DNA of 64,000 nucleotides from positions 124,001 to 188,000 of the forward strand of contig NZ_AUGL01000007.1 in NCBI RefSeq assembly GCF_000422645.1, written 5' to 3'. The position numbers and the translations under genes were made by a program. This document shows positions 1 to 64,000 of this stretch, one piece after another. The notes below the pieces were generated by a model. It did no database searches and was not told the origin of the DNA. It was given only the letters and a program-made list of their open reading frames with translations. How positions within the stretch are numbered: the stretch's first letter is position 1; each line of letters opens with the position of its first letter. This stretch comes from Ferrimonas futtsuensis DSM 18154. GTDB lineage: Bacteria > Pseudomonadota > Gammaproteobacteria > Enterobacterales > Shewanellaceae.

Positions 1-972
1 CTCACCACCCTCTCCATCTATATGGGCCTGATATTCGGCTGTCTGCACTGGCTGTCGAACCTGATTACCGACGTCAGCGGCATCCGGCGAATGCCCTACG
101 CCTTTATCGTGGCATTCAAGGGACTGTTTCTGCTGCTGGGGGCCCTCACCCTGGCCTACATCACCAATTGGCTCAACTCCTGGGACAATGCTGAGCAGTT
201 TGCCGCCACCAGCCAGATCCTTACCGCCCATGTGCTCAATGCCCCCTCCGCCCAGACCCTGATCGCCTATCTGGTGCTGGTGCGTACCGGGCTGGCCTTC
301 ATCGAGCAGATGGGGTTGCTGGTGGGTCCACGGGTGCTGCTCAACATCGGCATGGGCAAGTACCACAAACCCAGGTATGAGGAGCGTATCTTCCTGTTTC
401 TGGACATGGTCAGCTCCACCGCCCACGCCGAGGCCCTGGGAGATTATCGTTTCAGCCGCCTCATCCAGGACTGTTTCGACCTGCTCTCCGATGTGGTCAC
501 CCAGAACCAGGGGGAGATCTATCGCTACGTCGGAGATGCGGTGCTGATCAGCTGGCCACAGAGGCACAGATCAAGGGCGCGGCTCTGTCTCAACGTCTAC
601 TTCGACTTCGTTCAGACCCTCTACTGGAACCGTCACTATTTCCAGAAAGAGTATGGTTTCGTGCCCAAATTCAAGGCGGCCGCCCATGGCGGTCAAGTGG
701 TGGCAGCGCTGGTGGGAGTGTATAAGCAGGAGATCAGCTTCTTCTCCGATGTACTCAACACCCTTGCCCGCCTTCAGGACCAGTGTGGTCCCCTGGGATG
801 TCAGATGTTGGTGTCCGATCAGGTGAAAGAGGCGCTGGATGATGACCACAGCTATGATCTGCTCTCCCTTGGGCCCATTCGACTCAAGGGAAAGCAGCAG
901 GAGATCGAAGTGTTCTCCGTCAGTCGGACTTACTCGGCAGCAGGTCCCCAATCATCTCCCCAAGAGTTCTGA
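1..972 (+). CDS. Class III adenylate/guanylate cyclase, membrane-anchored (5' truncated)
   Basis: The reading frame is open from base 1, so the gene begins before the window; an in-frame ATG at 22 is probably internal. The first 110 or so visible residues hold hydrophobic membrane segments. They are followed by a class III nucleotidyl cyclase domain with the two metal-binding aspartates in the contexts FLFLDMVSST and YVGDAVLISW. The family makes cAMP or cGMP from ATP or GTP, with a cytosolic catalytic domain attached to a membrane sensor. Substrate specificity cannot be decided here. The 3' end overlaps the convergent oxyR gene by 53 bases. Confidence 0.8.
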   Translation, partial: LTTLSIYMGLIFGCLHWLSNLITDVSGIRRMPYAFIVAFKGLFLLLGALTLAYITNWLNSWDNAEQFAATSQILTAHVLNAPSAQTLIAYLVLVRTGLAFIEQMGLLVGPRVLLNIGMGKYHKPRYEERIFLFLDMVSSTAHAEALGDYRFSRLIQDCFDLLSDVVTQNQGEIYRYVGDAVLISWPQRHRSRARLCLNVYFDFVQTLYWNRHYFQKEYGFVPKFKAAAHGGQVVAALVGVYKQEISFFSDVLNTLARLQDQCGPLGCQMLVSDQVKEALDDDHSYDLLSLGPIRLKGKQQEIEVFSVSRTYSAAGPQSSPQEF

Positions 973-1825
973 AGGTGCGCAGACGGCTGGTCGTCTGACG
1001 CCACACCAGACCAATCTCCCGGTACGCCTTCTGCCCCTCGGGCACATAGGTCAGCAGATCCGTTCCCTTGAGAATGCCGGCATCGATGGCCATCTGTGGC
1101 AGGAAGGTACTGCCCAGACCTGAGTCCACCATCTGCACCAGAGTATGCAGGCTGGTAGCGGCAAAGGGGTTGATCTTCTCCCGGTTCTCCAGATTACAGG
1201 CACTGATGGCATGGCCGGTGATGCAGTGCTCTCTCTGCAGCAGGAAGATGCTCTCGTCCGGCCAATCCTCGTAGTTGAGCTTGGACTGCGCCGCAGAGTC
1301 CTGATGAATCACCACCTGGAAGGGATCGATGCCGACCCCCATGGTGTGGAAACCCGAGGTGTCCACCGGAAGTGCCAGCAGCAGCAGATCCAATTCGCCG
1401 TTACCGAGCATGGAGAGCAGATTTTCCGTGGTATCTTCTCGAAGTAAAAGAGTAAGATCGGGGAATCGTTGCTGAGATTCCTTCACCACCCTGTTCAACA
1501 GGAAGGGGGCGATGGTGGGAATGCAGCCCAGTCGCAGAGTGCCACTCATGGCATCCCCGGCACTCTGAGCCAGATCGGTCAGCTCCTGCACCTGAGCCAA
1601 CAACTCGCGGGCACGGCAGACCACCTCTTCGCCGGTGGCGGTAAACAGGAAGGATTTGTGGTCGCGCTCGATCAGCTGACAGCCCATCTGCTCTTCCAGG
1701 TTCTGAATGCCGCTGGACAGGGTGGACTGGCTGACGTGACACGCCTTGGCGGCACGGTTGAAGTTCTGCGCCTTGTGCAGATGCACCAGATAATATAGGT
1801 TTTTGAGACTAGGGAGTCTGCGCAT
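920..1825 (-). CDS. oxyR: OxyR, LysR-family peroxide-sensing transcription regulator
   Basis: This 301-residue protein has an N-terminal LysR winged helix-turn-helix (about residues 1-65, with RAAKACHVSQSTLS) and a substrate-binding-like domain. Two cysteines lie nine residues apart (C201 and C210, in HCITGHAISAC), exactly the spacing of the redox pair C199/C208 of E. coli OxyR, which form a disulfide on H2O2 exposure. The gene is divergent from a peroxiredoxin gene, the classical OxyR target arrangement. The ATG at 1825 matches the family N-terminus. The end overlaps the convergent cyclase gene. Confidence 0.92.
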   Translation of the reverse strand: MRRLPSLKNLYYLVHLHKAQNFNRAAKACHVSQSTLSSGIQNLEEQMGCQLIERDHKSFLFTATGEEVVCRARELLAQVQELTDLAQSAGDAMSGTLRLGCIPTIAPFLLNRVVKESQQRFPDLTLLLREDTTENLLSMLGNGELDLLLLALPVDTSGFHTMGVGIDPFQVVIHQDSAAQSKLNYEDWPDESIFLLQREHCITGHAISACNLENREKINPFAATSLHTLVQMVDSGLGSTFLPQMAIDAGILKGTDLLTYVPEGQKAYREIGLVWRQTTSRLRTFRTLGEMIGDLLPSKSD

Positions 1826-1840
1826 CGTCTGCTCCGGAAC

Positions 1841-1875
1841 AATCGATTGGTTTAATCTATTTTATTCGATTCTTC
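1841..1875. promoter_or_regulatory. Possible OxyR operator between oxyR and the peroxiredoxin gene
   Basis: The 176-base divergent intergenic region contains alternating GATT and AATC units about ten bases apart (1845-1848, 1854-1857, 1868-1871). OxyR binds four degenerate ATAG-type elements at ten-base spacing on one DNA face, so this AT-rich array just upstream of oxyR is a reasonable operator candidate. The match is imperfect and the call rests mainly on context. Confidence 0.35.
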
Positions 1876-2001
1876 AAAGGAACACACCCCCCTATACTGT
1901 GCTCAGTTTCACATGACTAACGTATTGGGAATTTGTCGGCAGTCTAGTAAGTTAGATTAAGATTGCCGTTGAAATTAACCTTTAAAAAGGAAGAGAACAC
2001 C

Positions 2002-2607
2002 ATGTCTGTATTAGTAGGCCGTCCTGCCCCTGATTTTACCGCCGCTGCCGTACTGGGTAATGGCGAGATCGTTGAGAACTTCAACCTGAAGACTGAAATC
2101 GAAGGCTCCAAGGCGGTGATCTTCTTCTACCCTCTGGACTTCACCTTCGTGTGCCCCTCCGAGCTGATCGCTTTCGATAAGCGTTTCGAGGAGTTCCAGA
2201 AGCGCGGTGTTAAGGTTATCGGTGTCTCCATCGACTCCCAGTTCAGCCACAACGCCTGGCGTAACACCGCCGTTGAAGATGGCGGCATCGGCCCAGTTAA
2301 ATACCCACTGGTTGCCGACGTGAAGCACGAGATCTGCAAAGCCTACGACGTTGAGCACCCAGAAGCCGGTGTGGCTTTCCGTGGCTCTTTCCTGATCGAC
2401 TCCGAAGGCAACGTCCGCCACCAGGTAGTCAACGACCTGCCTCTGGGCCGTAACATCGACGAGATGCTGCGCATGGTTGACGCCCTGAACTTCCACGAAG
2501 AGCACGGTGAAGTGTGCCCGGCTCAGTGGGAAGAGGGCAAGAAAGGTATGGACGCCTCACCTGCCGGCGTAGCCGCCTACCTGTCTGAGAACACCGACGA
2601 CCTGTAA
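2002..2607 (+). CDS. Typical 2-Cys peroxiredoxin (AhpC/TSA family)
   Basis: This cytosolic thiol peroxidase reduces H2O2 and organic peroxides. At 201 residues it has the peroxidatic cysteine C51 in DFTFVCPSE and the resolving cysteine C172 in GEVCPAQW, so both active-site cysteines are present. The ATG at 2002 is preferred over an upstream in-frame start at 1963, because AAGGAAGAG lies directly upstream and MSVLVGRPAPDF is the family N-terminus. It is divergent from oxyR, which suggests peroxide induction. No AhpF-type reductase gene is adjacent, so reduction is probably by thioredoxin or another system (inference). Confidence 0.93.
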   Translation: MSVLVGRPAPDFTAAAVLGNGEIVENFNLKTEIEGSKAVIFFYPLDFTFVCPSELIAFDKRFEEFQKRGVKVIGVSIDSQFSHNAWRNTAVEDGGIGPVKYPLVADVKHEICKAYDVEHPEAGVAFRGSFLIDSEGNVRHQVVNDLPLGRNIDEMLRMVDALNFHEEHGEVCPAQWEEGKKGMDASPAGVAAYLSENTDDL

Positions 2608-2645
2608 TACGGGTTGTCGCGGGCCATGGAATGGCCCACCCTATT

Positions 2646-2679
2646 AAAGAAACGAGGCGCAGTGCGCCCCGTTTCTTTT
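2646..2679 (+). terminator. Rho-independent terminator after the peroxiredoxin gene
   Basis: A 15-base stem (2646-2660 with 2664-2678, one mismatch) with a three-base loop starts with AAAGAAAC and ends with GTTTCTTTT. It lies between the convergent peroxiredoxin and yfbR genes and could end transcription from both sides. Confidence 0.8.
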
Positions 2680-2686
2680 GTGCAGT

Positions 2687-3307
2687 CTAGCCCTGTTGCT
2701 CTCCCACCAGAGCCGCATCCACCAGATCATCGATGGTCATCTGGAATGCCGGCACACAGTGTTCCATAAACCAGGCCACCTCCGGCATGGTATCGACAAA
2801 GGGGGTCAGGGCAGCCAACACCTTTCGTTCGGTTCCCTCAAACTCCATATTTCCTGCCCGCAGTTCCGACAACGCCTTGGTGTAGGCGGAAAGCAGATCC
2901 GCCGCCTTAACGAAACGCGCGGTCTCCACATCGCCCTCGTGTTCGATCAGCCCCTTATAGGTGGCCTGCAGAGGGGCTGGCAGCGTGGTCACCAGCATAT
3001 GGGCAGCGATCGCCTCCATCTCCCGGCACAGGGCCAGCATCCGCTTGTCGCTGTATTTGATGCCGCTGTTCACATCCTCGGTCAGCACTTCTGCAGAGTC
3101 ATGGAACATGGCCACCACGGCCAGGTGGTTGGCGTCCACACCCGGCTGGTCGGTGAACACCTTATTGCGAATCTCCCCCAGGGCATGGGCAAACATCGCC
3201 ACCTGGAAACTGTGCTCGGCGACATTTTCGGCGCGGGTTGGGTTGGACTTGCCCCAGCGATGCACATTCTGCATCCGGGACATCAGGGCAAAAAAGACCG
3301 GTTGCAT
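2687..3307 (-). CDS. yfbR: YfbR, 5'-deoxynucleotidase (HD domain)
   Basis: This 206-residue HD-domain phosphohydrolase of the YfbR family removes the 5'-phosphate from deoxyribonucleoside monophosphates. It shows the substrate-site motif NVHRWG near residue 14, H32 in AEHSF, the metal-binding HD pair H69-D70 (MFHDSAEVLTED), and a later aspartate in KAADLLSAY. The ATG at 3307 has AGGAGAGA just upstream; a longer frame to 3370 lacks family similarity. E. coli YfbR is 199 residues, so the length fits. Confidence 0.9.
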   Translation of the reverse strand: MQPVFFALMSRMQNVHRWGKSNPTRAENVAEHSFQVAMFAHALGEIRNKVFTDQPGVDANHLAVVAMFHDSAEVLTEDVNSGIKYSDKRMLALCREMEAIAAHMLVTTLPAPLQATYKGLIEHEGDVETARFVKAADLLSAYTKALSELRAGNMEFEGTERKVLAALTPFVDTMPEVAWFMEHCVPAFQMTIDDLVDAALVGEQQG

Positions 3308-3479
3308 GGTGTCTCTCCTATTACCAGCCACTACTGCCCTTATGCTAGAGGTCGGCGGCTGGCGTCGCAAGGCATTCTGCAGCGGGGAAAAGTCGCCATT
3401 GAATAAATTTTCTGCAACGACTTGGCTTTTCTGCTAAAACTAGTCTGAGTTTTGCAAGGAAGTTAAGATTATCAATGGA

Positions 3480-5120
3480 TTGAAACTTATTGCGCTGGTT
3501 TTCGGCGCACTCTGTCTCGGCTGGTATTGGAGTGCAATCGGCGGGACACAACCGCTGGCCTACGCCAATCTGGGGCAGAGCGCCTCCCTGACTCAGCTTA
3601 GCGACGAGCACCACTGGCAGCCCGCCTCCCTGATGGCCGTGCGGGGCCCCATGGTGTGGAAGCGCCTTACCTTGCCATCCACCGGGGACACTCTGCGACT
3701 GCAGATCAGCCAGGGCTGGACGGGAGACAGCCACCTGATGGTCACCCAGGGCGAGCAGCTATTGACTGACCTGATTCTTCAGTCGGACGGCCCCAGTTAC
3801 CGCCCCATGAATTTTACTCTGCCCCTGGTGAACGCCCGACAGGTGACCCTGTATTTGTATGCCCCCCTGGCGGTGGAGATCAGTGCCGAATCCCAGCGCC
3901 GCCCCCGCCTGCCAGACCTGTTCCTTGGGTTGCTTCTGGGGCTGATGCTGGCGATGTGGCTTACCCAACAGGTCACCAGCACCATACTGGCGGACAAACT
4001 GCCCCTGACCCACAGCCTGACGCAACTGCCTCTGTTTGCTGTGGCCCTGATGGAGCTCACCGGCCATGTCCCCATTAAGCCATTGTGGTTCGCCCTGTTT
4101 CTCGCCCTGCTGAGTCAGCAGGCCAGTCAGGCCATCATTCGTCGTCATACCTGGACTCAAGCCGGGCTGGTGCTGTTGTTGACTGGACTGCTGCTGACAC
4201 CAAACTGGATCCTGGATCTGGCCCTGCCACCGCTGATGATGCTGTTGGTGGCCTGGCAGGCCAGCTGGATTCTCAATGGCAACCACAGGCTGCCACGCAG
4301 CTTCGCCTCCACCGAGCTGGTCAAACTGCTGCTGCTGCTGCCACTGCTGTTTACCCTGGTACTGGATACCCAGGTGCCCCCCCTGGTCACCCTCAGCTGC
4401 GCCCTGCTCTGGTCGGTGTGCCATGGACTGTTGCTGCTGACACTGCTGGTCTCCCAGAGGCGGCAGCTGAGGAACCTGCTCAAGCTGAACCATCGCCAGC
4501 ACGCTTTCTTGCGGGAACAGAGTAACAGCAGCCTCTCCCAGCAGATCCGCTCCCTGGTCAGGGTTCACCGTCACCTGGAGGAGAAATCCAGCACCGACCC
4601 CCTCACCGGACTGAAAAATCGGGGCTACTTCGATGAGCATTACCGCACCGAGCTGTTGCGCAGCCGACGGGAGCAGCAACCCTTCAGCCTGCTGCTGGTG
4701 GACCTGGATCATTTCAAAAGGGTCAATGACAGATATGGCCATCCCTGTGGCGACAAGGTGTTGATGGAATTGGCCCAGGTGTGCGAACGCGCTCTGCAGC
4801 GGCCCGGCGATGTCCTGTGTCGTTATGGCGGAGAGGAGTTTGCGGTGCTGCTGCCAAACACCCCTGCCGTGGGCGCCCTGCACGTGGCCAACACCCTTCA
4901 GGGTGCCATAGCCGACCACAGGGTTGACTGGTCTGGCAGCAAGCTGACCATCACCGCCAGCATTGGCCTGGCCACGGTGACCGGCCTGTTGCAGCAGCTG
5001 CCGGATCTGCTGCAACAGGCGGACTCCGCCCTTTACCGGGCCAAGCACCTGGGTCGCAACAGACTGGAGGTGTACCAGGGTGAACGGCCGTCCCAGCACA
5101 CCGCCCTGGAAACGGGTTAA
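3480..5120 (+). CDS. Membrane-bound diguanylate cyclase (GGDEF)
   Basis: The protein makes the second messenger c-di-GMP from two GTP. It has an N-terminal membrane anchor, a predicted periplasmic stretch to about residue 135, a series of hydrophobic helices (about 140-330) and a C-terminal GGDEF domain starting at DPLTGLKNRGYFDE. The active-site motif is GGEEF at residues 450-454, and the product-inhibition I-site RPGD lies five residues upstream (441-444), so an active, feedback-inhibited enzyme is predicted. The start is uncertain: no ATG is in frame, so TTG at 3480 is used; the better-placed AAGGAAG at 3456-3462 would suit an ATT at 3468. The stop overlaps the convergent kinase-like gene by four bases. 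Confidence 0.88.
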   Translation: MKLIALVFGALCLGWYWSAIGGTQPLAYANLGQSASLTQLSDEHHWQPASLMAVRGPMVWKRLTLPSTGDTLRLQISQGWTGDSHLMVTQGEQLLTDLILQSDGPSYRPMNFTLPLVNARQVTLYLYAPLAVEISAESQRRPRLPDLFLGLLLGLMLAMWLTQQVTSTILADKLPLTHSLTQLPLFAVALMELTGHVPIKPLWFALFLALLSQQASQAIIRRHTWTQAGLVLLLTGLLLTPNWILDLALPPLMMLLVAWQASWILNGNHRLPRSFASTELVKLLLLLPLLFTLVLDTQVPPLVTLSCALLWSVCHGLLLLTLLVSQRRQLRNLLKLNHRQHAFLREQSNSSLSQQIRSLVRVHRHLEEKSSTDPLTGLKNRGYFDEHYRTELLRSRREQQPFSLLLVDLDHFKRVNDRYGHPCGDKVLMELAQVCERALQRPGDVLCRYGGEEFAVLLPNTPAVGALHVANTLQGAIADHRVDWSGSKLTITASIGLATVTGLLQQLPDLLQQADSALYRAKHLGRNRLEVYQGERPSQHTALETG

Positions 5121-6481
5121 TCTGAGTCTAATGGAGGGAAACTGCAACGCAGCAGCGTTCCCCCCAGCAACCTGCTGCTGCCCAAGGTCAGATCCAGATT
5201 GAAGGTGGCCGCCACCTCGCGCACCAGCACCAGGCCCAGCCCATGCTCATACCTGGCCGCCTCGCCCAGCCCTTCCAGATTCAGGGTCTGTTCATCCAGT
5301 CCCGGGCCCGCATCGGCCACGGTCAGCAGCAAGGGCCCTCCCTCGGATCGACGCACGGTAACGATCACCTCGGCCCCTTTGGGGCTGGCGTTGATGGCAT
5401 TGTCTATCAGGTTATCCAGCATCCCCTGAAGCATCACTGAAGGCACCGCCACGTCGCCCTGACGCTGCAGACCACGCAGGGTCAGCCGGACGCCCAGCGC
5501 CATGGCATCGCCATAATGACGGGCGCAGCTCAGGGCCGTTTCCCGGTAGAGATCACAACGCCTCTCATCCTGGCGCCAGCTTCTCTCCAGCTCACTGAGA
5601 AGGTGGCCATTGCGCACCAACCTCTCACAGCGGTTCAGCGATCTCACCGCCCCCACCAGATCATCCGGGTGCCGCTTCAACCGCTCGCCCAGGCCATGAA
5701 GGTGGCCGGTGACCCGCCTGGAGAGTGCTGCCACCATGGTTCGCCGCTTAGACTCGGCGTCGGCCTGGGCACCCTGACTGCGCCCCAGCGCCGATACGAA
5801 AGCCCTGAGCTCTTTGGGCAGGGCCTCGCCTTCAGGGAGGGGGGTTGCCGGCCATTGGCTGACCTGCTTACTGAGGCGCCGCAATGGCGCAATGGAGAGG
5901 CTGATTACCAGGGAGCAGAGCAGGATACTCAGTGGGGTCAGCAGCACCATCTGGGTGCCCCAACTGGCCCACATGGCACGCTGCAGCAGATCCCGTCCCA
6001 GGGCATCGGGGTAGCCGACGGTGAGATAGAGTTCGTGCCGCAAGCTGTAGACGGTGTAGGTGTGCCAGGTGTCGCCCCTGTGCTCCTGCTGGGCAAATCC
6101 CGCATTGAGATCGGAAAAGATGCCACCATCCACACAGGGGTGGCCATTGGCACTGACGCAGTGGCCCCGGCTCCAGATTTGGTAATGCACCAGATCCGAA
6201 CCGCTCAGTTTGGCATCATCCCCAAGAATCCACCCCTGCCGATAGGTCAGATCCAGCTGCTCAAACCGTTTGACCGCCTGACGCACCACCTCATCCACAC
6301 GCTCGGCCCGGGTCTCGTTGAGCAACTGCAGCATCACCCTGGCCCGCTGGGCCAGGTTGGCATCGTGGACATCCTGGTAATACCCCTTGGCGGTCCACAG
6401 GGCATTGATAAACCCAAGGCAGTTGGTCACCAGAAGCAACAGGGCCAACCATAAGATCAATTTGCTGCGTATGGAGTTCAT
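5117..6481 (-). CDS. Histidine kinase-like sensor, phospho-acceptor His missing
   Basis: This 454-residue protein has a transmembrane helix at 10-27, a periplasmic sensor region, a second helix near 180-200 and a C-terminal GHKL ATPase domain with N-box NLIDNAINAS, G1 box DAGPGLD and G2 box GLGLVLV. In the dimerization segment (MVAALSRRVTGHLHGL) the position of the phospho-accepting histidine in the usual SHELRTPL motif reads arginine. No response regulator gene is adjacent. It may bind ATP without ordinary autophosphorylation, act through a partner kinase, or use a shifted histidine such as the one in GHLHGL. It converges on the diguanylate cyclase gene with a four-base overlap. Confidence 0.75.
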   Translation of the reverse strand: MNSIRSKLILWLALLLLVTNCLGFINALWTAKGYYQDVHDANLAQRARVMLQLLNETRAERVDEVVRQAVKRFEQLDLTYRQGWILGDDAKLSGSDLVHYQIWSRGHCVSANGHPCVDGGIFSDLNAGFAQQEHRGDTWHTYTVYSLRHELYLTVGYPDALGRDLLQRAMWASWGTQMVLLTPLSILLCSLVISLSIAPLRRLSKQVSQWPATPLPEGEALPKELRAFVSALGRSQGAQADAESKRRTMVAALSRRVTGHLHGLGERLKRHPDDLVGAVRSLNRCERLVRNGHLLSELERSWRQDERRCDLYRETALSCARHYGDAMALGVRLTLRGLQRQGDVAVPSVMLQGMLDNLIDNAINASPKGAEVIVTVRRSEGGPLLLTVADAGPGLDEQTLNLEGLGEAARYEHGLGLVLVREVAATFNLDLTLGSSRLLGGTLLRCSFPPLDSD

Positions 6482-6905
6482 CCGTGCCAGAGCTTACTTC
6501 CGGGGAGCTGAGAGAATCGCGGCAATCCGCGGGTTGTGTCGCGCATTTTGACAGCAACCCGGCCCGAATTCATGGAAATTGATCACAAAACCCCATCTTG
6601 TGTGAACTGACTTCACTCGAATTCTTCGTCCTGTTGCGCAACTTTTTGTTGTTGCCATTCCAACCTTTTGCCACCTTGGGTCTGTCTTAGGAAGTATCAG
6701 AGATGGTCGGCGCCGTCGGTCTATACCAATTTCAGTCAGTCAAGGTTCTATCTAGTGCGCCGAAGACATGGTTCCAATCAACACGTGAGACGTCGCCGCA
6801 GGCGATTCCAACAGTCGGTCTCACAACGCGGAGTGGAACCATCTAGGCCAGCGGTAATGATCAAATATTCAGTGACATTGGGATTAACCCTTCAAGGAGA
6901 GTGCA
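6482..6905. other. 424-base intergenic region before the ECF sigma operon
   Basis: No convincing gene is present. The left part is plain AT-rich sequence. The right part holds the nested inverted repeat at 6701-6844 and, at its end, the AAGGAG ribosome binding site of the sigma factor gene. The promoter must lie here, but I see no clear consensus hexamers. Confidence 0.6.
6701..6844. repeat. Nested inverted-repeat element (structured RNA or MITE-like relic)
   Basis: The ends are AGATGGT (6701-6707) and ACCATCT (6838-6844). Inside are paired ATGGTTCCA (6768-6776) with TGGAACCAT (6834-6842), GTGAGAC (6785-6791) with GTCTCAC (6818-6824), and a tight hairpin TCGCC-gca-GGCGA (6793-6805). A further pair is CGGCGC (6708-6713) with GCGCCG (6757-6762). 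The nested pairings suggest a folded leader RNA or a small non-coding mobile element. I do not recognise the family, and no target duplication is evident. Confidence 0.45.
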
Positions 6906-7430
6906 TTGACGCAGAACCTGCCCCCCTTCCCGGCAGAGCAGGAACAGGAGATCCGCCTGGCTCAGAAGGGCGATCGTGACGCCTTTGCCCGGATCTACCG
7001 CCGCCACAGCCCCAGGGTGTATGCCCTGTGTCTGAGACTCAGCGGACGGATCGCCTGTGCCGAAGAGGCCACCCAGGAGGTGTTTATCCGCCTGTGGCAG
7101 AAGCTGCCTCAATTTCGTTTCGAGGCACAGTTCACCACCTGGTTGCACCGCCTGACCCTCAACCACGCCCTCAACTACCTCAAGGGGCAACCTCAGCTGA
7201 TGCCCTTGAACGAAGAGGAGGCACAGCGTCAGGGGGAGGCGATGGAGGAGTTGCAACTGGTGGACCGCCTGCTGCCCAGGTTACCCGAACGGGCACGTCA
7301 GGTGTTCGTGCTCCACGCCATTGAAGGCTACCACCACCACGAAGTGGCCCAACTGCTGGAGATTCAACCGGGCACCAGCAAGGCCCAGTACCACAGGGCA
7401 CGCCAACTGCTACAGGAGATGCTGATATGA
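6906..7430 (+). CDS. ECF-type RNA polymerase sigma factor
   Basis: This 174-residue sigma-70 family protein has only regions 2 and 4. Region 2 runs from the start through ACAEEATQEVFIRLWQKLPQF, and region 4 contains LPERARQVFVLHAIEGYHHHEVAQLLEIQPGTSK in segments (residues about 118-165). The start is TTG at 6906 with AAGGAG six bases upstream, and the protein aligns from there. It is the first gene of a three-gene operon. The next gene overlaps its stop by four bases and encodes a one-helix membrane protein that is probably its anti-sigma factor. Confidence 0.88.
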   Translation: MTQNLPPFPAEQEQEIRLAQKGDRDAFARIYRRHSPRVYALCLRLSGRIACAEEATQEVFIRLWQKLPQFRFEAQFTTWLHRLTLNHALNYLKGQPQLMPLNEEEAQRQGEAMEELQLVDRLLPRLPERARQVFVLHAIEGYHHHEVAQLLEIQPGTSKAQYHRARQLLQEMLI

Positions 7431-7930
7431 GTCGCCAATTGGATTCACTGCTGCAGGAACTGGACACAGAGGTGGCCCCCAGTCGCGATCTGTGGCCTGC
7501 CATCGAAAAAGGACTGGACCGCTCTCCCCTGCCAGCGCCGTCGCGGCCCTCCTGGCTCCCCTGGGCCCTGGCCGCCAGCCTGCTGATCACCACCCTGGGC
7601 GGGTTCTTTGGCGGACGCCTGAGCAGCCCGGATCCCCAGGCCCCCTTGCTGGACGTCCTGACCCAGATCCAGCAGCAACACGATGCGCGTCGCCAACGCC
7701 TGGTGACCCGCCTGACCCCGGCGATGGTACAGACCGGCACCACACCGGGAGAACTGGCCTCCACCGAGGCCCTGGCCAGCATCCGCAGCGCCGAACGGGA
7801 GCTGTTCGATGCCCTGAAACAGCAGCCGGACAGCTCTGAGCTGTTGCAGCTGTGGCTCTGGGTTCAGCAGCGTGAGCTGGACCTGATACAGAAACAGCAA
7901 CTGCGTCACCAGCGCCTGCAGAGCCTGTAG
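7427..7930 (+). CDS. Probable anti-sigma factor, single-pass inner-membrane protein
   Basis: This 167-residue protein has a short cytosolic N-terminal part, one transmembrane helix at about residues 43-62 (WALAASLLITTLGGFFGG) and a periplasmic helical C-terminus rich in Gln, Arg and Glu. The ATG overlaps the sigma gene stop (ATGA), implying translational coupling. Topology and position match anti-sigma factors encoded with ECF sigmas, but no zinc-binding HxxxCxxC motif is visible, so the role is inferred from context. Confidence 0.6.
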   Translation: MSRQLDSLLQELDTEVAPSRDLWPAIEKGLDRSPLPAPSRPSWLPWALAASLLITTLGGFFGGRLSSPDPQAPLLDVLTQIQQQHDARRQRLVTRLTPAMVQTGTTPGELASTEALASIRSAERELFDALKQQPDSSELLQLWLWVQQRELDLIQKQQLRHQRLQSL

Positions 7931-7989
7931 AGCCTGTCCGGCAAGGCAACCTATTCAACGACGAATACGATCATCCTAAGGAGAACCCT

Positions 7990-8946
7990 ATGAACAACCT
8001 GATACTGACCGCTGGCCTGCTGAGCCTCAGCCTGCCCCTGTGGGCCGGTGAAGCGATCGACAGCCGCATGGATGCCCAAGGCATCAGCAAACTGACCCTG
8101 GTGGTGCCTCGCGGTGAGGTCACCGTCAGCGGGGGCAGCCACAGCGAGATCCGGGTTCAGGGTGAGCTGGATGACCAGGCCAAGGAGTGGGTATTTGAAC
8201 GGGAGGGCAACACCCTGGTGGCCGAGGTCAAGATACCCAGTCAATGGCAGGGGGACAACGACGGCAGCAAACTGACCATCACCCTGCCCGGCTCCATCGA
8301 GGTGGAAGCCACAGGCGTCAGCACCGACTTCAGCGTCAGTGACCTCAGCCGGGGGCTGGAGCTGGAAAGCGTCAGCGGCAACCTGGAGATCGCCCGGGTC
8401 TCAGGAGAGGTGGAAGTGGACAGCGTCAGCGGCAACATCACCGCCACAGCCCTGGAGGGAGAGATTGAGCTGGAAACCGTCAGCGGTGACGTCAAGGCGG
8501 AGCAGCTTCAGGGCGACACCAGTGTGGAGTCGGTCAGTGGCGAAGTGCAGCTGAGCCGCGCCGGCGACAGGCTTGAAGTGGAGAACGTCTCCGGTGACAT
8601 TCAGCTTCAACTGAGTCATGTGGGCGCCCTGGAGGTCACCAGCGTCAGCGGCGACATCCAGGTGGAGGTGGACAGCCTCACCGGCAACGCCAGGCTGAGT
8701 TTCGATACCGTCAACGGCGACACCAAGCTGAGTCTGCCCCAGGATGCCTCAGCCCGCTTCAAGCTGGACACCGGTCCAGGGGGTGACATCAGCAACCGCC
8801 TCAGCGATCACCAGCCGAAGCGAGGTGAGTATGTCCCCACAGAGAGCCTGAGTTTCAGCCAGGGCAAGGGGGACGCCAGAGTGGAGATGAAAACCGTCAA
8901 TGGCAGCCTGATTCTGGCGCCCATGACCTCCGGACACCTGAAGTAG
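7990..8946 (+). CDS. Secreted DUF4097-type beta-helix protein
   Basis: This 318-residue protein has a signal peptide (cleavage near LPLWAGEA, about residue 20). Its body consists of roughly 20-residue repeats carrying VSGN or VSGD, typical of DUF4097/DUF4098 polymers that fold as a right-handed beta-helix. It follows the sigma/anti-sigma pair after 59 bases, with AAGGAG before the ATG. DUF4097 proteins are often encoded with ECF sigma factors; this one may be an envelope target or signal component of that system (inference). Molecular function is unknown. Confidence 0.7.
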   Translation: MNNLILTAGLLSLSLPLWAGEAIDSRMDAQGISKLTLVVPRGEVTVSGGSHSEIRVQGELDDQAKEWVFEREGNTLVAEVKIPSQWQGDNDGSKLTITLPGSIEVEATGVSTDFSVSDLSRGLELESVSGNLEIARVSGEVEVDSVSGNITATALEGEIELETVSGDVKAEQLQGDTSVESVSGEVQLSRAGDRLEVENVSGDIQLQLSHVGALEVTSVSGDIQVEVDSLTGNARLSFDTVNGDTKLSLPQDASARFKLDTGPGGDISNRLSDHQPKRGEYVPTESLSFSQGKGDARVEMKTVNGSLILAPMTSGHLK

Positions 8947-8951
8947 GACCG

Positions 8952-8983
8952 ATGGGGGCAAGATCTGATACCCTAGCCCCCAT
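8952..8983 (+). promoter_or_regulatory. Inverted repeat across the queG start region
   Basis: ATGGGGGC (8952-8959) pairs perfectly with GCCCCCAT (8976-8983) around a 16-base loop. In mRNA this stem would hide both candidate start codons of queG, or act as a weak terminator after the DUF4097 gene, which stops at 8946. There is no following T-tract, so translational control is the more interesting option. Function is unproven. Confidence 0.4.
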
Positions 8984-10127
8984 GAACGACCAAAGCACAA
9001 CACAGGGCGCGCCAGACTGGGGCGCCCTGTCCATTGAGATCAAGGCCTGGGCCAGTGAGCTGGGGTTTGCCGCCTGTGGCATTACCCGTCTGGATCTGAC
9101 CAACGAGCAGGGCGCACTCAAGCAGTGGCTGGCCAACCACTACCACGGTGACATGGCCTACATGACCCGCAACCAGGAGATGCGCACCCAGCCCGCCCTG
9201 CTGCACCCGGGCAGTGTCACCGCCATCGTGGTGCGCATGGACTACCTGCCCCCACAAGCGGGGTTTGCCGCCACCCTCAGCCAAGCCGATCTCGGTTACA
9301 TCAGCCGTTATGCCGGAGGGCGGGACTACCACAAGCTGATGCGCAACCGCCTCAAGCAACTGGGCAACCGACTGCGAGAGCGGGTCGCCCACTTCGACGG
9401 TCGTCCCTTCGTGGACTCCGCCCCCATCCTGGAGCGCCCCCTGGCCAAGGAGGCCGGGCTCGGCTGGGTGGGCAAGCACTCACTCCTTATCGATCGGGAA
9501 GCGGGCAGTTGGTTCTTTATCGGAGAACTGCTCACCAACCTGCCTCTGCCTGAAGATGCCCCCTACCAGGGTGACTGCGGCAGCTGCACCGCCTGCCTCA
9601 CCCTCTGCCCCACCAAGGCGATCGTCGCTCCCTATGTGGTCGACGCCCGCCGCTGCATCTCCTACCTGACCATCGAATCCGACCAAGGGATCCCGGAGGC
9701 ACTGCGTCCGTTGATGGGCAACCGCATCTATGGCTGTGACGATTGTCAGTTGGCCTGCCCTCACAACAGAGACGCCCCCCTCACCGCAGAGGGGGACTTT
9801 CATACCCGTCCCCAACTGCACCAGGTGCCGCTGCTGACCCTGTGGCAATGGGACGAGGCGCAGTTTCTCAGTGCCACCGAAGGCTCCCCCATCCGCCGCA
9901 TCGGCTTCAGACGCTGGCAGCGCAATCTGGCGGTGGCCCTGGGGAACGCTCCCGCCAACGGCGCCATCATTGATGCTCTGGAACAGGGGCTGGGCAGGGT
10001 GGACGAGATGGTGGATGAACATATTCAGTGGGCCTTGGCACAGCAGCGCAATGAACTGGCCCAGACCACCAAACAGCAACAGCGACTGATTCGGGTGGTG
10101 CAGAAAGGGCTGCCCAGAGACGCCTGA
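8952..10127 (+). CDS. queG: QueG, epoxyqueuosine reductase
   Basis: QueG reduces epoxyqueuosine to queuosine in the anticodon of tRNAs for Asp, Asn, His and Tyr, using cobalamin and two [4Fe-4S] clusters. Cluster motifs are visible as CGSCTACLTLCPTKAI and CDDCQLACPHN, and the N-terminal corrinoid domain shows GYISRYAGGRDYHKLMRNR. The start is either ATG 8952 (AGGA upstream) or ATG 8982; both ATGs sit in the two arms of an inverted repeat. The tgt and queA genes of the same pathway lie at 48.4-50.8 kb. Confidence 0.93.
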   Translation: MGARSDTLAPMNDQSTTQGAPDWGALSIEIKAWASELGFAACGITRLDLTNEQGALKQWLANHYHGDMAYMTRNQEMRTQPALLHPGSVTAIVVRMDYLPPQAGFAATLSQADLGYISRYAGGRDYHKLMRNRLKQLGNRLRERVAHFDGRPFVDSAPILERPLAKEAGLGWVGKHSLLIDREAGSWFFIGELLTNLPLPEDAPYQGDCGSCTACLTLCPTKAIVAPYVVDARRCISYLTIESDQGIPEALRPLMGNRIYGCDDCQLACPHNRDAPLTAEGDFHTRPQLHQVPLLTLWQWDEAQFLSATEGSPIRRIGFRRWQRNLAVALGNAPANGAIIDALEQGLGRVDEMVDEHIQWALAQQRNELAQTTKQQQRLIRVVQKGLPRDA

Positions 10128-10192
10128 TTCCGAAATAGATCAATAGATTTCAACAGATTCGCTATAGTAGAGGCGTCAGCAAGGAGCCCGCT

Positions 10193-10798
10193 ATGCTTGA
10201 AAACCACTCCAGAATCCGCATTCAGCAACTGTTTGAGATGGCCGAACTGTTTGGCTTCGAGAGCCGCAACCGCTACCAGGTGCTGGATGCCCAGGAACGC
10301 CCGCTGGGCTATGCCGCCGAACAGAGTTCCGGCATGCTCGGCACCCTGTCCCGGCAACTGTTTGGCCACTGGCGCCGTTTCGACATTCACCTGTTTTCTC
10401 CCCAAAGAGTGCCGCTGCTGGTCGCCCACCACCCTTTCCGCTGGTGGTTTCAGCGCCTGGAGGTCAGCGATGCCAGCGGCGTCAAACTGGGGGCGGTGCA
10501 GCAGCGCTTTGCCCTGTGGCATAAGAAGTTCGACATCGAAGATGAACGCGGCCGGGTAATGATGACGGTCGCCTCGCCGCTGTGGCGCATCTGGACCTTC
10601 CCGGTGGAGCGGCTGGGGCGGGAGGTGGCCTGCATCAGTAAACGCTGGTCCGGGGGGCTGACCGAGCTGTTTACCGACAAGGATAACTTCGTGGTGGAGT
10701 ACAGCGACCCCTCACTGGACAACCGCAGCCGTCAACTGTTGCTGATGGCCACCCTGTTTATCGACCTGCAGTACTTTGAGAAGAAGGCGAACAATTAA
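10193..10798 (+). CDS. Phospholipid scramblase-related (LURP-one-like) protein
   Basis: This 201-residue cytosolic protein is built of the twelve-strand tubby-like fold segments of the scramblase family: an N-terminal LFGFESRNRYQVLDAQERPLGYAAE segment, then RFDIHLFSPQRVPLLVAHHPFR and a C-terminal hydrophobic helix (LLLMATLFIDLQYF). AAGGAG lies before the ATG. The bacterial family has no settled biochemical role. It stands alone after queG and converges on the NYN-domain gene. Confidence 0.65.
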   Translation: MLENHSRIRIQQLFEMAELFGFESRNRYQVLDAQERPLGYAAEQSSGMLGTLSRQLFGHWRRFDIHLFSPQRVPLLVAHHPFRWWFQRLEVSDASGVKLGAVQQRFALWHKKFDIEDERGRVMMTVASPLWRIWTFPVERLGREVACISKRWSGGLTELFTDKDNFVVEYSDPSLDNRSRQLLLMATLFIDLQYFEKKANN

Positions 10799-10810
10799 CT
10801 GCAGCGGCAG

Positions 10811-11296
10811 TCACAGCAGCATCGCCGGACCTATGGGGCAGAATTCAGAGGCGGCTTCCATCAGGGAGTGGGCGGTCAGGGTGGGCACCCCATAGACCCG
10901 GGCATCCACCCCGTAATCCTGGCTGACCTTGTGCAGCAGCAGATCGAAATCACCGTCGCCGGAGAGCAGCACCACGGTGTCCACCTGGGGGGCCTGCTCC
11001 ATCACATCGATGGTGATCCCCACATCCCAGTCCCCCTTGGCTGAGCCATCGGCCCGCTGAATGAAGGGCTTGAGCTTCACATCGAAGCCGATGTGCTTGA
11101 GGGCATCCTGAAACTTACGCTGGCCATCGTCGCCCTTGTGGGTGGCGTAGGCGGTGGCAAACACAATCTCTCCCTGATTGCACAGATGCTGCCACAGAGC
11201 CCGGTAGTTAAACTGGCTACCGAAGGCCTGACGACAGGTGTAGTAGATGTTCTGCACATCCACGAAGACAGCGATGCGGTTCAAGAGAGATTCCAC
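10811..11296 (-). CDS. NYN-domain (LabA/DUF88-like) putative ribonuclease
   Basis: This 161-residue single-domain PIN-like NYN protein carries the conserved acidic residues of the fold: D in AVFVDVQNIYY, D in KGDWDVGITID and D in LLSGDGDFDLLL. The family cleaves or processes RNA, and the full acidic set suggests an active nuclease. The start ATG at 11296 is followed by the usual hydrophobic first strand. No toxin partner or operon neighbour is seen. Confidence 0.8.
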   Translation of the reverse strand: MESLLNRIAVFVDVQNIYYTCRQAFGSQFNYRALWQHLCNQGEIVFATAYATHKGDDGQRKFQDALKHIGFDVKLKPFIQRADGSAKGDWDVGITIDVMEQAPQVDTVVLLSGDGDFDLLLHKVSQDYGVDARVYGVPTLTAHSLMEAASEFCPIGPAMLL

Positions 11297-11602
11297 GGCA
11301 ACTTAGAGATAAGTCACCAGAATACAGAAACTCACAACCCCGATTCAATTTCATTGGCCAGAATTCAGACGCCAACCGGCAGTTTTGACAATTGGATTGA
11401 ATGTTTTCTAAACAATTCTCAGATCCTGCCGATAGATCCGGTTGGCTCTCCAATGCTTATCTGGTGTTTATTACCGAAGATCAAACCTCTGGGTATTTTT
11501 CCCGGCCACTGCTCAAAGGCTGGTCATTCACGTGCGTCGGGGCTTGCCGTTTTATCCGCCAGGAGAAATACTGAGGCGGTCTAACTGCTAAGGAGGCCCG
11601 CC
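11297..11602. other. 306-base divergent intergenic region
   Basis: This AT-richer spacer separates the NYN gene from yceH. Both promoters should lie here. A short CCGCC/GGCGG pair flanks AGGAGAAATACTGA near 11556-11579, upstream of the AAGGAGG ribosome binding site at 11590-11596. I see no gene or strong regulatory site. Confidence 0.5.
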
Positions 11603-12223
11603 GTGGAGATGAACCTGACCCTTAATGAAACCCGAGTCATCGGCTGCCTCTTGGAGAAAGAGAGCACCACCCCAGATCTCTATCCACTGACCCTGAACTC
11701 CCTGAAGAGTGCCTGCAACCAGAAGAGCAACCGGGACCCGGTGCTCTCCCTCAGCGACAACGAAATCCGCCAAACCCTCAACGCCCTGATGGACCGCCGC
11801 CTGGTCAGTGAAGAGGGCGGCGCCCGAGCCAGCAAATACAAGCACAGGTTTTGCAACACCGCCTTCGGCGGCCTCAAGCTGAGCGAGCAGGAGCGGGCCC
11901 TGGTGTGCGTTCTGCTGCTGCGCGGTCCCCAAACCCCGGGTGAACTTCGCAGTCGCACCGGTCGTCTGGCCCAGTTTGCCGATGTGAATGCGGTAGACTC
12001 GGTGCTGCTGCGGCTGGCTGAGCGCGAAATGGTGGTTCAGTTGCCCCGGGAGGCGGGCAAACGCGAGGCCCGTTACGCCCACCTGTTCTCCGGAGAGGTG
12101 TCCATGCCCACCACCGCCGATGTGGTGGCGGACGATAAGGCCCGCATCCAGGAGCTGGAGCATGAGGTGATGATCCTCAAGGCGGAAATTGAGCGCCTGA
12201 AGGGGGAGCTGGCCAGCCGCTAA
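11603..12223 (+). CDS. yceH: YceH-family protein (DUF480/UPF0502)
   Basis: This 206-residue protein with tandem winged-helix domains closely follows the family pattern: ARVIGCLLEKE-like start (TRVIGCLLEKESTTPD), ACNQKSNRDPV, LLLRGPQTPGELRSRTGR and EAGKREARYAHLFSG. A C-terminal coiled coil (about 175-206) is visible. GTG at 11603 is chosen because AAGGAGG ends six bases upstream; ATG at 11609 is the alternative. The molecular function of YceH is not established. Confidence 0.88.
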   Translation: MEMNLTLNETRVIGCLLEKESTTPDLYPLTLNSLKSACNQKSNRDPVLSLSDNEIRQTLNALMDRRLVSEEGGARASKYKHRFCNTAFGGLKLSEQERALVCVLLLRGPQTPGELRSRTGRLAQFADVNAVDSVLLRLAEREMVVQLPREAGKREARYAHLFSGEVSMPTTADVVADDKARIQELEHEVMILKAEIERLKGELASR

Positions 12224-12239
12224 AGCCTGAGGAACAAGC

Positions 12240-13571
12240 CTAATTGCTTAAGCGCAGCGGCAATCCCCGCCGCTGCCAATCCTGCCACAACAGCCACAGC
12301 ACCCAGATCACCAGCAGGGTGTTGGACAGCGGCACCGAGATCCACACCCCCTGCACCCCCAGCCAGATAGGCAACAGCAACAGAAACGGCAGCTGCAGCG
12401 CCAGATTGGCCAGGGTAATGAGCCCGGCGCGGCGACCGTCACCCACCGACTGGAAATAGGCGGCAATCACGAAGATGATGCCGTCAAAATAGAGGGCCCA
12501 GGTGTGCCAGGCCAGCCCCTGACGGGTGGCGTCGAACAGGGCGGTATCCTCACTGTTAAAGGCGTGGATCAGCGGCGTGGGCACCCAGTAGAACAGCAGG
12601 ACGGTCAACAGGCCGGAGATCAGCACCAGCCCCAGGGCCCAGCCCATCACCTTCTGCAAACTGGGGTACTCCCTGGCACCGAACAGGTAGCTGAGCAGCG
12701 GCTGGGCACCGCCGGCGACCCCCTCGGCAAACAGGTAGTAGACCACACACAGGTAGCCAACGATGGAGAAGGCCCCCACCTGAATGGCATCCCCATACTC
12801 CAGCAACATGGCGTTGTGCACCGCGGTGATGAAGCTGTAGTAGAGGTACATCAGCCAGCTGGCCATCCCCAGGGACAGTATGGCTTTGGCATCCGCGAGG
12901 CTCAATCCGGCGTCCGCCAGGGAGAGCCGGGTGCGGCAGAGGGAGGAGCGAAAATAGGCCAGCCCCAGCAACAGCACCAGCGCCTGAGACAGGACGGTGG
13001 CCAGGGCGGCCCCTTGCAGCTGCCAATCCAGTTGTACGATAAACAGGTAATCCAGGGCGATGTTGGCCAGGGCCCCCCCGCCGATGAGCAGGGTGGACAG
13101 ATTGGGGGCGTCGTCGTTGCGCACCAGGAAGGGGATGGCGATCCCGCCAAGGGCCAGAGGACAGCCCCAGGCCAGCACCTGCAGATAGTCCCTGGCCATG
13201 GCCAATACCTCGCCAGAGGCTTGCTGCAGGGTCAGCAAGCTCTCCCCGACGGTCAAGAGCAAAGCGCCACACCCCATGGCCATCAGCAGCAACAGGGAGA
13301 GGCCACTGCCCAGCCAGCGCGCCGCCCGAACACCGTCCCCCTCTCCCCGGGCCATGGAGGAGAGGGCGCCGGCGCCTATGCCCACCATCAGCGCCGCCCC
13401 ATACACCAGGCCGATCACCGGCCAGGCGATGTTGATGGCCGCCAGCCCCACCGCACCAATTTGCCGACCGACAAACAGGCCATCCACAAACTGGTAGAGG
13501 CCGCTCACCATCATGGCGGCCACCGTAGGCACTAAAAAGCGCCAGAACTGGCGCTTAAGGGAATCTTGCAT
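12240..13571 (-). CDS. MATE-family multidrug/cation efflux transporter
   Basis: This 443-residue inner-membrane protein has twelve predicted helices in two MATE repeats. The N-terminal repeat starts FWRFLVPTVAAMMVSGLYQFVDGLFVGRQIG, and family features such as GVAGGAQPLLSYLFGAREY mark the second half. Members export cationic drugs or metabolites using Na+ or H+. It begins 26 bases after the cob(I)alamin adenosyltransferase gene on the same strand, so the two may be cotranscribed. Substrate is unknown. Confidence 0.85.
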   Translation of the reverse strand: MQDSLKRQFWRFLVPTVAAMMVSGLYQFVDGLFVGRQIGAVGLAAINIAWPVIGLVYGAALMVGIGAGALSSMARGEGDGVRAARWLGSGLSLLLLMAMGCGALLLTVGESLLTLQQASGEVLAMARDYLQVLAWGCPLALGGIAIPFLVRNDDAPNLSTLLIGGGALANIALDYLFIVQLDWQLQGAALATVLSQALVLLLGLAYFRSSLCRTRLSLADAGLSLADAKAILSLGMASWLMYLYYSFITAVHNAMLLEYGDAIQVGAFSIVGYLCVVYYLFAEGVAGGAQPLLSYLFGAREYPSLQKVMGWALGLVLISGLLTVLLFYWVPTPLIHAFNSEDTALFDATRQGLAWHTWALYFDGIIFVIAAYFQSVGDGRRAGLITLANLALQLPFLLLLPIWLGVQGVWISVPLSNTLLVIWVLWLLWQDWQRRGLPLRLSN

Positions 13572-13597
13572 GGGGGACTCGTAAGGCGCTGTCAGGC

Positions 13598-14194
13598 TTA
13601 CCAGTCTACCCCTTTACGTGCCTTGATGCCCGCCTCGAAGGCGTGCTTCAGAGGCCGCACTTCCGAGACGGTGTCCGCCAGCTCCTCCAGGCGACGGTGG
13701 GCGGCGCGGCCGGTGATCACCACGCTCTGCTCCCGCGGTCTGTCGGCGATGGCCTGCACCACCTCATCCAGGTCCAGATAGCCGTAATTGGTCATATAGG
13801 TGATCTCATCCAGCAGCACCAGGTCCACCGTGGGATCCGCCAACTCCTGCTTCACCTGCTGCCACACCGCCTGAGCCGCGGCAGTGTCCGCCGCCTTGTC
13901 CTGGGTCTCCCAGGTAAAGCCGGTGGCCATCACATGGAAGCGCACGCCGTGTCCGGCCAGCAGATCCCGCTCACCGCAGGCCCAGTTGCCCTTGATGAAC
14001 TGAGCCACGGCGCAGCGCTGGCCATGGCCGACGGCACGGGCCACGGTACCAAAGCCTGCCGTGGATTTGCCCTTGCCATTTCCGGTAAGGATCAGCACCA
14101 CACCACGCTCCTCCTGGGCCTGGGCGACCTTGGCGTCCACCTTCTCTTTCACCTTCTGCTGCCGCTCCTTGTGGCGCTGGTTGGTATCGGTCAT
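13598..14194 (-). CDS. btuR: BtuR/CobO-type cob(I)alamin adenosyltransferase
   Basis: The enzyme transfers the adenosyl group of ATP to cob(I)alamin to make adenosylcobalamin. The 198-residue protein has the Walker A motif GNGKGKST at 38-45 and the downstream CAVAQFIKG, VLLDEITY and VVITGR elements. ATG 14194 with AGGA nearby is chosen over TTG 14215. E. coli BtuR is 196 residues. Two B12-using enzymes, QueG and MetH, are also encoded in the window. Confidence 0.92.
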   Translation of the reverse strand: MTDTNQRHKERQQKVKEKVDAKVAQAQEERGVVLILTGNGKGKSTAGFGTVARAVGHGQRCAVAQFIKGNWACGERDLLAGHGVRFHVMATGFTWETQDKAADTAAAQAVWQQVKQELADPTVDLVLLDEITYMTNYGYLDLDEVVQAIADRPREQSVVITGRAAHRRLEELADTVSEVRPLKHAFEAGIKARKGVDW

Positions 14195-14280
14195 GGATTC
14201 ATCCTGTATCTGCAAGGAAAAGGGTTCATTTTAGAGGGTTCTTCGGGCCCATGGCATGGGAAAACCCACAGTGATTCGGG

Positions 14281-14586
14281 TCAGTCTGTGTCCGAGGACT
14301 CGAGAGAGCAGCACTCGGCACTGAGGAAACCCATCAGTTCATCGGTAGCTTCCAGGTTGGCGCGACAGATCAGCTCGCGGCCACGTCGCTCCTGGGTCAC
14401 CAGGTTGGCATTCATCAAACGGCTGATGTGATGGCTCAGGGTAGACCCAGGAATCGACAGGTGCTGCTGAATCTCGCCCACATTCAGCCCCTGCAGGCCC
14501 CCTTTGACCAGCAGGCGGAAGATACTCAGCCTGGTGTCATGGCCCAGTTCGGCGAAACGGCGCACCGCCTCGGCGTGGTCGATCAT
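14281..14586 (-). CDS. ArsR-family transcription regulator
   Basis: This 101-residue winged-helix protein has the ArsR core (RFAELGHDTRLSIFRLLVKGG, then LSIPGSTLSHHISRLMNANLV). The C-terminal tail contains CC (SAECCSLE), which could sense metal or redox state, but the classical CVC metal box is absent from helix alpha-3. It is divergent from metH. ArsR-family SahR regulators control the methionine cycle in some proteobacteria, so a role in metH control is possible but unproven; MetJ boxes lie in the same intergenic region. Confidence 0.8.
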   Translation of the reverse strand: MIDHAEAVRRFAELGHDTRLSIFRLLVKGGLQGLNVGEIQQHLSIPGSTLSHHISRLMNANLVTQERRGRELICRANLEATDELMGFLSAECCSLESSDTD

Positions 14587-14746
14587 CCTCTCTCCTCGGG
14601 TAAATAGTTATATCAGGGAAATCATGACCCAAAGCGCAGGGAAATCCAAGTGGCTGATCCAAAGCCGGCGGCATCCCGCCCATAATCGACCACTATGGCG
14701 CCATTGCGCTTTTTTTACCCTGGGGGACTATCAACAGGCCATCACC

Positions 14747-14781
14747 TTGGCTAAGATAGACGTCTAAACGTATAAATGTCT
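14747..14781 (+). promoter_or_regulatory. metH promoter with three tandem MetJ boxes
   Basis: Three consecutive eight-base met boxes read AGACGTCT (14758-14765, perfect consensus), AAACGTAT (14766-14773) and AAATGTCT (14774-14781). They overlap a promoter with -35 TTGGCT (14747-14752) and -10 TATAAA (14771-14776) at 18-base spacing. MetJ with S-adenosylmethionine binds tandem met boxes cooperatively and would block this promoter. The overlap also argues against ATG 14776 as the metH start. Confidence 0.85.
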
Positions 14782-14805
14782 ATTTGGGAAATTAGGGACG
14801 GCGCC

Positions 14806-17800
14806 ATGGCTACCACACTGCAGCAACTCCTCGCACAGCGGATACTGATTCTGGACGGCGCCATGGGCACCATGATCCAGGGCCACCGCCTGGAGGAGGA
14901 GGATTACCGTGGCGAGCGCTTTGCCGACTGGCCCTGTCAGCTCAAGGGCAACAACGATCTGCTCTCCCTGACCCAGCCGGAGATCATCGCCGGCATCCAC
15001 CGCGCCTACCTGGAAGCCGGTGCCGACATCATCGAGACCAACACCTTCAACTCCACCACCATCGCCATGGCGGACTACCAGATGGAGTCGCTCTCCCGGG
15101 AGATCAACCTCGAGTCTGCCCGGCTGGCCCGCCAGGTGGCGGACGACGTCGCCCGGGAGACCGGCGCCCCCCGGTTTGTGGCCGGGGTGCTCGGCCCCAC
15201 CAACCGCACCTGCTCCATCAGCCCGGATGTGAACGACCCCGGCTATCGCAACGTCAGTTTCGATCAGCTGGTGGCCGCCTTCCATGAGTCGGCGCAGGCC
15301 CTGGTGGAGGGGGGGGCCGACATCCTGTTGGTGGAAACGGTGTTCGATACCCTCAACGCCAAGGCGGCCCTGTTTGCCATCGACACCCTGTTCGAGGAGC
15401 TGGGTCGCAAATTGCCGGTGATGATCTCCGGCACCATCACCGACGCCTCGGGGCGCACCCTCACCGGCCAGACTACGGAAGCTTTCTACAACTCCCTGAC
15501 CCACATCCAGCCTGTGGCCATCGGCCTCAACTGCGCCCTGGGCCCCAAAGAGCTCTCCCCCTATGTGGAGGAGCTGGCACGGATCAGCGAGTTTCCGGTG
15601 TCGGCTCACCCCAATGCCGGCCTGCCTAACGAATTCGGCGAGTACGACGAGACTCCGGCGCAGATGGCCGAGATCATCGGCCAGTGGGCCGCCGAGGGCT
15701 GGCTGAATATCGTCGGTGGCTGTTGCGGCACCACTCCGGAACACATTCGCGCCATCAAGGCGGCGGTGGACCGACACGCCCCCAGGCGTGCCCCGCAGAT
15801 CCCGGTGGCCTGTCGCCTGGCCGGCCTGGAGCCCTGCACCATCGACGCCGACGCCCTGTTCGTCAACGTCGGCGAGCGCACCAATGTCACCGGCTCCGCC
15901 CGTTTCCTGCGGCTGATCAAGGAGGGCGACTATGAGACCGCCCTCTCGGTGGCCCGTCAGCAGGTGGAGAACGGTGCCCAGATCATCGACATCAACATGG
16001 ATGAGGGGATGCTCGACGGCGTCGCCGCCATGGAGCGCTTCCTCAAGCTGATCGCCTCCGAACCGGAGATCGCCCGGGTTCCCATTATGATCGACTCCTC
16101 CAAATGGGAGGTGATCGAAGCGGGGCTCAAATGCATCCAGGGCAAGGGGGTGGTGAACTCCATCTCCCTCAAGGAGGGGGAGCAGGCCTTTATCCATCAG
16201 GCAAAACTGATCCGCCGCTACGGCGCCGCCGCCATCGTCATGGCCTTCGACGAGCAGGGCCAGGCGGACACCTATGAGCGTAAGGTGGCGATCTGCACCC
16301 GCGCCTACCGGGTGCTGACCGAGCAGGTGGGTTTCCCGCCCCAGGACATCATCTTCGATCCCAATATCTTCGCCATCGCCACCGGCATCGAGGATCACGA
16401 CAACTACGCCGTGGACTTCATCGAGGCCACCCGCACCATCAGGCAGACCCTGCCCCACGCGATGATCTCCGGCGGCGTCTCCAACGTCTCCTTCTCCTTT
16501 AGGGGCAACAACCCGGTACGGGAAGCGATCCATGCGGTGTTCCTCTACCACGCCATCCGCGCCGGCCTCACCATGGGCATTGTCAACGCCGGCCAGCTGG
16601 CGATCTACGACGACATCCCCGATGAGCTGCGGCAACGGGTGGAGGATGTGGTGCTCAACCGCCGGCCTGACGGCACCGAGCGACTGCTGGCCGTCGCCGA
16701 GGAGTACCGGGGCGACGGCGCCGCCGAAGCGGATCCCAGAGAAGCGGAGTGGCGCAGCTGGCCGGTGACCAAGCGGCTGGAGCACGCCCTGGTCAAGGGG
16801 ATCACCGACTTTATCGAAGAGGACACCGAACAGGCCCGCCTGGAGGCGGACGCCCCCCTTCAGGTGATCGAGGGTCCGCTGATGGATGGGATGAACGTGG
16901 TGGGGGATCTGTTCGGCGACGGCAAGATGTTCCTGCCCCAGGTGGTGAAATCCGCCCGGGTGATGAAGCAGGCGGTGGCCTATCTGACCCCCTACATCGA
17001 AGAGAGCAAGCAGGAGGTCAGCAGCGCCGGCAAGATCGTCATGGCCACGGTGAAAGGGGATGTGCACGACATCGGCAAGAACATCGTCGCCGTGGTGCTG
17101 CAGTGCAACGGCTACGAGGTGATCGACCTGGGAGTCATGGTGCCGGTGGAGAGGATCATCGAGACCGCCATTGCCGAAAACGCCGACGCCATCGGCATGT
17201 CCGGGCTGATCACCCCCTCTCTGGATGAGATGATCCACAACGTCAAGGCGTTCCAGAAGGCGGGACTGACGATCCCCTGCTTTATCGGCGGTGCCACCAC
17301 CTCGAAGATCCACACCGCGGTGAAGATTCATCAGCACTACCCCCACGGCGCCATCTATGTGCCGGACGCCTCCCGTACCGTGCCGGTGGTGGCCAAGCTG
17401 ATCGATAAGAAACAGCGCCAGGGATTCGTGGAACAGGTGTACAACGAATATGGCGAGCTCAAGGCGCGCCGGGAGGCCCAGGGCCGGCGCAAAACCCTGG
17501 TCTCTCTGGAACAGGCCAGGGCCAACCGCAACGCCATCGACTGGGACAATTACCGGCCCTGCAAGCCCAGGCAGACCGGGGTGCGGGTGTTCAAGGAGTA
17601 CCCGCTGACCGACCTGCTGGGGCGCATCGACTGGACCCCCTTCTTCCGCAGCTGGGGCCTGCACGGGCGATTCCCGGACATTCTGGACGATCCCAAGGTG
17701 GGTGACGAAGCCAGTGAACTCTATGCCAACGGCCAGAAGATGCTGGAGACCCTCATCGACCAGCAGTGGCTTAAGGCCGCTGCCGTCATAGGCCTGTTCC

Positions 17801-18471
17801 CGGCCAACACGGTCGACTGTGATGACATCGAACTCTACGCCGATGACGGTCGCGACACCTCCGTCGCCACGCTGCATATGCTGCGCCAACAGATAGAGCG
17901 CGCCGGCAACCACAACTTTGCCCTGTCCGACTTTGTGGCGCCCAAGGAGAGCGGTAAGCGCGACTATATGGGGGCCTTCGCGGTCACCGCCGGCATCGGC
18001 ATCGAGCCCCATGTGGCGCGCTTCGAAGCCGCCGGCGACGACTACAACGCCATCATGTTAAAGGCCCTGGCGGATCGCCTGGCGGAGGCCCTGGCGGAGC
18101 GGATGCATGAGCGGGTGCGCAAGGAGTTCTGGGGCTATGATGCCGGGGAGCAGCTGGACAACGAGTCGCTGATCCGCGAGCGTTACAAGGGCATTCGTCC
18201 TGCCCCGGGCTACGCCGCCTGCCCGGATCACACCGAAAAGGGCACCCTGTGGCAACTGCTGCGACCGGATCACCACATCGACCTCAACATCACCGAGAGC
18301 TTCGCCATGTACCCCACGGCGGCGGTCTCCGGCTGGTACTTCGCCCACCCCGAATCCCGCTACTTCGGCGTCACCGACATCGGTGAGGATCAGTTGCAGG
18401 ATTACGCCCGGCGCAAGGGCTGGAGCCTGGAGCAGGCCCGCAAATGGCTGGCGCCGCTGCTTCACGGCTAA
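14806..18471 (+). CDS. metH: MetH, cobalamin-dependent methionine synthase
   Basis: The enzyme transfers a methyl group from methyltetrahydrofolate through cobalamin to homocysteine. All four modules are present in 1221 residues: the homocysteine domain with zinc cysteines (NCALG and VGGCCGTTP), the folate domain ([13 protein letters not shown]), the B12 domain with [10 protein letters not shown] supplying the cobalt-ligand His, and the AdoMet reactivation domain ([15 protein letters not shown]). E. coli MetH has 1227 residues. ATG 14806 is used; ATG 14776 lies inside a MetJ box. A strong hairpin terminator follows. Homopolymeric G8 occurs near 15309-15316 without breaking the frame. Confidence 0.97.
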
Positions 18472-18487
18472 GCAGACAACATCCATC

Positions 18488-18515
18488 AGGGCGCCTATGG
18501 CGCCCTTAGCTTTTT
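18488..18515 (+). terminator. Terminator after metH
   Basis: A perfect eight-base stem AGGGCGCC/GGCGCCCT with loop TAT (18488-18506) is followed by TAGCTTTTT. It lies between convergent metH and the TetR gene. Confidence 0.85.
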
Positions 18516-19075
18516 CAGGCCCTGGCCTCCAGGGCATCCAGATAGAAGTTCAGCGGCCCCTGCAGGTGGGTGTCATCCTCCAGACCACCGCAACTGGTGC
18601 AGTGAATCGCCAGGGCGAAGCCATGGAGGTAATCCACCAGCAGGGCCATGGCATGGCCGCGTTGCGCCTCCCCCAGCCCCAGGGGGGTCACCGCCTGGTC
18701 AAACCGTGTCATAAACACCTGGGCCGGACCAAGGGAGGACATCCCCAGCAGGGTCTCCAGCAGGCCACCATGGCGTCGCAGCAGGGCAAGGTAGCTCTGA
18801 CTCAGCCTGGTCAGCTCCTGTCGCCAGGGCTGGCCCTCCACCGGGGTGTAGATCCCCGCCACCAGCTGGCAGCACAGGGCTTCCAGCAAGGCGCCCTTAT
18901 TGGGAAAGTAGTGATACAGCGCCATCACATCCACGCCCAGTGACGTCGCCAGCTTCCTCAGGCTGGGCACCTTGCCCTCCAGCCCCAGCAGTTCGGTGGC
19001 CGCCTCCAAAATACGCTCTTGGGACAGGGCCGCTCCCCCCAATGGTCGGCCGCGACGTTTCCCCTTGACAGTCAA
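18515..19075 (-). CDS. TetR-family transcription regulator
   Basis: This 186-residue protein has the N-terminal TetR helix-turn-helix (RILEAATELLGLEG, SLRKLATSLGVDVMALYHYFPNK) and a C-terminal ligand domain similar to TetR_C subclasses. Start is TTG at 19075 with GGGAG upstream in the divergent region. It probably represses itself and the divergent reductase-like gene through the palindrome at 19106-19120. The C-terminal CTSCGG could be redox active, but this is speculation. Confidence 0.85.
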   Translation of the reverse strand: MTVKGKRRGRPLGGAALSQERILEAATELLGLEGKVPSLRKLATSLGVDVMALYHYFPNKGALLEALCCQLVAGIYTPVEGQPWRQELTRLSQSYLALLRRHGGLLETLLGMSSLGPAQVFMTRFDQAVTPLGLGEAQRGHAMALLVDYLHGFALAIHCTSCGGLEDDTHLQGPLNFYLDALEARA

Positions 19076-19099
19076 AACTCACTCCCGCTAGTCTGAAAA

Positions 19100-19120
19100 T
19101 ACAATTTCTACAGTGTAGAA
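19100..19120. promoter_or_regulatory. TetR operator and -10 element
   Basis: TTCTAC-agt-GTAGAA (19106-19120) is a perfect inverted repeat between the divergent TetR and DHFR-like genes. It directly abuts a TACAAT -10-like hexamer (19100-19105). Binding here would block transcription, which fits a local TetR repressor. Confidence 0.65.
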
Positions 19121-19179
19121 TAAACATCAATCAAAGCCAAGCAGAACCTGAGTGGCCACCTGCAATGAACGGAGAGAAC

Positions 19180-19707
19180 ATGAGCAACATCGTCTTTATC
19201 GGAACCAGCCTGGACAACTACATCGCCGACAAACAGGGTGGGCTGGAATGGTTAACCACCCTGCCCAACCCAGAGCAGGACGACTGCGGGTTTGCGGCCT
19301 TCATGGACTCGGTGGATGCCCTGGTGATGGGGCGCAACACCTTTGAAACCCTATGTGGCTTTGGCGGAGAGTGGCCCTACAGCAAACCGGTGTTTGTCCT
19401 AAGCCGCTCCCTGCACGCCATTCCCGAGCCCCTGCAGGACAAAGCACAGCTGATTCAAGGCTCACCCGAGGAGGTGACCCGCCAGCTCAACGACAAGGGG
19501 TTCCGACGACTCTACATCGATGGGGGACAGACCATTCAGAGCTTCCTCGAAGCCGGTCTCATCGATGAGATGATCATCAGCCGATTACCTGTGTTACTCG
19601 GCGGCGGTACGCCGTTGTTTGGTGAGCTTGCCAGTCCCTTGTGGTTTCAGCTGGTTGAAACCAAACTGCTGCTCGGCTCCATCGTGATGAGCCACTACCG
19701 GCGATGA
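19180..19707 (+). CDS. Dihydrofolate reductase-like (RibD C-terminal) oxidoreductase
   Basis: This 175-residue protein of the RibD_C/YyaP-like DHFR superfamily shows the start IVFIGTSLDNYIADKQGG, VDALVMGRNTFET, RLYIDGGQTIQSFLEAGLIDE and LPVLLGGGTPLF. The family binds NADPH, but the substrate of such stand-alone members is usually unknown. ATG 19180 has GGAG close upstream and is preferred to ATG 19165. It is probably controlled by the divergent TetR protein. Confidence 0.85.
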   Translation: MSNIVFIGTSLDNYIADKQGGLEWLTTLPNPEQDDCGFAAFMDSVDALVMGRNTFETLCGFGGEWPYSKPVFVLSRSLHAIPEPLQDKAQLIQGSPEEVTRQLNDKGFRRLYIDGGQTIQSFLEAGLIDEMIISRLPVLLGGGTPLFGELASPLWFQLVETKLLLGSIVMSHYRR

Positions 19708-19711
19708 CCCG

Positions 19712-20089
19712 CTAGCCCGGAAAGCACATTAGCCACAGGGGCGGCAGCAGCAGGGTTTCCAGCAACACCAGCCACATCAGGTCCGGTCCCCCAGGGGCAA
19801 GCTGGCGCCTCAGCGCCCCCCAGTTGCCCCTGTTCATGGCCAGTTCAAACATCAGGGTCATCATCAGCCAGCAGGCACCCACCAACAGGGCCTGCCCCAC
19901 TGAGGCCAGCGCCAGCCAGGGCAGTGACCCGCCGATCACCAGAGCAATCCAGGCGATCAGCACGGCACCGCTCAAGCGCTTGGCCCACGCCTCACCGAGT
20001 CCGCGGCTGAGCCACCGCTGGCGAATCCCGCCATTGACCACCGCCCCCAGAGCCATCAGTAACCACAGGCTTATCAGCTTGAAAACCAA
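19712..20089 (-). CDS. Small integral membrane protein of unknown function
   Basis: This 125-residue hydrophobic protein has about four predicted helices (VFKLISLWLLMALG; RLSGAVLIAWIALVIGG; ALLVGACWLMMTLMFELAM; LMWLVLLETLLLPPLWLM). TTG 20089 is chosen because AGGAGG (20097-20102, minus strand) sits eight bases upstream; an ATG at 20107 would place the ribosome binding site inside the gene. I do not recognise the family. It lies on the opposite strand, directly after the DHFR-like gene. Confidence 0.6.
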   Translation of the reverse strand: MVFKLISLWLLMALGAVVNGGIRQRWLSRGLGEAWAKRLSGAVLIAWIALVIGGSLPWLALASVGQALLVGACWLMMTLMFELAMNRGNWGALRRQLAPGGPDLMWLVLLETLLLPPLWLMCFPG

Positions 20090-20230
20090 AGCACTTCCTC
20101 CTGTCATACGCCACCGCTGCAGACAGCTTATCAGCTGGCTGAGTCCCCGGCCTTGATGTGCTCCCCCACTGTGCAGCTTCAAAACCTTTCTGATACCCTG
20201 AGACCAGATTCACTTCAAGGACACAACAAC

Positions 20231-20866
20231 ATGTCAGTCAAACCCTTTGCCGCCTTGCTGGCACTGATGATGGGCTTCTCCGTCCAGGCCGCCGACCAGG
20301 TGGTCACCCTGGAGGATGGCCGCAAGGTGATACTCCATGACGATTTCACCTGGCAGTATCTGGCGCCCGAAGCCCCCAAGGTCGAGGACACCGGGGTCCT
20401 GCAGGCCCCCGTCGAGCCGCAAGCCCCCGTGGCCGCAACCGCCATACCCGCCCTGCCCAAGGCGGCTGCCCAGCCCAAGGCGAAGGTGATGCCGAAAAAA
20501 CCGATGTCCAGTGGCGTCATCGTCCGCCCAGGCGAGGCCAAGGATGTGATGCAGCTGTCAGACTATGGTCTGGATGCCCTGCTGGGCCGAGCCCGTTACC
20601 AAGGAGGCGAGCTGATCATCCCCACCTCGGTCACCAACCAAGGGCGAGAGGCGATCATCGAGGTGGATGTGCGCATCATCGTCATGGATGAGTTTGGTCA
20701 GGTACTGGGTCAGGACACCCTGCCGATGTGGCGTTCCATCAAGCGGATGGCCGACACCTACCTGCGCCCCGGCGCCAGCAAGGAGGGCCTGGACCTGCGC
20801 ATCGAGGTGGAGCAACGAGAGGTCTATCAGTTGAAGGTCGAGTTTGACGAAATCGAAACCCGCTGA
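20231..20866 (+). CDS. DUF3157 family exported protein
   Basis: This 211-residue protein has a signal peptide (MSVKPFAALLALMMGFSVQAAD) and the DUF3157 N-terminal motif VTLEDGRKVILHDDFTWQYL. A Pro/Ala-rich linker (about residues 55-95) leads to a C-terminal beta domain (SDYGLDALLGRARYQGGELIIPTSVTNQG in parts). ATG 20231 is preceded by AAGGA. The family is common in Vibrio and Shewanella and has no known function. Confidence 0.75.
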   Translation: MSVKPFAALLALMMGFSVQAADQVVTLEDGRKVILHDDFTWQYLAPEAPKVEDTGVLQAPVEPQAPVAATAIPALPKAAAQPKAKVMPKKPMSSGVIVRPGEAKDVMQLSDYGLDALLGRARYQGGELIIPTSVTNQGREAIIEVDVRIIVMDEFGQVLGQDTLPMWRSIKRMADTYLRPGASKEGLDLRIEVEQREVYQLKVEFDEIETR

Positions 20867-20881
20867 TCCCAACGAAAGGCA

Positions 20882-20909
20882 CACCGGGGCCATCCTCTGG
20901 ACCCCGGTG
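20882..20909. terminator. Hairpin between convergent genes
   Basis: CACCGGGG (20882-20889) pairs with CCCCGGTG (20902-20909), with two further inner pairs. No T-tract follows on the plus strand, so it may be a weak or factor-dependent terminator shared by the two convergent genes. Confidence 0.4.
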
Positions 20910-20916
20910 GACTGAA

Positions 20917-21468
20917 TTAAAGGCTGCGACGAACGCTGAAGGCCCCCCGCAGTTGCCCAAGCTCATAGCCGGTGGCCTGATCCGAAGGGTAGTGTTCCAC
21001 AATGGCCTGGCGCACCTCAGGCGCCAGCTGCTGACCGTGACACTGCAGGCAAACCTTATCGACCACGATGCCCTTCATCAGCCGGTACTCCTCCCGCCGA
21101 GGCTGCTCCGCCACCAGGCTCTGGGGCGCGGCGCCCGCCAGCAACCGCTGCTCAAACTCCGTCAGGACCTGGATTTCCCACTCATCCGCCTGGGCCATTT
21201 TGGTGTTTCTTGGCTTGAGGCTGACCCGTCTCAGTTGCCAGCCGCTCTGCTCCGACAACTGAGCGGCGATCCTCGGTGCCTGATTGGCACACACCGCCAC
21301 CGCCGCCACCGGTCCGCCGGCCTGCATGGCCGCCTTGAGGCTTGGCTTCAGGGTACTGCCAAACTGCTTGATGACCGATAAACCCTCTTGCCTCATCTCT
21401 TCGGTTTGGGTTGCCCAGGCCCCCATGCTCATTAGCGACATCAGGCCGATGGCCACTGCGTTTTTCAT
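20917..21468 (-). CDS. Periplasmic DUF3365 (Tll0287-like) protein with one heme-binding motif
   Basis: This 183-residue protein has a signal peptide (KNAVAIGLMSLMSMGAWA) and one c-type heme motif CLQCH near residue 145. The surrounding pattern (AVAVCANQAPRIAAQLSE; SLKPRNTKMAQADEWE; GIVVDKVCLQCHG) matches the DUF3365/Tll0287-like sensor family, which binds heme in the periplasm or at sensor N-termini. Here it is a free-standing protein. ATG 21468 has AGGAGAG upstream. A redox or gas-sensing role is possible. Confidence 0.75.
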   Translation of the reverse strand: MKNAVAIGLMSLMSMGAWATQTEEMRQEGLSVIKQFGSTLKPSLKAAMQAGGPVAAVAVCANQAPRIAAQLSEQSGWQLRRVSLKPRNTKMAQADEWEIQVLTEFEQRLLAGAAPQSLVAEQPRREEYRLMKGIVVDKVCLQCHGQQLAPEVRQAIVEHYPSDQATGYELGQLRGAFSVRRSL

Positions 21469-21524
21469 CCCTACTCTCCTGTGGGTTCTCTCCATGAGTG
21501 AACCCACAGTATATTAGTGATTGC

Positions 21525-22442
21525 TTATTTAGCAACTTCGCAATTTGAATGCCTGTGCCAGAGAATGGCGGCAGCAGCCAGAAGCAATTGATCCTTAATA
21601 ATAAATACACCACTGCTGTTCAGCAGAGGAAAATGGGCATCCGCACTCCACCCGGGAAGTGAGAAGAGAAAGCTCAGGGTGCCAAAGGCGGTCAGGGCCA
21701 CTCCCAGGGCTCCGAGGCGCCCAAGGGTGACACTGACGGGAAAAGCCAGAATCCCGGCGGTAAACACCAGCTCCACCACACCGATAAAGTTGGAGGCTCC
21801 CTGCACATCCCAGACTAGGTAGGTCCAGCTGAACAGCCAGTTGGACTGCATAAGATCCACGATTCCCTGCGCTTCATAGGGCTGGAACTTTAGGAAACCT
21901 ATCCACCCCATCACCAGCACTATGCCCGCCAGGGCCAGCCGGGTCGCCCAGCCCTTGAGTAGCTCCCCCGCCTCAAGCACGCCAGCCAACTGAGCCAGGT
22001 GGGCAAACAGAAAAAGGGCCACGGCAAACATCGCCAGGTACTTGATCAGCCCCTGGCCGGCGCCCAACCAGGGAAAGCCCCCCAGATCCGCTACGAAGAC
22101 AGGGTTGGTGAACAGCAGTCCAAAGTTGAGGGCAAAGATTGCCATGCCCCCCAGGGCCCCTATCCAGGCAAAACGCCCTCCCCACAATGCGGAAAGCAGC
22201 AGTCCCCCGAATAGGGTCTCAGTCACCAGCATAACGGTGGCGAGGGTCTCGACTGGCAACAGTTGAAGAACCGGTGCCCACAGGCTGCTTCCTCCCAGCC
22301 AGTACTGGATCATCTTCAGCTCCGAGTCACTGAGCTTCAGCAGCCCCAACCAGATGAGGTAGCAGGAGGTCACCACGACCAGATAACGAATCAGGGTGGT
22401 CTCGCTCAGGTTGGCTCGGCCAAGGTAGCGTATCAGTTCCAT
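21525..22442 (-). CDS. Tandem DUF417 (YkgB-like) membrane protein
   Basis: This 305-residue, very hydrophobic protein consists of two similar halves. Each half carries a lysine-rich entry motif (IWLGLLKLSDSEL near 31; GWIGFLKFQPYEAQG near 180) and an exit motif (FVADLGGFPWLGAGQGLIK near 120; ADAHFPLLNSSGVFIIKD near 270). E. coli YkgB (DUF417) is about 197 residues and corresponds to one such unit, so this looks like an internal duplication or fusion. Function of the family is unknown, though some members relate to chlorine stress. It stands alone on its strand. Confidence 0.7.
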   Translation of the reverse strand: MELIRYLGRANLSETTLIRYLVVVTSCYLIWLGLLKLSDSELKMIQYWLGGSSLWAPVLQLLPVETLATVMLVTETLFGGLLLSALWGGRFAWIGALGGMAIFALNFGLLFTNPVFVADLGGFPWLGAGQGLIKYLAMFAVALFLFAHLAQLAGVLEAGELLKGWATRLALAGIVLVMGWIGFLKFQPYEAQGIVDLMQSNWLFSWTYLVWDVQGASNFIGVVELVFTAGILAFPVSVTLGRLGALGVALTAFGTLSFLFSLPGWSADAHFPLLNSSGVFIIKDQLLLAAAAILWHRHSNCEVAK

Positions 22443-22799
22443 GCTGGGTCTCTTGTGTTGTTGTCATCAGCCCTACCAGACCGCCCCAGAACGGCTCTCA
22501 TTTCACCCCTTCCAGAAAGACCCCAATTTCCACAACAGAAGCCCCCCCGCCGGACACATCACTCCCCCCCTTTTATTAACACCAAGACAAACGAGAGATT
22601 GGCCCCCAAAAATAAACAACCGTCAGGTTTTCATCGTGTTAGTCATAACCAAGTCGCAATTAGCCGTTTCCGGGTTTGAAATGAGGATTTAAAGGGAGTA
22701 AAAACATGCGGCATATTCGAAAAAGTGACCGGACAAGAGTCATAGCTCATTGAATTAATTAACATTTAGATCAACAACCTCTTAACAAAGGCGTTACCT
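22443..22799. other. 357-base divergent intergenic region
   Basis: This spacer lies between the DUF417 gene and the symporter gene. The left half is C-rich with runs such as CCCCCCC; the right half is AT-rich (TTGAATTAATTAACATTTAG) and probably holds the symporter promoter. No ORF with credible composition and no clear operator are seen. Confidence 0.5.
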
Positions 22800-24053
22800 G
22801 TGCAAAAGAAAACGAGTCTGCTGAGCAACATAGGTGTTCAGGTGATCATTGCCATGATCGTCGGCACCCTGGTCGGTATTCTTCTGGGGGAGGATGCCGC
22901 GGCATTCGCTCCCTTGGGCAGCATCTTCATCCACCTGATCAAGATGCTGGTGATTCCTCTGGTGGCCGTGGCCATCATCAGTGGCGCCGCAGGCCTGGGC
23001 AACAGCCATGCTGCCGGCCGTGTCGGCCTGACCACTCTGGGCTTCTTCGGACTGACCTCCGCCGTTGCCGTCGCTCTGGCCCTGGCCATGGGCGAAATCT
23101 TCCAACCCGGCATCGGCATCGATTTCTCCTCGGTAGACGCCCTGTACGATGGTGACCTGGCGGACAAGGGTCAACTGCCCACCTTCTGGGCCACCATCAC
23201 CGGGATGATTCCCACCAATGTGTTCACCTCGCTGCATGACGGCAATATCCTGCAGATTCTGGTGTTCTGCCTCTTCTTCGGCATCGCGCTTTCCAAGGTG
23301 GAAGCCAGCCGCTCCAAGCCCCTGATCGACGGCATCAACACCGTAGTGGACGCCTTTGTCTGGATGATCAATGTGGTGATGAAGGTCGCCCCCATCGGCG
23401 TATTCGGCCTTATGGCCGAGGCCGTGGGCACCTTTGGTTTTGCCGCCCTGAGCACCGTAATGAACCTGTTCCTGGTCTACGTGGCCACCATCCTCATCTA
23501 CGGCTTCCTGTTCTACCCGGCGATGATCAAGACACTGACCCGCATTCCGGTCGGTAAGTTTGTCTCCTCCATGAAGAAACCTCAGGCCGTGGCCCTCTCC
23601 ACCGCTTCCTCCATGGCCACCCTGCCGGTGACCATGGACGTGTGTGAGAAAGAGCTGGGCATCCGCAACTCCACCGCCAGCTTCGTGCTGCCCCTGGGCG
23701 CCACCATCAACATGAGTGGCAACGCCATCTACTATGGCCTGGTGGCGGTCTTCTTCGCCCAGGCGTTTCAGGTAGATTTGGGACTGGGCGCCTACGTCGC
23801 CATCATCCTGACCGCCACCCTGGGTGCCGTCGGCCAGGCTGGCGTCCCCGGCCCCTCCTTCCTGGTGGTGGCGGTGTTGCTGGCCGCCGGCATCCCCATC
23901 GAGGGCCTGCCACTGCTGTTTGCCCTGGACCGTATCTTCGACATGATCCGTACCGCACTGAACATCACCGGCGACGCAGTTTGTGCCGCCATCGTGGATG
24001 AGCTGGCCGGGGACGAACCCATTGAAGAGGAGCAGCCGGCGGAAGCCGCCTGA
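22800..24053 (+). CDS. Dicarboxylate/amino-acid:cation symporter (DAACS family)
   Basis: This 417-residue inner-membrane carrier of the GltP/DctA family takes up glutamate, aspartate or C4-dicarboxylates with H+ or Na+. Diagnostic elements are HLIKMLVIPLVAVAII (helix 2), the serine-rich reentrant loop STASSMATLPVTMDV, the helix 7 motif PLGATINMSGNA (NMxG-type Na+/substrate site) and PGPSFLVVAVLL. The C-terminus is acidic. The start is GTG 22800; a weak AAAGGCG precedes it. A terminator follows. The exact substrate cannot be assigned. Confidence 0.9.
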   Translation: MQKKTSLLSNIGVQVIIAMIVGTLVGILLGEDAAAFAPLGSIFIHLIKMLVIPLVAVAIISGAAGLGNSHAAGRVGLTTLGFFGLTSAVAVALALAMGEIFQPGIGIDFSSVDALYDGDLADKGQLPTFWATITGMIPTNVFTSLHDGNILQILVFCLFFGIALSKVEASRSKPLIDGINTVVDAFVWMINVVMKVAPIGVFGLMAEAVGTFGFAALSTVMNLFLVYVATILIYGFLFYPAMIKTLTRIPVGKFVSSMKKPQAVALSTASSMATLPVTMDVCEKELGIRNSTASFVLPLGATINMSGNAIYYGLVAVFFAQAFQVDLGLGAYVAIILTATLGAVGQAGVPGPSFLVVAVLLAAGIPIEGLPLLFALDRIFDMIRTALNITGDAVCAAIVDELAGDEPIEEEQPAEAA

Positions 24054-24061
24054 TTCCGCGA

Positions 24062-24092
24062 CGGGCCACCTCAGGGTGGCCCGTTTGTTTTT
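24062..24092 (+). terminator. Terminator after the symporter gene
   Basis: A nine-base perfect stem CGGGCCACC/GGTGGCCCG with loop TCAG (24062-24083) is followed by TTTGTTTTT. Confidence 0.9.
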
Positions 24093-24133
24093 CCCCCTGC
24101 CCCCTGTTAAGTTAAAACACCCAATCTAAACGG

Positions 24134-24595
24134 ATGTTTGAATTTATCATGGAGAGTTTCACCCAAGCCTTCCCCATCCATACCCCCATTCAGGTTGCCT
24201 GGGGCGAGATGGATGCTCTGCAGCACGTCAACAATGCCGTCTACTTTCGCTACTTCGAAACCGCCCGAATCGACTTCTTCAATCAGATCGGCCTGATGGA
24301 GGAGCTCAAGCGCAGCGGCATCGGTCCCATACTGGCGGAAACCCGTTGCCGTTTTAAGCGCCCCCTGTTGTTCCCCGATTCTGTGCTGGTAGGCACCCGC
24401 ATCACCGAGCTGAGTGATGACCGATTCACCATGGAATACCAGGTGTTCAGCCAGAGCCAACAAACGGTCACTTCGGTGGGCAGCGCCGACGTGGTGGTGT
24501 ACGACTTTCACCACAAGCGAAAAGCCAATATGCCGGTTCACATCCGCCGGGAACTTGAACAGTATCTGGTCTCCGATGCCGAACTGCTGAGCTGA
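24134..24595 (+). CDS. Acyl-CoA thioesterase, hot-dog fold (4HBT/YbgC type)
   Basis: This 153-residue protein has the 4HBT signature VAWGEMDALQHVNNAVYFRYFETAR near residue 21, in which Asp at the usual catalytic position is present (EMDALQHVNN). It hydrolyses acyl-CoA thioesters, and the short-chain specificity typical of YbgC relatives is likely but not shown. The start may be ATG 24134 or ATG 24149; neither has a strong ribosome binding site. Confidence 0.85.
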   Translation: MFEFIMESFTQAFPIHTPIQVAWGEMDALQHVNNAVYFRYFETARIDFFNQIGLMEELKRSGIGPILAETRCRFKRPLLFPDSVLVGTRITELSDDRFTMEYQVFSQSQQTVTSVGSADVVVYDFHHKRKANMPVHIRRELEQYLVSDAELLS

Positions 24596-24839
24596 TCCAA
24601 AGCCAGTTGTGGCTCCTTTACACAGAACAGCCGCCTCAGCTTTGGCTGACTGTCAGGCCTAAGCCCAACTCCCTGGCCTTAAAACCATAGGGGGTTTGTT
24701 AAGCCCGAGCAGAACCCTTATGACCATTGAGACTGCGACTGAGGGGCGATCGCAAATCTATCGGTAGTGACCTCATCCACCTCCTCTTCACCCGACGATG
24801 ATACACTGACGCCGAAGATGATTACCGGAGTAGAGCACC

Positions 24840-25643
24840 ATGAAGAAACAGGCACTCTTGCTGGCCCTGGCCGCCACCCTGAGCCTTCCGATCCAGGCCG
24901 GCTGGGATGAGCTGAAAGCCAAGGCCAGGGAGCTGGGGGACAAGGCCTCGGAAGTGGGCCAGGAGGCCTGGGAAAGCACCGCCGAGGTGAGTCAGAACGC
25001 CTGGAGCGCTACCCGAGAGTGGAGCCAGGAGACCTGGGAGGCCTCCTCCGCCTGGGCAGAGGGCGCCCTGGACAGCGCCGGCCAGTGGAGCGACGATGCC
25101 CTGGAGAAGGGCAAGACCTGGTACCACCAGGGCGAGACCAAACTGGAGGAGATGGTGGAGCCAGACAGCCCTCAGGAGGCCAGAGACGCCCTGAATACCC
25201 TGTCCGAGGTCACCCTGGTCAAGCTGCTGACCGAGCACCCACAAGTCAAACCCCTGTACGATGACGCCTATGGCTATGCGGTGTTTGATTCCAGACAGTT
25301 TTCCCTGCTGCTGCACACCAATGGCGGCTCCGGAGTGGCGGTCAACCGCCACAGCGGCAAACGCACCTATATGAACATGCTGGGGGGGGGCCTGGCCCTG
25401 GGCTTTGGCGCCAAGTTCTACCAGCAGGTGATGCTGTTCGAGGATGAGGCCAGCTTCGACAAGTTCGTCAACGATGGCTGGAGTGGCGGCGCCGAGGCAG
25501 GCATCCTCGCCTGGAACGAATCCGCCAAGTTTGGTCAGTCGTTCCACAACGGCGTTGCCCTCTACGTGCTCAATGAGAAGGGGCTGCTGCTGGATGCCAA
25601 CATCAACGGCAGCCGCTACTGGCAGGATGGTGACCTCAACTGA
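24840..25643 (+). CDS. Exported SYLF/YSC84-domain lipid-binding protein
   Basis: This 267-residue protein has a signal peptide (MKKQALLLALAATLSLPIQA). An amphipathic segment follows (about residues 21-100) with a regular W-containing 11-residue pattern (EAWEST..., NAWSAT..., ETWEAS..., QWSDDA...), like apolipoprotein or LEA helices. The C-terminal half is a SYLF-type domain (AYGYAVFDSRQ, GGSGVAVNRHSGK, GLALGFGAKFYQQ, NGVALYVLNEKGL). It probably binds membranes at the periplasmic side. A run of nine G (25382-25390) lies inside the gene and could be slippage-prone. Confidence 0.75.
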   Translation: MKKQALLLALAATLSLPIQAGWDELKAKARELGDKASEVGQEAWESTAEVSQNAWSATREWSQETWEASSAWAEGALDSAGQWSDDALEKGKTWYHQGETKLEEMVEPDSPQEARDALNTLSEVTLVKLLTEHPQVKPLYDDAYGYAVFDSRQFSLLLHTNGGSGVAVNRHSGKRTYMNMLGGGLALGFGAKFYQQVMLFEDEASFDKFVNDGWSGGAEAGILAWNESAKFGQSFHNGVALYVLNEKGLLLDANINGSRYWQDGDLN

Positions 25644-25664
25644 CCCTGGCGCCCCAGCAAGCAT

Positions 25665-25692
25665 AAAAAAGGGCGGAGAAGACTCCGCCCTT
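25665..25692 (-). terminator. Terminator of the secreted RelA/SpoT-like gene
   Basis: The stem AAGGGCGGAG/CTCCGCCCTT with loop AAGA (25669-25692) is preceded on the plus strand by A6 (25665-25670), which is a T6 tract on the minus strand. It therefore ends the leftward gene and may also help the rightward SYLF gene. Confidence 0.85.
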
Positions 25693-25697
25693 GGTGG

Positions 25698-26468
25698 TTA
25701 ACCGTACCTGACCCTGCCGGGGGTTGAGATTGCCTCCCAGGCCTGCTGATAGAGCAGCGTCGATTGCTGACGCAGTCGCTCTACCCGGGCGTGTTCAAAC
25801 TCACTCAATGGGCGCTGCTGCACCAGTGCCTGGCGCTCCAGCTCCTGGATCTGCTGATACAGATCGTGTTCCGGGCCGCTTTTAATCTCGGCGAAAGGAC
25901 GCAGGTGGATCTGCACCTCTGCCACCATCAGGCTCTCCGGTAACCGAACCAGCAGGTTCAGATCCCGGTAGCCATTGGCTTTGGGGGTGAGAAACCGGTT
26001 TTTCACTCTGACCACCTCTCCATGGCGATCCAGCTCATGGTAGGCCCGGAGCAGACCCTCCACGTCATCCGCCACCAGGGTGGTGCGGGCCAGATCCGTC
26101 AGCAGTGTTACATCGCCATCCAGTTTGCCCTCCAGCTTTGCCAACGCGCGCTCACGACCTTTGACGGCGGGGACATCGGCTTGGGTGGAGGATAGATAGG
26201 CCACGCGGTGGGTCAGCATCGCCAGTTCATTCTGAGCATGCTGCGCGCGAAGATAAAGGTTTTCGAAGTCTGAGGTCGGCTGAACCGCCGATGCTGTATC
26301 CTGGCTTTCGATGGCCATCAGACCCGGCAGGCCCTTTTCTGCCTTGTTGGAACGCTCCAGTCCGGGGAGCTTGTCTAGAGATGTATCAAGGGATAGCTGA
26401 GTGGCTGCCTGGACCGGGGCCTGCCCCACCATGAACAACATCAGCGCCGTTTTTAAAAACTTGCCCAT
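25698..26468 (-). CDS. Exported protein with a RelA/SpoT-like nucleotidyltransferase fold
   Basis: This 256-residue protein has a signal peptide (FLKTALMLFMVGQAPVQA). The C-terminal two thirds resemble a RelA/SpoT synthetase domain: KGRERALAKLEGKL (about 103-116), TDLARTTLVADD with D125, VKNRFLTPKANGYRDLN (155-171) and AEVQIHLRPFAEIK with E184, ending in a helical tail. The aspartate and glutamate match the two metal-site acids of ppGpp synthetases, while the usual GYQSLH reads GYRDLN. A periplasmic location is unexpected for an enzyme needing ATP and GTP, so it may be a toxin-like relative or have a new activity. AAGGAG precedes the ATG. It lies downstream of sigma/chrR but is separated by a terminator. 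Confidence 0.6.
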   Translation of the reverse strand: MGKFLKTALMLFMVGQAPVQAATQLSLDTSLDKLPGLERSNKAEKGLPGLMAIESQDTASAVQPTSDFENLYLRAQHAQNELAMLTHRVAYLSSTQADVPAVKGRERALAKLEGKLDGDVTLLTDLARTTLVADDVEGLLRAYHELDRHGEVVRVKNRFLTPKANGYRDLNLLVRLPESLMVAEVQIHLRPFAEIKSGPEHDLYQQIQELERQALVQQRPLSEFEHARVERLRQQSTLLYQQAWEAISTPGRVRYG

Positions 26469-26563
26469 TCAGTCTCCTTTTCCAGAAACCGGACCGCTCT
26501 GATGAGCGGCCCTGTCCCTACTCTCTGGGTGATGAAGGGGGTTTTCAAGATCGACCGGATCAC

Positions 26564-26615
26564 AAAAACCGCTCCTTCTCCTGATTCTTCAGAGTTATCA
26601 GGGGTCAGAGCGGTT
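26564..26615 (-). terminator. Two-tier terminator downstream of sigma/chrR
   Basis: Reading the minus strand, AACCGCTC (26615-26608) pairs with GAGCGGTT (26574-26567), and inside it CCTGAT pairs with ATCAGG (26602-26597 with 26585-26580). A T5 tract (26568-26564) follows. It would end the leftward sigma/ChrR transcript about 60 bases after the chrR stop. Confidence 0.65.
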
Positions 26616-26676
26616 CCACCAGTGTGCTGAAATCGTTCGATTATTCAGACTGTATTCAGTTTTGTTTGGCTTGGGT

Positions 26677-27351
26677 TCAGCCCCCTGTCTTAAAAAACAG
26701 CTGACTGAAGGGGTTCAACGCCCGCGCCAGGCCAGAGGTAAAGTGCAGTGGGGCATCGATCACCGCCAGGCACAAACACCCCTTGTCGGACCTGGGGCTG
26801 TGCTCATTGGACTCGGTGCAGTGCACCAGATCCCCGGGGCCGTAATCCCCGGAGTCGTCACTGAAGGTGCCATCGAGAACCAGGGTCCACTCTTTGCCCT
26901 TGTGGGTGTGAGCGGCGATGCTGCCACCGGGTTCCATGTAGATGAAATTCAACTGGTAGGCGCGTTGATGGTCCTGGATCGGTGCGCTCCAGAGCCGGTT
27001 TACCACCCGACTCCAGGGGCCTGCTCTGTCCACCAGACCGGCCAGGGCGGGAGGAAGAGCAATGCGTCGCCCCTGAAACTCCATCTCCGTTGACTCAGGT
27101 GGCTGAGGCACCACCGACGGGGCGTCCTCCAGCCTGTTCAGCATCCTGGCCAACTCATCGTCACCGAACTCTGACGGCAGGCTCAGCGCAGACAGCTGCT
27201 CTGCCTGCTGTTGTTGCAGCAGTTCAACCCGATCCCGACAGCGGCGACACCGGCCAAGGTGCACAGACACCATGATGGCAAGTACATCGTCCAGTTCACC
27301 CGAGGCAAACTGTTCGAGCTCCTTAGCGATTGGATGATGACGGTCACTCAT
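26677..27351 (-). CDS. ChrR-type zinc-binding anti-sigma factor with cupin domain
   Basis: This 224-residue protein has an N-terminal zinc anti-sigma domain (HLGRCRRC, an HxxxCxxC motif) that holds its sigma factor. A C-terminal cupin domain (AYQLNFIYMEPGGSIAAHTHKGKEWTLVLDG in parts, DYGPGDLVHC) binds a second metal. In Rhodobacter, ChrR releases RpoE on singlet oxygen or organic peroxide stress. The gene overlaps the upstream sigma gene by eight bases, showing coupling. The target promoters proposed at 28.05, 28.7 and 30.3 kb fit this system. Confidence 0.9.
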   Translation of the reverse strand: MSDRHHPIAKELEQFASGELDDVLAIMVSVHLGRCRRCRDRVELLQQQQAEQLSALSLPSEFGDDELARMLNRLEDAPSVVPQPPESTEMEFQGRRIALPPALAGLVDRAGPWSRVVNRLWSAPIQDHQRAYQLNFIYMEPGGSIAAHTHKGKEWTLVLDGTFSDDSGDYGPGDLVHCTESNEHSPRSDKGCLCLAVIDAPLHFTSGLARALNPFSQLFFKTGG

Positions 27352-27985
27352 AGCCCAGTGCCCCCTTGGTTAAACGCATCGAAAGTTTCTCCATGGCCAG
27401 TCTCAGCCGGCTTTTCACTGTCCCGACGGGGAGATTCAGATGTTCTGCCACCGCCTGATGACTCATCTCCTTGAGGTAGACCAGAGACACCACCTGACGC
27501 TGATTCTCCGGAAGTCGGGCGATCAACTCGTTAAGTCGCCGCTTCTCCGCCTCACCCTGTATCTGCAGGTCACACTCGTCCTCGACGGGAGTCGGCTCCA
27601 GATACAGCTCGTCGGCGCTGACCAGAGTCGGACGAGACAGCTTCTGGCGCCCCAGGTCAAAACAACGGTTGCGGGCAATGGTGTAGATCCAGGTGGAGAC
27701 GTTCCCCTTGTCCAGGTCGAAGCTGGCGGCCTTTTGCCACACCGCCAGCAGTGTATCCTGGGTCACCTCGCGGGCGGTCTGATCGTCACCCAGCCGGGTA
27801 AAACAGAAGGCGTGCACGCGACCGGCGAAGTGCCGGAACAGCTCCGCATAGGCTTGCTTGTCTCGGTGATTGGCCACACGTGTCATGGCCTGAGCCAAGC
27901 GTCGGTTCAGGTCGTCCTGAGAGGCGGACACAGTCATGGATGTCTCGGAATCCCTGTTACTCGATGGCGTCGATACAACTCTCAT
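27344..27985 (-). CDS. ECF11-type sigma factor (RpoE/ChrR system)
   Basis: The sigma factor has region 2 (AYAELFRHFAGRVHAFCFTRLGDD, TQDTLLAVWQKAASFDLDKGN, STWIYTIARNRCFD) and region 4 (LPENQRQVVSLVYLKEMSHQ, LNLPVGTVKSRLRLAMEKL). Pairing with ChrR places it in the singlet-oxygen/photo-oxidative stress group. ATG 27985 has GGGGA upstream; ATG 27937 (MTVSASQDDLNRR) fits the family N-terminus and is a real alternative. The predicted autoregulated promoter at 28050-28078 would start transcription just upstream. Confidence 0.9.
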   Translation of the reverse strand: MRVVSTPSSNRDSETSMTVSASQDDLNRRLAQAMTRVANHRDKQAYAELFRHFAGRVHAFCFTRLGDDQTAREVTQDTLLAVWQKAASFDLDKGNVSTWIYTIARNRCFDLGRQKLSRPTLVSADELYLEPTPVEDECDLQIQGEAEKRRLNELIARLPENQRQVVSLVYLKEMSHQAVAEHLNLPVGTVKSRLRLAMEKLSMRLTKGALGYE

Positions 27986-28049
27986 ACGTGATCCCCGTAG
28001 CGGCTCGGCGAAGGGCGCATCGTGCGTCCCCAATCGGCTTCAGGTTCAT

Positions 28050-28078
28050 TGCTACGGTGACTCAACTACTATGGATCA
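28050..28078 (-). promoter_or_regulatory. Predicted ECF11 sigma promoter for its own operon
   Basis: On the minus strand TGATCC (28078-28073) is followed after 17 bases by GTAGCA (28055-28050). The RpoE/ChrR promoter consensus known from Rhodobacter is TGATCC-N18-TAAGA, so both the -35 element and spacing fit. Two similar sites precede the genes at 28754 and 30360. It overlaps the end of the LON-domain gene. Confidence 0.65.
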
Positions 28079-28644
28079 CTTTTATCAAGAATAGAATGAA
28101 TTAGGTTGACCGCCATTGCGGAGGAGGGCTGAGTCAGCAGGGTCGCCTTGGCGGAGGCCTCGATGGGCAGCAGCTCCAGCCAGCGTTGCAGGCTCCACCT
28201 GAGAGAGTCGAGCCCGGGCTCGGGGTAGAGATCGCCAATGTCCGGGTATTCACTGAAGAGTCGCCCAAGGGCCCGCTGAATCCGCACATCCTCGCTTGGG
28301 CTCTCCTCGGGCCAGAGTTCAAAGGGGTCACAGTCCGCCCAACGCAAGCCGTCTTCGTCACTCTCCGCCTCCTCAACCCGTGCCAGGGACACCCCTTCTA
28401 CGGTGATGCCCAGCAGTCCATTGTCCAGCTGGTCAAAATCCACCATCTTCACCAGGGTGACCACGCCGAGCACCCGGCTGCTGCCGTCAGGCGTTTTCTC
28501 GAGCATACCCATGGCGAAGCTGGGTTCATGACCCGCTCGCTCACGCACCATCCGCAGGTACCTGGCCTCGAATATCCTCAGGGCCAGACGCCCCTCCGGA
28601 AATACGTGGGCATTCAATGGGAAAAGGGGGAGTCGCATCGGCAT
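28069..28644 (-). CDS. LON substrate-binding domain protein
   Basis: This 191-residue stand-alone Lon N-terminal-like domain shows the typical start LPLFPLNAHVFPEGRLALRIFEARYLRMV, then FAMGMLEKT and a helical C-terminal half. It lacks the AAA+ ATPase and protease parts of Lon. Such proteins may bind unfolded protein or regulate degradation, but no function is settled. It lies immediately upstream of the sigma/chrR operon on the same strand. Confidence 0.85.
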   Translation of the reverse strand: MPMRLPLFPLNAHVFPEGRLALRIFEARYLRMVRERAGHEPSFAMGMLEKTPDGSSRVLGVVTLVKMVDFDQLDNGLLGITVEGVSLARVEEAESDEDGLRWADCDPFELWPEESPSEDVRIQRALGRLFSEYPDIGDLYPEPGLDSLRWSLQRWLELLPIEASAKATLLTQPSSAMAVNLIHSILDKSDP

Positions 28645-28704
28645 ACCACTTGAGTCGGTTCAATACCCTTTTCTACGCAGTGGGCCGCCCAACAGTTCAC
28701 CCGG

Positions 28705-28733
28705 TGATCTCAACACCCGTTCGGTACGTAACA
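28705..28733 (+). promoter_or_regulatory. Predicted ECF11 sigma promoter for the DUF2878 operon
   Basis: TGATCT (28705-28710), a 17-base spacer and GTAACA (28728-28733) match the site before the sigma operon and the TGATCC-N18-TAAGA pattern. It lies 20 bases before the DUF2878 start, so the transcript would have a short leader containing AAGGAGA. Confidence 0.65.
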
Positions 28734-28753
28734 AGGAGACACTGGAGGAGCTG

Positions 28754-29284
28754 ATGATGAATGGTACCCCTTTCGCCCGGCCCAAACTTTCACCGCAAAC
28801 CAGGCAACTGCTTCTGGACAGTGCGGTGTTTCAACTGTTCTGGATTGGCTCAGTCGCCACGCCCCACATCGTGATGCAGCTTGTCGCCCTGGGGTTGTGG
28901 GCTCTGGCCTCTCCCTGGCCGTGGCGCCTGTGGTTGTTGTCCCTGATGACCGCACTGCTGGGATCCGCCGTCGACGCATTGTGGATACAGGCGGGCCTGT
29001 TCACTCCCCATGACCCCTTGCCCGGACTGTTCATCGTGCCCCTGTGGCTGATGTTACTGTGGCTGGCTTGCGCCCGTTATCTGCTGATGTTGGTCAACTG
29101 TCTGGCGCTGCCCGCATACGGCCTGTTCCTTCTGGGTGCCACGACCGGCCCCCTGAGCTATGTGGCCGCCGCCGCCCTTGGCGCCGCCACCCTTGCCCCT
29201 CCCTCCATCTCCCTTTGGACGATGTTTGCCCTGTGGTGGGGACTGTTGATGCTGATGATAAAATTTATTGGGAGCAAATCATGA
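28754..29284 (+). CDS. DUF2878 family membrane protein
   Basis: This 176-residue protein has about five predicted helices (WPWRLWLLSLMTALLGSAVD; LPGLFIVPLWLMLLWLA; LLMLVNCLALPAYGLFLLG; MFALWWGLLMLMIKF). The pattern AVDALWIQAGLFTPHDPLPGLFIVPLWL is typical of DUF2878. In Vibrio and Shewanella this family is often encoded with ECF11 sigma, ChrR, a chalcone-isomerase-like protein and DUF3833, as here. ATG 28754 follows GGAGGAG. Its stop overlaps the next start (ATGA). Confidence 0.75.
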   Translation: MMNGTPFARPKLSPQTRQLLLDSAVFQLFWIGSVATPHIVMQLVALGLWALASPWPWRLWLLSLMTALLGSAVDALWIQAGLFTPHDPLPGLFIVPLWLMLLWLACARYLLMLVNCLALPAYGLFLLGATTGPLSYVAAAALGAATLAPPSISLWTMFALWWGLLMLMIKFIGSKS

Positions 29285-29763
29285 AAGGATTCCTCCTGCT
29301 CAGCCTGATGCTGGCCTGCCCGTCAGCCCTCTCCCTTCCTCTGGTGGGTGAGAGCAAACTCCGCGTGCTGTTCTGGGACATCTACACCGCTCGACTCTAT
29401 GCCCCCAATGGACAGTTTACCGAGATCCGGGCACCGCTGACCCTCAGCCTCACCTACCACCGCGACATAGACGCATCGCAACTGCTGGAGGCCACCAGGG
29501 ATCAATGGCGGCGACTGAACTTCCAGGACCCTGACAGTCTGGCCTGGCTTGATAGGGTGGCCGCCTGTTTTCCCGACGTCTCAGACGGGGACAAGCTGAG
29601 CTTCAAGCTGACCCCGAGCAACCAGGCAGAGATCGAGTTCAACGGCGACCTTCGTTGCTCGTTGCCCCCGTCCAAAGGCAACCGACAGTTTCTGGCCATC
29701 TGGCTGTCGGAGCAGAGCGCCTACCCCAGGTTGACTCAACGGCTGATAGCCAAAGGAGAGTGA
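29281..29763 (+). CDS. Exported chalcone isomerase-like protein
   Basis: This 160-residue protein has a signal peptide (MKGFLLLSLMLACPSALSLP). The chalcone-isomerase-like fold is seen in LVGESKLRVLFWDIYTARLYAP, LTLSLTYHRDIDASQLLEATRDQW and the C-terminal FLAIWLSE. Bacterial members probably bind fatty acids or other lipids rather than flavonoids. ATG 29281 overlaps the DUF2878 stop by four bases; longer frames upstream are spurious. It is part of the predicted ECF11 regulon. Confidence 0.8.
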   Translation: MKGFLLLSLMLACPSALSLPLVGESKLRVLFWDIYTARLYAPNGQFTEIRAPLTLSLTYHRDIDASQLLEATRDQWRRLNFQDPDSLAWLDRVAACFPDVSDGDKLSFKLTPSNQAEIEFNGDLRCSLPPSKGNRQFLAIWLSEQSAYPRLTQRLIAKGE

Positions 29764-29764
29764 G

Positions 29765-30280
29765 ATGCGAACCCTGTTTGCCCTGCTGCTGACCCTGCTG
29801 GTCGGATGCAGCGCCGATTACAGCGCCATCAAGGCGCAGCAACCCACCCTGGAGCTGGAAAGGTTCTTCGACGGCAAGGTCAAGGCTCAGGGGATGGTGA
29901 CCAGCTTCACTGGTGAAGTGGTACGCCGGTTTACCGTGGTTCTGGAGGGCCGCTGGCAAGAGGGAGAGGGGGTGCTGGATGAGTACTTCCTCTACGAGGA
30001 TGGCGAGACTCAGTTCCGGCAGTGGCGCATCCGCCGCACCGGCCCCGACAGTTACTCCGGAGAAGCGGACGACATCATAGGCACCGCCTCCGGTGAACGC
30101 CATGGCCCCCTGCTCAGGTGGCAATATCAGATGGTGCTGGTCACCGACGATGACGAATGGCAGGTTAGCTTCGACGACCTGATGGTGTTGGTGGATGACC
30201 GGCACCTGCTCAATCGCGCCAAGATCAACAAGTTCGGCATCACCGTGGCAGAAGTGTTCATCTCCTTTCAAAAAGAGTGA
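29765..30280 (+). CDS. DUF3833 family lipoprotein
   Basis: This 171-residue protein has a lipoprotein signal with lipobox LLVGC at residues 11-15. The DUF3833 pattern is present: PTLELERFFDGKVKAQGMVTSFTGEVVRRF in parts, YEDGETQFRQWRI and WQYQMVLVTDDDEWQV. It may be lipocalin-like. It begins two bases after the chalcone-isomerase-like gene and is the last gene of the operon. Function is unknown but co-occurrence with photo-oxidative stress sigma factors is common. Confidence 0.82.
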   Translation: MRTLFALLLTLLVGCSADYSAIKAQQPTLELERFFDGKVKAQGMVTSFTGEVVRRFTVVLEGRWQEGEGVLDEYFLYEDGETQFRQWRIRRTGPDSYSGEADDIIGTASGERHGPLLRWQYQMVLVTDDDEWQVSFDDLMVLVDDRHLLNRAKINKFGITVAEVFISFQKE

Positions 30281-30300
30281 TCAAAAATCAATCAATTCTG

Positions 30301-30329
30301 TGATCGCCTCTCCAATGTGCTCCGTAATT
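30301..30329 (+). promoter_or_regulatory. Predicted ECF11 sigma promoter for the DUF4397 gene
   Basis: TGATCG (30301-30306), 17 bases, then GTAATT (30324-30329) repeats the spacing of the sites at 28050 and 28705. It lies 31 bases before the DUF4397 start codon. The -35 and the TA of the -10 fit; the last bases are weaker. Confidence 0.5.
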
Positions 30330-30359
30330 TCCCAGGCTTATTCCTGATGGAGCACCACA

Positions 30360-31811
30360 ATGAGACTGTTTCCCCTATCCGCCATTCTGGCCGCCTCGGC
30401 CCTGATCCTGACCGGTTGTGATGACGATGATGATGATCCCGTTGTTGTCCCGCCCCCGGAACTGACCATGAGTTACGTACGCGTCATCCACGCCTCGCCG
30501 GATGCGCCCAAGGTCAATGTTCTGGTGGACGAAGCCACTGTGCTGTCCGAAGTGGATTACCAACACGCCTCATCGCTGCTGGCCCTCCCCTCCGGCAGCC
30601 ATCGCATCCGGGTCGAAGGCATTTTGGCAGACGGCACCACCGCCACCGTCTTCGACGCGACCCTGACCCTGGATCCGGACATCGAATACAACATCACCGC
30701 CACCGGACTGGTGGCCAGCCTGCTGGCAGGCAGCGGTCCCACCCCATTTTCCCCTGTGGTTGTTCCTCGGAACCTGCTCACCGACGATCCCACCATGCTC
30801 AGATTGCAGGTGGCCCATGCTGCCCCGGCGGTCGGCAATGTGGGCGTGCACGTCACCGGTCCTGACGATGAGCTCAGCGCCGCCACCGAGCTCACCGAGC
30901 TCAACTTCGGCGAGTTCACCGAGACCCCGGTAATGGTGGACACCGGCACCTACCGCATCCGACTGACCGATCCCGACGACGCGTCGGTTGTCGCCTACGA
31001 CAGCGGTGCCCTGCCCCTGACCGATGCGGCGGACCTGTTCATCGCCGCCGTGGCCAACACCCAGAGTGGTGCGGCCCCGGTCAACCTGCTGGTGGCCGAC
31101 AATGCCGTGGATGAAAACGGCAACGATGCGGCGATCATCCAGGACGTCAATCTGGGCAGCGGCCTGCGTGCCACTCATGGCATCAGCGCCGTTGGCGGGG
31201 TGGACATCTGGGTGAACGGCTCGGCGCCGGCCATGGACTCCCCGTTGTACAACCTCACCTTCGCCAACACCACTCCGGCCCGGGGCTACCTGGACCTGGC
31301 TTCAGGCGATTACCAGATTCAGGTGGCCCTCAATGCCACCACCGACGTGGTGATCGACATCCCCGCCCTGACGCTGATGCCCGGACGTGCCTACAGTGCC
31401 ACCGCCGTCTTCGACGCCATGGGCGCCCCTACCCTGTGGGCGCTGGAGGAGGATCTGCGTAGCATCGCCACCGAGTCCAGGCTGCGTGTCCAGCACGGCA
31501 GTCAGTCCGCCGGCAACGTGGATATCTATCTGAGTACCGACACCACCCCGGATGATGACGACATCAAGCTGTCTGACGTCCCCTACCTGGCGGAATCCGG
31601 CATCCTCGGCATCCCTCCGGGAACCTACAACCTGATGATCACCCCGGCGGGAGATGCGGCCACCATCGCGGTCGGTCCGGCGGAGCTGACCTTCGAGGCG
31701 GGCATGCGTTACACCGCCATCGCCGTAGATGATCCGGCCAACGTCACCGGCCTCGCCACTCCCGGCATCGGCATTGGCGTCATCGGCCTGGACGGCCTGG
31801 CGCCTGAGTAA
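30360..31811 (+). CDS. DUF4397 repeat lipoprotein
   Basis: This 483-residue exported lipoprotein has lipobox LTGC at residues 17-20 and then an acidic D-run (CDDDDDDP). Two or more DUF4397 domains follow, each starting with the pattern VRVIHASPDAPKVNVLVD (residue about 41) or LRVQHGSQSAGNVDIYLS (about 377). The domains are beta-rich and usually surface exposed. It stands alone behind a predicted ECF11 promoter, which would make it part of the oxidative stress regulon; no function is known. Confidence 0.82.
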   Translation: MRLFPLSAILAASALILTGCDDDDDDPVVVPPPELTMSYVRVIHASPDAPKVNVLVDEATVLSEVDYQHASSLLALPSGSHRIRVEGILADGTTATVFDATLTLDPDIEYNITATGLVASLLAGSGPTPFSPVVVPRNLLTDDPTMLRLQVAHAAPAVGNVGVHVTGPDDELSAATELTELNFGEFTETPVMVDTGTYRIRLTDPDDASVVAYDSGALPLTDAADLFIAAVANTQSGAAPVNLLVADNAVDENGNDAAIIQDVNLGSGLRATHGISAVGGVDIWVNGSAPAMDSPLYNLTFANTTPARGYLDLASGDYQIQVALNATTDVVIDIPALTLMPGRAYSATAVFDAMGAPTLWALEEDLRSIATESRLRVQHGSQSAGNVDIYLSTDTTPDDDDIKLSDVPYLAESGILGIPPGTYNLMITPAGDAATIAVGPAELTFEAGMRYTAIAVDDPANVTGLATPGIGIGVIGLDGLAPE

Positions 31812-31918
31812 CCCCTGGGGGAGGGCGTCCGCCCTCCCCACTGTGCCTTCTCCCCACCCTGTGGTAGTGTTGACCGATTAAAACAAATATAGAAATCAAC
31901 AAAGAAGAAGGACACAGG

Positions 31919-33514
31919 ATGTTTGCGTTCCCCACCAAGTCCTGGGCGGCCCTGGCGCTGACCCTGGGCATCAGCTCCGCCGCCATGGCTGCGGACCCGG
32001 AGTTTGATAAACAGCAACTGCGCAGTCACATCAAAACCCTCGCCTCAGACCAATATGGCGGACGCGGCCCCCTGACCCAGGGAGAAACCCTGAGCATCGA
32101 CTACATCGCCAAGGAGTTTGCCAAACTGGGGCTCAAGCCCGGCAATGGTGACCGCTACCTGCAACCTGTGCCTCTGGCCAAGGTCACCGCCGATCAGGCG
32201 ATGACCCTGACCCTGGGCGACCTCACCCTGACCAATGGCAGTGAGTTCACCGCCCGCACCCAGCAGATCACTCCACGCATCGAGTTGAAAGACTCCCCCA
32301 TGGTGTTCGTCGGCTATGGCATCAACGCTCCGGAATACCACTGGAACGACTACGCCGGCCTGGACGTCAAGGGCAAAACCGTGGTGATGCTGGTGAACGA
32401 TCCCGGCTTTGCCACCCAGGATCCCGCCCACTTCAAGGGCAACGCCATGACCTACTACGGGCGCTGGACCTACAAATATGAGGAAGCGGCCCGCCAGGGC
32501 GCCGCCGCCGCCCTGATCATCCACCAGACCGACGCCGCTGGTTACGCCTGGGGCGTGGTGGAGAACTCCAACACCGGCAGCAAGTACACCCTGGTGGACG
32601 CCAACAACAACGCCGACGAACTGCCGGTGATGGGCTGGCTGCACCAGAGCGCCGCCCAGAAGCTGTTCAAACAGGCCAAACTGGATATGGACGCCCTCGC
32701 CGATGCCGCCGCCCAACCCGGATTCAAGGCGGTGCCCCTGCCCGGCAAGGCCAACCTCAGATTCGACAACAGCACCCGCATGGCCGAGTCTCACAACGTG
32801 CTGGGGCTGCTTCCCGGCGGCGAGACCCCGGAAGAGGTGGTGATGATCCACGCCCACTGGGATCACCTCGGCACCAATGAGAGTGACGGCCACATCTACA
32901 ACGGCGCCATCGACAACGCCACCGGCGTGGCTGGCGTCATCGAGCTGGCCCGGGTGCTGAGTGAACAGAGCCGCAAGCACCCCTTCAAGCGCAGCATCCT
33001 GTTCAGCAGCTTTACCGCCGAGGAGACCGGGCTGATTGGCGCCAGCCACTTCGCCGCCCACCCCACGGTGCCCAACAGTCAGATTGTTGCCTTCCTCAAC
33101 ATCGACGGTATGAACGTGGATAACGCCCTGGACTACATCCTGCGTTACGGCGACGGGGTGTCGGAGCTGGAGGGTTACCTGCAGGATGCCGCCGCCAGCC
33201 AGGGGCGCAAGGTCAAACCGGATCCCCGTCCCCAGGCGGGACTGCTGTATCGCAGCGACCACTTCGCCATGGCCAAGGTGGGTGTACCCGGCCTGCTGTT
33301 TATGAGCCTGGGCGACAATGACCCCGACTACATTCCCCACAGGTACCACAAGCCGGCAGACGACTATAACCCGGACTGGAGCCTGGAGGGGATGCAGCAG
33401 GATCTCTCCCTGATGGCGATCATCGCCGCCCGTCTGGCCAACAATGGTGACTGGCCCAAGTGGCTGGAAGAATCTGAATTCAAGAAGCGCCGTGCTCAAG
33501 ACGGCCGACAGTAA
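31919..33514 (+). CDS. Secreted M28-family zinc peptidase with PA domain
   Basis: This 531-residue protein has a signal peptide (FPTKSWAALALTLGISSAAMAAD) and a PA-domain insert (about residues 110-240). The zinc-site motifs of M28 aminopeptidases are present: HAHWDHLG, GAIDNATGVAG, SFTAEETGLIGASHFA, NIDGMN, and a late histidine in PHRYHKPADDY. It should remove N-terminal residues from peptides in the periplasm or outside the cell. It has its own leader and is followed by the ABC transporter genes after 15 bases. Confidence 0.92.
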   Translation: MFAFPTKSWAALALTLGISSAAMAADPEFDKQQLRSHIKTLASDQYGGRGPLTQGETLSIDYIAKEFAKLGLKPGNGDRYLQPVPLAKVTADQAMTLTLGDLTLTNGSEFTARTQQITPRIELKDSPMVFVGYGINAPEYHWNDYAGLDVKGKTVVMLVNDPGFATQDPAHFKGNAMTYYGRWTYKYEEAARQGAAAALIIHQTDAAGYAWGVVENSNTGSKYTLVDANNNADELPVMGWLHQSAAQKLFKQAKLDMDALADAAAQPGFKAVPLPGKANLRFDNSTRMAESHNVLGLLPGGETPEEVVMIHAHWDHLGTNESDGHIYNGAIDNATGVAGVIELARVLSEQSRKHPFKRSILFSSFTAEETGLIGASHFAAHPTVPNSQIVAFLNIDGMNVDNALDYILRYGDGVSELEGYLQDAAASQGRKVKPDPRPQAGLLYRSDHFAMAKVGVPGLLFMSLGDNDPDYIPHRYHKPADDYNPDWSLEGMQQDLSLMAIIAARLANNGDWPKWLEESEFKKRRAQDGRQ

Positions 33515-33529
33515 CTACGGAGGAACCCT

Positions 33530-34336
33530 GTGTCCCTGACCCATTTGCGGCTCACCGCCGTCTTCGAGCTGAGGCGGCTGTTTGCCACCCGCCGCGGCGC
33601 CCTGTGGCTGCTGGCCTTTGCCCTGGTGTGGGGCCTGCTGCTGCGCTACCCCATCTTGAGTGCGGCCGATCTGATGCGCAGGGACGACCTGAGGGAGTTT
33701 TTTCTCTCCCTCTCCCCCGATGGCCTGAGCACCCTCTATCTCTGGTCCAGCCCCGAGCTGGCGGTGTTCTGGGTGGCGGCCCTGGTGCTCTACCCCATGG
33801 CCACCATAGGCCTGGCGGCAGACCAGATGGCCTCGGATCTTCAGCGTGGCACCCTGAGGTTTCTGACCCTGAGGGTCAGCCGTGACAGCCTGCTGCTGGG
33901 CCGTTTCCTGGGCATGCTGGCGATTCAGCTGATGATGATTCTCGCCTCCCTGGCGGGAACTCTGGGGCTGGCCCTGTATAAGGGCGCCCCCTTGATGCCG
34001 GTGCTGGGACAGAGTGCCCTGGTCACCCTCAACCTGCTGCTGGTGGTGCTGCCCTTTACCGCCACCATGGCCCTGCTCTCCCTGCTGGCCAAATCCGGCC
34101 GTCAGGCGGTGGTACTGGCCACCCTGTTCTGGCTGATGACGCCGCTGGCCACCGGCCTGCTCTCCATGGCCTGGCAACCCTTTGAACAGCTGCTGCTGCT
34201 GATCCCCGGTGGCCAGATCAAGGACCTGATGGTGATGACCCCGGCCGACGCCCTCACCACCAGCTGGCTGCCTCTTGCCCAGACCCTGGTGATGCTCGCC
34301 CTGGCCCGAATCACTCTGGTAAGGAGCGCCCTATGA
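33530..34336 (+). CDS. ABC transporter permease (ABC-2 type)
   Basis: This 268-residue protein has about six hydrophobic helices and conserved ABC-2 features: an N-terminal ELRRLFATRRGALWLLAFAL segment and DLQRGTLRFLTLRVSRDSLLLGRFLGM. Start is GTG 33530 with AGGA upstream. The stop overlaps the ATPase start by four bases, so the two form one transporter. The substrate is unknown. It may be cotranscribed with the M28 peptidase. Confidence 0.85.
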   Translation: MSLTHLRLTAVFELRRLFATRRGALWLLAFALVWGLLLRYPILSAADLMRRDDLREFFLSLSPDGLSTLYLWSSPELAVFWVAALVLYPMATIGLAADQMASDLQRGTLRFLTLRVSRDSLLLGRFLGMLAIQLMMILASLAGTLGLALYKGAPLMPVLGQSALVTLNLLLVVLPFTATMALLSLLAKSGRQAVVLATLFWLMTPLATGLLSMAWQPFEQLLLLIPGGQIKDLMVMTPADALTTSWLPLAQTLVMLALARITLVRSAL

Positions 34337-35238
34337 GCCTGATGATTGAAGCCAGCGGACTGACCAAGAGCTATGGCAGCAAGAACGCCCTGGACGGAGT
34401 CGATCTGAATCTGGCCGCCAACGGCAGCATTGCGCTAGTGGGCCCCAACGGCGCCGGCAAGACCACCCTGATGTCTATTATCTGTGGCTACCTGAGGCCA
34501 AGTCAGGGCGCGATCAAAGTACTGGGAGAGGATCCCGGCAGCGACGCCCTGCTGGGACGCATCGGGGCCCTGCCCCAGGATGCCCAGTTGGACCCGGGTT
34601 TCAGTGTAGGCATCCAGTTGTCCCATTACGCCGCCCTGCAGGGAATTCCCAAACCCAAAGAGGAAGCGCGTCGGGTGCTGGAACTGGTGCAGCTGTCGGA
34701 GACCTTCAACAGCCTGCCTCAGTCCCTGAGCCACGGCATGCGCAAGCGGGTCACCATCGCCCAGGCGCTCATTGGCCAGCCGGAACTGGTGCTGCTGGAT
34801 GAGCCCACCGCCGGCCTGGATCCCGCCAATGCCAGGGCCGTGCGCGAGTTGGTTAACCGCCTGCGCAGCCAGTGCCGCTTTATCATCAGCTCCCACAACC
34901 TGGAGGAGCTGCAGAAGATGTGCGACACCGTGCTGCACATCGATCACGGCAGACTCAGCAACCAGGTGGCGGTGGACGATGCCGGCCAGGAGGGGGCTCT
35001 CACCCTGACCCTGGCCCCCGGCACCGAGGACCAGCAGTCCGTGCTCAACCAGATTGCCGGAGTTCGCCAGATCACCAAGCGGGACAGGGATGAGTACCTG
35101 GTGCGCTACGACCTGACCGCCCACCCGGATTTCGATCTGGAACTGCTCACCGCTCTCAAGGCCGCCCGCATCCCCTACCGGCGCCTGGCTCTGGGCCTGA
35201 GCCTGGAGGAGCGGCTGTTTACCCCGGAACAGCCCTAG
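34333..35238 (+). CDS. ABC transporter ATP-binding protein
   Basis: This 301-residue protein has Walker A GPNGAGKTT, Q-loop LPQDAQL, signature SHGMRKRVTIAQAL (a variant of LSGGQ), Walker B LVLLDEPTAGLDP and switch histidine SSHNLEEL. The C-terminal 70 residues form a DUF4162-like extension. It powers the overlapping ABC-2 permease. A terminator follows the gene. Confidence 0.92.
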   Translation: MSLMIEASGLTKSYGSKNALDGVDLNLAANGSIALVGPNGAGKTTLMSIICGYLRPSQGAIKVLGEDPGSDALLGRIGALPQDAQLDPGFSVGIQLSHYAALQGIPKPKEEARRVLELVQLSETFNSLPQSLSHGMRKRVTIAQALIGQPELVLLDEPTAGLDPANARAVRELVNRLRSQCRFIISSHNLEELQKMCDTVLHIDHGRLSNQVAVDDAGQEGALTLTLAPGTEDQQSVLNQIAGVRQITKRDRDEYLVRYDLTAHPDFDLELLTALKAARIPYRRLALGLSLEERLFTPEQP

Positions 35239-35258
35239 AGTCTGATGCCCTAAGCCCC

Positions 35259-35288
35259 AAAAAAAGAGGACGCCAAGGCGTCCTCTTT
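35259..35288. terminator. Bidirectional terminator between ABC and PepSY genes
   Basis: The perfect stem AAAGAGGACGCC/GGCGTCCTCTTT (35263-35274 with 35277-35288) has an A7 run on its left (35259-35265) and TTT-C-T on its right. It serves both convergent transcripts, best for the leftward one. Confidence 0.88.
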
Positions 35289-35308
35289 CTATTCGACTCG
35301 TCTGGAGA

Positions 35309-36004
35309 TCAGCGTCGCCGTCCCCAGATGACAAACCCGGTGCAGGCGATGCCGATGGCCATCAGGGCCACGGCGCTCATCAGCCACTCGCCCAGGGCAC
35401 CGAAGATGCGGCCGCTGTGCAGAGCCAGAACCAGCCTCTCGACACTGACGCCGCTGTGACTGTCCTCGATCTCCCCCGGCAAGCTGGTTTCAATGAACTG
35501 CAAGGGTTCCTGCGCCAACCTGACCTCGGTGGGTTGAGGTTGAGCCTCCAGCCACCAGTCCAGTTGCCAGAGGTGGCCTTCACGCCCCTTCAGCAGCGGC
35601 AAGCCCGCAGCCGAGGTGCCCGCCAGGACAAACCCCTCGAGGGGAGTGCTGTCCACCAGCTCCCCCTCTAAGGTCAGCAGCCACAACTGCCCCAGATCAC
35701 TGACCAGCATCGACTCCTCACCCACCACCAGCCCCTGAACCCCACCATCGAGCATCGCCAGATGGCCATGGCGGGAGAGCAGGCGATTGTCCACCTGATA
35801 CAGCCCCTGAGCCTCGGCGCCAGAAACACTGGGCTGAGGCAGATCCGCCAGGGAGTACCAGAAGGCACCGGTAAGCAGAGGCTTATCCAGCCCCAGCCGG
35901 TGGCCGTGCTGCAGTACCAGACCGGTGCAGGCCAGAAGCAGGATCCAGGCACACACCAGGATGCCTATTCTGCTGTGCCAGCGGGTGAGAGTTCGGGTTT
36001 TCAT
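35309..36004 (-). CDS. PepSY-associated transmembrane protein
   Basis: This 231-residue protein has an N-terminal helix (RIGILVCAWILLLACTGLVLQHG), a periplasmic middle part and a C-terminal helix (WLMSAVALMAIGIACTGFVIWGRRR). The motif RTLTRWHSRIGILVCAWILLLACTG is typical of PepSY-TM proteins, and the later ALHSGRIFG is also characteristic. Larger relatives work in ferric-siderophore or iron reduction. The start overlaps the stop of the FMN-binding gene by four bases. Together with the porin it forms a three-gene operon. Confidence 0.75.
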   Translation of the reverse strand: MKTRTLTRWHSRIGILVCAWILLLACTGLVLQHGHRLGLDKPLLTGAFWYSLADLPQPSVSGAEAQGLYQVDNRLLSRHGHLAMLDGGVQGLVVGEESMLVSDLGQLWLLTLEGELVDSTPLEGFVLAGTSAAGLPLLKGREGHLWQLDWWLEAQPQPTEVRLAQEPLQFIETSLPGEIEDSHSGVSVERLVLALHSGRIFGALGEWLMSAVALMAIGIACTGFVIWGRRR

Positions 36005-36528
36005 CGCTTCACATGATCAGCCAGGAAAAGAGCCATTTTAGCGGTTCGGTTCATGGCGTGCACCGACAGTGTCGCTCCACTGATGCCATCGATGATCTCT
36101 GACAGGGCATCGCCCTTCAGAGATACCCCCTGATATTGGCGGGTAAAGGCATCCCGATGGATCTCCCAGCCCCGGTGTTCGCGGAACACCAGCACCCTGG
36201 CCTGAACGATGGCACCATTCTCCACCACGTAGCCAAAGGTGATGGGCTGATCCTTACCCACGGACTCCAGCACCCAGGCGGTCCGCCCCTGGTCCTGCCA
36301 GTAGCGTACCCGGAGCTTGGGATAAGCTTCACCCATCAGGGCCTTGAGCTGACTCTTGAGTTCACCCTTGAGCCACACCGTCCCCTGCTGGGGCTGGCCG
36401 CCACCAAACGCCTGAGACAGGAACGCTTCCTGAGTCAGGTATTCGGAAGCCCCTTTGGCACTGAAGGTCAGCACCAGGGCCAGGATAGCAAACAGGGGGC
36501 CTAGACCCCCTTTTAACTGTTTCAGCAT
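36001..36528 (-). CDS. Exported FMN-binding domain protein
   Basis: This 175-residue protein has a signal peptide or anchor (GPLFAILALVLTFSAKGAS). Its C-terminal FMN-binding domain ends in SEIIDGISGATLSVHAM, which matches the covalent-flavin motif with the threonine in SGAT. Such proteins carry electrons in the periplasm. It lies one base after the porin stop and overlaps the PepSY gene, suggesting a shared redox function, possibly iron-linked because a Fur-like box precedes the operon. Confidence 0.82.
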   Translation of the reverse strand: MLKQLKGGLGPLFAILALVLTFSAKGASEYLTQEAFLSQAFGGGQPQQGTVWLKGELKSQLKALMGEAYPKLRVRYWQDQGRTAWVLESVGKDQPITFGYVVENGAIVQARVLVFREHRGWEIHRDAFTRQYQGVSLKGDALSEIIDGISGATLSVHAMNRTAKMALFLADHVKR

Positions 36529-36529
36529 C

Positions 36530-37732
<1,203 letters not shown>

Positions 37733-37735
37733 CAT

Positions 37736-38166
37736 CGCTCCAGAAATTTTTTGTTGTGATTCAAGCCCTCATGGACTTGGCTCTGGCGCAAATGATAGCT
37801 ATTTTCATTTTCATTGCTAGTTATTTTTGCATTTTTTAAGTCACTTTTGTTGCAGGAAAGACCAGAAAAGCCCGAGGCAGCACAATATTCTGCGAGACGG
37901 GGATCACACTTCGGTCCTCAACCTAAAAAAACACAGAATATCAGTGAATTCTAAAGAGTCATTTCAACTGCAATAACGCGGATCACGGGGGTGATCCGGA
38001 TCCCGTTTATTAACAATGCCGCAAAAGGGTAAAGGGGAGCATTTGCTCTATAAGCAGATGATTATTAAGGCACATAGTCGGATGCGCATGCATCACTATG
38101 TTAAGAGGACAGAGGTGGTCACGGAAGCCGGTTGCCGCCCCGGACAGGGGGCGGCCTGATCAGGAT
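37736..38166. other. 431-base intergenic region with several hairpins
   Basis: There is no credible ORF. Besides the Fur-like box, it holds GGATCAC-gggg-GTGATCC (37980-37997), a hairpin CATAGT-GATGC / GCATC-ACTATG with a two-base bulge (38073-38100), and GCCGCCCC/GGGGCGGC (38134-38155) just after the ParA stop. The last may terminate parA although no T-tract follows. A small RNA between 37980 and 38155 is possible. Confidence 0.45.
37791..37815. promoter_or_regulatory. Fur-like operator before the porin operon
   Basis: AATGATAGCTATTTTCATTT, continuing TCATT, contains three hexamers similar to NAT(A/T)AT units (AATGAT, then two copies of ATGAAA on the minus strand). This is the layout of a Fur box. 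It lies 55-80 bases upstream of the porin start, in an AT-rich promoter. An iron-regulated porin/FMN/PepSY operon would be coherent, but the match is moderate. Confidence 0.5.
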
Positions 38167-38955
38167 TTAAGCCCGGGCAAAGTCAGGCTCAAGCTCACGG
38201 AACAGCTCAACAAACTGGCCGGTCAACTTGTGCCCCGGCGCCAGGTGGATCAAAGGGATCTGCTCCTGGTGAGACTCCTTCATCTTTACCGAAGAGGAGA
38301 GCCGGGTACCGAACAGGGGCACCACATCCTGCTCCTCCAGTTCCGCCACCAGTTGCTGGGGCAACCGCGCCTGGGCGTTAAACTGGTTGACCACCACCCC
38401 TTCCGCCATCAACTTGCCGTTGTGGTCGCTTTTCAGCTCAAGCAGGTTATCCATCAATCGGTGAATGGCCTGGGCGGAAAAGCCGTCACAATCAAAGGGA
38501 ATGACCACTCGATCGGCGGCGATAAGTGCCGATTTCGAGTAGAAGTTGAAGTTGGGGGGAGTATCGATATAGATGCGGTCAAACTGCTTCTCCAGGGCCT
38601 TGAGGGCATCCCTGAGCTTGTAGATCTTGTAGCGCATCTCCAGCTCCCGCTCCAAACTGGCGAGGGCCGGGCTGGCGGGCAGCAGGCTGAGGTTATCAAA
38701 CTCGGTTCTGTGCACATACTGGTCCGGGTCCGGCAGGGAACCAAACCAGCCCACGGTCTGTTTGAGCAGATCGGCCACCGTCTTGCCTGCCGGCAGGCTG
38801 GCCTCATCCACCCCCAGGTAGTGGCTGGCATTGCCCTGAACATCCAGATCCACCAGCAGAGTCTTGTACCCCATGGCGGCACTGACCGCAGCCAGGTTGA
38901 CACTGATGCTGGATTTGCCGACACCACCCTTCTGGTTAAACACCACTCGTTTCAT
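38167..38955 (-). CDS. Orphan ParA-family ATPase
   Basis: This 262-residue protein has the deviant Walker A KGGVGKSS (residues about 9-16), the switch motif LLVDLDVQGNAS and Walker B RIYIDTPP. ParA proteins form nucleoid-bound dimers and position DNA or protein cargo. No parB or visible parS is next to it, and the usual chromosomal parAB gene order is absent, so it is more likely a cargo-positioning ParA (for chemoreceptors, carboxysomes, secretion machinery and the like) than the chromosome segregation pair. Cargo unknown. Confidence 0.85.
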   Translation of the reverse strand: MKRVVFNQKGGVGKSSISVNLAAVSAAMGYKTLLVDLDVQGNASHYLGVDEASLPAGKTVADLLKQTVGWFGSLPDPDQYVHRTEFDNLSLLPASPALASLERELEMRYKIYKLRDALKALEKQFDRIYIDTPPNFNFYSKSALIAADRVVIPFDCDGFSAQAIHRLMDNLLELKSDHNGKLMAEGVVVNQFNAQARLPQQLVAELEEQDVVPLFGTRLSSSVKMKESHQEQIPLIHLAPGHKLTGQFVELFRELEPDFARA

Positions 38956-39131
38956 AGCCTTATCCCTAAGCGCTCACTTTTCACCCAATACTACGGCAGT
39001 GAACCCTCCTTGTCAGCCGTTATTGAGTCATTGCTCCACCCCAGGCTCACCCAGGAGTAACAGGTGAGACAATCCCGGTCGGCAAAGGTACACTTAGGCG
39101 CAACAGAGATGCTGACAAAGGTTTAGAGATC

Positions 39132-39584
39132 ATGTCCGACATTCGCAGTTTCAGCCGTCGCCGCTGGGAAGTGGCCGACCTGGCTCAGGATCTGCAATCC
39201 CATATCGCGTCCGACCCCCTGGTACACAACCTGTTTCACGGAGCCACCTCCCTGGATCAGGTGGTCAATCTGCTCACCAACCTGGTGCTGGCCGAGGACC
39301 CAGCCCTGCTGAGAGAGCAGGAGCTGAATGAGGGGTCGCTGCTGCAGATGTTGAGCATCGGCTTCAGGCTGATGGTGATTAAGAGCCTGGATCAGGGGCC
39401 CCTGACCCAAACCGAGCACCTGGTGTGCCTGCTGGCTCGCCACTACGCGTCCAAAGGGTATGAGCCGCCTCTACAACCGGGGTTTCAGACCATCGCCAGT
39501 CAGATCCTCGGCCTCTATGAGCAGTGGGATGCCCAGATGCGTCAGCAGCGCAGTGGCCAGCGCAACATGATGCGCAACAGCTAA
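39132..39584 (+). CDS. Unrecognised helical protein
   Basis: This 150-residue, mostly helical soluble protein has no motif I recognise. It contains RRWEVADLAQDLQSHIASDP, a leucine-rich middle (DQVVNLLTNLVLAEDPALLR) and a basic tail (QQRSGQRNMMRNS). Composition matches the core genome and a clear terminator follows, so it is probably a real gene. No operon partner. Confidence 0.6.
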   Translation: MSDIRSFSRRRWEVADLAQDLQSHIASDPLVHNLFHGATSLDQVVNLLTNLVLAEDPALLREQELNEGSLLQMLSIGFRLMVIKSLDQGPLTQTEHLVCLLARHYASKGYEPPLQPGFQTIASQILGLYEQWDAQMRQQRSGQRNMMRNS

Positions 39585-39609
39585 AAAAGGCGGCCATTGG
39601 CCGCCTTTT
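39583..39609. terminator. Bidirectional terminator
   Basis: The stem AAAAGGCGGCCA/TGGCCGCCTTTT with a one-base centre (39585-39609) has A and T runs on both sides, between the convergent 39132 gene and the SDR gene. Confidence 0.9.
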
Positions 39610-39627
39610 CTGTCGTTTCAGAAACCA

Positions 39628-40425
39628 TTACAGGGCACGGATAATGCCGCCCTCAACCCGCAATGCCTGGCCATTCATCGCCCTGTTGCTGGAGAGGAAG
39701 ACGGTCGCCTTGGCCACCTCCTCCACCTGAACAAAGCGCTGCAGCAAACTGGTGGGCTCATGCTCGCTGAAATAGTTGTCGGCCAGCTCCTGAACCGGCT
39801 TCGCTTCCGACTCCGACAGGGTGGCAAAGTAGTTTTCCACCCCTTCGGTCCAGGTGGGACCGGGCAGCACCGAGTTCACCGTCACATCCTGGCCCTTAGT
39901 CAATTCGGCCAGGGCCCGGGAGAGGGCGATCAAGGCAGTCTTGGTCACCGAGTAGTGCACCATCTGCCCCAGGGGTTTGATGCCACACTCGGAAGAGATG
40001 TTGATGATGCGGCCATAGCCACGCGCCTGCATGGCGGGCATCAGGGCACGGGAGAGGCGTACGGCGCTCATCACGTTCACATTGAAGTAGTGCAGCCACT
40101 CCTCGTCACTGATCGCTTCGAACGCCTTCACCTCGAAGATGCCAGTATTGTTCACCAGGATGTCGACACCACCCAACTGCTCGCACTGAGTCAGCAGCGC
40201 CTGGGTCTGGACGGCATCGGACAGATCGCCGGCCACGGCAAACAGGCGTCCTGCGGCAGACATCTTGTCGGCAATCTCCAGCGCCAGCTGATCGCATTTG
40301 CGCTGATCCCGGCCATGGATGATCACCTCCGCGCCTTCGGCCAGATAGGCTTCGGCTATGGCGCGGCCAATGCCCGCGGTTGAACCTGTCACCAAAACCC
40401 GCTTATTCTGAAGCTGTAGCTGCAT
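39628..40425 (-). CDS. Short-chain dehydrogenase/reductase (SDR)
   Basis: This 265-residue classical SDR has the Rossmann motif TGSTAGIG (residues about 13-20), NNTG for the central strand (usual NNAG), the catalytic serine in INISSECG and YSVTK with Tyr and Lys. It is an NAD(P)-dependent oxidoreductase of unknown substrate. No pathway genes are adjacent. It is divergent from the methyltransferase gene at 40523. Confidence 0.9.
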   Translation of the reverse strand: MQLQLQNKRVLVTGSTAGIGRAIAEAYLAEGAEVIIHGRDQRKCDQLALEIADKMSAAGRLFAVAGDLSDAVQTQALLTQCEQLGGVDILVNNTGIFEVKAFEAISDEEWLHYFNVNVMSAVRLSRALMPAMQARGYGRIINISSECGIKPLGQMVHYSVTKTALIALSRALAELTKGQDVTVNSVLPGPTWTEGVENYFATLSESEAKPVQELADNYFSEHEPTSLLQRFVQVEEVAKATVFLSSNRAMNGQALRVEGGIIRAL

Positions 40426-40522
40426 CTCTGGACTCCACCCTTATTCATTAGAAACTAGGAGTTTAGTCGTCAGGCTAAGATGTAAAAATTATCTTTGGTA
40501 ATACTTTTAATTACGAAACTTT

Positions 40523-41287
40523 ATGAAGAATCCAACCGCACCTAAGGACCTCTTCTCCGGACACAGCAGGGAGTACGCCAGCTATCGTCCTCACTACCCC
40601 GACGCCCTGTTCAATCAGCTGGCCGCACAGGCTCCCTGCCGCACCCTGGCCCTGGATCTGGCCACAGGATCGGGTCAGTCCGCCCGCGCGCTGGCGCACC
40701 ACTTCCAGCGAGTCCTGGGGGTGGACCTCAGCCGCCATCAACTCAGTCACTGCAGCCAGGCCCCCAACCTGAACTATCTGATGGCCCTGGGAGAGTCGCT
40801 GCCACTGCGGGACGGCTGTGTGGATCTGGTGACCATCGCCCAGGCACTGCACTGGCTGGCCCTGGAGCCCATGGGACTGGAGGTAGCCCGGGTACTCAAG
40901 CCCGGCGGATTACTGGCCATCTGGAGTTACGGCAACTGCAGTGTCGGCAACGACGTGGACAGGGTGGTGCACCATCTTTATGAGGAGATCCTCGGCCCAT
41001 TCTGGACCGAGGAGAGACGTTGGGTGGAACAGGGCTACGCCGGCCTGAGCCTGCCCCTGGAGGAAGAAACCCCGAGGCTGATGACCCTGAGGCACAGCTG
41101 GACCCTGCCGCAGTTTATCGGCTACCTGCAAACCTGGTCGGCGCTGCAGCGGTATCTGGGTCACCATGAGGAGGCGACCCTGGAGCCGACCTGGGAGGAT
41201 CTGGCCGGCGCCTGGGGGGCACCCGAGCAGCATCGTGAGGTGCACTGGCCGTTGACCCTGAGGTTATTTCATAAGCCAGGAGTGTGA
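40523..41287 (+). CDS. Class I SAM-dependent methyltransferase
   Basis: This 254-residue protein has motif I ALDLATGSGQSARALA, motif II VLGVDLSRHQLSH and the later CVDLVTIAQALHW and LKPGGLLAIWSYG, as in UbiE/type-11 methyltransferases. Substrate is unknown; the tail is of the kind found in yeast Crg1/TMT1-like proteins (for example trans-aconitate methyltransferase relatives). It stands alone. Confidence 0.85.
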   Translation: MKNPTAPKDLFSGHSREYASYRPHYPDALFNQLAAQAPCRTLALDLATGSGQSARALAHHFQRVLGVDLSRHQLSHCSQAPNLNYLMALGESLPLRDGCVDLVTIAQALHWLALEPMGLEVARVLKPGGLLAIWSYGNCSVGNDVDRVVHHLYEEILGPFWTEERRWVEQGYAGLSLPLEEETPRLMTLRHSWTLPQFIGYLQTWSALQRYLGHHEEATLEPTWEDLAGAWGAPEQHREVHWPLTLRLFHKPGV

Positions 41288-41298
41288 GGCTCAGCCAG

Positions 41299-41322
41299 GA
41301 AAAAGCCGCCTGGCGGCGGCTT
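41299..41322 (-). terminator. Terminator of the thioredoxin-fold gene
   Basis: The stem AAGCCGCC/GGCGGCTT with loop TGGC (41303-41322) is bordered on the left by AAAA (T-tract on the minus strand). It ends the leftward gene at 41331. Confidence 0.75.
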
Positions 41323-41330
41323 CGAAAAGA

Positions 41331-41864
41331 TCACTTGAGGATATCGACCAGGGCCTGTTCCAGCCCAGTGTCCGGCGCCCCTTCGATGCGCCCTATCTCC
41401 TTACCCTCTTTGCGGACGATGAAGGTGGGGAAAGCCAGTACCTGAACCCCTTCCAGCAGCTCGGGATCACCGGCGCTGCCCTTCTTGTCGACACCAATAT
41501 AGCGGGCACTGATGTTGCTGTTCTCCGCCAGTTTGAGGATCTTCATCATCCGCGGCACCTGCTGTTGACTGGTGCTGTCCCAGGTCCCCAGCACCGCCAG
41601 GATCTCAACCGGCTCGTTGACCGCCTTGATGGGCGCCATCGCCTGTTGATTCACCTGATAGGCCAGGTACTCCCGGCCCATGGGGATCATTTCGAAGATC
41701 AGTTGCTGGCTGGTCAAAACCCCCGTCAGCTCGGCGGTCTCCAGTGGCATGGCACCATGGGGGTTGGCACCCGGGGTGTTCTGGGGCATACCGTTGCCCA
41801 TACCGGGCATGGCGGACACGCCGCTGCTCATCACCAGTGCCCCCAGAATCAGTCGCTTCATCAT
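41331..41864 (-). CDS. Exported thioredoxin-fold protein without cysteines
   Basis: This 177-residue protein has a signal peptide (MKRLILGALVMSSGVSAMPG) and a Met/Gly/Pro-rich linker. The thioredoxin-like domain shows EILAVLGTWDSTSQQQVPRMMKIL, where relatives have TWCxDS or CxxC. The cis-proline region AFPTFIV is kept. The whole protein contains no cysteine, so it cannot do thiol exchange and may be a chaperone or binding protein. GGAG precedes the ATG. Confidence 0.7.
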   Translation of the reverse strand: MMKRLILGALVMSSGVSAMPGMGNGMPQNTPGANPHGAMPLETAELTGVLTSQQLIFEMIPMGREYLAYQVNQQAMAPIKAVNEPVEILAVLGTWDSTSQQQVPRMMKILKLAENSNISARYIGVDKKGSAGDPELLEGVQVLAFPTFIVRKEGKEIGRIEGAPDTGLEQALVDILK

Positions 41865-42086
41865 GTTCCACTCCTCTTCATTGCCATACTGCCGGATTCC
41901 CTACCCGGATTCATTTCAACTGTAAACCATAGGACAAAATAAAATCTCGTTCAGTTTCCGGCTGTTTCGGGAATTTATCATCGACGTGCGGGGGATCACG
42001 GCATCAGGGGGTGTTTGAGATAAGGCTGTCCACTCTTTCCGGGGCACTGTGATACCCTTGGGCAAATTTTTCCAGTGGATCCCCCC

Positions 42087-42503
42087 ATGGCCAAGAAACA
42101 CGCCCACATCCCCGAGAAACAGTTCTGGATTCAGCGACTGGGTAAATCCAGCCTGCGCGCCCTGCACGTGCTGGGGATCATCGGTGCCAGCGGCGGGTTC
42201 TTCTATGAGGTGGAGAAGGCGCTGTGGCTGCCCTGGTGGATCCTGGCCATGAGCACCGGCCTTATCCTGATGGCCTGGGAGATCATCCGCTCCCCCCTGT
42301 GGCTGATTCAGATGAAAGGGGTGCTGACCCTGGTCAAGGTAGTGCTGGTGGCCCTGTGTTATCCCTTTCCCCAATTCAAGGTACCGCTGTTCTGTCTGGT
42401 GGCCCTGATCTCCGTGGTCACCTCCCACGGTCCCGCCGGCCTGCGTCACTACTCCGTGGTGCACCGCAAGCGCATCGACGGCCCCAAGGAGATTAAGGGC
42501 TAG
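42087..42503 (+). CDS. Small membrane protein of unknown function
   Basis: This 138-residue protein has an N-terminal soluble part and three or four helices (ALHVLGIIGASGGFF; WWILAMSTGLILMAWEII; VLTLVKVVLVALCYPFP; PLFCLVALISVVTSHGP). The C-terminal HGPAGLRHYSVVHRKRIDG is strongly charged and could be conserved. ATG 42087 is likely, though a GTG at 42075 is in frame; the ribosome binding site is weak. Family not recognised. Confidence 0.65.
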   Translation: MAKKHAHIPEKQFWIQRLGKSSLRALHVLGIIGASGGFFYEVEKALWLPWWILAMSTGLILMAWEIIRSPLWLIQMKGVLTLVKVVLVALCYPFPQFKVPLFCLVALISVVTSHGPAGLRHYSVVHRKRIDGPKEIKG

Positions 42504-42587
42504 TACATTGAGCTGATTGCTTTTTTATCAGCTGCTGTCCGTCATTTCGTTATACTGGGGCTCATGCACCTTCTCAAGGAGAGCCCC

Positions 42588-43118
42588 ATGCCCTGCCCCC
42601 AGACCCCGGCATCCCTGATCACCGACAACCTGCCGCTGTTCGACGCCCTTCCCCAGGGGCCCATACTGGACCTGGCCTGTGGCCGCGGCCGCAACGCCCT
42701 CTACCTGGCCCGTCGAGATCTGCCGCTGTGGTGCTGTGACCGCAATGGCGACGCCCTGACCCAGCTGCAACACACTGCGGCCGAGGAGCGTTTGAACCTG
42801 GTCACCTGGCAGCAGGATCTGGAACAACCCGGTCCCTCCCCCCTGGGAAAGCGGCAATTTGCCGCCATCCTAGTGTTCAACTATCTGCACCGCCCGCTGA
42901 TGAGCGCCATAGAGCAGGCGTTGATGCCGGGAGGCCTGCTGGTGTACGAGACCTTTCTTGAGCAGCAGGCCAGCATCGGCAAACCCAGCAACCCGGATTT
43001 CCTGTTAAAGCCCGGCGAACTGCAACAACACTTTGCATCTCTGCAGACTCTGCATTACGTTGAAAAGGAGCACAGCAATCCGCACCGCTTCACGGCGCAG
43101 CTGATTGCCAGGAAGTAA
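42588..43118 (+). CDS. TehB-like class I methyltransferase
   Basis: This 176-residue protein has motif I PILDLACGRGRNALYLARR, WCCDRN (motif II) and the later FAAILVFNYLHRPL and PGGLLVYETF, as in tellurite-resistance TehB-like methyltransferases. ATG 42588 is preceded by AAGGAGA; upstream in-frame ATG 42564 overlaps it. Substrate is unknown and no tehA neighbour exists. Confidence 0.85.
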   Translation: MPCPQTPASLITDNLPLFDALPQGPILDLACGRGRNALYLARRDLPLWCCDRNGDALTQLQHTAAEERLNLVTWQQDLEQPGPSPLGKRQFAAILVFNYLHRPLMSAIEQALMPGGLLVYETFLEQQASIGKPSNPDFLLKPGELQQHFASLQTLHYVEKEHSNPHRFTAQLIARK

Positions 43119-43193
43119 TACCCCGAGCCTGAAACACTTGGCCATGAGGCCGAAATAGGGTTTTCCCTGGGTATCAAGAGATAAGGAGATGAC

Positions 43194-43487
43194 GTGCTGC
43201 AGTGGTATCCGGACAGTTACCGAATCGGCCTGGCGCCGGTATTAACCCTGATGATGGTGGTGTTTGCCATTCTGGTGAGACTGATGATTCCCGAGGGCAA
43301 CCACGCCTTCCAGTGGCCACTGAACATCGCCATGGGGTTGATCGCCCTGCTCCACCTCTACCTGTTAGTGGATGACCGGGTGATGAAGCGTTCCGATGCC
43401 CTGATCTATGGGATGGTGCACCTGTGCATGGCCTTCACCGTGTGGATCTTCGCCCTGATGGTGGTCACCGGAAACGACCTGTTCTGA
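43194..43487 (+). CDS. Small three-helix membrane protein
   Basis: This 97-residue protein has helices at about 13-32 (APVLTLMMVVFAILVRLMI), 42-58 (LNIAMGLIALLHLYLLV) and 70-92 (IYGMVHLCMAFTVWIFALMVV). GTG 43194 follows AAGGAGATGAC. The gene ends four bases from the convergent siroheme gene. Unknown family. Confidence 0.65.
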   Translation: MLQWYPDSYRIGLAPVLTLMMVVFAILVRLMIPEGNHAFQWPLNIAMGLIALLHLYLLVDDRVMKRSDALIYGMVHLCMAFTVWIFALMVVTGNDLF

Positions 43488-43491
43488 CCGA

Positions 43492-44385
43492 CTACCCCGA
43501 AACCCTTCCCGGCTCGATGCGAATAAGACGCTGCCCCTTAAGCTGAGCAATCAGCCGCTGCTGAGCCTCGGTGTCCGCCACCAGCATCACCTTTCCCCGG
43601 ATCTCAGGCAGGGCTGAGTCGCTCACCTCCAGTCTGCTGGCATCCCGGCGACACAGCTCATTCAGGGCCGGAGCCAGGGCACCCTGATGCCACAAGGCAT
43701 CGCACTCCTGCATCAGCCGAACCGCCTTGAGCGGAAGCAGCTCTGCATCCTGGTCAGCAGGGACCAGCAGCACCCAGCCTGGCAGCCCCTCTCCCTCAAG
43801 GGCCGACTGGAACCGGCCTTCGCTGCGCTGTTCATCCCACTCCAATCCGTTGCTGCCCAAAAATCGTTCCCAGACGGAGCGGCGTTCCTTCAAAGGGATG
43901 CGGTAACGGGCCTGCCCCATAAAGCGTGCCAGAGCCCCCAGGGTCTGCGGCAGCAGAGACTCGATACGCCGACGAAGCTCCTTGACCAACACCGGCGCCG
44001 CCCCTTCACTGCCGATGGCCACCACCATGGGACTGCGGTCCACAATGGCCGGAGTGATCACCGTACAGGCCTCGGGGTCGTCCACCACATTGACCCAGGC
44101 CCCGGCCTGGCGAGCCAGCATGGCCACCCGGCGGTTCAGGGCCTGATCATCGGTGGCGGCGATCACCCCATGCTGCCCCCTCACCAGGTCATCACTGAAC
44201 CCCTGGGCCAGCCAGGTAAACTCCCCCTGGCGGGCACTCAGTTCATCGTTGAGGACCGGGGAGACCAGGGTAATGGCCATCTCACTGCGACGCCACAGTG
44301 ACAGCTTGCGAGCCGCCACTTCGCCACCCCCGACGATCAGCAGGTGCCGTTGCCGGGTATCGAAGAAGAGGGGAAAATAACGCAT
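43492..44385 (-). CDS. Met8/CysG N-terminal-like precorrin-2 dehydrogenase / ferrochelatase
   Basis: This 297-residue protein oxidises precorrin-2 to sirohydrochlorin and can insert iron to make siroheme, as do the N-terminal half of CysG and yeast Met8. It shows the NAD-binding LLIVGGGEVAARK, VIAATDDQALNRRV and NVVDDPEACTVITPAIVDRSP. The SAM uroporphyrinogen methyltransferase half is absent, and an extra 90-residue C-terminal part is present. ATG 44385 shares one base with the rhodanese stop (TGATG). It forms an operon with rhodanese and DUF2007 genes. Confidence 0.85.
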   Translation of the reverse strand: MRYFPLFFDTRQRHLLIVGGGEVAARKLSLWRRSEMAITLVSPVLNDELSARQGEFTWLAQGFSDDLVRGQHGVIAATDDQALNRRVAMLARQAGAWVNVVDDPEACTVITPAIVDRSPMVVAIGSEGAAPVLVKELRRRIESLLPQTLGALARFMGQARYRIPLKERRSVWERFLGSNGLEWDEQRSEGRFQSALEGEGLPGWVLLVPADQDAELLPLKAVRLMQECDALWHQGALAPALNELCRRDASRLEVSDSALPEIRGKVMLVADTEAQQRLIAQLKGQRLIRIEPGRVSG

Positions 44386-44753
44386 CAGGCTTCCATGGGC
44401 AGGCTGCGGGCCATCCATTCACGGCGGCCGCCGATGAGAGAGTGCACCCGGGTGTACCCCATCTGCAGCAAGTTGTGTGCCGCCAGTACCGAGCGATAAC
44501 CGCCGCCACAGTAGATCACCAGCACACTGTCTTTGTTGGGGTAGAGGGTTTCCACATCCCGCTCCATCACTCCACGCCCCAGATAGGCGGCGCCGGGAAG
44601 ACGGTCCTTTCGCCACTCATCCTGCTCACGGCAGTCCACCAAATGGTGCGGAGTACTGGCGTCCTGCCAGTTCAGGAGGGTATCGATGGAGATTTCACTG
44701 ACTTTGAGGCGGAGGGAATCCACCAGCTGTTCAAATCCGGGATTGTGCTTCAT
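44385..44753 (-). CDS. Rhodanese-domain sulfurtransferase
   Basis: This 122-residue single rhodanese domain has the catalytic cysteine in the loop YCGGGYRS (near residue 81) and the flanking LVDCREQDEW. It transfers sulfane sulfur to cyanide or protein acceptors. Its stop overlaps the siroheme gene start by one base, so the two are coupled. This suggests a link to sulfur or sulfite metabolism, where siroheme is the cofactor. Confidence 0.9.
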   Translation of the reverse strand: MKHNPGFEQLVDSLRLKVSEISIDTLLNWQDASTPHHLVDCREQDEWRKDRLPGAAYLGRGVMERDVETLYPNKDSVLVIYCGGGYRSVLAAHNLLQMGYTRVHSLIGGRREWMARSLPMEA

Positions 44754-44762
44754 ATCTAAGAC

Positions 44763-45077
44763 CTATTTTTGGGGGACGCCCCCGCAACGCCAACAGGTCT
44801 CGAAATGGCCATCGTTCTGCTCCCCGCAGCTGGGACACTGCCAGGGGGCCTGACTTTGATGATACTGCTCCAAGACGGCGTTGGCTTTTTCCAAATGACG
44901 ACGTTGCACCAACAAGCCGACCTCCTGACTGTCGACGGGAAGCTCACCGGTCCCGCCTGCCAGAGCTTCCCCCAGCAGTCGTACCATCACCCCCTGTTGC
45001 TCCAGCGCTCCCTTAAGGGCGTGGGCTTCCAGGGCGTTGCTGGCCCGGTATAACTCAACAAAGCTGTCCATAACCAC
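44763..45077 (-). CDS. DUF2007 protein with C-terminal zinc ribbon
   Basis: This 104-residue protein has the DUF2007 domain (ELYRASNALEAHALKGALEQQGVMVRLLGE in parts) and a C-terminal zinc ribbon CPSCGEQNDGHFETCWRCG. DUF2007 is called a putative signal-transducing domain and resembles PII-like folds. GTG 45077 or ATG 45071 are possible starts. It lies nine bases upstream of the rhodanese gene in the same operon. Confidence 0.8.
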   Translation of the reverse strand: MVMDSFVELYRASNALEAHALKGALEQQGVMVRLLGEALAGGTGELPVDSQEVGLLVQRRHLEKANAVLEQYHQSQAPWQCPSCGEQNDGHFETCWRCGGVPQK

Positions 45078-45214
45078 ACTCTAATCCTCGTGTCACTCCG
45101 TTCAGTGTCGACCCGCAGCAGGGCTCCTGTCAAAGTCCCGTTCGCCGCATTCCTGGCCAAGCACCTCACTGATCCTTTTTGAGTTGTGCCCGGACATCAT
45201 CTACAAATTGCCAT

Positions 45215-45240
45215 AAAAAAGCCACCCCGCAGGGTGGCTT
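45215..45240 (-). terminator. Terminator after secF
   Basis: The stem AAGCCACCC/GGGTGGCTT with loop CGCA (45219-45240) is preceded by A6 (45215-45220), which makes a T6 tract on the minus strand. It ends the leftward yajC-secD-secF transcript. Confidence 0.9.
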
Positions 45241-45268
45241 AGAGTTGAACAATGCGACTGGCACTGAA

Positions 45269-46213
45269 TCAGGGCAGCAAGCTTTCCTGATCTGCTCCCT
45301 CTTTATCAACCACCACGGGCATCATGTGCTCGCGGGTCAGGCCCAGCTTGATGGAGGCGTAGCTGGCCACATAGATGGAGGAGAAGGTACCGAAACCGAT
45401 GCCCAGCAGCAGCGCGGTGGCGAAGCCGTGGATCATGGAGCCACCCTGAACGAACAGGGCGATCACCACAAACAGGGTGGTGCCAGTGGTGATGATGGTC
45501 CGGCTCATGGTCTGGGTCACCGAGGTGTTGACCACGTGTTCAGGGGTCCCCTTACGCATCTTGCGGAAGTTCTCCCGAACCCGGTCGAACACCACGATGG
45601 TGTCGTTGAGCGAGTAACCCACCACCGCCAGTACCGCCGCCAGCACCGTCAGGTCGAACTCCAGGAAAAAGAAGGAGAACACACCCAGGGTAACGGTCAC
45701 GTCGTGCACCAGGGCCGCGACCGCGCCCAGGGCCAGACGCCACTCGAAGCGGAACGCCACATAGGCCAGGATACAGATGATGGCGGTCAGTACGGCCAGG
45801 CCGCCCTGCTCTGCCAGCTCCTTACCCACCTGAGGGCCGACGAATTCAACGCGCTTGATTACCGCGTCGGATTCCAGGCTGCGGGCCGCATTCTCGATGC
45901 GGGACACCATCTCGTTGCCCTTACCCGCCTTGGGCGGAACACGGACAATCAGGTCGGTGGCCGCACCGAAGTGCTGGACGATCACCCCTTCCACGCCCTG
46001 GGCTTCCACGGCCTTGCGCAGTTCGGAGGTACCCTTGGCTTCGGAGTAGACAATCTCTACGACGGTACCGCCGGTGAAATCCAGACCCCAGTTGATGCCT
46101 CGGGTGGCCAGAGAGGCCACAGACGCCGCCATCAGCAGCAGGGAGATCAGGCTGATCACCCGTGCGTGCTTCAGGAAATCAACGGTCTTGTTCAGTTTTA
46201 ACAGTTCAAACAT
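45269..46213 (-). CDS. secF: SecF, protein translocase subunit
   Basis: This 314-residue inner-membrane protein has six helices. With SecD it forms the proton-driven accessory complex that pulls secreted proteins out of SecYEG. Diagnostic segments are INWGLDFTGGTVVEI, VGYSLNDTIVVFDRVREN and the GTTLFVVIALFVQGGSMI helix. It is nine bases from secD in the order yajC-secD-secF. Confidence 0.97.
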   Translation of the reverse strand: MFELLKLNKTVDFLKHARVISLISLLLMAASVASLATRGINWGLDFTGGTVVEIVYSEAKGTSELRKAVEAQGVEGVIVQHFGAATDLIVRVPPKAGKGNEMVSRIENAARSLESDAVIKRVEFVGPQVGKELAEQGGLAVLTAIICILAYVAFRFEWRLALGAVAALVHDVTVTLGVFSFFFLEFDLTVLAAVLAVVGYSLNDTIVVFDRVRENFRKMRKGTPEHVVNTSVTQTMSRTIITTGTTLFVVIALFVQGGSMIHGFATALLLGIGFGTFSSIYVASYASIKLGLTREHMMPVVVDKEGADQESLLP

Positions 46214-46222
46214 GACAGCCCC

Positions 46223-48064
46223 TTAAATCGACAGCTTCTTGAGACGCTTGCCGCCCCAGAGACCGTTAACAACGGCACGGGTGCCGACGATGGCGGTAAA
46301 CATGGAAGTGGCGATACCGATCATCAGGGTCACTGCGAAACCTTTCACCGGTCCCGTACCCACGGCGAACAGAATCAGCGCGGTCAGCAGGGTGGTGATG
46401 TTGGCATCGGCAATGGTGGAGAAGGCGTTGGCATAGCCTTCATGGATCGCCTGCTGAACGCTGCGACCCGCCTTGAGCTCCTCACGGATACGCTCGAAGA
46501 TCAGTACGTTGCCATCCACCGCCATACCCACCGTCAGTACGATACCGGCGATACCGGGCATGGTCAGAGTGGCACCGGGGATCATCGACATGATGCCCAC
46601 CATCAGCACGATGTTGGCCACCAGGGCGCCCACGGCGATGAAACCAAACTTACGGTAGTAGACCGCCATAAACAGGATGGTGGCCACCAGGCCGGAGAGC
46701 ATCGCGGCCATACCGTTGTCGATGTTTTCCTGACCCATGGAGGGACCGATGGTGCTCTCCTGAACGATGGTGATCGGCGCAATCAGGGCACCGGCACGCA
46801 ACAGCAGGGCCAGCTTCTGAGCCTCCTGAGGGGTATCCAGGCCGGTGATGCGGAAGCTGCGACCCAGGCGAGCCTGGATGGTGGCGGTGTTGATCACCTC
46901 TTCATGCTTATCGAACTTGGGAGAACCGTCGGGGTTACGCTCGCCGGTGGACTTGTACTCGATGAAGACGGTGGCCATCGCCTTGCCGATCTTGTCCCGG
47001 GTCCAGTCCGCCATCTTGTTGCCACCGGTGGCATCCAGGTTGATGCTCACCTGAGGCTGGCTGGTCTCGCTGAAGCCGGACTGGGCGCCGGTGATGTGAT
47101 CACCGGTGAGGATCACCCGCTTGTCCAGCAGCACAGGGCGGCCGTCGGAATCTTCAAACAGCTGAGAGCCCGGGGGCACGCGGCCACGAACCGCGGCACC
47201 CAGATCGGCTCCCTCGGTCACCATGCGGAACTCCAGGGTCGCCGTCGCACCCAGGATCTCCTTGGCACGGGCGGTGTCCTGAACACCAGGCAGTTCGACC
47301 ACGATGCGGTTGGATCCCTGCTGCTGAACCACAGGTTCGGCCACACCCAGTTCGTTCACCCGGTTACGCAAAATGGTGATGTTCTGCTGCAGGGCATACT
47401 TCTGAACTTCGGCCAGGTACGCCTCGCCCATGGTGACGTTCAGGGTCAGATCGTTGTCTTCGAACAGCAGGTTGGGGTTACGCAGCTTGAGGAAGTCCTC
47501 GGCCTTGACCAGGGTCTCCTCGTCGCGGAAGCGGATCTCAATGCCCTTGGCGCCGGCGCGAATGCCGGCATAACGCAGCTTTTCACCACGCAGATCGGCA
47601 CGAAAATCGGTGACCAGCTGGGTCTCCTGCTTGCGCACCGCTTCGCTCATGTCCACCTCCATCAGGAAGTGGACACCACCACGAAGATCCAGACCCAGCT
47701 TCATCGGGCTGCCACCGATGGCGGCCAGCCAGTCGGGAGTGGCCGGGGCCAGGTTCAGGGCCACGAAGTAATCGTCCCCCAGCTCCTTGGACACCAGGTC
47801 CTTGGCCTTCAGCTGATCGTCACCGTTGTTGAATCGGATCAGGATCTGGCCATTTTCCAGCTCAGCCCGCTTGATGGTCAAACCCTGGGACTCCACCGCA
47901 GATTGCAGTCGGGTCAGGGTAGACGGCGTCACCTCGGCGTTACGGCCAGCGGAGATCTGCAGGGCAGGATCTTCACCAAACACGTTCGGCAAGGCGTAAA
48001 GAGCACCAATGGCGATGATGAACACCACCATCAGGCTCTTCCATAATGGATATTTATTCAGCAC
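46223..48064 (-). CDS. secD: SecD, protein translocase subunit
   Basis: This 613-residue inner-membrane protein starts [20 protein letters not shown], very close to E. coli SecD. It has the first periplasmic domain with [16 protein letters not shown] and the transmembrane motif [17 protein letters not shown], whose aspartate is used in proton-driven translocation. The length is as expected (E. coli 615). Confidence 0.97.
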
Positions 48065-48085
48065 CGCTGTGCCCTCTCAACCAAC

Positions 48086-48415
48086 TTACAGAGACTGCAG
48101 GGAACCCTTAGGCAGAACAGCAGTGATAAAGCTCTTCTGGATGGTGACGTTGGTCTGATCGTTCAGGGACAGAACCACGAAATCATCGTCCTCTTTGATC
48201 TTGGCAATCTTGCCAACCAGACCACCGTTGGTCAGGACCTCGTCACCCTTGCTCAGGGAGGACATCAGATTCTTGTGATCCTTGGTGCGCTTGGCCTGGG
48301 GACGGTAGATCATGAAGTAGAAGATCAGACCGAATACCACCAGCATGATCAGGGTTTGCAGACCGCCACCCTGGGGGGCGGCACCAGCTTCAGCGTATGC
48401 CATTGGAATTAACAT
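48086..48415 (-). CDS. yajC: YajC, SecDF-associated membrane protein
   Basis: This 109-residue protein has one N-terminal membrane helix (LIMLVVFGLIFYFMIYRPQ) and the conserved cytosolic RPQAKRTKDHKNLMSSLSKGDEV. It associates with SecDF. Position between tgt and secD is the standard gammaproteobacterial order. Confidence 0.96.
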   Translation of the reverse strand: MLIPMAYAEAGAAPQGGGLQTLIMLVVFGLIFYFMIYRPQAKRTKDHKNLMSSLSKGDEVLTNGGLVGKIAKIKEDDDFVVLSLNDQTNVTIQKSFITAVLPKGSLQSL

Positions 48416-48442
48416 AGTGGTTCTCTTTTAGTTCTCTGTTAG

Positions 48443-49576
<1,134 letters not shown>

Positions 49577-49722
49577 TTAGTGCCAGATAAACAGTCTGAC
49601 GAAATACACATGCTCTTGGCATGAAATACAAAATGTGGATTCAGGTAGCGGATTTCAAGGGAGCCAGTGAGATGGGGATCAAAAAACCCCGAAAACCTGC
49701 GCCCCTGGGGCTCCAAACGCCG

Positions 49723-49751
49723 AAAAACAGAGCGCCGCCCAGGGGCGGCGC
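49723..49751 (-). terminator. Terminator after queA
   Basis: The stem GCGCCGCCC/GGGCGGCGC with loop AG (49732-49751), then on the minus strand CTCTGTTTTT. This terminator between queA and tgt suggests that tgt has its own promoter in the 204-base gap. Confidence 0.8.
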
Positions 49752-49771
49752 ATCAAATCGGGATCCGGAAT

Positions 49772-50842
49772 CTACTCCACCTCGCCGTGGAGCTTCTCAT
49801 CCCGGTTGATGAACATGGCATCACCATAACTGAAGAACCTGTACCGGTTCTCAACGGCGTGCCGATAGGCGTTCATCACATTGTCCTGACCGGCAAAGGC
49901 ACTGACCAGCATGATCAGGGTGGACTCGGGCAGGTGGAAATTGGTGACCATGGCATCCACCAGCTGGAAACGGTAACCGGGGTAGATGAAGATGCTGGTG
50001 TCGGCAGCGAACGCCTCCAGCATCCCGGTCTTGGCCAGGGTCGCCTGAGCGGCAGACTCCAGAGAGCGTACCGAGGTGGTTCCCACGGCCACCACCCGGC
50101 CACCATTGGCCTTAGTGCGGATTACCGCGTCCGCCACCTCCTGAGGCACTTCCGCCCACTCGGAGTGCATATGGTGATCTTCGACCTTGTCGACCCGCAC
50201 CGGCTGGAAGGTGCCCGCCCCCACATGCAGGGTGACATAGGCAAACTCCACCCCTTTGGCTTTCAGTCTGGCCATCATGGTCTCATCGAAGTGCAGGCCG
50301 GCGGTGGGCGCCGCCACCGCGCCGGGGCGCTGGTTGTAGACGGTCTGATAGCGCTCCTTATCGGTCTCCTCATCGGGACGGTCGATATAGGGGGGCAGGG
50401 GCATGTGGCCGATGGCGTCGAGAATCGAGAGGACCGGGGTATCGCCGTGAAACTCGATCTCAAACAGGGCATCGTGACGGGCCACCATGGTGGCGCTGAT
50501 CCCCTGGTCGAACACCAGCTCGGTGCCGGGCTTGGGCGACTTGGAGGAGCGCACATGGGCCAGCACCCGGCGGGTATCCATGACCCGTTCCACCAGTACC
50601 TCAATCTTGCCACCTGAGGCCTTCTTGCCGTAGACACGAGCCGGAATCACCCGGGTGTTGTTGAACACCAGCAGGTCTCCGTCATGGAGCAGGTCAAGCA
50701 GATCCGGAAACTGACTGTCCACCAGATGGCCACTGTTGCCATCCAGGTGCAGCAAGCGTGATGCGCTGCGCTCCTCGGTGGGATAGCGGGCAATCAGTTC
50801 ATCGGGAAGGTCAAATTGGAAGTCGGCAACCTGCATACTCAT
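49772..50842 (-). CDS. queA: QueA, SAM:tRNA ribosyltransferase-isomerase
   Basis: QueA transfers and isomerises the ribosyl part of SAM onto preQ1-tRNA to give epoxyqueuosine. The 356-residue protein shows [46 protein letters not shown] and [19 protein letters not shown] 50842 and ATG 50836 are both possible; the latter gives MQVADFQF, closer to E. coli. The island begins just upstream of its promoter. Confidence 0.97.
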
Positions 50843-51064
50843 CTACTCTGTGGGCATCACCCCTTAGGGCGGGGGCGCTAGTCTAAGAAGTGAGCGGGCC
50901 ATAATCAAGTTTTCCTATCTATCGCTCGCTTACAGGCTGTGTAACGGTCTTCATAGCTAGTGTAGCTATCAAGATCAGTAAGTTAAATCACCACCACCTT
51001 TACAAAGCTCACAAACCGAGCAACACTGTACAACTATTAACCAGCCAAATAAGTTGCAAAGGTT
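50843..51064. other. Core/island boundary region with palindrome
   Basis: Base composition drops from GC-rich to AT-rich at about 50905. A perfect inverted repeat ATAGCTA-gtg-TAGCTAT (50953-50969) lies 96 bases before the first recombinase gene. It may be a recombinase-binding or attachment core, or the operator of the recombinase promoter. No tRNA or repeat of a core gene end is visible here. Confidence 0.5.
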
Positions 51065-52360
51065 ATGAGGGTCTATGTTTACAAGGATTTAGTAGGCTTA
51101 GCCAGAGTTGAGATCGTGAACACCGATTGCGTCCCAGTAAGCTTTTGCCTCTCCCATTTCATGCTAAGTAGCTTCGCAGCACGCCCATTCAATACGAGAT
51201 ATACGTACGCCAAGGTAATGCTCTTTATCTTTCGATACTTCAAGCTCAATGGAATCTCATTGACTAAACGCGCTCAGGAAGGTCAGTTTTTGACCACGGA
51301 AGAATACAAGGCCTTCAAGCGACACGCAGGCTATAGGGTATCCGAAGACAAAGGAACACTGAAAGGGAGCGTTGCACAACTGCGGTGCGTGCAAAGGCAG
51401 GTTTCCGAAAAAAAACTGGATGACATGATTCATGCCACCCACACATCCAGTGCTCAAGTGGCCGCCAACACTCGAAAATTGCGGTTACGTTTACTTCACG
51501 ACTACCTCAATTATCTATTTACAACGTTTCACGCAACTGCCGCTCCTACCGCACAAGTAAGCATTACATTAGGTCAGCTCTGCAAAGCAATTCGACTCGA
51601 CATCAAGAGTATTAGGAAAGATAACTGCGATGTCCGGGATCCTTATGCTCAGGCAATTCCTGATTCTACTTTTTTTAAGCTGTTGGATATCACCCGTGTG
51701 CACTCTGCTCAAAACCCTTGGAAAGGAGCGAGGTTGCGAAACCAACTCATTGTTGCCCTACTCAGCGAAACAGGTGTCAGGCGCGGTGCCTTGGCCAAGA
51801 TAAAGATCAGCAATTTCAAAAGGAGAGGTGATCAGCACTACCTTTTAGTAACCCGAACTCCAGGCGACCCTACCGACTCGCGCAAACTACCTGCATCCCA
51901 AAAGACCAGAGCACATACAGCCCCCATTAGTAACTCTCTAATGAAGCTTATACGCCACTATATAAATACCGAACGGTCACAATCACAGGCCTCCTTGCAG
52001 CACGACTTTCTCTTAGTGTCGCAAAAAGGAAAAACTGCAGGAATGCCTATCGCCCTTTCTACAATAAACGGATTGTTCAATACTCTGTCTCAAAGGTTGG
52101 AGTTAAGAATCCATCCCCATCTGCTACGTCACAAGTGGAATGAAATTTTTAGCATGAAGGCCAAAGCTCAAGGGTACTCCATGGAACAGATTGAAGACCT
52201 AAGAAAATACGCCATGGGATGGTCGATTAACAGCTCAATGGGCTCTTTATACAACGAGTTTCATAATGCCATATCAGTCCTGCAAATTGCCCAAGCGCGC
52301 CAGAAGGCATTTTTGACAGACGGAGAGTGTGAGAATGTCAATAAAGCCCATTCAAAGTGA
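51065..52360 (+). CDS. Tyrosine recombinase 1 of the island (GmtY/TnpA-like)
   Basis: This 431-residue protein has an N-terminal SAM-like DNA-binding part and a C-terminal catalytic domain with the full tyrosine-recombinase set: R239 (SETGVRRGALAKIK), K280, H352 and R355 (HPHLLRHKW), W386 in the second-His position (GWSINSS) and nucleophile Y396 (SLYNEF). It should cut and rejoin DNA at an attachment site. The next gene overlaps its end by 26 bases. It could be the GmtY or Tn554 TnpA equivalent; I could not compare sequences. Confidence 0.88.
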   Translation: MRVYVYKDLVGLARVEIVNTDCVPVSFCLSHFMLSSFAARPFNTRYTYAKVMLFIFRYFKLNGISLTKRAQEGQFLTTEEYKAFKRHAGYRVSEDKGTLKGSVAQLRCVQRQVSEKKLDDMIHATHTSSAQVAANTRKLRLRLLHDYLNYLFTTFHATAAPTAQVSITLGQLCKAIRLDIKSIRKDNCDVRDPYAQAIPDSTFFKLLDITRVHSAQNPWKGARLRNQLIVALLSETGVRRGALAKIKISNFKRRGDQHYLLVTRTPGDPTDSRKLPASQKTRAHTAPISNSLMKLIRHYINTERSQSQASLQHDFLLVSQKGKTAGMPIALSTINGLFNTLSQRLELRIHPHLLRHKWNEIFSMKAKAQGYSMEQIEDLRKYAMGWSINSSMGSLYNEFHNAISVLQIAQARQKAFLTDGECENVNKAHSK

Positions 52361-53993
52361 CTCCACCTCTACAACTAAGCGACAGCTACTCCTTGCTAGG
52401 AACGACGCTTATGCATTTGATCCTCAGAGCAACGAATGGCTACTCGATCTTAATGATCATATCCATCTTCACTGGATTGCAGAGCGACAGTGGAGTTACG
52501 AAGGAGAGCAAACCGCTCGCAAGCTTTTGGCCTACATAGCCCAGCACTTTGCTCCATCCACAGTCAATAACTACAGTTACGCACTTAAATTTCTCACAAG
52601 CCCACTAGATTTGACTGCTCTGAAAATACAGTGGCCGAATCTACGTGACTCGCGGAAAATCTTGTTGACAAGTCTTTTGAGCCACTGGCAAGACGCCGAA
52701 CTTCCTGAGCTTGCAGCATTAGCCAAGTTTGCCAAAAACCACTGCCCTCCAGTTCCACCCAAAAAGGTGTTAGACCCGGAGAAAGGCACCTACAGTGAGT
52801 ATGAATACGCCTCGATCCGAAAAGAGCTGTACGCTGCGACACAAAAACAGCTTCGAAGGATTCAGGACCCTGAAATCAACCTGCTTTCACCAGAGGCATT
52901 AAGTGACTTTGGCACCCTTGTGGCACTGCAACTAATGATTGGCATCACCAGACGCCCGTGCCAATTAGTGCAAGTAAAGTGGTCAGACATTTTACCGATT
53001 GGAGCCAGCTTCTCTGATCACCGCTTTGATGCTCCCACCCCAGAGCAAGAACCTCAGTTTAGTGATGTAGATGGACTCCATGTGCGCACTTTCAGAGGAA
53101 AAGATGGTCAATTTCGTGCTGACCTGGAAAGACGTTCGCACCCTCTTTCTCCAGAGTTGTCCACACTCATCAGAATTTACCGTCAAGCCTATTTATGCAC
53201 TCTATTAAGCTGCTTGAAAAAACAGCGGATAACCCTGCCTGAAACAGAACAGCAAACACTCTTCCAAAGATGCCCAGTGTTCGCAGCACCCAGCTTGTTC
53301 AAAACCGAGTTTGGCTCCAAAGCCATCCTATTCCAAGCATTGGGATCAAACTCCGAAGCATATCATTGCACCTACTCTAAATTGAATAATGCCATGAGGG
53401 TTTACCAAAAACGTCTCAACCTTACCAGTGATCGCATTGCCGATGACAAGCTACTCCTAGGCAACAATCGTCTTCGCCACCATGTACTCACCGAGGGGGC
53501 TCGCCAAGGTTTACCTTTGGCCTATTTAGCAGCCATTACCGGAGTAACGATTCACACGGTTCGAGCATATGTCGACTTATCGTTTGAAGCCCGGCTCGAC
53601 ATCGACGGCCGGATGGCCCTGTCTCAGGTTCTACGCAAATTTGGCAAGCAGTCTCTCGCAGAAGTTCAGCAAGAAAACTATTTCATGGTGAAGGATGAGT
53701 TTGACCAAGAACTGGGGTGGCAGCACAGTCAAATCGACTGCGCGCTGTGCCCGCACAAGCAAAATAATTGTGCTCGGCTGGCTTGCTATCCTTGTAGCAA
53801 CTTTCGCCCTCACCCGAAAGGGGATCACCATCGTTCACTTGTTCTGGCTAAGCGAAAGATGGAACTCAATCAAAGGAATGGAGCTTCTAAAAGCACCCTA
53901 AAACACCTACGCCTCATAGTGCTGTACATCGAAGCCACCATCTGTGTATGCCATCAATACAACTTGGCAGAGAAAGGGGTGGGAAATGACTGA
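52335..53993 (+). CDS. Tyrosine recombinase-like protein 2 with C-terminal zinc finger
   Basis: This 552-residue protein has R206 (GITRRPCQLVQVKW), a NNRLRHHVLTEGARQ box (N378 replaces the usual histidine, R381 kept) and Y412 (VRAYVDL). A cysteine cluster C469, C472, C479, C484, C487 (CALCPHKQNNCARLACYPC) follows, as in some TnpB/GmtZ-like integrases. ATG 52335 has GGAG nine bases upstream. It may be catalytically changed and act with protein 1. It overlaps protein 3 by eight bases. Confidence 0.82.
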   Translation: MSIKPIQSDSTSTTKRQLLLARNDAYAFDPQSNEWLLDLNDHIHLHWIAERQWSYEGEQTARKLLAYIAQHFAPSTVNNYSYALKFLTSPLDLTALKIQWPNLRDSRKILLTSLLSHWQDAELPELAALAKFAKNHCPPVPPKKVLDPEKGTYSEYEYASIRKELYAATQKQLRRIQDPEINLLSPEALSDFGTLVALQLMIGITRRPCQLVQVKWSDILPIGASFSDHRFDAPTPEQEPQFSDVDGLHVRTFRGKDGQFRADLERRSHPLSPELSTLIRIYRQAYLCTLLSCLKKQRITLPETEQQTLFQRCPVFAAPSLFKTEFGSKAILFQALGSNSEAYHCTYSKLNNAMRVYQKRLNLTSDRIADDKLLLGNNRLRHHVLTEGARQGLPLAYLAAITGVTIHTVRAYVDLSFEARLDIDGRMALSQVLRKFGKQSLAEVQQENYFMVKDEFDQELGWQHSQIDCALCPHKQNNCARLACYPCSNFRPHPKGDHHRSLVLAKRKMELNQRNGASKSTLKHLRLIVLYIEATICVCHQYNLAEKGVGND

Positions 53994-56322
53994 GCTAAAC
54001 CAATTTATCCGGGAGCAATCAGCATTCATACATAAGTTGCAAGAGGCCAGTCTGACGGGCTGGCTTACACCGCTAGGAAAGCCAGCCAGTTGGAACGACA
54101 TCGGATGGGAGTATCACTATCCTAATGGAACAAAACTAACCTGTTATTTCTGCGATCATACCGTTTTGGTGCCCAGGCGGACTTTATGTCATCAGCCGGA
54201 TAAACTTCTTCCTGAAGCTGAGCGTCACCTTTTGATGGCCTATGCCATTGAGCTAAGTGCCACATGCGTAAGCCACTCGAATAAGCAAAGAAAGCACACT
54301 GCAGCAAGGCATTGGCTGGGAATCCTAGGTGACAATCCGGCCCGGGTAGGTCATGGACAACTGCTCCAAGCCTATGACCTTGTGCTTAAGAGCTGTAAAC
54401 CCAAAACCCGACCTCTCAAGTTCTTTATCCAGTGGCTGAAGGATAATGGTTTGGTCCCGCATACAATACCAATGCCTCCTCAAGACTACGGAGAGGACAA
54501 CCTATTAGGCGACGAAGCCATAGATCGGCTCAAGCGACAGCGTCCTAGAGATCAAAGCTTGCTAGCGCTTGGCGCTATCACTCACCACACGATTCCACCA
54601 GATCGTGATCGCTGGGCATTGCACCCACTCTCCCTACAACGAGACGCCCTTACTTGCGCCATCGCCACTCTGGCAATGAGCTCTCCCAATCGTGTAGCAG
54701 CAGAGCAAACTGTACTAGCTAAGCAATCTTTGAGATGTGAAACCCGAAGAAACAAATCAAATAAGCTACAGAAGGTCTATTCGTTGGTTTGGAGTGGTTC
54801 AAAAGGTATCGGAGATTTTCAGAATCACATACTGGCAGAGATGGCAGAGGGCGTAGCCCGCTGCCTTAATTACTTTGCTAAAGCCTGTGAGCCCGGTCGA
54901 ATACTAGCTCGCTTTTACTCCTCACCTTCACGGCCCCTACGCACACTCTTAGGAAGCTATACGCCTTCAGGTGATTTGCTCAGCAAACTGAACTTAAATC
55001 CAGAACAGCCCATCAACATGTTTCACTTAGGGTATCTACTTGGCTTTTATAGTGAATCTGAGGAAGTAATCACAATCAATAAAAGTGCTCAAAACCCTAG
55101 CCCAGCTCCGCACGAGTTCTCGAACAAAGTCCAGCATGAGAACAAGCCCGTCTGGCAACTATCCACAAGAGACCTCATCATCAATGATAGCCACAATATA
55201 TCGACTCTACTGGGGGTAAAATTAAGTCCGAAAACACTATCATCCCTGCTGGGTATTCACTCAAACAGTATCACAGTTACCGAGCTTCAATCTCATTGGA
55301 TTGAGCATATCTATCATCATCTTCTTCCAGGTTTCCCTATAGGCCGCAACCGCTCAAAACACAATAGGATTCGTTATGACCAAGCCCTTTTTTGCCTACT
55401 CGGAACTCAGTTTTATCTGAACGGAAAAACAGCTGGAAACTACCCTACCTGCAGAAGTCCATACAGTTTAGTTCCGATTTCAGCAATCGGTAACCATGTC
55501 TCCTCATCGTTGAGCTCAATGCAACGAGGAAAAAACATCTTCGAACGTCATGGCTTTGATCGAAGCTTTGGACTCACTCCGCACCAATTTCGCCATTGGT
55601 TGACTGATGAAGCAGACCGACGCGGTGTAGTCCAAACCATAAACAACCTGTGGGGTGGGCGCAAAAATCCAGATCAGTTGCTGCATTATGTGCACACGAC
55701 TCATGGTGAGCACGTTGATAAGATAAGTGAAATTTTACTAGTCGATGAAACTGTTCCTGAAAAAGACCACATCAATATCAGGCTCGCAACCATCGACAAG
55801 TATAAAACTGCCACCATGACTCAAGCGAGTATTACGTCCACGGGAATCTGCACTCAAGATCTTGTTACTTCCCCTTGTGACTATCTCAATGATTTCGAGA
55901 CTCAATGCACCCTTTGCTCCAAGTGTGGCACCATCAAAGGTGATAAGTTGGCGACAGACTTATTAAGGAAAGATGAAGAAGTGCAAAAACGCAGACTAAA
56001 AGAAGTAAGTTGCCACCCTAATTTTCCGGCTAGTAACAGTATGCAGGAATGGTATCGCCGGCACTTCGTGAATACTTCTATCCTCGCCGAATTAAACAGC
56101 ACGATTGCCGACCCTTTGATCACTTCAGGCTCACTGATCCGTATTTTGCCAAACAAGAAAGAGATCCGTATCTCAGACTTGGTAAAACGTACGATTGAAC
56201 GTCGAACACTGTCACTACCATGTTCTAAAGAAGCACTTGCGGCAGCATTAGATTTACACCGACTTTCGCCATCTGAAGATAATCCGATGGCTGGCATTCA
56301 AGCTTTACTTAATAAGGAGTGA
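53986..56322 (+). CDS. Large tyrosine recombinase-like protein 3
   Basis: This 778-residue protein has an N-terminal part with a CYFC...C cluster, a long middle region and a C-terminal catalytic-like domain: R236 (MSSPNRVAAEQTVL), H533 and R536 (LTPHQFRHWLTDEADRRG) and Y568 (LLHYVHTTHGEH). A further cysteine group CTLCSKCGTIKGD lies near residue 642. ATG 53986 follows GGGGTGGG and overlaps the previous stop by eight bases. Together the three proteins form a coupled recombination unit. Confidence 0.78.
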   Translation: MTELNQFIREQSAFIHKLQEASLTGWLTPLGKPASWNDIGWEYHYPNGTKLTCYFCDHTVLVPRRTLCHQPDKLLPEAERHLLMAYAIELSATCVSHSNKQRKHTAARHWLGILGDNPARVGHGQLLQAYDLVLKSCKPKTRPLKFFIQWLKDNGLVPHTIPMPPQDYGEDNLLGDEAIDRLKRQRPRDQSLLALGAITHHTIPPDRDRWALHPLSLQRDALTCAIATLAMSSPNRVAAEQTVLAKQSLRCETRRNKSNKLQKVYSLVWSGSKGIGDFQNHILAEMAEGVARCLNYFAKACEPGRILARFYSSPSRPLRTLLGSYTPSGDLLSKLNLNPEQPINMFHLGYLLGFYSESEEVITINKSAQNPSPAPHEFSNKVQHENKPVWQLSTRDLIINDSHNISTLLGVKLSPKTLSSLLGIHSNSITVTELQSHWIEHIYHHLLPGFPIGRNRSKHNRIRYDQALFCLLGTQFYLNGKTAGNYPTCRSPYSLVPISAIGNHVSSSLSSMQRGKNIFERHGFDRSFGLTPHQFRHWLTDEADRRGVVQTINNLWGGRKNPDQLLHYVHTTHGEHVDKISEILLVDETVPEKDHINIRLATIDKYKTATMTQASITSTGICTQDLVTSPCDYLNDFETQCTLCSKCGTIKGDKLATDLLRKDEEVQKRRLKEVSCHPNFPASNSMQEWYRRHFVNTSILAELNSTIADPLITSGSLIRILPNKKEIRISDLVKRTIERRTLSLPCSKEALAAALDLHRLSPSEDNPMAGIQALLNKE

Positions 56323-56324
56323 TC

Positions 56325-56714
56325 GTGGTCGCACCCGCATTGAATACCAAGCAAGTTCGGGAAGTGGAAAGAATACTCATCAGTTGGAGTACTAAACTAA
56401 CCTGGCAGCTATTAGTTGAACGCATCGAAATCGAGCTTGAGATTGCAGTAACGCGGCAAACGCTCAGTAAGTACAGAGCCATTCAGTCGGCCTATAAGCT
56501 CAAGAAGCAGGCTCTAAGAGGCCAGCCCAATCATGATTTTATCGAGTTTACTCAGAAGAATGTGGACACATACCAATCCCTCAGAGCAGCAGAAGCGAAA
56601 GTAGCCGTATTGCAAAGACAGATCGACGCGCAGCTGGTATTCATCCAGAAAATCTTTGAGGAAGCAGACAGCTACCCGCAGCTCAGAGCTCTTCTCATTA
56701 AACTAGCCGACTAA
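56325..56714 (+). CDS. Small HTH/coiled-coil recombination accessory protein (GmtX/TnpC-like)
   Basis: This 129-residue protein has an N-terminal helical part (WSTKLTWQLLVERIEIELEI, TRQTLSKYRAIQSAYKLKK) resembling a winged helix and a C-terminal coiled coil (AAEAKVAVLQRQIDAQLVFIQ). GTG 56325 has AAGGAG five bases upstream and follows the previous stop by two bases. Tn554 has a similarly small TnpC after its two recombinases, and GMT elements have a third partner GmtX; the role here is probably in recombination directionality or DNA binding. Confidence 0.65.
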   Translation: MVAPALNTKQVREVERILISWSTKLTWQLLVERIEIELEIAVTRQTLSKYRAIQSAYKLKKQALRGQPNHDFIEFTQKNVDTYQSLRAAEAKVAVLQRQIDAQLVFIQKIFEEADSYPQLRALLIKLAD

Positions 56715-56807
56715 GCCTTCTAAAAATGTGTAGAACAGAAAGATAGGAAGCACGCCACCATTTCTAATGATCACTGTCACCTCTCCATCAACTGACACTG
56801 GATAGTC

Positions 56808-56824
56808 CAATCACTTAGTGATTG
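56808..56824. repeat. Perfect palindrome after the recombinase genes
   Basis: CAATCACT-t-AGTGATTG (56808-56824) lies between the convergent recombinase module and XRE gene. It has no T-tract, so it may be a recombination or protein-binding site rather than a terminator. Confidence 0.5.
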
Positions 56825-56868
56825 CACCCCTTCGAGTTCCAGCTATTCATGCCAAATACAGATATCTT

Positions 56869-57177
56869 CTAATCTTTGCCTTTGATCTTTTCTAGAAGCG
56901 AACGTCTCTCTTGCTCAGTCATTCCCTCTATCAGTCGTATTAGCTCCGCAGAAGACTCTGCTTGACAGAAGAAGTACGCAACCGGCACACCCAACTCCTT
57001 GGCTATTCGTTCCAACGCCTCGAAATCTGGAGTATGACGCCCCTTTTCATAATGATTCATGCGGCTGCTTGCAGAGCTTGGCTCCAGACCAATTCTGAGG
57101 CCCAGTTCCCTTTGGCTGATGCCAATCTTCTGTCGTGCCTGCTTAAGACGGATAGGCAGGGGGTTACGGTTTTGCAC
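56869..57177 (-). CDS. XRE-family transcription regulator
   Basis: This 102-residue protein has an N-terminal HTH (IRLKQARQKIGISQRELGLRIGLEPSSASSRMNHYEKGRHTPDFEALERIAKELG in segments), as in phage-type repressors, and a short C-terminal helix pair that may dimerise. It is divergent from the wHTH/helicase pair, and two identical palindromes lie between them. This suggests local repression of both directions. Confidence 0.9.
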   Translation of the reverse strand: MQNRNPLPIRLKQARQKIGISQRELGLRIGLEPSSASSRMNHYEKGRHTPDFEALERIAKELGVPVAYFFCQAESSAELIRLIEGMTEQERRSLLEKIKGKD

Positions 57178-57206
57178 TGACGGTTCATCTGATTTGGCCT
57201 TTGGAG

Positions 57207-57255
57207 CTTAGATTGTCTAAGTTTTACATTATTCGGTATACTTAGTAATCCTAAG
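57207..57255. promoter_or_regulatory. Twin XRE operators CTTAG-N5-CTAAG
   Basis: Two identical inverted repeats CTTAG-N5-CTAAG lie at 57207-57221 and 57241-57255; their centres are 34 bases apart, about three helical turns, which suits cooperative binding. A rightward promoter TTTACA (57223-57228), 17 bases, TAATCC (57246-57251) places its -10 inside the second operator. Both sites are in the divergent spacer of the XRE gene and the helicase module. Confidence 0.8.
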
Positions 57256-57338
57256 CATGGATGATGCAGGTGTCTACTGTGCGACACCGCGAATGGAGTA
57301 AAACTGATAGGCGATAATTATTTGATAGGTAGAATGTT

Positions 57339-57866
57339 TTGGCTAAACGTCAATCAATGAGACTTGATCCTGGCTTGGTTACACTGCTTCTAGAGCAACA
57401 ATCCGAAGCCTTCACGATGCAATCCCTAGTGAATCTTTATGCCGAAAAATTCGGCCTAGGTGATAACGCCTCGATATCCGAATTGCGAAAGTGGCTCTAT
57501 CGCCGCGTCGTGTACTTAGTCAAACGAGAGTTCTTGGTCAAACTCGCTCAAGATGGTGAAGCAGCTGAGTATCAAGTAACCTCTTTATTTAAAAAGGCAT
57601 TTCCCCAGGACCAATTGGGTTACGTTGCACACGATCTAGCCAGTTCTGCTCAATTGGATGAATTAAAGCACCGCTTAAGCCAATACCATGTTGATATGTT
57701 GGCTTGCGCTGGCGAATGCAAGGAGTACCAACGTTTAGTTACTGAGTTCCCACAACTGCGCCCAGAAATCGAACAGTTACACCAGACCGCCAAAGACCGA
57801 AGCTCAGAGTTATTGGGGCAGATTCGAGCCATCAACAATCTCCTCCAACAGCCCTCACCAAACTAA
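57339..57866 (+). CDS. Winged-helix/coiled-coil protein upstream of a helicase
   Basis: This 175-residue protein has an N-terminal wHTH-like region (residues about 15-85, MQSLVNLYAEKFGLGDNASISELRKWLYRRVVYLVKREFL in parts) and a C-terminal coiled coil (about 105-170). The start is TTG 57339 with a weak AGGT upstream. Only three bases separate it from the helicase gene, so the two are coupled. It may be the DNA- or phage-recognition subunit of the pair. Family not recognised. Confidence 0.65.
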   Translation: MAKRQSMRLDPGLVTLLLEQQSEAFTMQSLVNLYAEKFGLGDNASISELRKWLYRRVVYLVKREFLVKLAQDGEAAEYQVTSLFKKAFPQDQLGYVAHDLASSAQLDELKHRLSQYHVDMLACAGECKEYQRLVTEFPQLRPEIEQLHQTAKDRSSELLGQIRAINNLLQQPSPN

Positions 57867-57869
57867 CAT

Positions 57870-59243
57870 ATGAAACTCAGATCATGGCAGAGTGAGTGCG
57901 TAGAACTTGCTCTTACACGCTTTCGTGTGCATCCCCACTTTATGTGTCTTGCTACTCCTGGTGCAGGAAAAAGTGTGATGTCAGCAGAATTAGCTGCAAA
58001 CCTCTACAGAGCAGGAATGATCGATTTCATTCTTTGTTTTGCTCCCTCAAGAGAGGTCTCAGACGGGCTCGCCCGGACATTCGAGCATCGCCTTGGAAGG
58101 CGATTTGACGGGCACATAGGTGCAATCGGCGGAGCCTACACATACCAATCAATGGCTTACCTAGGATCGAAGTTCTGGGAGATGCTTGATCGATACCGAG
58201 TATTTGTCGTCTTCGATGAAATCCATCACTGTGCAGGAGCCAACCGCAGTAATACAAACACTTGGGGCAAAGAGATACTCGAACACATTCAAGATCGAGC
58301 AGCTTACACTTTGGCACTAACCGGTACGCCATGGCGCTCAGATAAACGGCCTATCGTGCTTTCTCGCTACGGTTCGGACGGCATAAAGTGTGATTATACA
58401 TACGGCTTGCGAGATGCTGTTTTCGACAATGTCTGTCGTAAACCAAACATAGTACTTATCGACAACGACAGGCTGGCTATTGAAGAGCAAGGAGAGCGCC
58501 AAGAGTTTGCAGGTATCTCCGCTTTTTTAACTGACTCGAAAAAGGCTTACAGATCAATATTGAACAACGATGCAGCACTACACCACTGCTTAGAGCTAGG
58601 TGTTAAGAAGCTAAATCACCTCAGGAAAAGCACTCCTTCTGCTGCAGGTCTAGTCGTGGCTTCCTCCGTTTCACACGCTAGAAAGATTGAACAGATCCTG
58701 AGAGGACAACTCTCACAATCCGTGAATCTTGTAACCTACAGGGAAGAGAACCCACAGCGAATCATCAATCGATTCAGACTAGGTGATCAGCCTTGGATAG
58801 TGAGTGTGGGCATGATCAGCGAAGGCACAGACATACCCCGCATCCAAGTATGTTGTCATTTGAGCTCCGTCACCACGGAACTGTACTTTCGCCAAGTACT
58901 TGGGAGGGGCATTCGAAAAACACAAGAATGCGACGGAGAGACTTGGCTGTACACATTCGCAGAACCAAAAATCGTTGAATATGCCAATCGCATTGCCGAA
59001 GATCTTCCCGAGTATGAGGTTCTCTTTCAAGGTGCCGAGGCTAATTCGACCAAAGACGCCCCTAGACAACTGTGTACTTTAATGCCAGTGACCAGAAACA
59101 CTTCAAGCACTGAGGAGGCTAACCCTCTTGCAAGTGGAGAGTGGATAAGCGAAATGTTGTTGCCTAATGCTGTCGAAAAGCCACACTCGATGGAATTTCT
59201 TGGTACCTTCACTCAAAAGCTCTGTGGGCTCATCCTTCCTTGA
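57870..59243 (+). CDS. DEIH-box superfamily 2 helicase
   Basis: This 457-residue protein has both RecA-like domains of an SF2 helicase: Q-like LRSWQSECVELAL, Walker A TPGAGKS (29-35), DEIH at 116-119 (VFVVFDEIHHC), motif III-like TGTPW (151-155), motif V VGMISEGTDIPR (about 313-324) and motif VI QVLGRGIR (342-349). No nuclease or methylase domain is fused. It follows the wHTH/coiled-coil gene by three bases. Such stand-alone helicases with a partner are frequent in phage defence units; that role is inferred. Confidence 0.85.
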   Translation: MKLRSWQSECVELALTRFRVHPHFMCLATPGAGKSVMSAELAANLYRAGMIDFILCFAPSREVSDGLARTFEHRLGRRFDGHIGAIGGAYTYQSMAYLGSKFWEMLDRYRVFVVFDEIHHCAGANRSNTNTWGKEILEHIQDRAAYTLALTGTPWRSDKRPIVLSRYGSDGIKCDYTYGLRDAVFDNVCRKPNIVLIDNDRLAIEEQGERQEFAGISAFLTDSKKAYRSILNNDAALHHCLELGVKKLNHLRKSTPSAAGLVVASSVSHARKIEQILRGQLSQSVNLVTYREENPQRIINRFRLGDQPWIVSVGMISEGTDIPRIQVCCHLSSVTTELYFRQVLGRGIRKTQECDGETWLYTFAEPKIVEYANRIAEDLPEYEVLFQGAEANSTKDAPRQLCTLMPVTRNTSSTEEANPLASGEWISEMLLPNAVEKPHSMEFLGTFTQKLCGLILP

Positions 59244-59298
59244 ACCTAAAAAAGCATGAGCACACCCACACTTTAACGAAGATGCATACCCATACCCC

Positions 59299-59362
59299 TG
59301 ACCGACAAGCCGGGTTCTGTCGTGAACAATCATTCCTCTAGGCCCAGGCTCTAGCGCCTAAT
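59299..59362 (-). ncRNA. rnpB: 3'-end fragment of RNase P RNA (rnpB), probable attachment-site relic
   Basis: Read on the minus strand, 59349-59299 gives GCCTAGAGGAATGA, CACGACAGAACCCGGCTT and GTCGGTCA in order, the conserved 3' end of bacterial type A RNase P RNA (E. coli reads GCCTAGATGAATGA, CACGACAGAACCCGGCTT, ATCGGTCA). A hairpin AGGC-GCTAGA-GCCT (about 59359-59346) may be the preceding helix. The remaining roughly 300 nucleotides of the RNA are missing. Elements that integrate at the 3' end of an RNA gene carry such a copy to rebuild the gene, so this looks like a displaced attachment site. It is not a working rnpB. Confidence 0.8.
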
Positions 59363-59400
59363 GCTTCGCAGTGTACCCAAGCGTGTACCAACCAACATAT

Positions 59401-60417
59401 TTAAGTTTCAGCCCAGTTTGGAGCAAGACCCAAGTCATTGAAAACACGCTGCAACAGAACAAAATCAAATGGCCAGTGATTCTTAATTGCAATCGTGAAA
59501 CGATAGGACAAAAAATAGACAAGCAAGATGAAGGGCGATTTGAATTCAATCCCTGCTTCAGCCCCAATGTGACCCTTAATTCTTTCAGCAATGAACAGAT
59601 TCTCAGGCTCATCGAGAAACGTCTGAAATGCCTCGACAGATGTTCTTGCTAGCAGTTCTCTAAGTGCATCAATAAACAGTTCGCTGTTTTTGTTTTCGTA
59701 CAGCATTTCACAGTCAGACAGCCTTACTTCAGATTCTTCGTTAACTGCTTCGAGCCAACGCTTTACGTCTATCGACGCCTCTTCCAAGGCCCTTTTAGCG
59801 TTGCAAAGTAAGTCATCCGTTGTTTCCATCAAAGCCATGCTTTTTGCAAAGCAACGATGAACTTCTGGAGATGCCTTTATGTTGCCTTTGTAGATAGTGT
59901 CATGAGCGAGCTCTGCATAAGCATGCTGAAGCAAAGTCCTTAGTTGAACTTCGCAAGGCGTTCCCGCCTTAACATCAACCCCTTGATACTGAAAGTCATT
60001 TGCCGCCTTCACTATGTAATGAACGGATTGATAATCAAACATCCTAGGGTCATCATCTTTCCACTCATCAAACTCTTTATCTTTCGAGTAAGACCAAGCA
60101 TCACTGGATTCAACGATGTTAGACAGCAGGTCAAGCTGCTCAGTAAGCAGAACAACAAACCTGATACCAGCCTTGTCCGTAATCTCCCTATATGGGTCCC
60201 TATACCTTCCCCGCTTCCGTATAAAGGCTTTGGCTACTAGCGAGTCTACTGTCTTTACTCGTCCCGTTGGAGGTATCTTGACGCACTCATAGTATGCGGC
60301 TTGAGTTTTAAGCCGCCCCTTGATTGACCCGTTGATTGTTTCCTTTACAAAGTCAGCCCACGCTTGGTACATGGGCCTTTCTGACTCATAAAGTGCAATA
60401 AAATCAGCTTGATTCAT
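59401..60417 (-). CDS. RelA/SpoT-domain nucleotidyltransferase, island cargo
   Basis: This 338-residue protein has a RelA/SpoT synthetase-like domain at about 45-180: GRVKTVDSLVAKAF with R53, DPYREITDKAGIRF with D81, DYQSVHYIV (128-136) and PCEVQLRTLLQHAYAELAHD with E156, H165 and H172. The acids needed for pyrophosphate transfer are present, so it may make (p)ppGpp-like alarmones or pyrophosphorylate tRNA, as toxSAS/CapRel toxins do. No HD hydrolase, TGS or ACT domain is present; a 150-residue helical C-terminus follows. It starts one base after the NA37-like gene stop. Confidence 0.85.
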   Translation of the reverse strand: MNQADFIALYESERPMYQAWADFVKETINGSIKGRLKTQAAYYECVKIPPTGRVKTVDSLVAKAFIRKRGRYRDPYREITDKAGIRFVVLLTEQLDLLSNIVESSDAWSYSKDKEFDEWKDDDPRMFDYQSVHYIVKAANDFQYQGVDVKAGTPCEVQLRTLLQHAYAELAHDTIYKGNIKASPEVHRCFAKSMALMETTDDLLCNAKRALEEASIDVKRWLEAVNEESEVRLSDCEMLYENKNSELFIDALRELLARTSVEAFQTFLDEPENLFIAERIKGHIGAEAGIEFKSPFILLVYFLSYRFTIAIKNHWPFDFVLLQRVFNDLGLAPNWAET

Positions 60418-60418
60418 C

Positions 60419-61486
60419 TTACTGTTGCTCGGTGAGCTGTCCCTGAATCCGAACCGTAGTATGCTCCGCAGTTGACTCTAAGATGGTAATCATCTCTTCA
60501 AAAGATTCTGCTGGAGCAGTCAATTTAACACTAGTTGAAAAATTCATCTTCCGCGTTGCTAATCTGCGTTTGATAAGCTGAGTATCTTTCTGAATGGCAT
60601 TCTGAGGGAAGTTCTTGTTTCTCATGAAGAAGCTGTAATCATCCCTTAACTCCTCATTCATAAACTGCTCTGCAAAGCCTGCCACATGAATCGTGGTCCC
60701 TTGGTCTGTTTTGAGATAAGTATTCAACGCCTGCTGCAGGTCTACTTTCATCTCATTTGAAATGTCAACGTCACCGATAAACTCTTTGGTATACTCAAAA
60801 AAGTCTCTAGTACGCTGCTCTGCGTTCTCAGGGATTCTTAAGCCCAGAAAGCTAGAATAGAAGTAACGGGCAGCCTTCCTGTCATCCTTGGCCTTGATGT
60901 TGCTATCAAACACATACGCCTCAAAGTCACCAGTATTGCGGGGGGACTCGCCTATGCTGTCTTGAGCCAATTCAACGAAGACACCCACTTTGTACAGCTT
61001 CGCTTGAGGTGTAAGGATAAGGCTTTCGATATACTCAATCAGAACCCTGTCATCTACTTCCTTTTCTATGAATCCTGCTTGCTGCTCCGCTTTGACAATG
61101 AACAAACATCGTTTATTTGAAGCTCCCGCAGTACCTTCAATAATAACCAAGGTACCTCCAGGCCAACTGCGATTAGTGTGCGCAGCGGTATGCAGCCTTG
61201 CGATTTCTGCGGAGTTGCTGATGAATTCTTCGGCACTTACACCAAGCAATCGCGTAGCCTGATGGAAACAGCCCACCTCACCAGTTTGAGCAACATCCAT
61301 CTGTAAACTGTGAGAGTTTGAACCCAGAACCTTAGTGATGCGCTCTTCTAATTTCTGACGCCCATTGACAGCCAGCTCTGTGAGTGAAGTACTCAGAAAG
61401 GGTTCAACAGCTCCTTCTTCATCAGGCTGATAAACGTTATGAAGGATGACTCTAGAAAAGCTTAAGTTCTTGAATTCGAATGACAT
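60419..61486 (-). CDS. NA37 (NdpA/YejK)-like nucleoid-associated protein, island cargo
   Basis: This 355-residue protein has the general layout of the 37-kDa nucleoid-associated family (E. coli YejK, 335 residues): IEYIESLILTPQAKLYKVGVF, FEAYVFDSNI, then a core RYFYSSFLGLRIPENAEQRTRDFF and a C-terminal FAEQFMNEELRDDYSFFM region. ATG 61486 with GGAG upstream is chosen; the frame extends to 61597 without support. It is upstream of and tightly coupled to the RelA/SpoT gene, and may be its sensor or antitoxin. Assignment is by pattern and moderately certain. Confidence 0.6.
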   Translation of the reverse strand: MSFEFKNLSFSRVILHNVYQPDEEGAVEPFLSTSLTELAVNGRQKLEERITKVLGSNSHSLQMDVAQTGEVGCFHQATRLLGVSAEEFISNSAEIARLHTAAHTNRSWPGGTLVIIEGTAGASNKRCLFIVKAEQQAGFIEKEVDDRVLIEYIESLILTPQAKLYKVGVFVELAQDSIGESPRNTGDFEAYVFDSNIKAKDDRKAARYFYSSFLGLRIPENAEQRTRDFFEYTKEFIGDVDISNEMKVDLQQALNTYLKTDQGTTIHVAGFAEQFMNEELRDDYSFFMRNKNFPQNAIQKDTQLIKRRLATRKMNFSTSVKLTAPAESFEEMITILESTAEHTTVRIQGQLTEQQ

Positions 61487-61876
61487 AAATGCATCTCCGT
61501 TGCTCTTTCTTGGGGCAGCGAGTCTTCCTGACAGGCTTGAGGCGTTCTCTTGCGCTGCTCTGGCAGTACATCTCAATATGCCGATGGCAGCCGCCACAAA
61601 GAGCTGAATTAACTTGAAGTTTAAAACGGGACTAGACTATTCCTGACTCAGCATAGCCACAATAGCCTAGGTCAAACTTTTTGAATAAAAACCATACTTT
61701 TACAAACTGATAAAGACCACCAGATGGAGCCCCATATCTGCCTCTCTCCTTCCTTTTCCGGCGTACAACAGCTGAGAGTCGAACAACAACAAAGCCCAAG
61801 CAAAAGTCAATTAAAATCAACAGCTTACTCACCGACCGGAGCAAAAGAATACTCTAGATTTACTGTTGAAAAGTGG
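61487..61876. other. 390-base AT-rich region upstream of the NA37-like gene
   Basis: It holds the leftward promoter region of the NA37-like/RelA-SpoT pair and the end of the resolvase gene. A short leftward ORF (61632-61844, 70 codons) has no convincing features. I see no repeats. Confidence 0.45.
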
Positions 61877-62431
61877 CTAAGTATTACCTTTTTCAATGTT
61901 CCCTATCGTCGCGCGACTAACCCCATACTCTTTACTCAAATCCATCTTGGAAACGCCCTGAGAGAGCTTCTGACGCACTTCCTCCCTTTGTGATGGGGTT
62001 AGCTTGGGTTTGCGCCCTCCATAGTTCCCTGAGGCTACCTTGCCCTCCTGCGTGCGGGATACAATGAAGTTTCTCTCCATCTCAGCAAACATCCCTAGAA
62101 GTTGAATCATCGCAGTATTCATAGGTTCACTGTTGGCTGTATCAATGTTCTGGTCGATAGCTACCAGATTCACTCCTTTATCTCTCAGTGATTCAATGGT
62201 CACGAGTACCTGCGAGAGGGAACGCCCAAACCTATCCAGCTTGGTAACAACCACTGTGTCACCCTCTCTTGCGTATGCCATCAGTTCATCTAAGGCTGCC
62301 TTGTTAGTATCAGCCTTACCTGAGCGCTTTCCCTGAAACACCCTCTCACATCCATATTCACTCAACCGCTCAACCTGAATGGTTAAGTCCTGCTGAACAG
62401 AGCTGACTCTCGCGAATCCCAACAAAGCCAT
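61877..62431 (-). CDS. Serine resolvase/invertase
   Basis: This 184-residue small serine recombinase has the nucleophile S10 in the FARVSSVQQD motif, the catalytic region VVVTKLDRFGRSLSQVL, the long E helix region EMERNFIVSRTQEGKVASG and a C-terminal HTH (TPSQREEVRQKLSQGVSKMD, KEYGVSRATIGNI). It is of the Tn3 resolvase/Hin group. No transposase is adjacent. Inverted TTGACA/TGTCAA sites beside its start are possible res or regulatory sites. Confidence 0.93.
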   Translation of the reverse strand: MALLGFARVSSVQQDLTIQVERLSEYGCERVFQGKRSGKADTNKAALDELMAYAREGDTVVVTKLDRFGRSLSQVLVTIESLRDKGVNLVAIDQNIDTANSEPMNTAMIQLLGMFAEMERNFIVSRTQEGKVASGNYGGRKPKLTPSQREEVRQKLSQGVSKMDLSKEYGVSRATIGNIEKGNT

Positions 62432-62432
62432 A

Positions 62433-62550
62433 TTGACACCCCTCCAACTGTCAAAATCTTTTGAGATTTTAACATCTGTCGCCAGGGTGCCAGAAACTCA
62501 TATCCGAGTGGTTGTGACAGTGTCAACTTGACTGGGAAGAGTTTTTGACA
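62433..62550. repeat. Candidate res/regulatory sites of the serine resolvase
   Basis: TTGACA (62433-62438) pairs with TGTCAA (62449-62454), and TGTCAA (62521-62526) with TTGACA (62545-62550); a TGACA-g-TGTCA palindrome lies at 62515-62525. Repeated inverted half-sites next to a small serine recombinase gene are typical of res sites, but the exact Tn3 subsite consensus is not met. Confidence 0.45.
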
Positions 62551-63067
62551 CACCTGATGCACATCAACATTCTTGAATCTGAAGAACCCTCAGGTCTTGT
62601 CGCCTCCAACTAGTTCTATAGCAAGCATCAATTTCAGACCAAGACCACGTTAATCATCTCACATAATGTCAGCGATTCTTGCCACCACAATCCAGTCGTT
62701 GATGATAGTTACCTTCCTACAACCTGAGGCTAACCACATAGTCCCTCCAGACTTTACGGCATCTCTACAACTCCCCCATAGTCTTGGGAGTGCTGATACA
62801 AGAGCAAATCCCGAACGTCAACGGTTCATTTGAATCTGTGGGGGTATCCAGCAAAACCACAACAACAACCGGTTGATCTTTCAGCAACAACCGTGCAACC
62901 ATAAGCAACTCTGATGGCTGGGTTGTGAATTGCTATTTGATCACTCCAAGCACTGAAATCTTCGCTGATGAAAAAGCATTGTGAGAACCTGCCGTTTCAC
63001 AATCGGCGGAGCTTGGCCAAAATTGCAGCTTATGATTTTGCGACAATTTATAAATCATACAGTTAAA

Positions 63068-63113
63068 TGTTAGTGATTACTAACACAGCGCCAGTAAATT
63101 TGATTCAAATCAA
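63068..63113. promoter_or_regulatory. FNR box and palindrome upstream of the RHS-type gene
   Basis: TTGAT-TCAA-ATCAA (63100-63113) matches the FNR consensus TTGAT-N4-ATCAA in every defined base. Fifteen bases to its left is TGTTAGT-gatt-ACTAACA (63068-63085). The sites are about 185-230 bases before the RHS-type start, so they could serve a long-leader rightward promoter. This would mean anaerobic control of the secreted protein. Confidence 0.6.
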
Positions 63114-63296
63114 AATCGTAAGCGCTTAATTTAGGATTGCCTAATCTTTAGCGGTCCTTCATCAAAAATATAAATCTCAACTCAATAACCAGATGGTTCC
63201 AATTCAAATCTTTTGAAATGAGAAACCACAATAAGTCAATCATCTTCACTCACGACACAAAATCTAATGATCGATAAACACAACAAGGAGTAGTTT

Positions 63297-64000
63297 GTGA
63301 CAACTAATAAGAAGAGAGCAGTTCATGTATTGCTCATGGCAGCTTTTGCCTGCAGTGCAACTGCAATGGATAGTATAGAGCCAGGTGATTCAAGTTACCC
63401 GCAGCTAGAAGTAAGGGACTATGGGTATAACTTCCTAGAGAAGAATGACATAAAAGCCGACATCCCCACACTGACTACGAGCCTACTTGGGGATAAGATT
63501 GATTATTTTTCAGGGAGCATATCGTTTGAACAGGTTGACGTGTCTATTCCTGGTAACTTTGACATTCCAGTAAATATAACGCGAACACTGGGTGATCCAG
63601 ACGGATGGCACCGTGGAACCCGAGAGTTTGGTAACTGGAGCCTATCCATCCCACATATAAGCTCAACCTACATTACAGATAAAAGCGGCAATTACAAAAC
63701 CGCATATTGGCCTAACGGAAAAGCTTGTCGCAGTCAGCTAAACTCTAATCCTAAATTTAGTGCACAAAGCGGTAGCTTTGGCACGATTTTATGGTCCTAC
63801 TCTGCAGATGGTGACAACTACTGGAGTGGCGATTCCCTCTCAATCCCAGGTCATGGCTCGGTAAAGTTCACCGAAAAAGTAGGAGATAGCACCCATAAAC
63901 GTTACAACAAAAATAATTGGCCAGTATCCTGTTATGACACGCCTGCAGGCCATGAGGGATTTATTGTCACTACCGACAACGGCAACACCTATACTTTTAG
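63297..64000 (+). CDS. Secreted RHS/YD-repeat-type protein, N-terminal part (3' truncated)
   Basis: GTG 63297 is preceded by AAGGAG (63285-63290). The frame stays open to the window end, giving 234 or more residues. A signal peptide (KKRAVHVLLMAAFACSATAM) is followed by segments such as DKIDYFSGSISFEQVDVSIP, GNFDIPVNITRTLGDPDGW and GFIVTTDNGNTYTF, which resemble the N-termini of RHS/YD and SpvB-like polymorphic toxin proteins. Such proteins are usually long with a variable toxic C-terminus, which must lie outside the window. Export signal and island location suggest offensive cargo. Confidence 0.7.
   Translation, partial: MTTNKKRAVHVLLMAAFACSATAMDSIEPGDSSYPQLEVRDYGYNFLEKNDIKADIPTLTTSLLGDKIDYFSGSISFEQVDVSIPGNFDIPVNITRTLGDPDGWHRGTREFGNWSLSIPHISSTYITDKSGNYKTAYWPNGKACRSQLNSNPKFSAQSGSFGTILWSYSADGDNYWSGDSLSIPGHGSVKFTEKVGDSTHKRYNKNNWPVSCYDTPAGHEGFIVTTDNGNTYTF

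What the first reader, a model, noticed from the sequence alone, without database searches (positions are those of the whole stretch)
59401..61486. Coupled NA37-like nucleoid protein and RelA/SpoT enzyme: candidate defence system
The two genes are one base apart in a mobile island, between an rnpB relic and a resolvase. The RelA/SpoT protein keeps the synthetase acids but no hydrolase domain, like toxSAS/CapRel toxins. Its partner resembles DNA-binding NA37 proteins rather than a known antitoxin. A nucleoid-associated sensor that triggers nucleotide-pyrophosphate toxicity on phage DNA sensing would be new to me.
Basis: partly seen in the sequence, partly recalled or inferred. Interest (0 to 1): 0.75.

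Follow-up and report, generated by a model that had tools for sequence, protein, structure and literature searches.

The report
NA37 and alarmone-synthetase mobile gene pair
Two adjoining genes on a mobile DNA island, one for a nucleoid-type protein and one for an intact alarmone-synthetase-type enzyme, travel together through many bacteria and prophages, sometimes beside known anti-phage genes and sometimes with a predicted membrane-pore gene, and so look like an uncharacterised phage-defence module.

Summary
Window 60419-61486 (-) encodes a 355-aa NA37/YejK-type protein; 59401-60417 (-) encodes a 338-aa synthetase-only RelA/SpoT enzyme (REL) with its catalytic positions intact. One base separates them, on a foreign island between a 3' rnpB remnant and a resolvase.

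The pair behaves as an obligate unit. REL follows NA37 in 33 of 34 genome loci; the 34th contig ends there. NA37 precedes REL in 59 of 60 strong viral-contig loci; the 60th starts at a contig edge. In 369 evenly drawn Gammaproteobacteria the same three genomes (the window's own included) carry both. Protein distances mirror each other (r = 0.915). The pair rides prophages, plasmids and integrated elements, sometimes beside restriction, BREX or PsyrTA genes. A SLATT/DUF4231 membrane gene joins it in three arrangements; the window copy has none.

Best reading: a mobile anti-phage module in which NA37 restrains and triggers a toxic synthetase. Toxicity, product, trigger and complex are untested. 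A YejK-domain system was recently validated as anti-phage in E. coli (PMC13092281); its partner gene was not visible to me, so priority may not be new. Novelty: new variant of a known kind.

The parts
60419..61486 (-). NA37/YejK-type protein, 355 aa, first gene of the pair; proposed restrainer and sensor
   Evidence: PF04245 6.5e-14; fold match E. coli YejK 9be2 E 9.4e-11
59401..60417 (-). REL: synthetase-only RelA/SpoT enzyme, 338 aa, second gene; proposed effector. Synthetase core about 50-180, helical C-terminal half about 184-338
   Evidence: PF04607 2.2e-15; SAS fold; catalytic residues; secondary structure
59302..59351 (-). Remnant of the 3' end of rnpB
   Evidence: 47 of 50 bases identical to the genome's own rnpB; RF00010 E 0.0047
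61877..62431 (-). Serine resolvase/invertase on the island, upstream of the pair
   Evidence: PF00239 1.1e-34, PF02796 1e-6
57339..59243 (+). Small protein plus RadD-like helicase, convergent with the pair; also beside the pair on a Klebsiella plasmid (neighbourhood, not core)
   Evidence: PF04851 1.2e-11; 47% and 28% identity to the Klebsiella neighbours (L002)
51065..56714 (+). Recombinase block of the island: a tyrosine recombinase (51065-52360), an integrase_1-like protein (52329-53993), and 792-aa and 131-aa ORFs without family matches of weight
   Evidence: PF00589 9.9e-13; NF041502 5e-22, below its cut-off

Best explanation
The pair is a mobile two-gene conflict module of bacteria, most likely anti-phage and acting by growth arrest. 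REL is an active pyrophosphotransferase of the small-alarmone-synthetase fold. The NA37 protein, encoded just before it, is its dedicated partner: it holds REL inactive and releases or activates it when infection disturbs what NA37 watches (DNA or topoisomerase state, or a phage protein). Active REL then moves pyrophosphate onto nucleotides or tRNA CCA ends and stops growth before the phage matures. In some lineages a SLATT two-helix membrane protein is added as a further effector. Shown: obligate pairing, shared descent, catalytic residues kept, purifying selection in two close comparisons, mobility, and prophage and some defence-gene company. Inferred: restraint by NA37, toxicity, product, trigger, abortive outcome.
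For: Pairing both ways: 33 of 34 NA37 loci have REL next door, the 34th contig ending there; 59 of 60 strong RELs have NA37 next door, the 60th at a contig edge, while 11 weak RELs have none; the same 3 of 369 genomes carry both, own genome included. Mirror correlation 0.915 over 48 pairs, 0 of 2000 permutations as high. Overlapping or nearly touching genes: -4 bases in 24 of 42 pairs, range -46 to +34 by longest ORF. Catalytic residues kept, matched to FaRel2 as described in PMC11782079 (passages). dN/dS 0.06-0.20 in two close comparisons. Defence neighbours in 6 of 30 genome loci. CapRel, a SAS toxin under an antitoxin/sensor domain, is anti-phage (PMC9712102, passages). A YejK-domain system was validated in E. 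coli defence (PMC13092281, passages).
Against: No experiment. Background rate of defence neighbours not measured. PADLOC has no model for NA37 at E up to 1 and only a partial, candidate-family hit for REL (PDC-S33, residues 51-192). The CapRel/ATfaRel2 neutralising motif YXXY is absent from the window NA37 and present in only 12 of 37 relatives, at most 5 in one column. REL's best fold matches are non-toxic SAS1/SAS2, above CapRel and FaRel2. One locus, L049, has NA37 frameshifted near its start and REL intact, against simple antitoxin need, unless it is a sequence error.
Confidence: 0.55

Rival explanations
1. Nucleotide-messenger immunity: NA37 senses infection and switches on REL, which makes a soluble pyrophosphorylated nucleotide as a messenger; where SLATT is present the messenger opens that pore, much as cyclic nucleotides act in CBASS. 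Two-gene copies rely on the nucleotide's own effect or on an unlinked effector.
For: SLATT/DUF4231 genes adjoin the pair in 14 of 49 tree rows, in three arrangements; with L075 added both trees need 3 changes, strongly supported branches forcing 2 (REL) and 3 (NA37). SLATT was predicted to be a nucleotide-responsive pore (stated in PMC7159879, passage) and is needed for DRT10 defence (PMC12632851, passages).
Against: 35 of 49 rows, the window's among them, have no adjacent SLATT gene; no messenger or pore activity was tested; L075 is a long branch.
Confidence: 0.2
2. Addiction module: a toxin-antitoxin pair that keeps mobile elements in place and has no phage trigger.
For: Antitoxin-first gene order with overlap; carriage on plasmids, prophages and islands; REL broken while NA37 is intact in L005 and L022.
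Against: A 355-aa partner is large for an antitoxin (general knowledge); company of restriction, BREX and PsyrTA genes; recurrent SLATT.
Confidence: 0.12
3. Physiological regulator: an accessory NA37 with a (p)ppGpp synthetase that tunes replication or supercoiling for the element, with no toxicity.
For: YejK is reported to inhibit gyrase and topoisomerase IV (PMC10053502, passages); REL folds most like housekeeping SAS1/SAS2.
Against: Very sporadic presence (3 of 369 genomes); the genome already has three other RelA_SpoT proteins and its own YejK.
Confidence: 0.07

Closest known systems
CapRel (fused toxSAS toxin-antitoxin, e.g. CapRel-SJ46)
   Same: Single synthetase domain of the same fold, G-loop tyrosine and ATP-binding residues; prophage carriage; proposed restraint and phage-triggered release
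   Different: CapRel's antitoxin/sensor is a fused pseudo-zinc-finger domain; here the partner is a separate NA37 protein of another fold. Foldseek to CapRel 1.6e-5, weaker than to SAS1/SAS2
toxSAS toxin-antitoxin pairs (FaRel2-ATfaRel2, PhRel2-PanA)
   Same: Two-gene pair with a synthetase-only enzyme and matching active-site residues
   Different: Their antitoxins share the PAD1/D27/pseudo-zinc-finger fold (PMC10440598, passages); NA37's only significant fold match is YejK. Substrate here unknown
YejK / NA37 nucleoid-associated proteins (E. coli YejK, pneumococcal StaR)
   Same: Same family over about 280 residues and same overall fold
   Different: Encoded on mobile elements in obligate pairing with REL; far below the YejK equivalog cut-off (20.2 against 341 bits); the housekeeping YejK is a separate gene
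YejK-domain defence system of DefensePredictor (PMC13092281)
   Same: NA37/YejK domain, validated as anti-phage in E. coli; may be this very system
   Different: Partner genes are not stated in the text and legends seen; cannot be compared
SLATT-coupled systems (SMODS-SLATT, DRT10-SLATT)
   Same: A nucleotide- or nucleic-acid-making enzyme joined to a SLATT two-helix membrane protein, in some relatives
   Different: Here the enzyme is of RelA/SpoT type and SLATT is optional; absent from the window copy

Membership tests
NA37 family (PF04245) | Match above the curated cut-off | tested here: met
   52.5 bits against 24.6
NA37 family (PF04245) | YejK-like fold | tested here: met
   9be2 at E 9.4e-11 over 361 columns, but TM-score only 0.38-0.40 and rmsd 11.8, so domain placement differs or is unsure
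NA37 family (PF04245) | Association with the nucleoid or DNA | not testable with these tools
   No binding data
Housekeeping YejK (NF001557) | Equivalog cut-off | tested here: not met
   20.2 bits against 341
Small alarmone synthetase (synthetase-only RelA/SpoT) | RelA_SpoT domain without hydrolase | tested here: met
   Only PF04607 among families of weight; HDxxED in 0 of 39; SAS1/SAS2 best fold matches
Small alarmone synthetase (synthetase-only RelA/SpoT) | Catalytic and ATP-binding residues | tested here: met
   R53, K55, K63, D81, R86, Y129, H133, E156, Q158, R160 in 39 of 39; S59 in 38 of 39
toxSAS | Toxicity by (pp)pApp synthesis or tRNA CCA pyrophosphorylation | not testable with these tools
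   Needs expression and biochemistry
toxSAS | Partner antitoxin of PAD1/pseudo-zinc-finger fold with YXXY | tested here: not met
   NA37 matches YejK only; no YXXY in the window protein, 12 of 37 relatives, not in a shared column
CapRel | Fused C-terminal antitoxin/sensor domain | tested here: inconclusive
   REL has a variable helical C-terminal half; Foldseek alignments to CapRel are low in TM-score (0.41-0.42) with rmsd over 15
PADLOC candidate PDC-S33 | Full-length match to the model | tested here: not met
   E 2.6e-9 but only residues 51-192 to model positions 69-204 of 349
Anti-phage defence system | Protects against phage | not testable with these tools
   Only genomic context is available

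The most novel reading that the evidence does not exclude
The pair is the core of an immune pathway that signals with a linear pyrophosphorylated nucleotide: an NA37 nucleoid protein reads the state of DNA during infection and switches on a RelA/SpoT synthetase, and the alarmone-like product either poisons the cell or gates a SLATT membrane pore, a CBASS-like logic built on alarmone chemistry, to which SLATT was joined about three times.
Probability: 0.2. Interest if true: 0.87.

Novelty: new variant of a known kind. Interest (0 to 1): 0.62.

Why it matters
It gives NA37/YejK, a family known mainly as a nucleoid and topoisomerase-linked protein, an obligate partner whose enzyme class is understood, so what NA37 proteins sense becomes testable. 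It would add another kind of partner to SAS-type effectors. Its repeated union with SLATT genes offers a direct test of whether alarmone-type nucleotides can serve as immune messengers.

Tried and rejected
Chance adjacency: rejected. Duplicated housekeeping genes: rejected, since the genome keeps its own YejK and three other RelA_SpoT proteins. SLATT as an essential third gene: rejected, 35 of 49 tree rows lack an adjacent one. A hidden membrane partner beside two-gene copies: a crude hydropathy scan showed no recurrent one, but that scan also missed the SLATT genes of L014 and L033, so it is weak; L044 has a 244-aa two-helix neighbour with no family above cut-off. NA37 in deposited phages: P0001 alone gave no tblastn match at 1e-5. 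Promoter and terminator patterns around the pair: no more than shuffles. Exact element ends: only a 10-base direct match (CACCTTTACA) among other 10-base matches, so not settled. The antitoxin reading by broken copies: mixed (L005, L022 and L053 one way, L049 the other).

Literature: two recalled papers (Burroughs 2015; Jimmy 2020) are not held. The ten paper searches that ran listed no paper that I could see to be on an NA37-RelA/SpoT pair; I saw listings with abstract starts, plus passages of the papers I cite, and for PMC13092281 also its outline and figure legends. bioRxiv as such and most subscription papers are not held, so absence from print is not shown.

Rows dropped: one search lists 42 pairs after L001, L005, L012, L015, L016, L019, L021 and L022 were set aside as duplicates, cut or broken; one search's tree has 48 loci plus the window; L004, a very long branch, was left out of the mirror test and the second trees. 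In some searches, 131 of the 141 neighbour proteins listed were scanned (ten left out: eight of the larger ones and two from L047); those calls print only the 25 commonest families, and 20 proteins were looked at singly.

Full report
Observation. The island is foreign: G+C is 0.43-0.50 in 1.5-kb blocks from about 50.5 to 70 kb in window numbering, against mostly 0.60-0.65 outside, with one outside block at 0.515. Its exact ends are not settled. The remnant matches the 3' end of the genome's own rnpB, on another contig, at 47 of 50 bases.

The proteins. NA37 is a PF04245 member but not the housekeeping YejK, which the genome carries elsewhere at 357 bits. Its AlphaFold2 model (pLDDT 82, pTM 0.63, 37 sequences) has one solved match below E 0.001, E. 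coli YejK 9be2; the low TM-score (0.38-0.40) means that the domains are placed differently or that the layout of the model is unsure. REL carries the RelA_SpoT synthetase domain and no hydrolase. Its model (pLDDT 89, pTM 0.76, 39 sequences) matches small alarmone synthetases SAS1 and SAS2 best (from 1.7e-8), then CapRel (1.6e-5), Rel enzymes and FaRel2 (4.6e-4). FaRel2 residues R64, K66, S70, K74, R95, Y128 and E145, described in passages of PMC11782079, have counterparts at R53, K55, S59, K63, R86, Y129 and E156; these are invariant in 39 aligned RELs except S59, a threonine in one. The mapping, by spacing and motif order, is mine. The part of REL after about residue 211 is the most variable stretch in either protein.

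Conservation of the pair. Searched by NA37, the genome collection gave 34 loci, and 33 have REL directly downstream; in the other, L019, the contig ends. Of the 33, L022 has REL split over two ORFs and L021 has only a short REL ORF just before its contig ends. In the plasmid collection all 5 records with NA37 also match REL beside it, among them two chromosomal-size Neisseria gonorrhoeae records where REL lies in two pieces; the 6 other REL records are partial matches covering 45-62%. Searched by REL alone, viral contigs gave 73 loci: 60 score 250 bits or more, 59 of them with NA37 directly upstream and the 60th, L077, beginning at base 1 of its locus; of the other 13, L134 has both genes in pieces, L135 is cut at an edge, and 11 are weak matches (34-48 bits) to other synthetases, none with NA37. 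Some of these viral contigs are near-copies, so the 59 are not independent. In three of the 59 (L088, L092, L093) the NA37 match is short and weak (92-108 bits). In an even draw of 369 Gammaproteobacteria, 3 genomes have NA37 and the same 3 have REL over 400 bits next to it; the next RELs score 99 bits or less. In 398 Pseudomonadota 3 have NA37, both new ones with REL adjacent. The window's own genome is one of the 3 each time. Protein distances of the two families correlate at 0.915 over 48 pairs; no permutation of 2000 exceeded 0.27. Two close comparisons give dN/dS of 0.06-0.20 in both genes; the E. coli M37H and Carnimonas copies are 98.3-98.7% identical in DNA although their hosts belong to different families. 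The pair is a selected, horizontally moving unit.

Company. The pair lies on plasmid records of Klebsiella, Ochrobactrum and Streptomyces, beside an integrase in an element with trb genes next to guaA in E. coli M37H, in tRNA-linked islands of E. coli, and on viral contigs. At DNA level 9 of 5426 E. coli genomes gave any match to one of three query pairs; I opened 6 of the 9: five have NA37 and REL annotated, and 1504D004 has REL in two ORFs, SLATT and no NA37. Viral loci L012-L014 (two of them near-copies) show a replication-type gene before and portal-type genes after the pair, the layout of a P2-like prophage; L008 and L005 look Mu-like. These phage labels are mine, by eye from ORF order, with only indirect support. 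Known defence genes stand within about 4 kb in 6 of 30 genome loci: a type III methyltransferase 60 bases upstream (L025), a type I methyltransferase upstream and a type I restriction subunit directly downstream (L026), BREX PglZ and BrxL (L027), PsyrTA (L033), and, on weaker or partial matches, a nicking-endonuclease type (L042) and MzaA (L048). No background rate was measured and not every neighbour was looked at singly. A viral copy, L009, has an Mrr-type nuclease gene 16 bases upstream. The helicase and small protein beside the window pair recur beside the pair on the Klebsiella plasmid.

The SLATT link. A gene of about 150 aa of the DUF4231/SLATT kind adjoins the pair in 14 of 49 tree rows and in 6 of the 60 strong viral loci. 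Of 9 such proteins scanned, DUF4231 passes its curated cut-off in 5 (two of them the same protein) and is weaker in 4; SLATT families themselves stay below their cut-offs; RefSeq calls the L051 and L075 proteins SLATT. Thirteen rows have it upstream on the same strand, L074 has it downstream and convergent, and E. coli L075 and L076 have it downstream on the same strand. With L075 added, both quick trees need three changes, of which strongly supported branches force two (REL) and three (NA37); without it two changes sufficed and one origin was not ruled out. L075 is a long branch, so its place is unsure. The window copy belongs to a five-row two-gene clade.

Mechanism. The nearest tested analogy is CapRel, in which an antitoxin domain holds off a SAS domain and also recognises a phage protein (PMC9712102, passages); a CapRel relative senses a phage protein together with host FtsZ (PMC13423816, passages). 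I propose the same logic with NA37 as a separate restraining and sensing partner. What NA37 senses is open: E. coli YejK is reported to inhibit gyrase and topoisomerase IV and StaR to activate topoisomerase I (PMC10053502, passages), so DNA state is plausible, and a phage protein equally so. The product may be a nucleotide or modified tRNA. The SLATT link favours a soluble nucleotide in at least some lineages. Broken copies give a mixed picture: REL broken with NA37 intact in L005 and L022, REL split with NA37 absent in L053, but NA37 frameshifted near its start with REL intact in L049.

Standing against the literature. PMC13092281 (passages, outline, figure legends) lists a YejK nucleoid-associated domain among those newly validated in E. 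coli defence; its partner is not in the text I saw, and the present pair may already be validated there. I put that at roughly even odds, as a judgement. The searches that ran showed me no paper on the NA37-RelA/SpoT pair or its SLATT extension, in a library that lacks much of the field. I file it as a new variant of a known kind: a synthetase-type conflict module with a new kind of partner.

Noticed in passing
window 57339-59243: A 175-aa protein and a RadD-like helicase, convergent with the pair, have relatives (28% and 47% identity) in the same relation to the pair on a Klebsiella plasmid (L002); they may be a second cargo cassette.
   Followed up: partly
window 51065-56714: A tyrosine recombinase, an integrase_1-like protein, a 792-aa ORF and a 131-aa ORF in a row; the layout recalls Tn554-type integration modules (recalled, not tested).
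   Followed up: partly
window 59302-59351: A 50-base remnant of the 3' end of rnpB, away from the intact gene, perhaps a trace of an element that once used rnpB as its site.
   Followed up: partly
window 63297 to about 68177 (past the window's end): A 1626-aa ORF with a signal-like start, followed by a 298-aa ORF, at the right part of the island; perhaps an Rhs-type protein by eye.
   Followed up: no
L053 (E. coli 1504D004): REL in two ORFs with SLATT but no NA37 beside a P2-type integrase, where related E. coli strains (L075, L076) have NA37, REL and SLATT; a decayed copy.
   Followed up: partly
L088, L092, L093: Viral loci whose NA37 match is short and weak (92-108 bits) before an ordinary REL; NA37 may be truncated or very divergent there.
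   Followed up: no
L044 10105-10839: A 244-aa protein with two predicted membrane segments directly downstream of REL, sister to the SLATT-bearing L074; perhaps another membrane effector.
   Followed up: partly
L026 4999-7050: The pair sits inside a type I restriction-modification locus, with a methyltransferase gene upstream and the restriction subunit gene directly after REL.
   Followed up: partly
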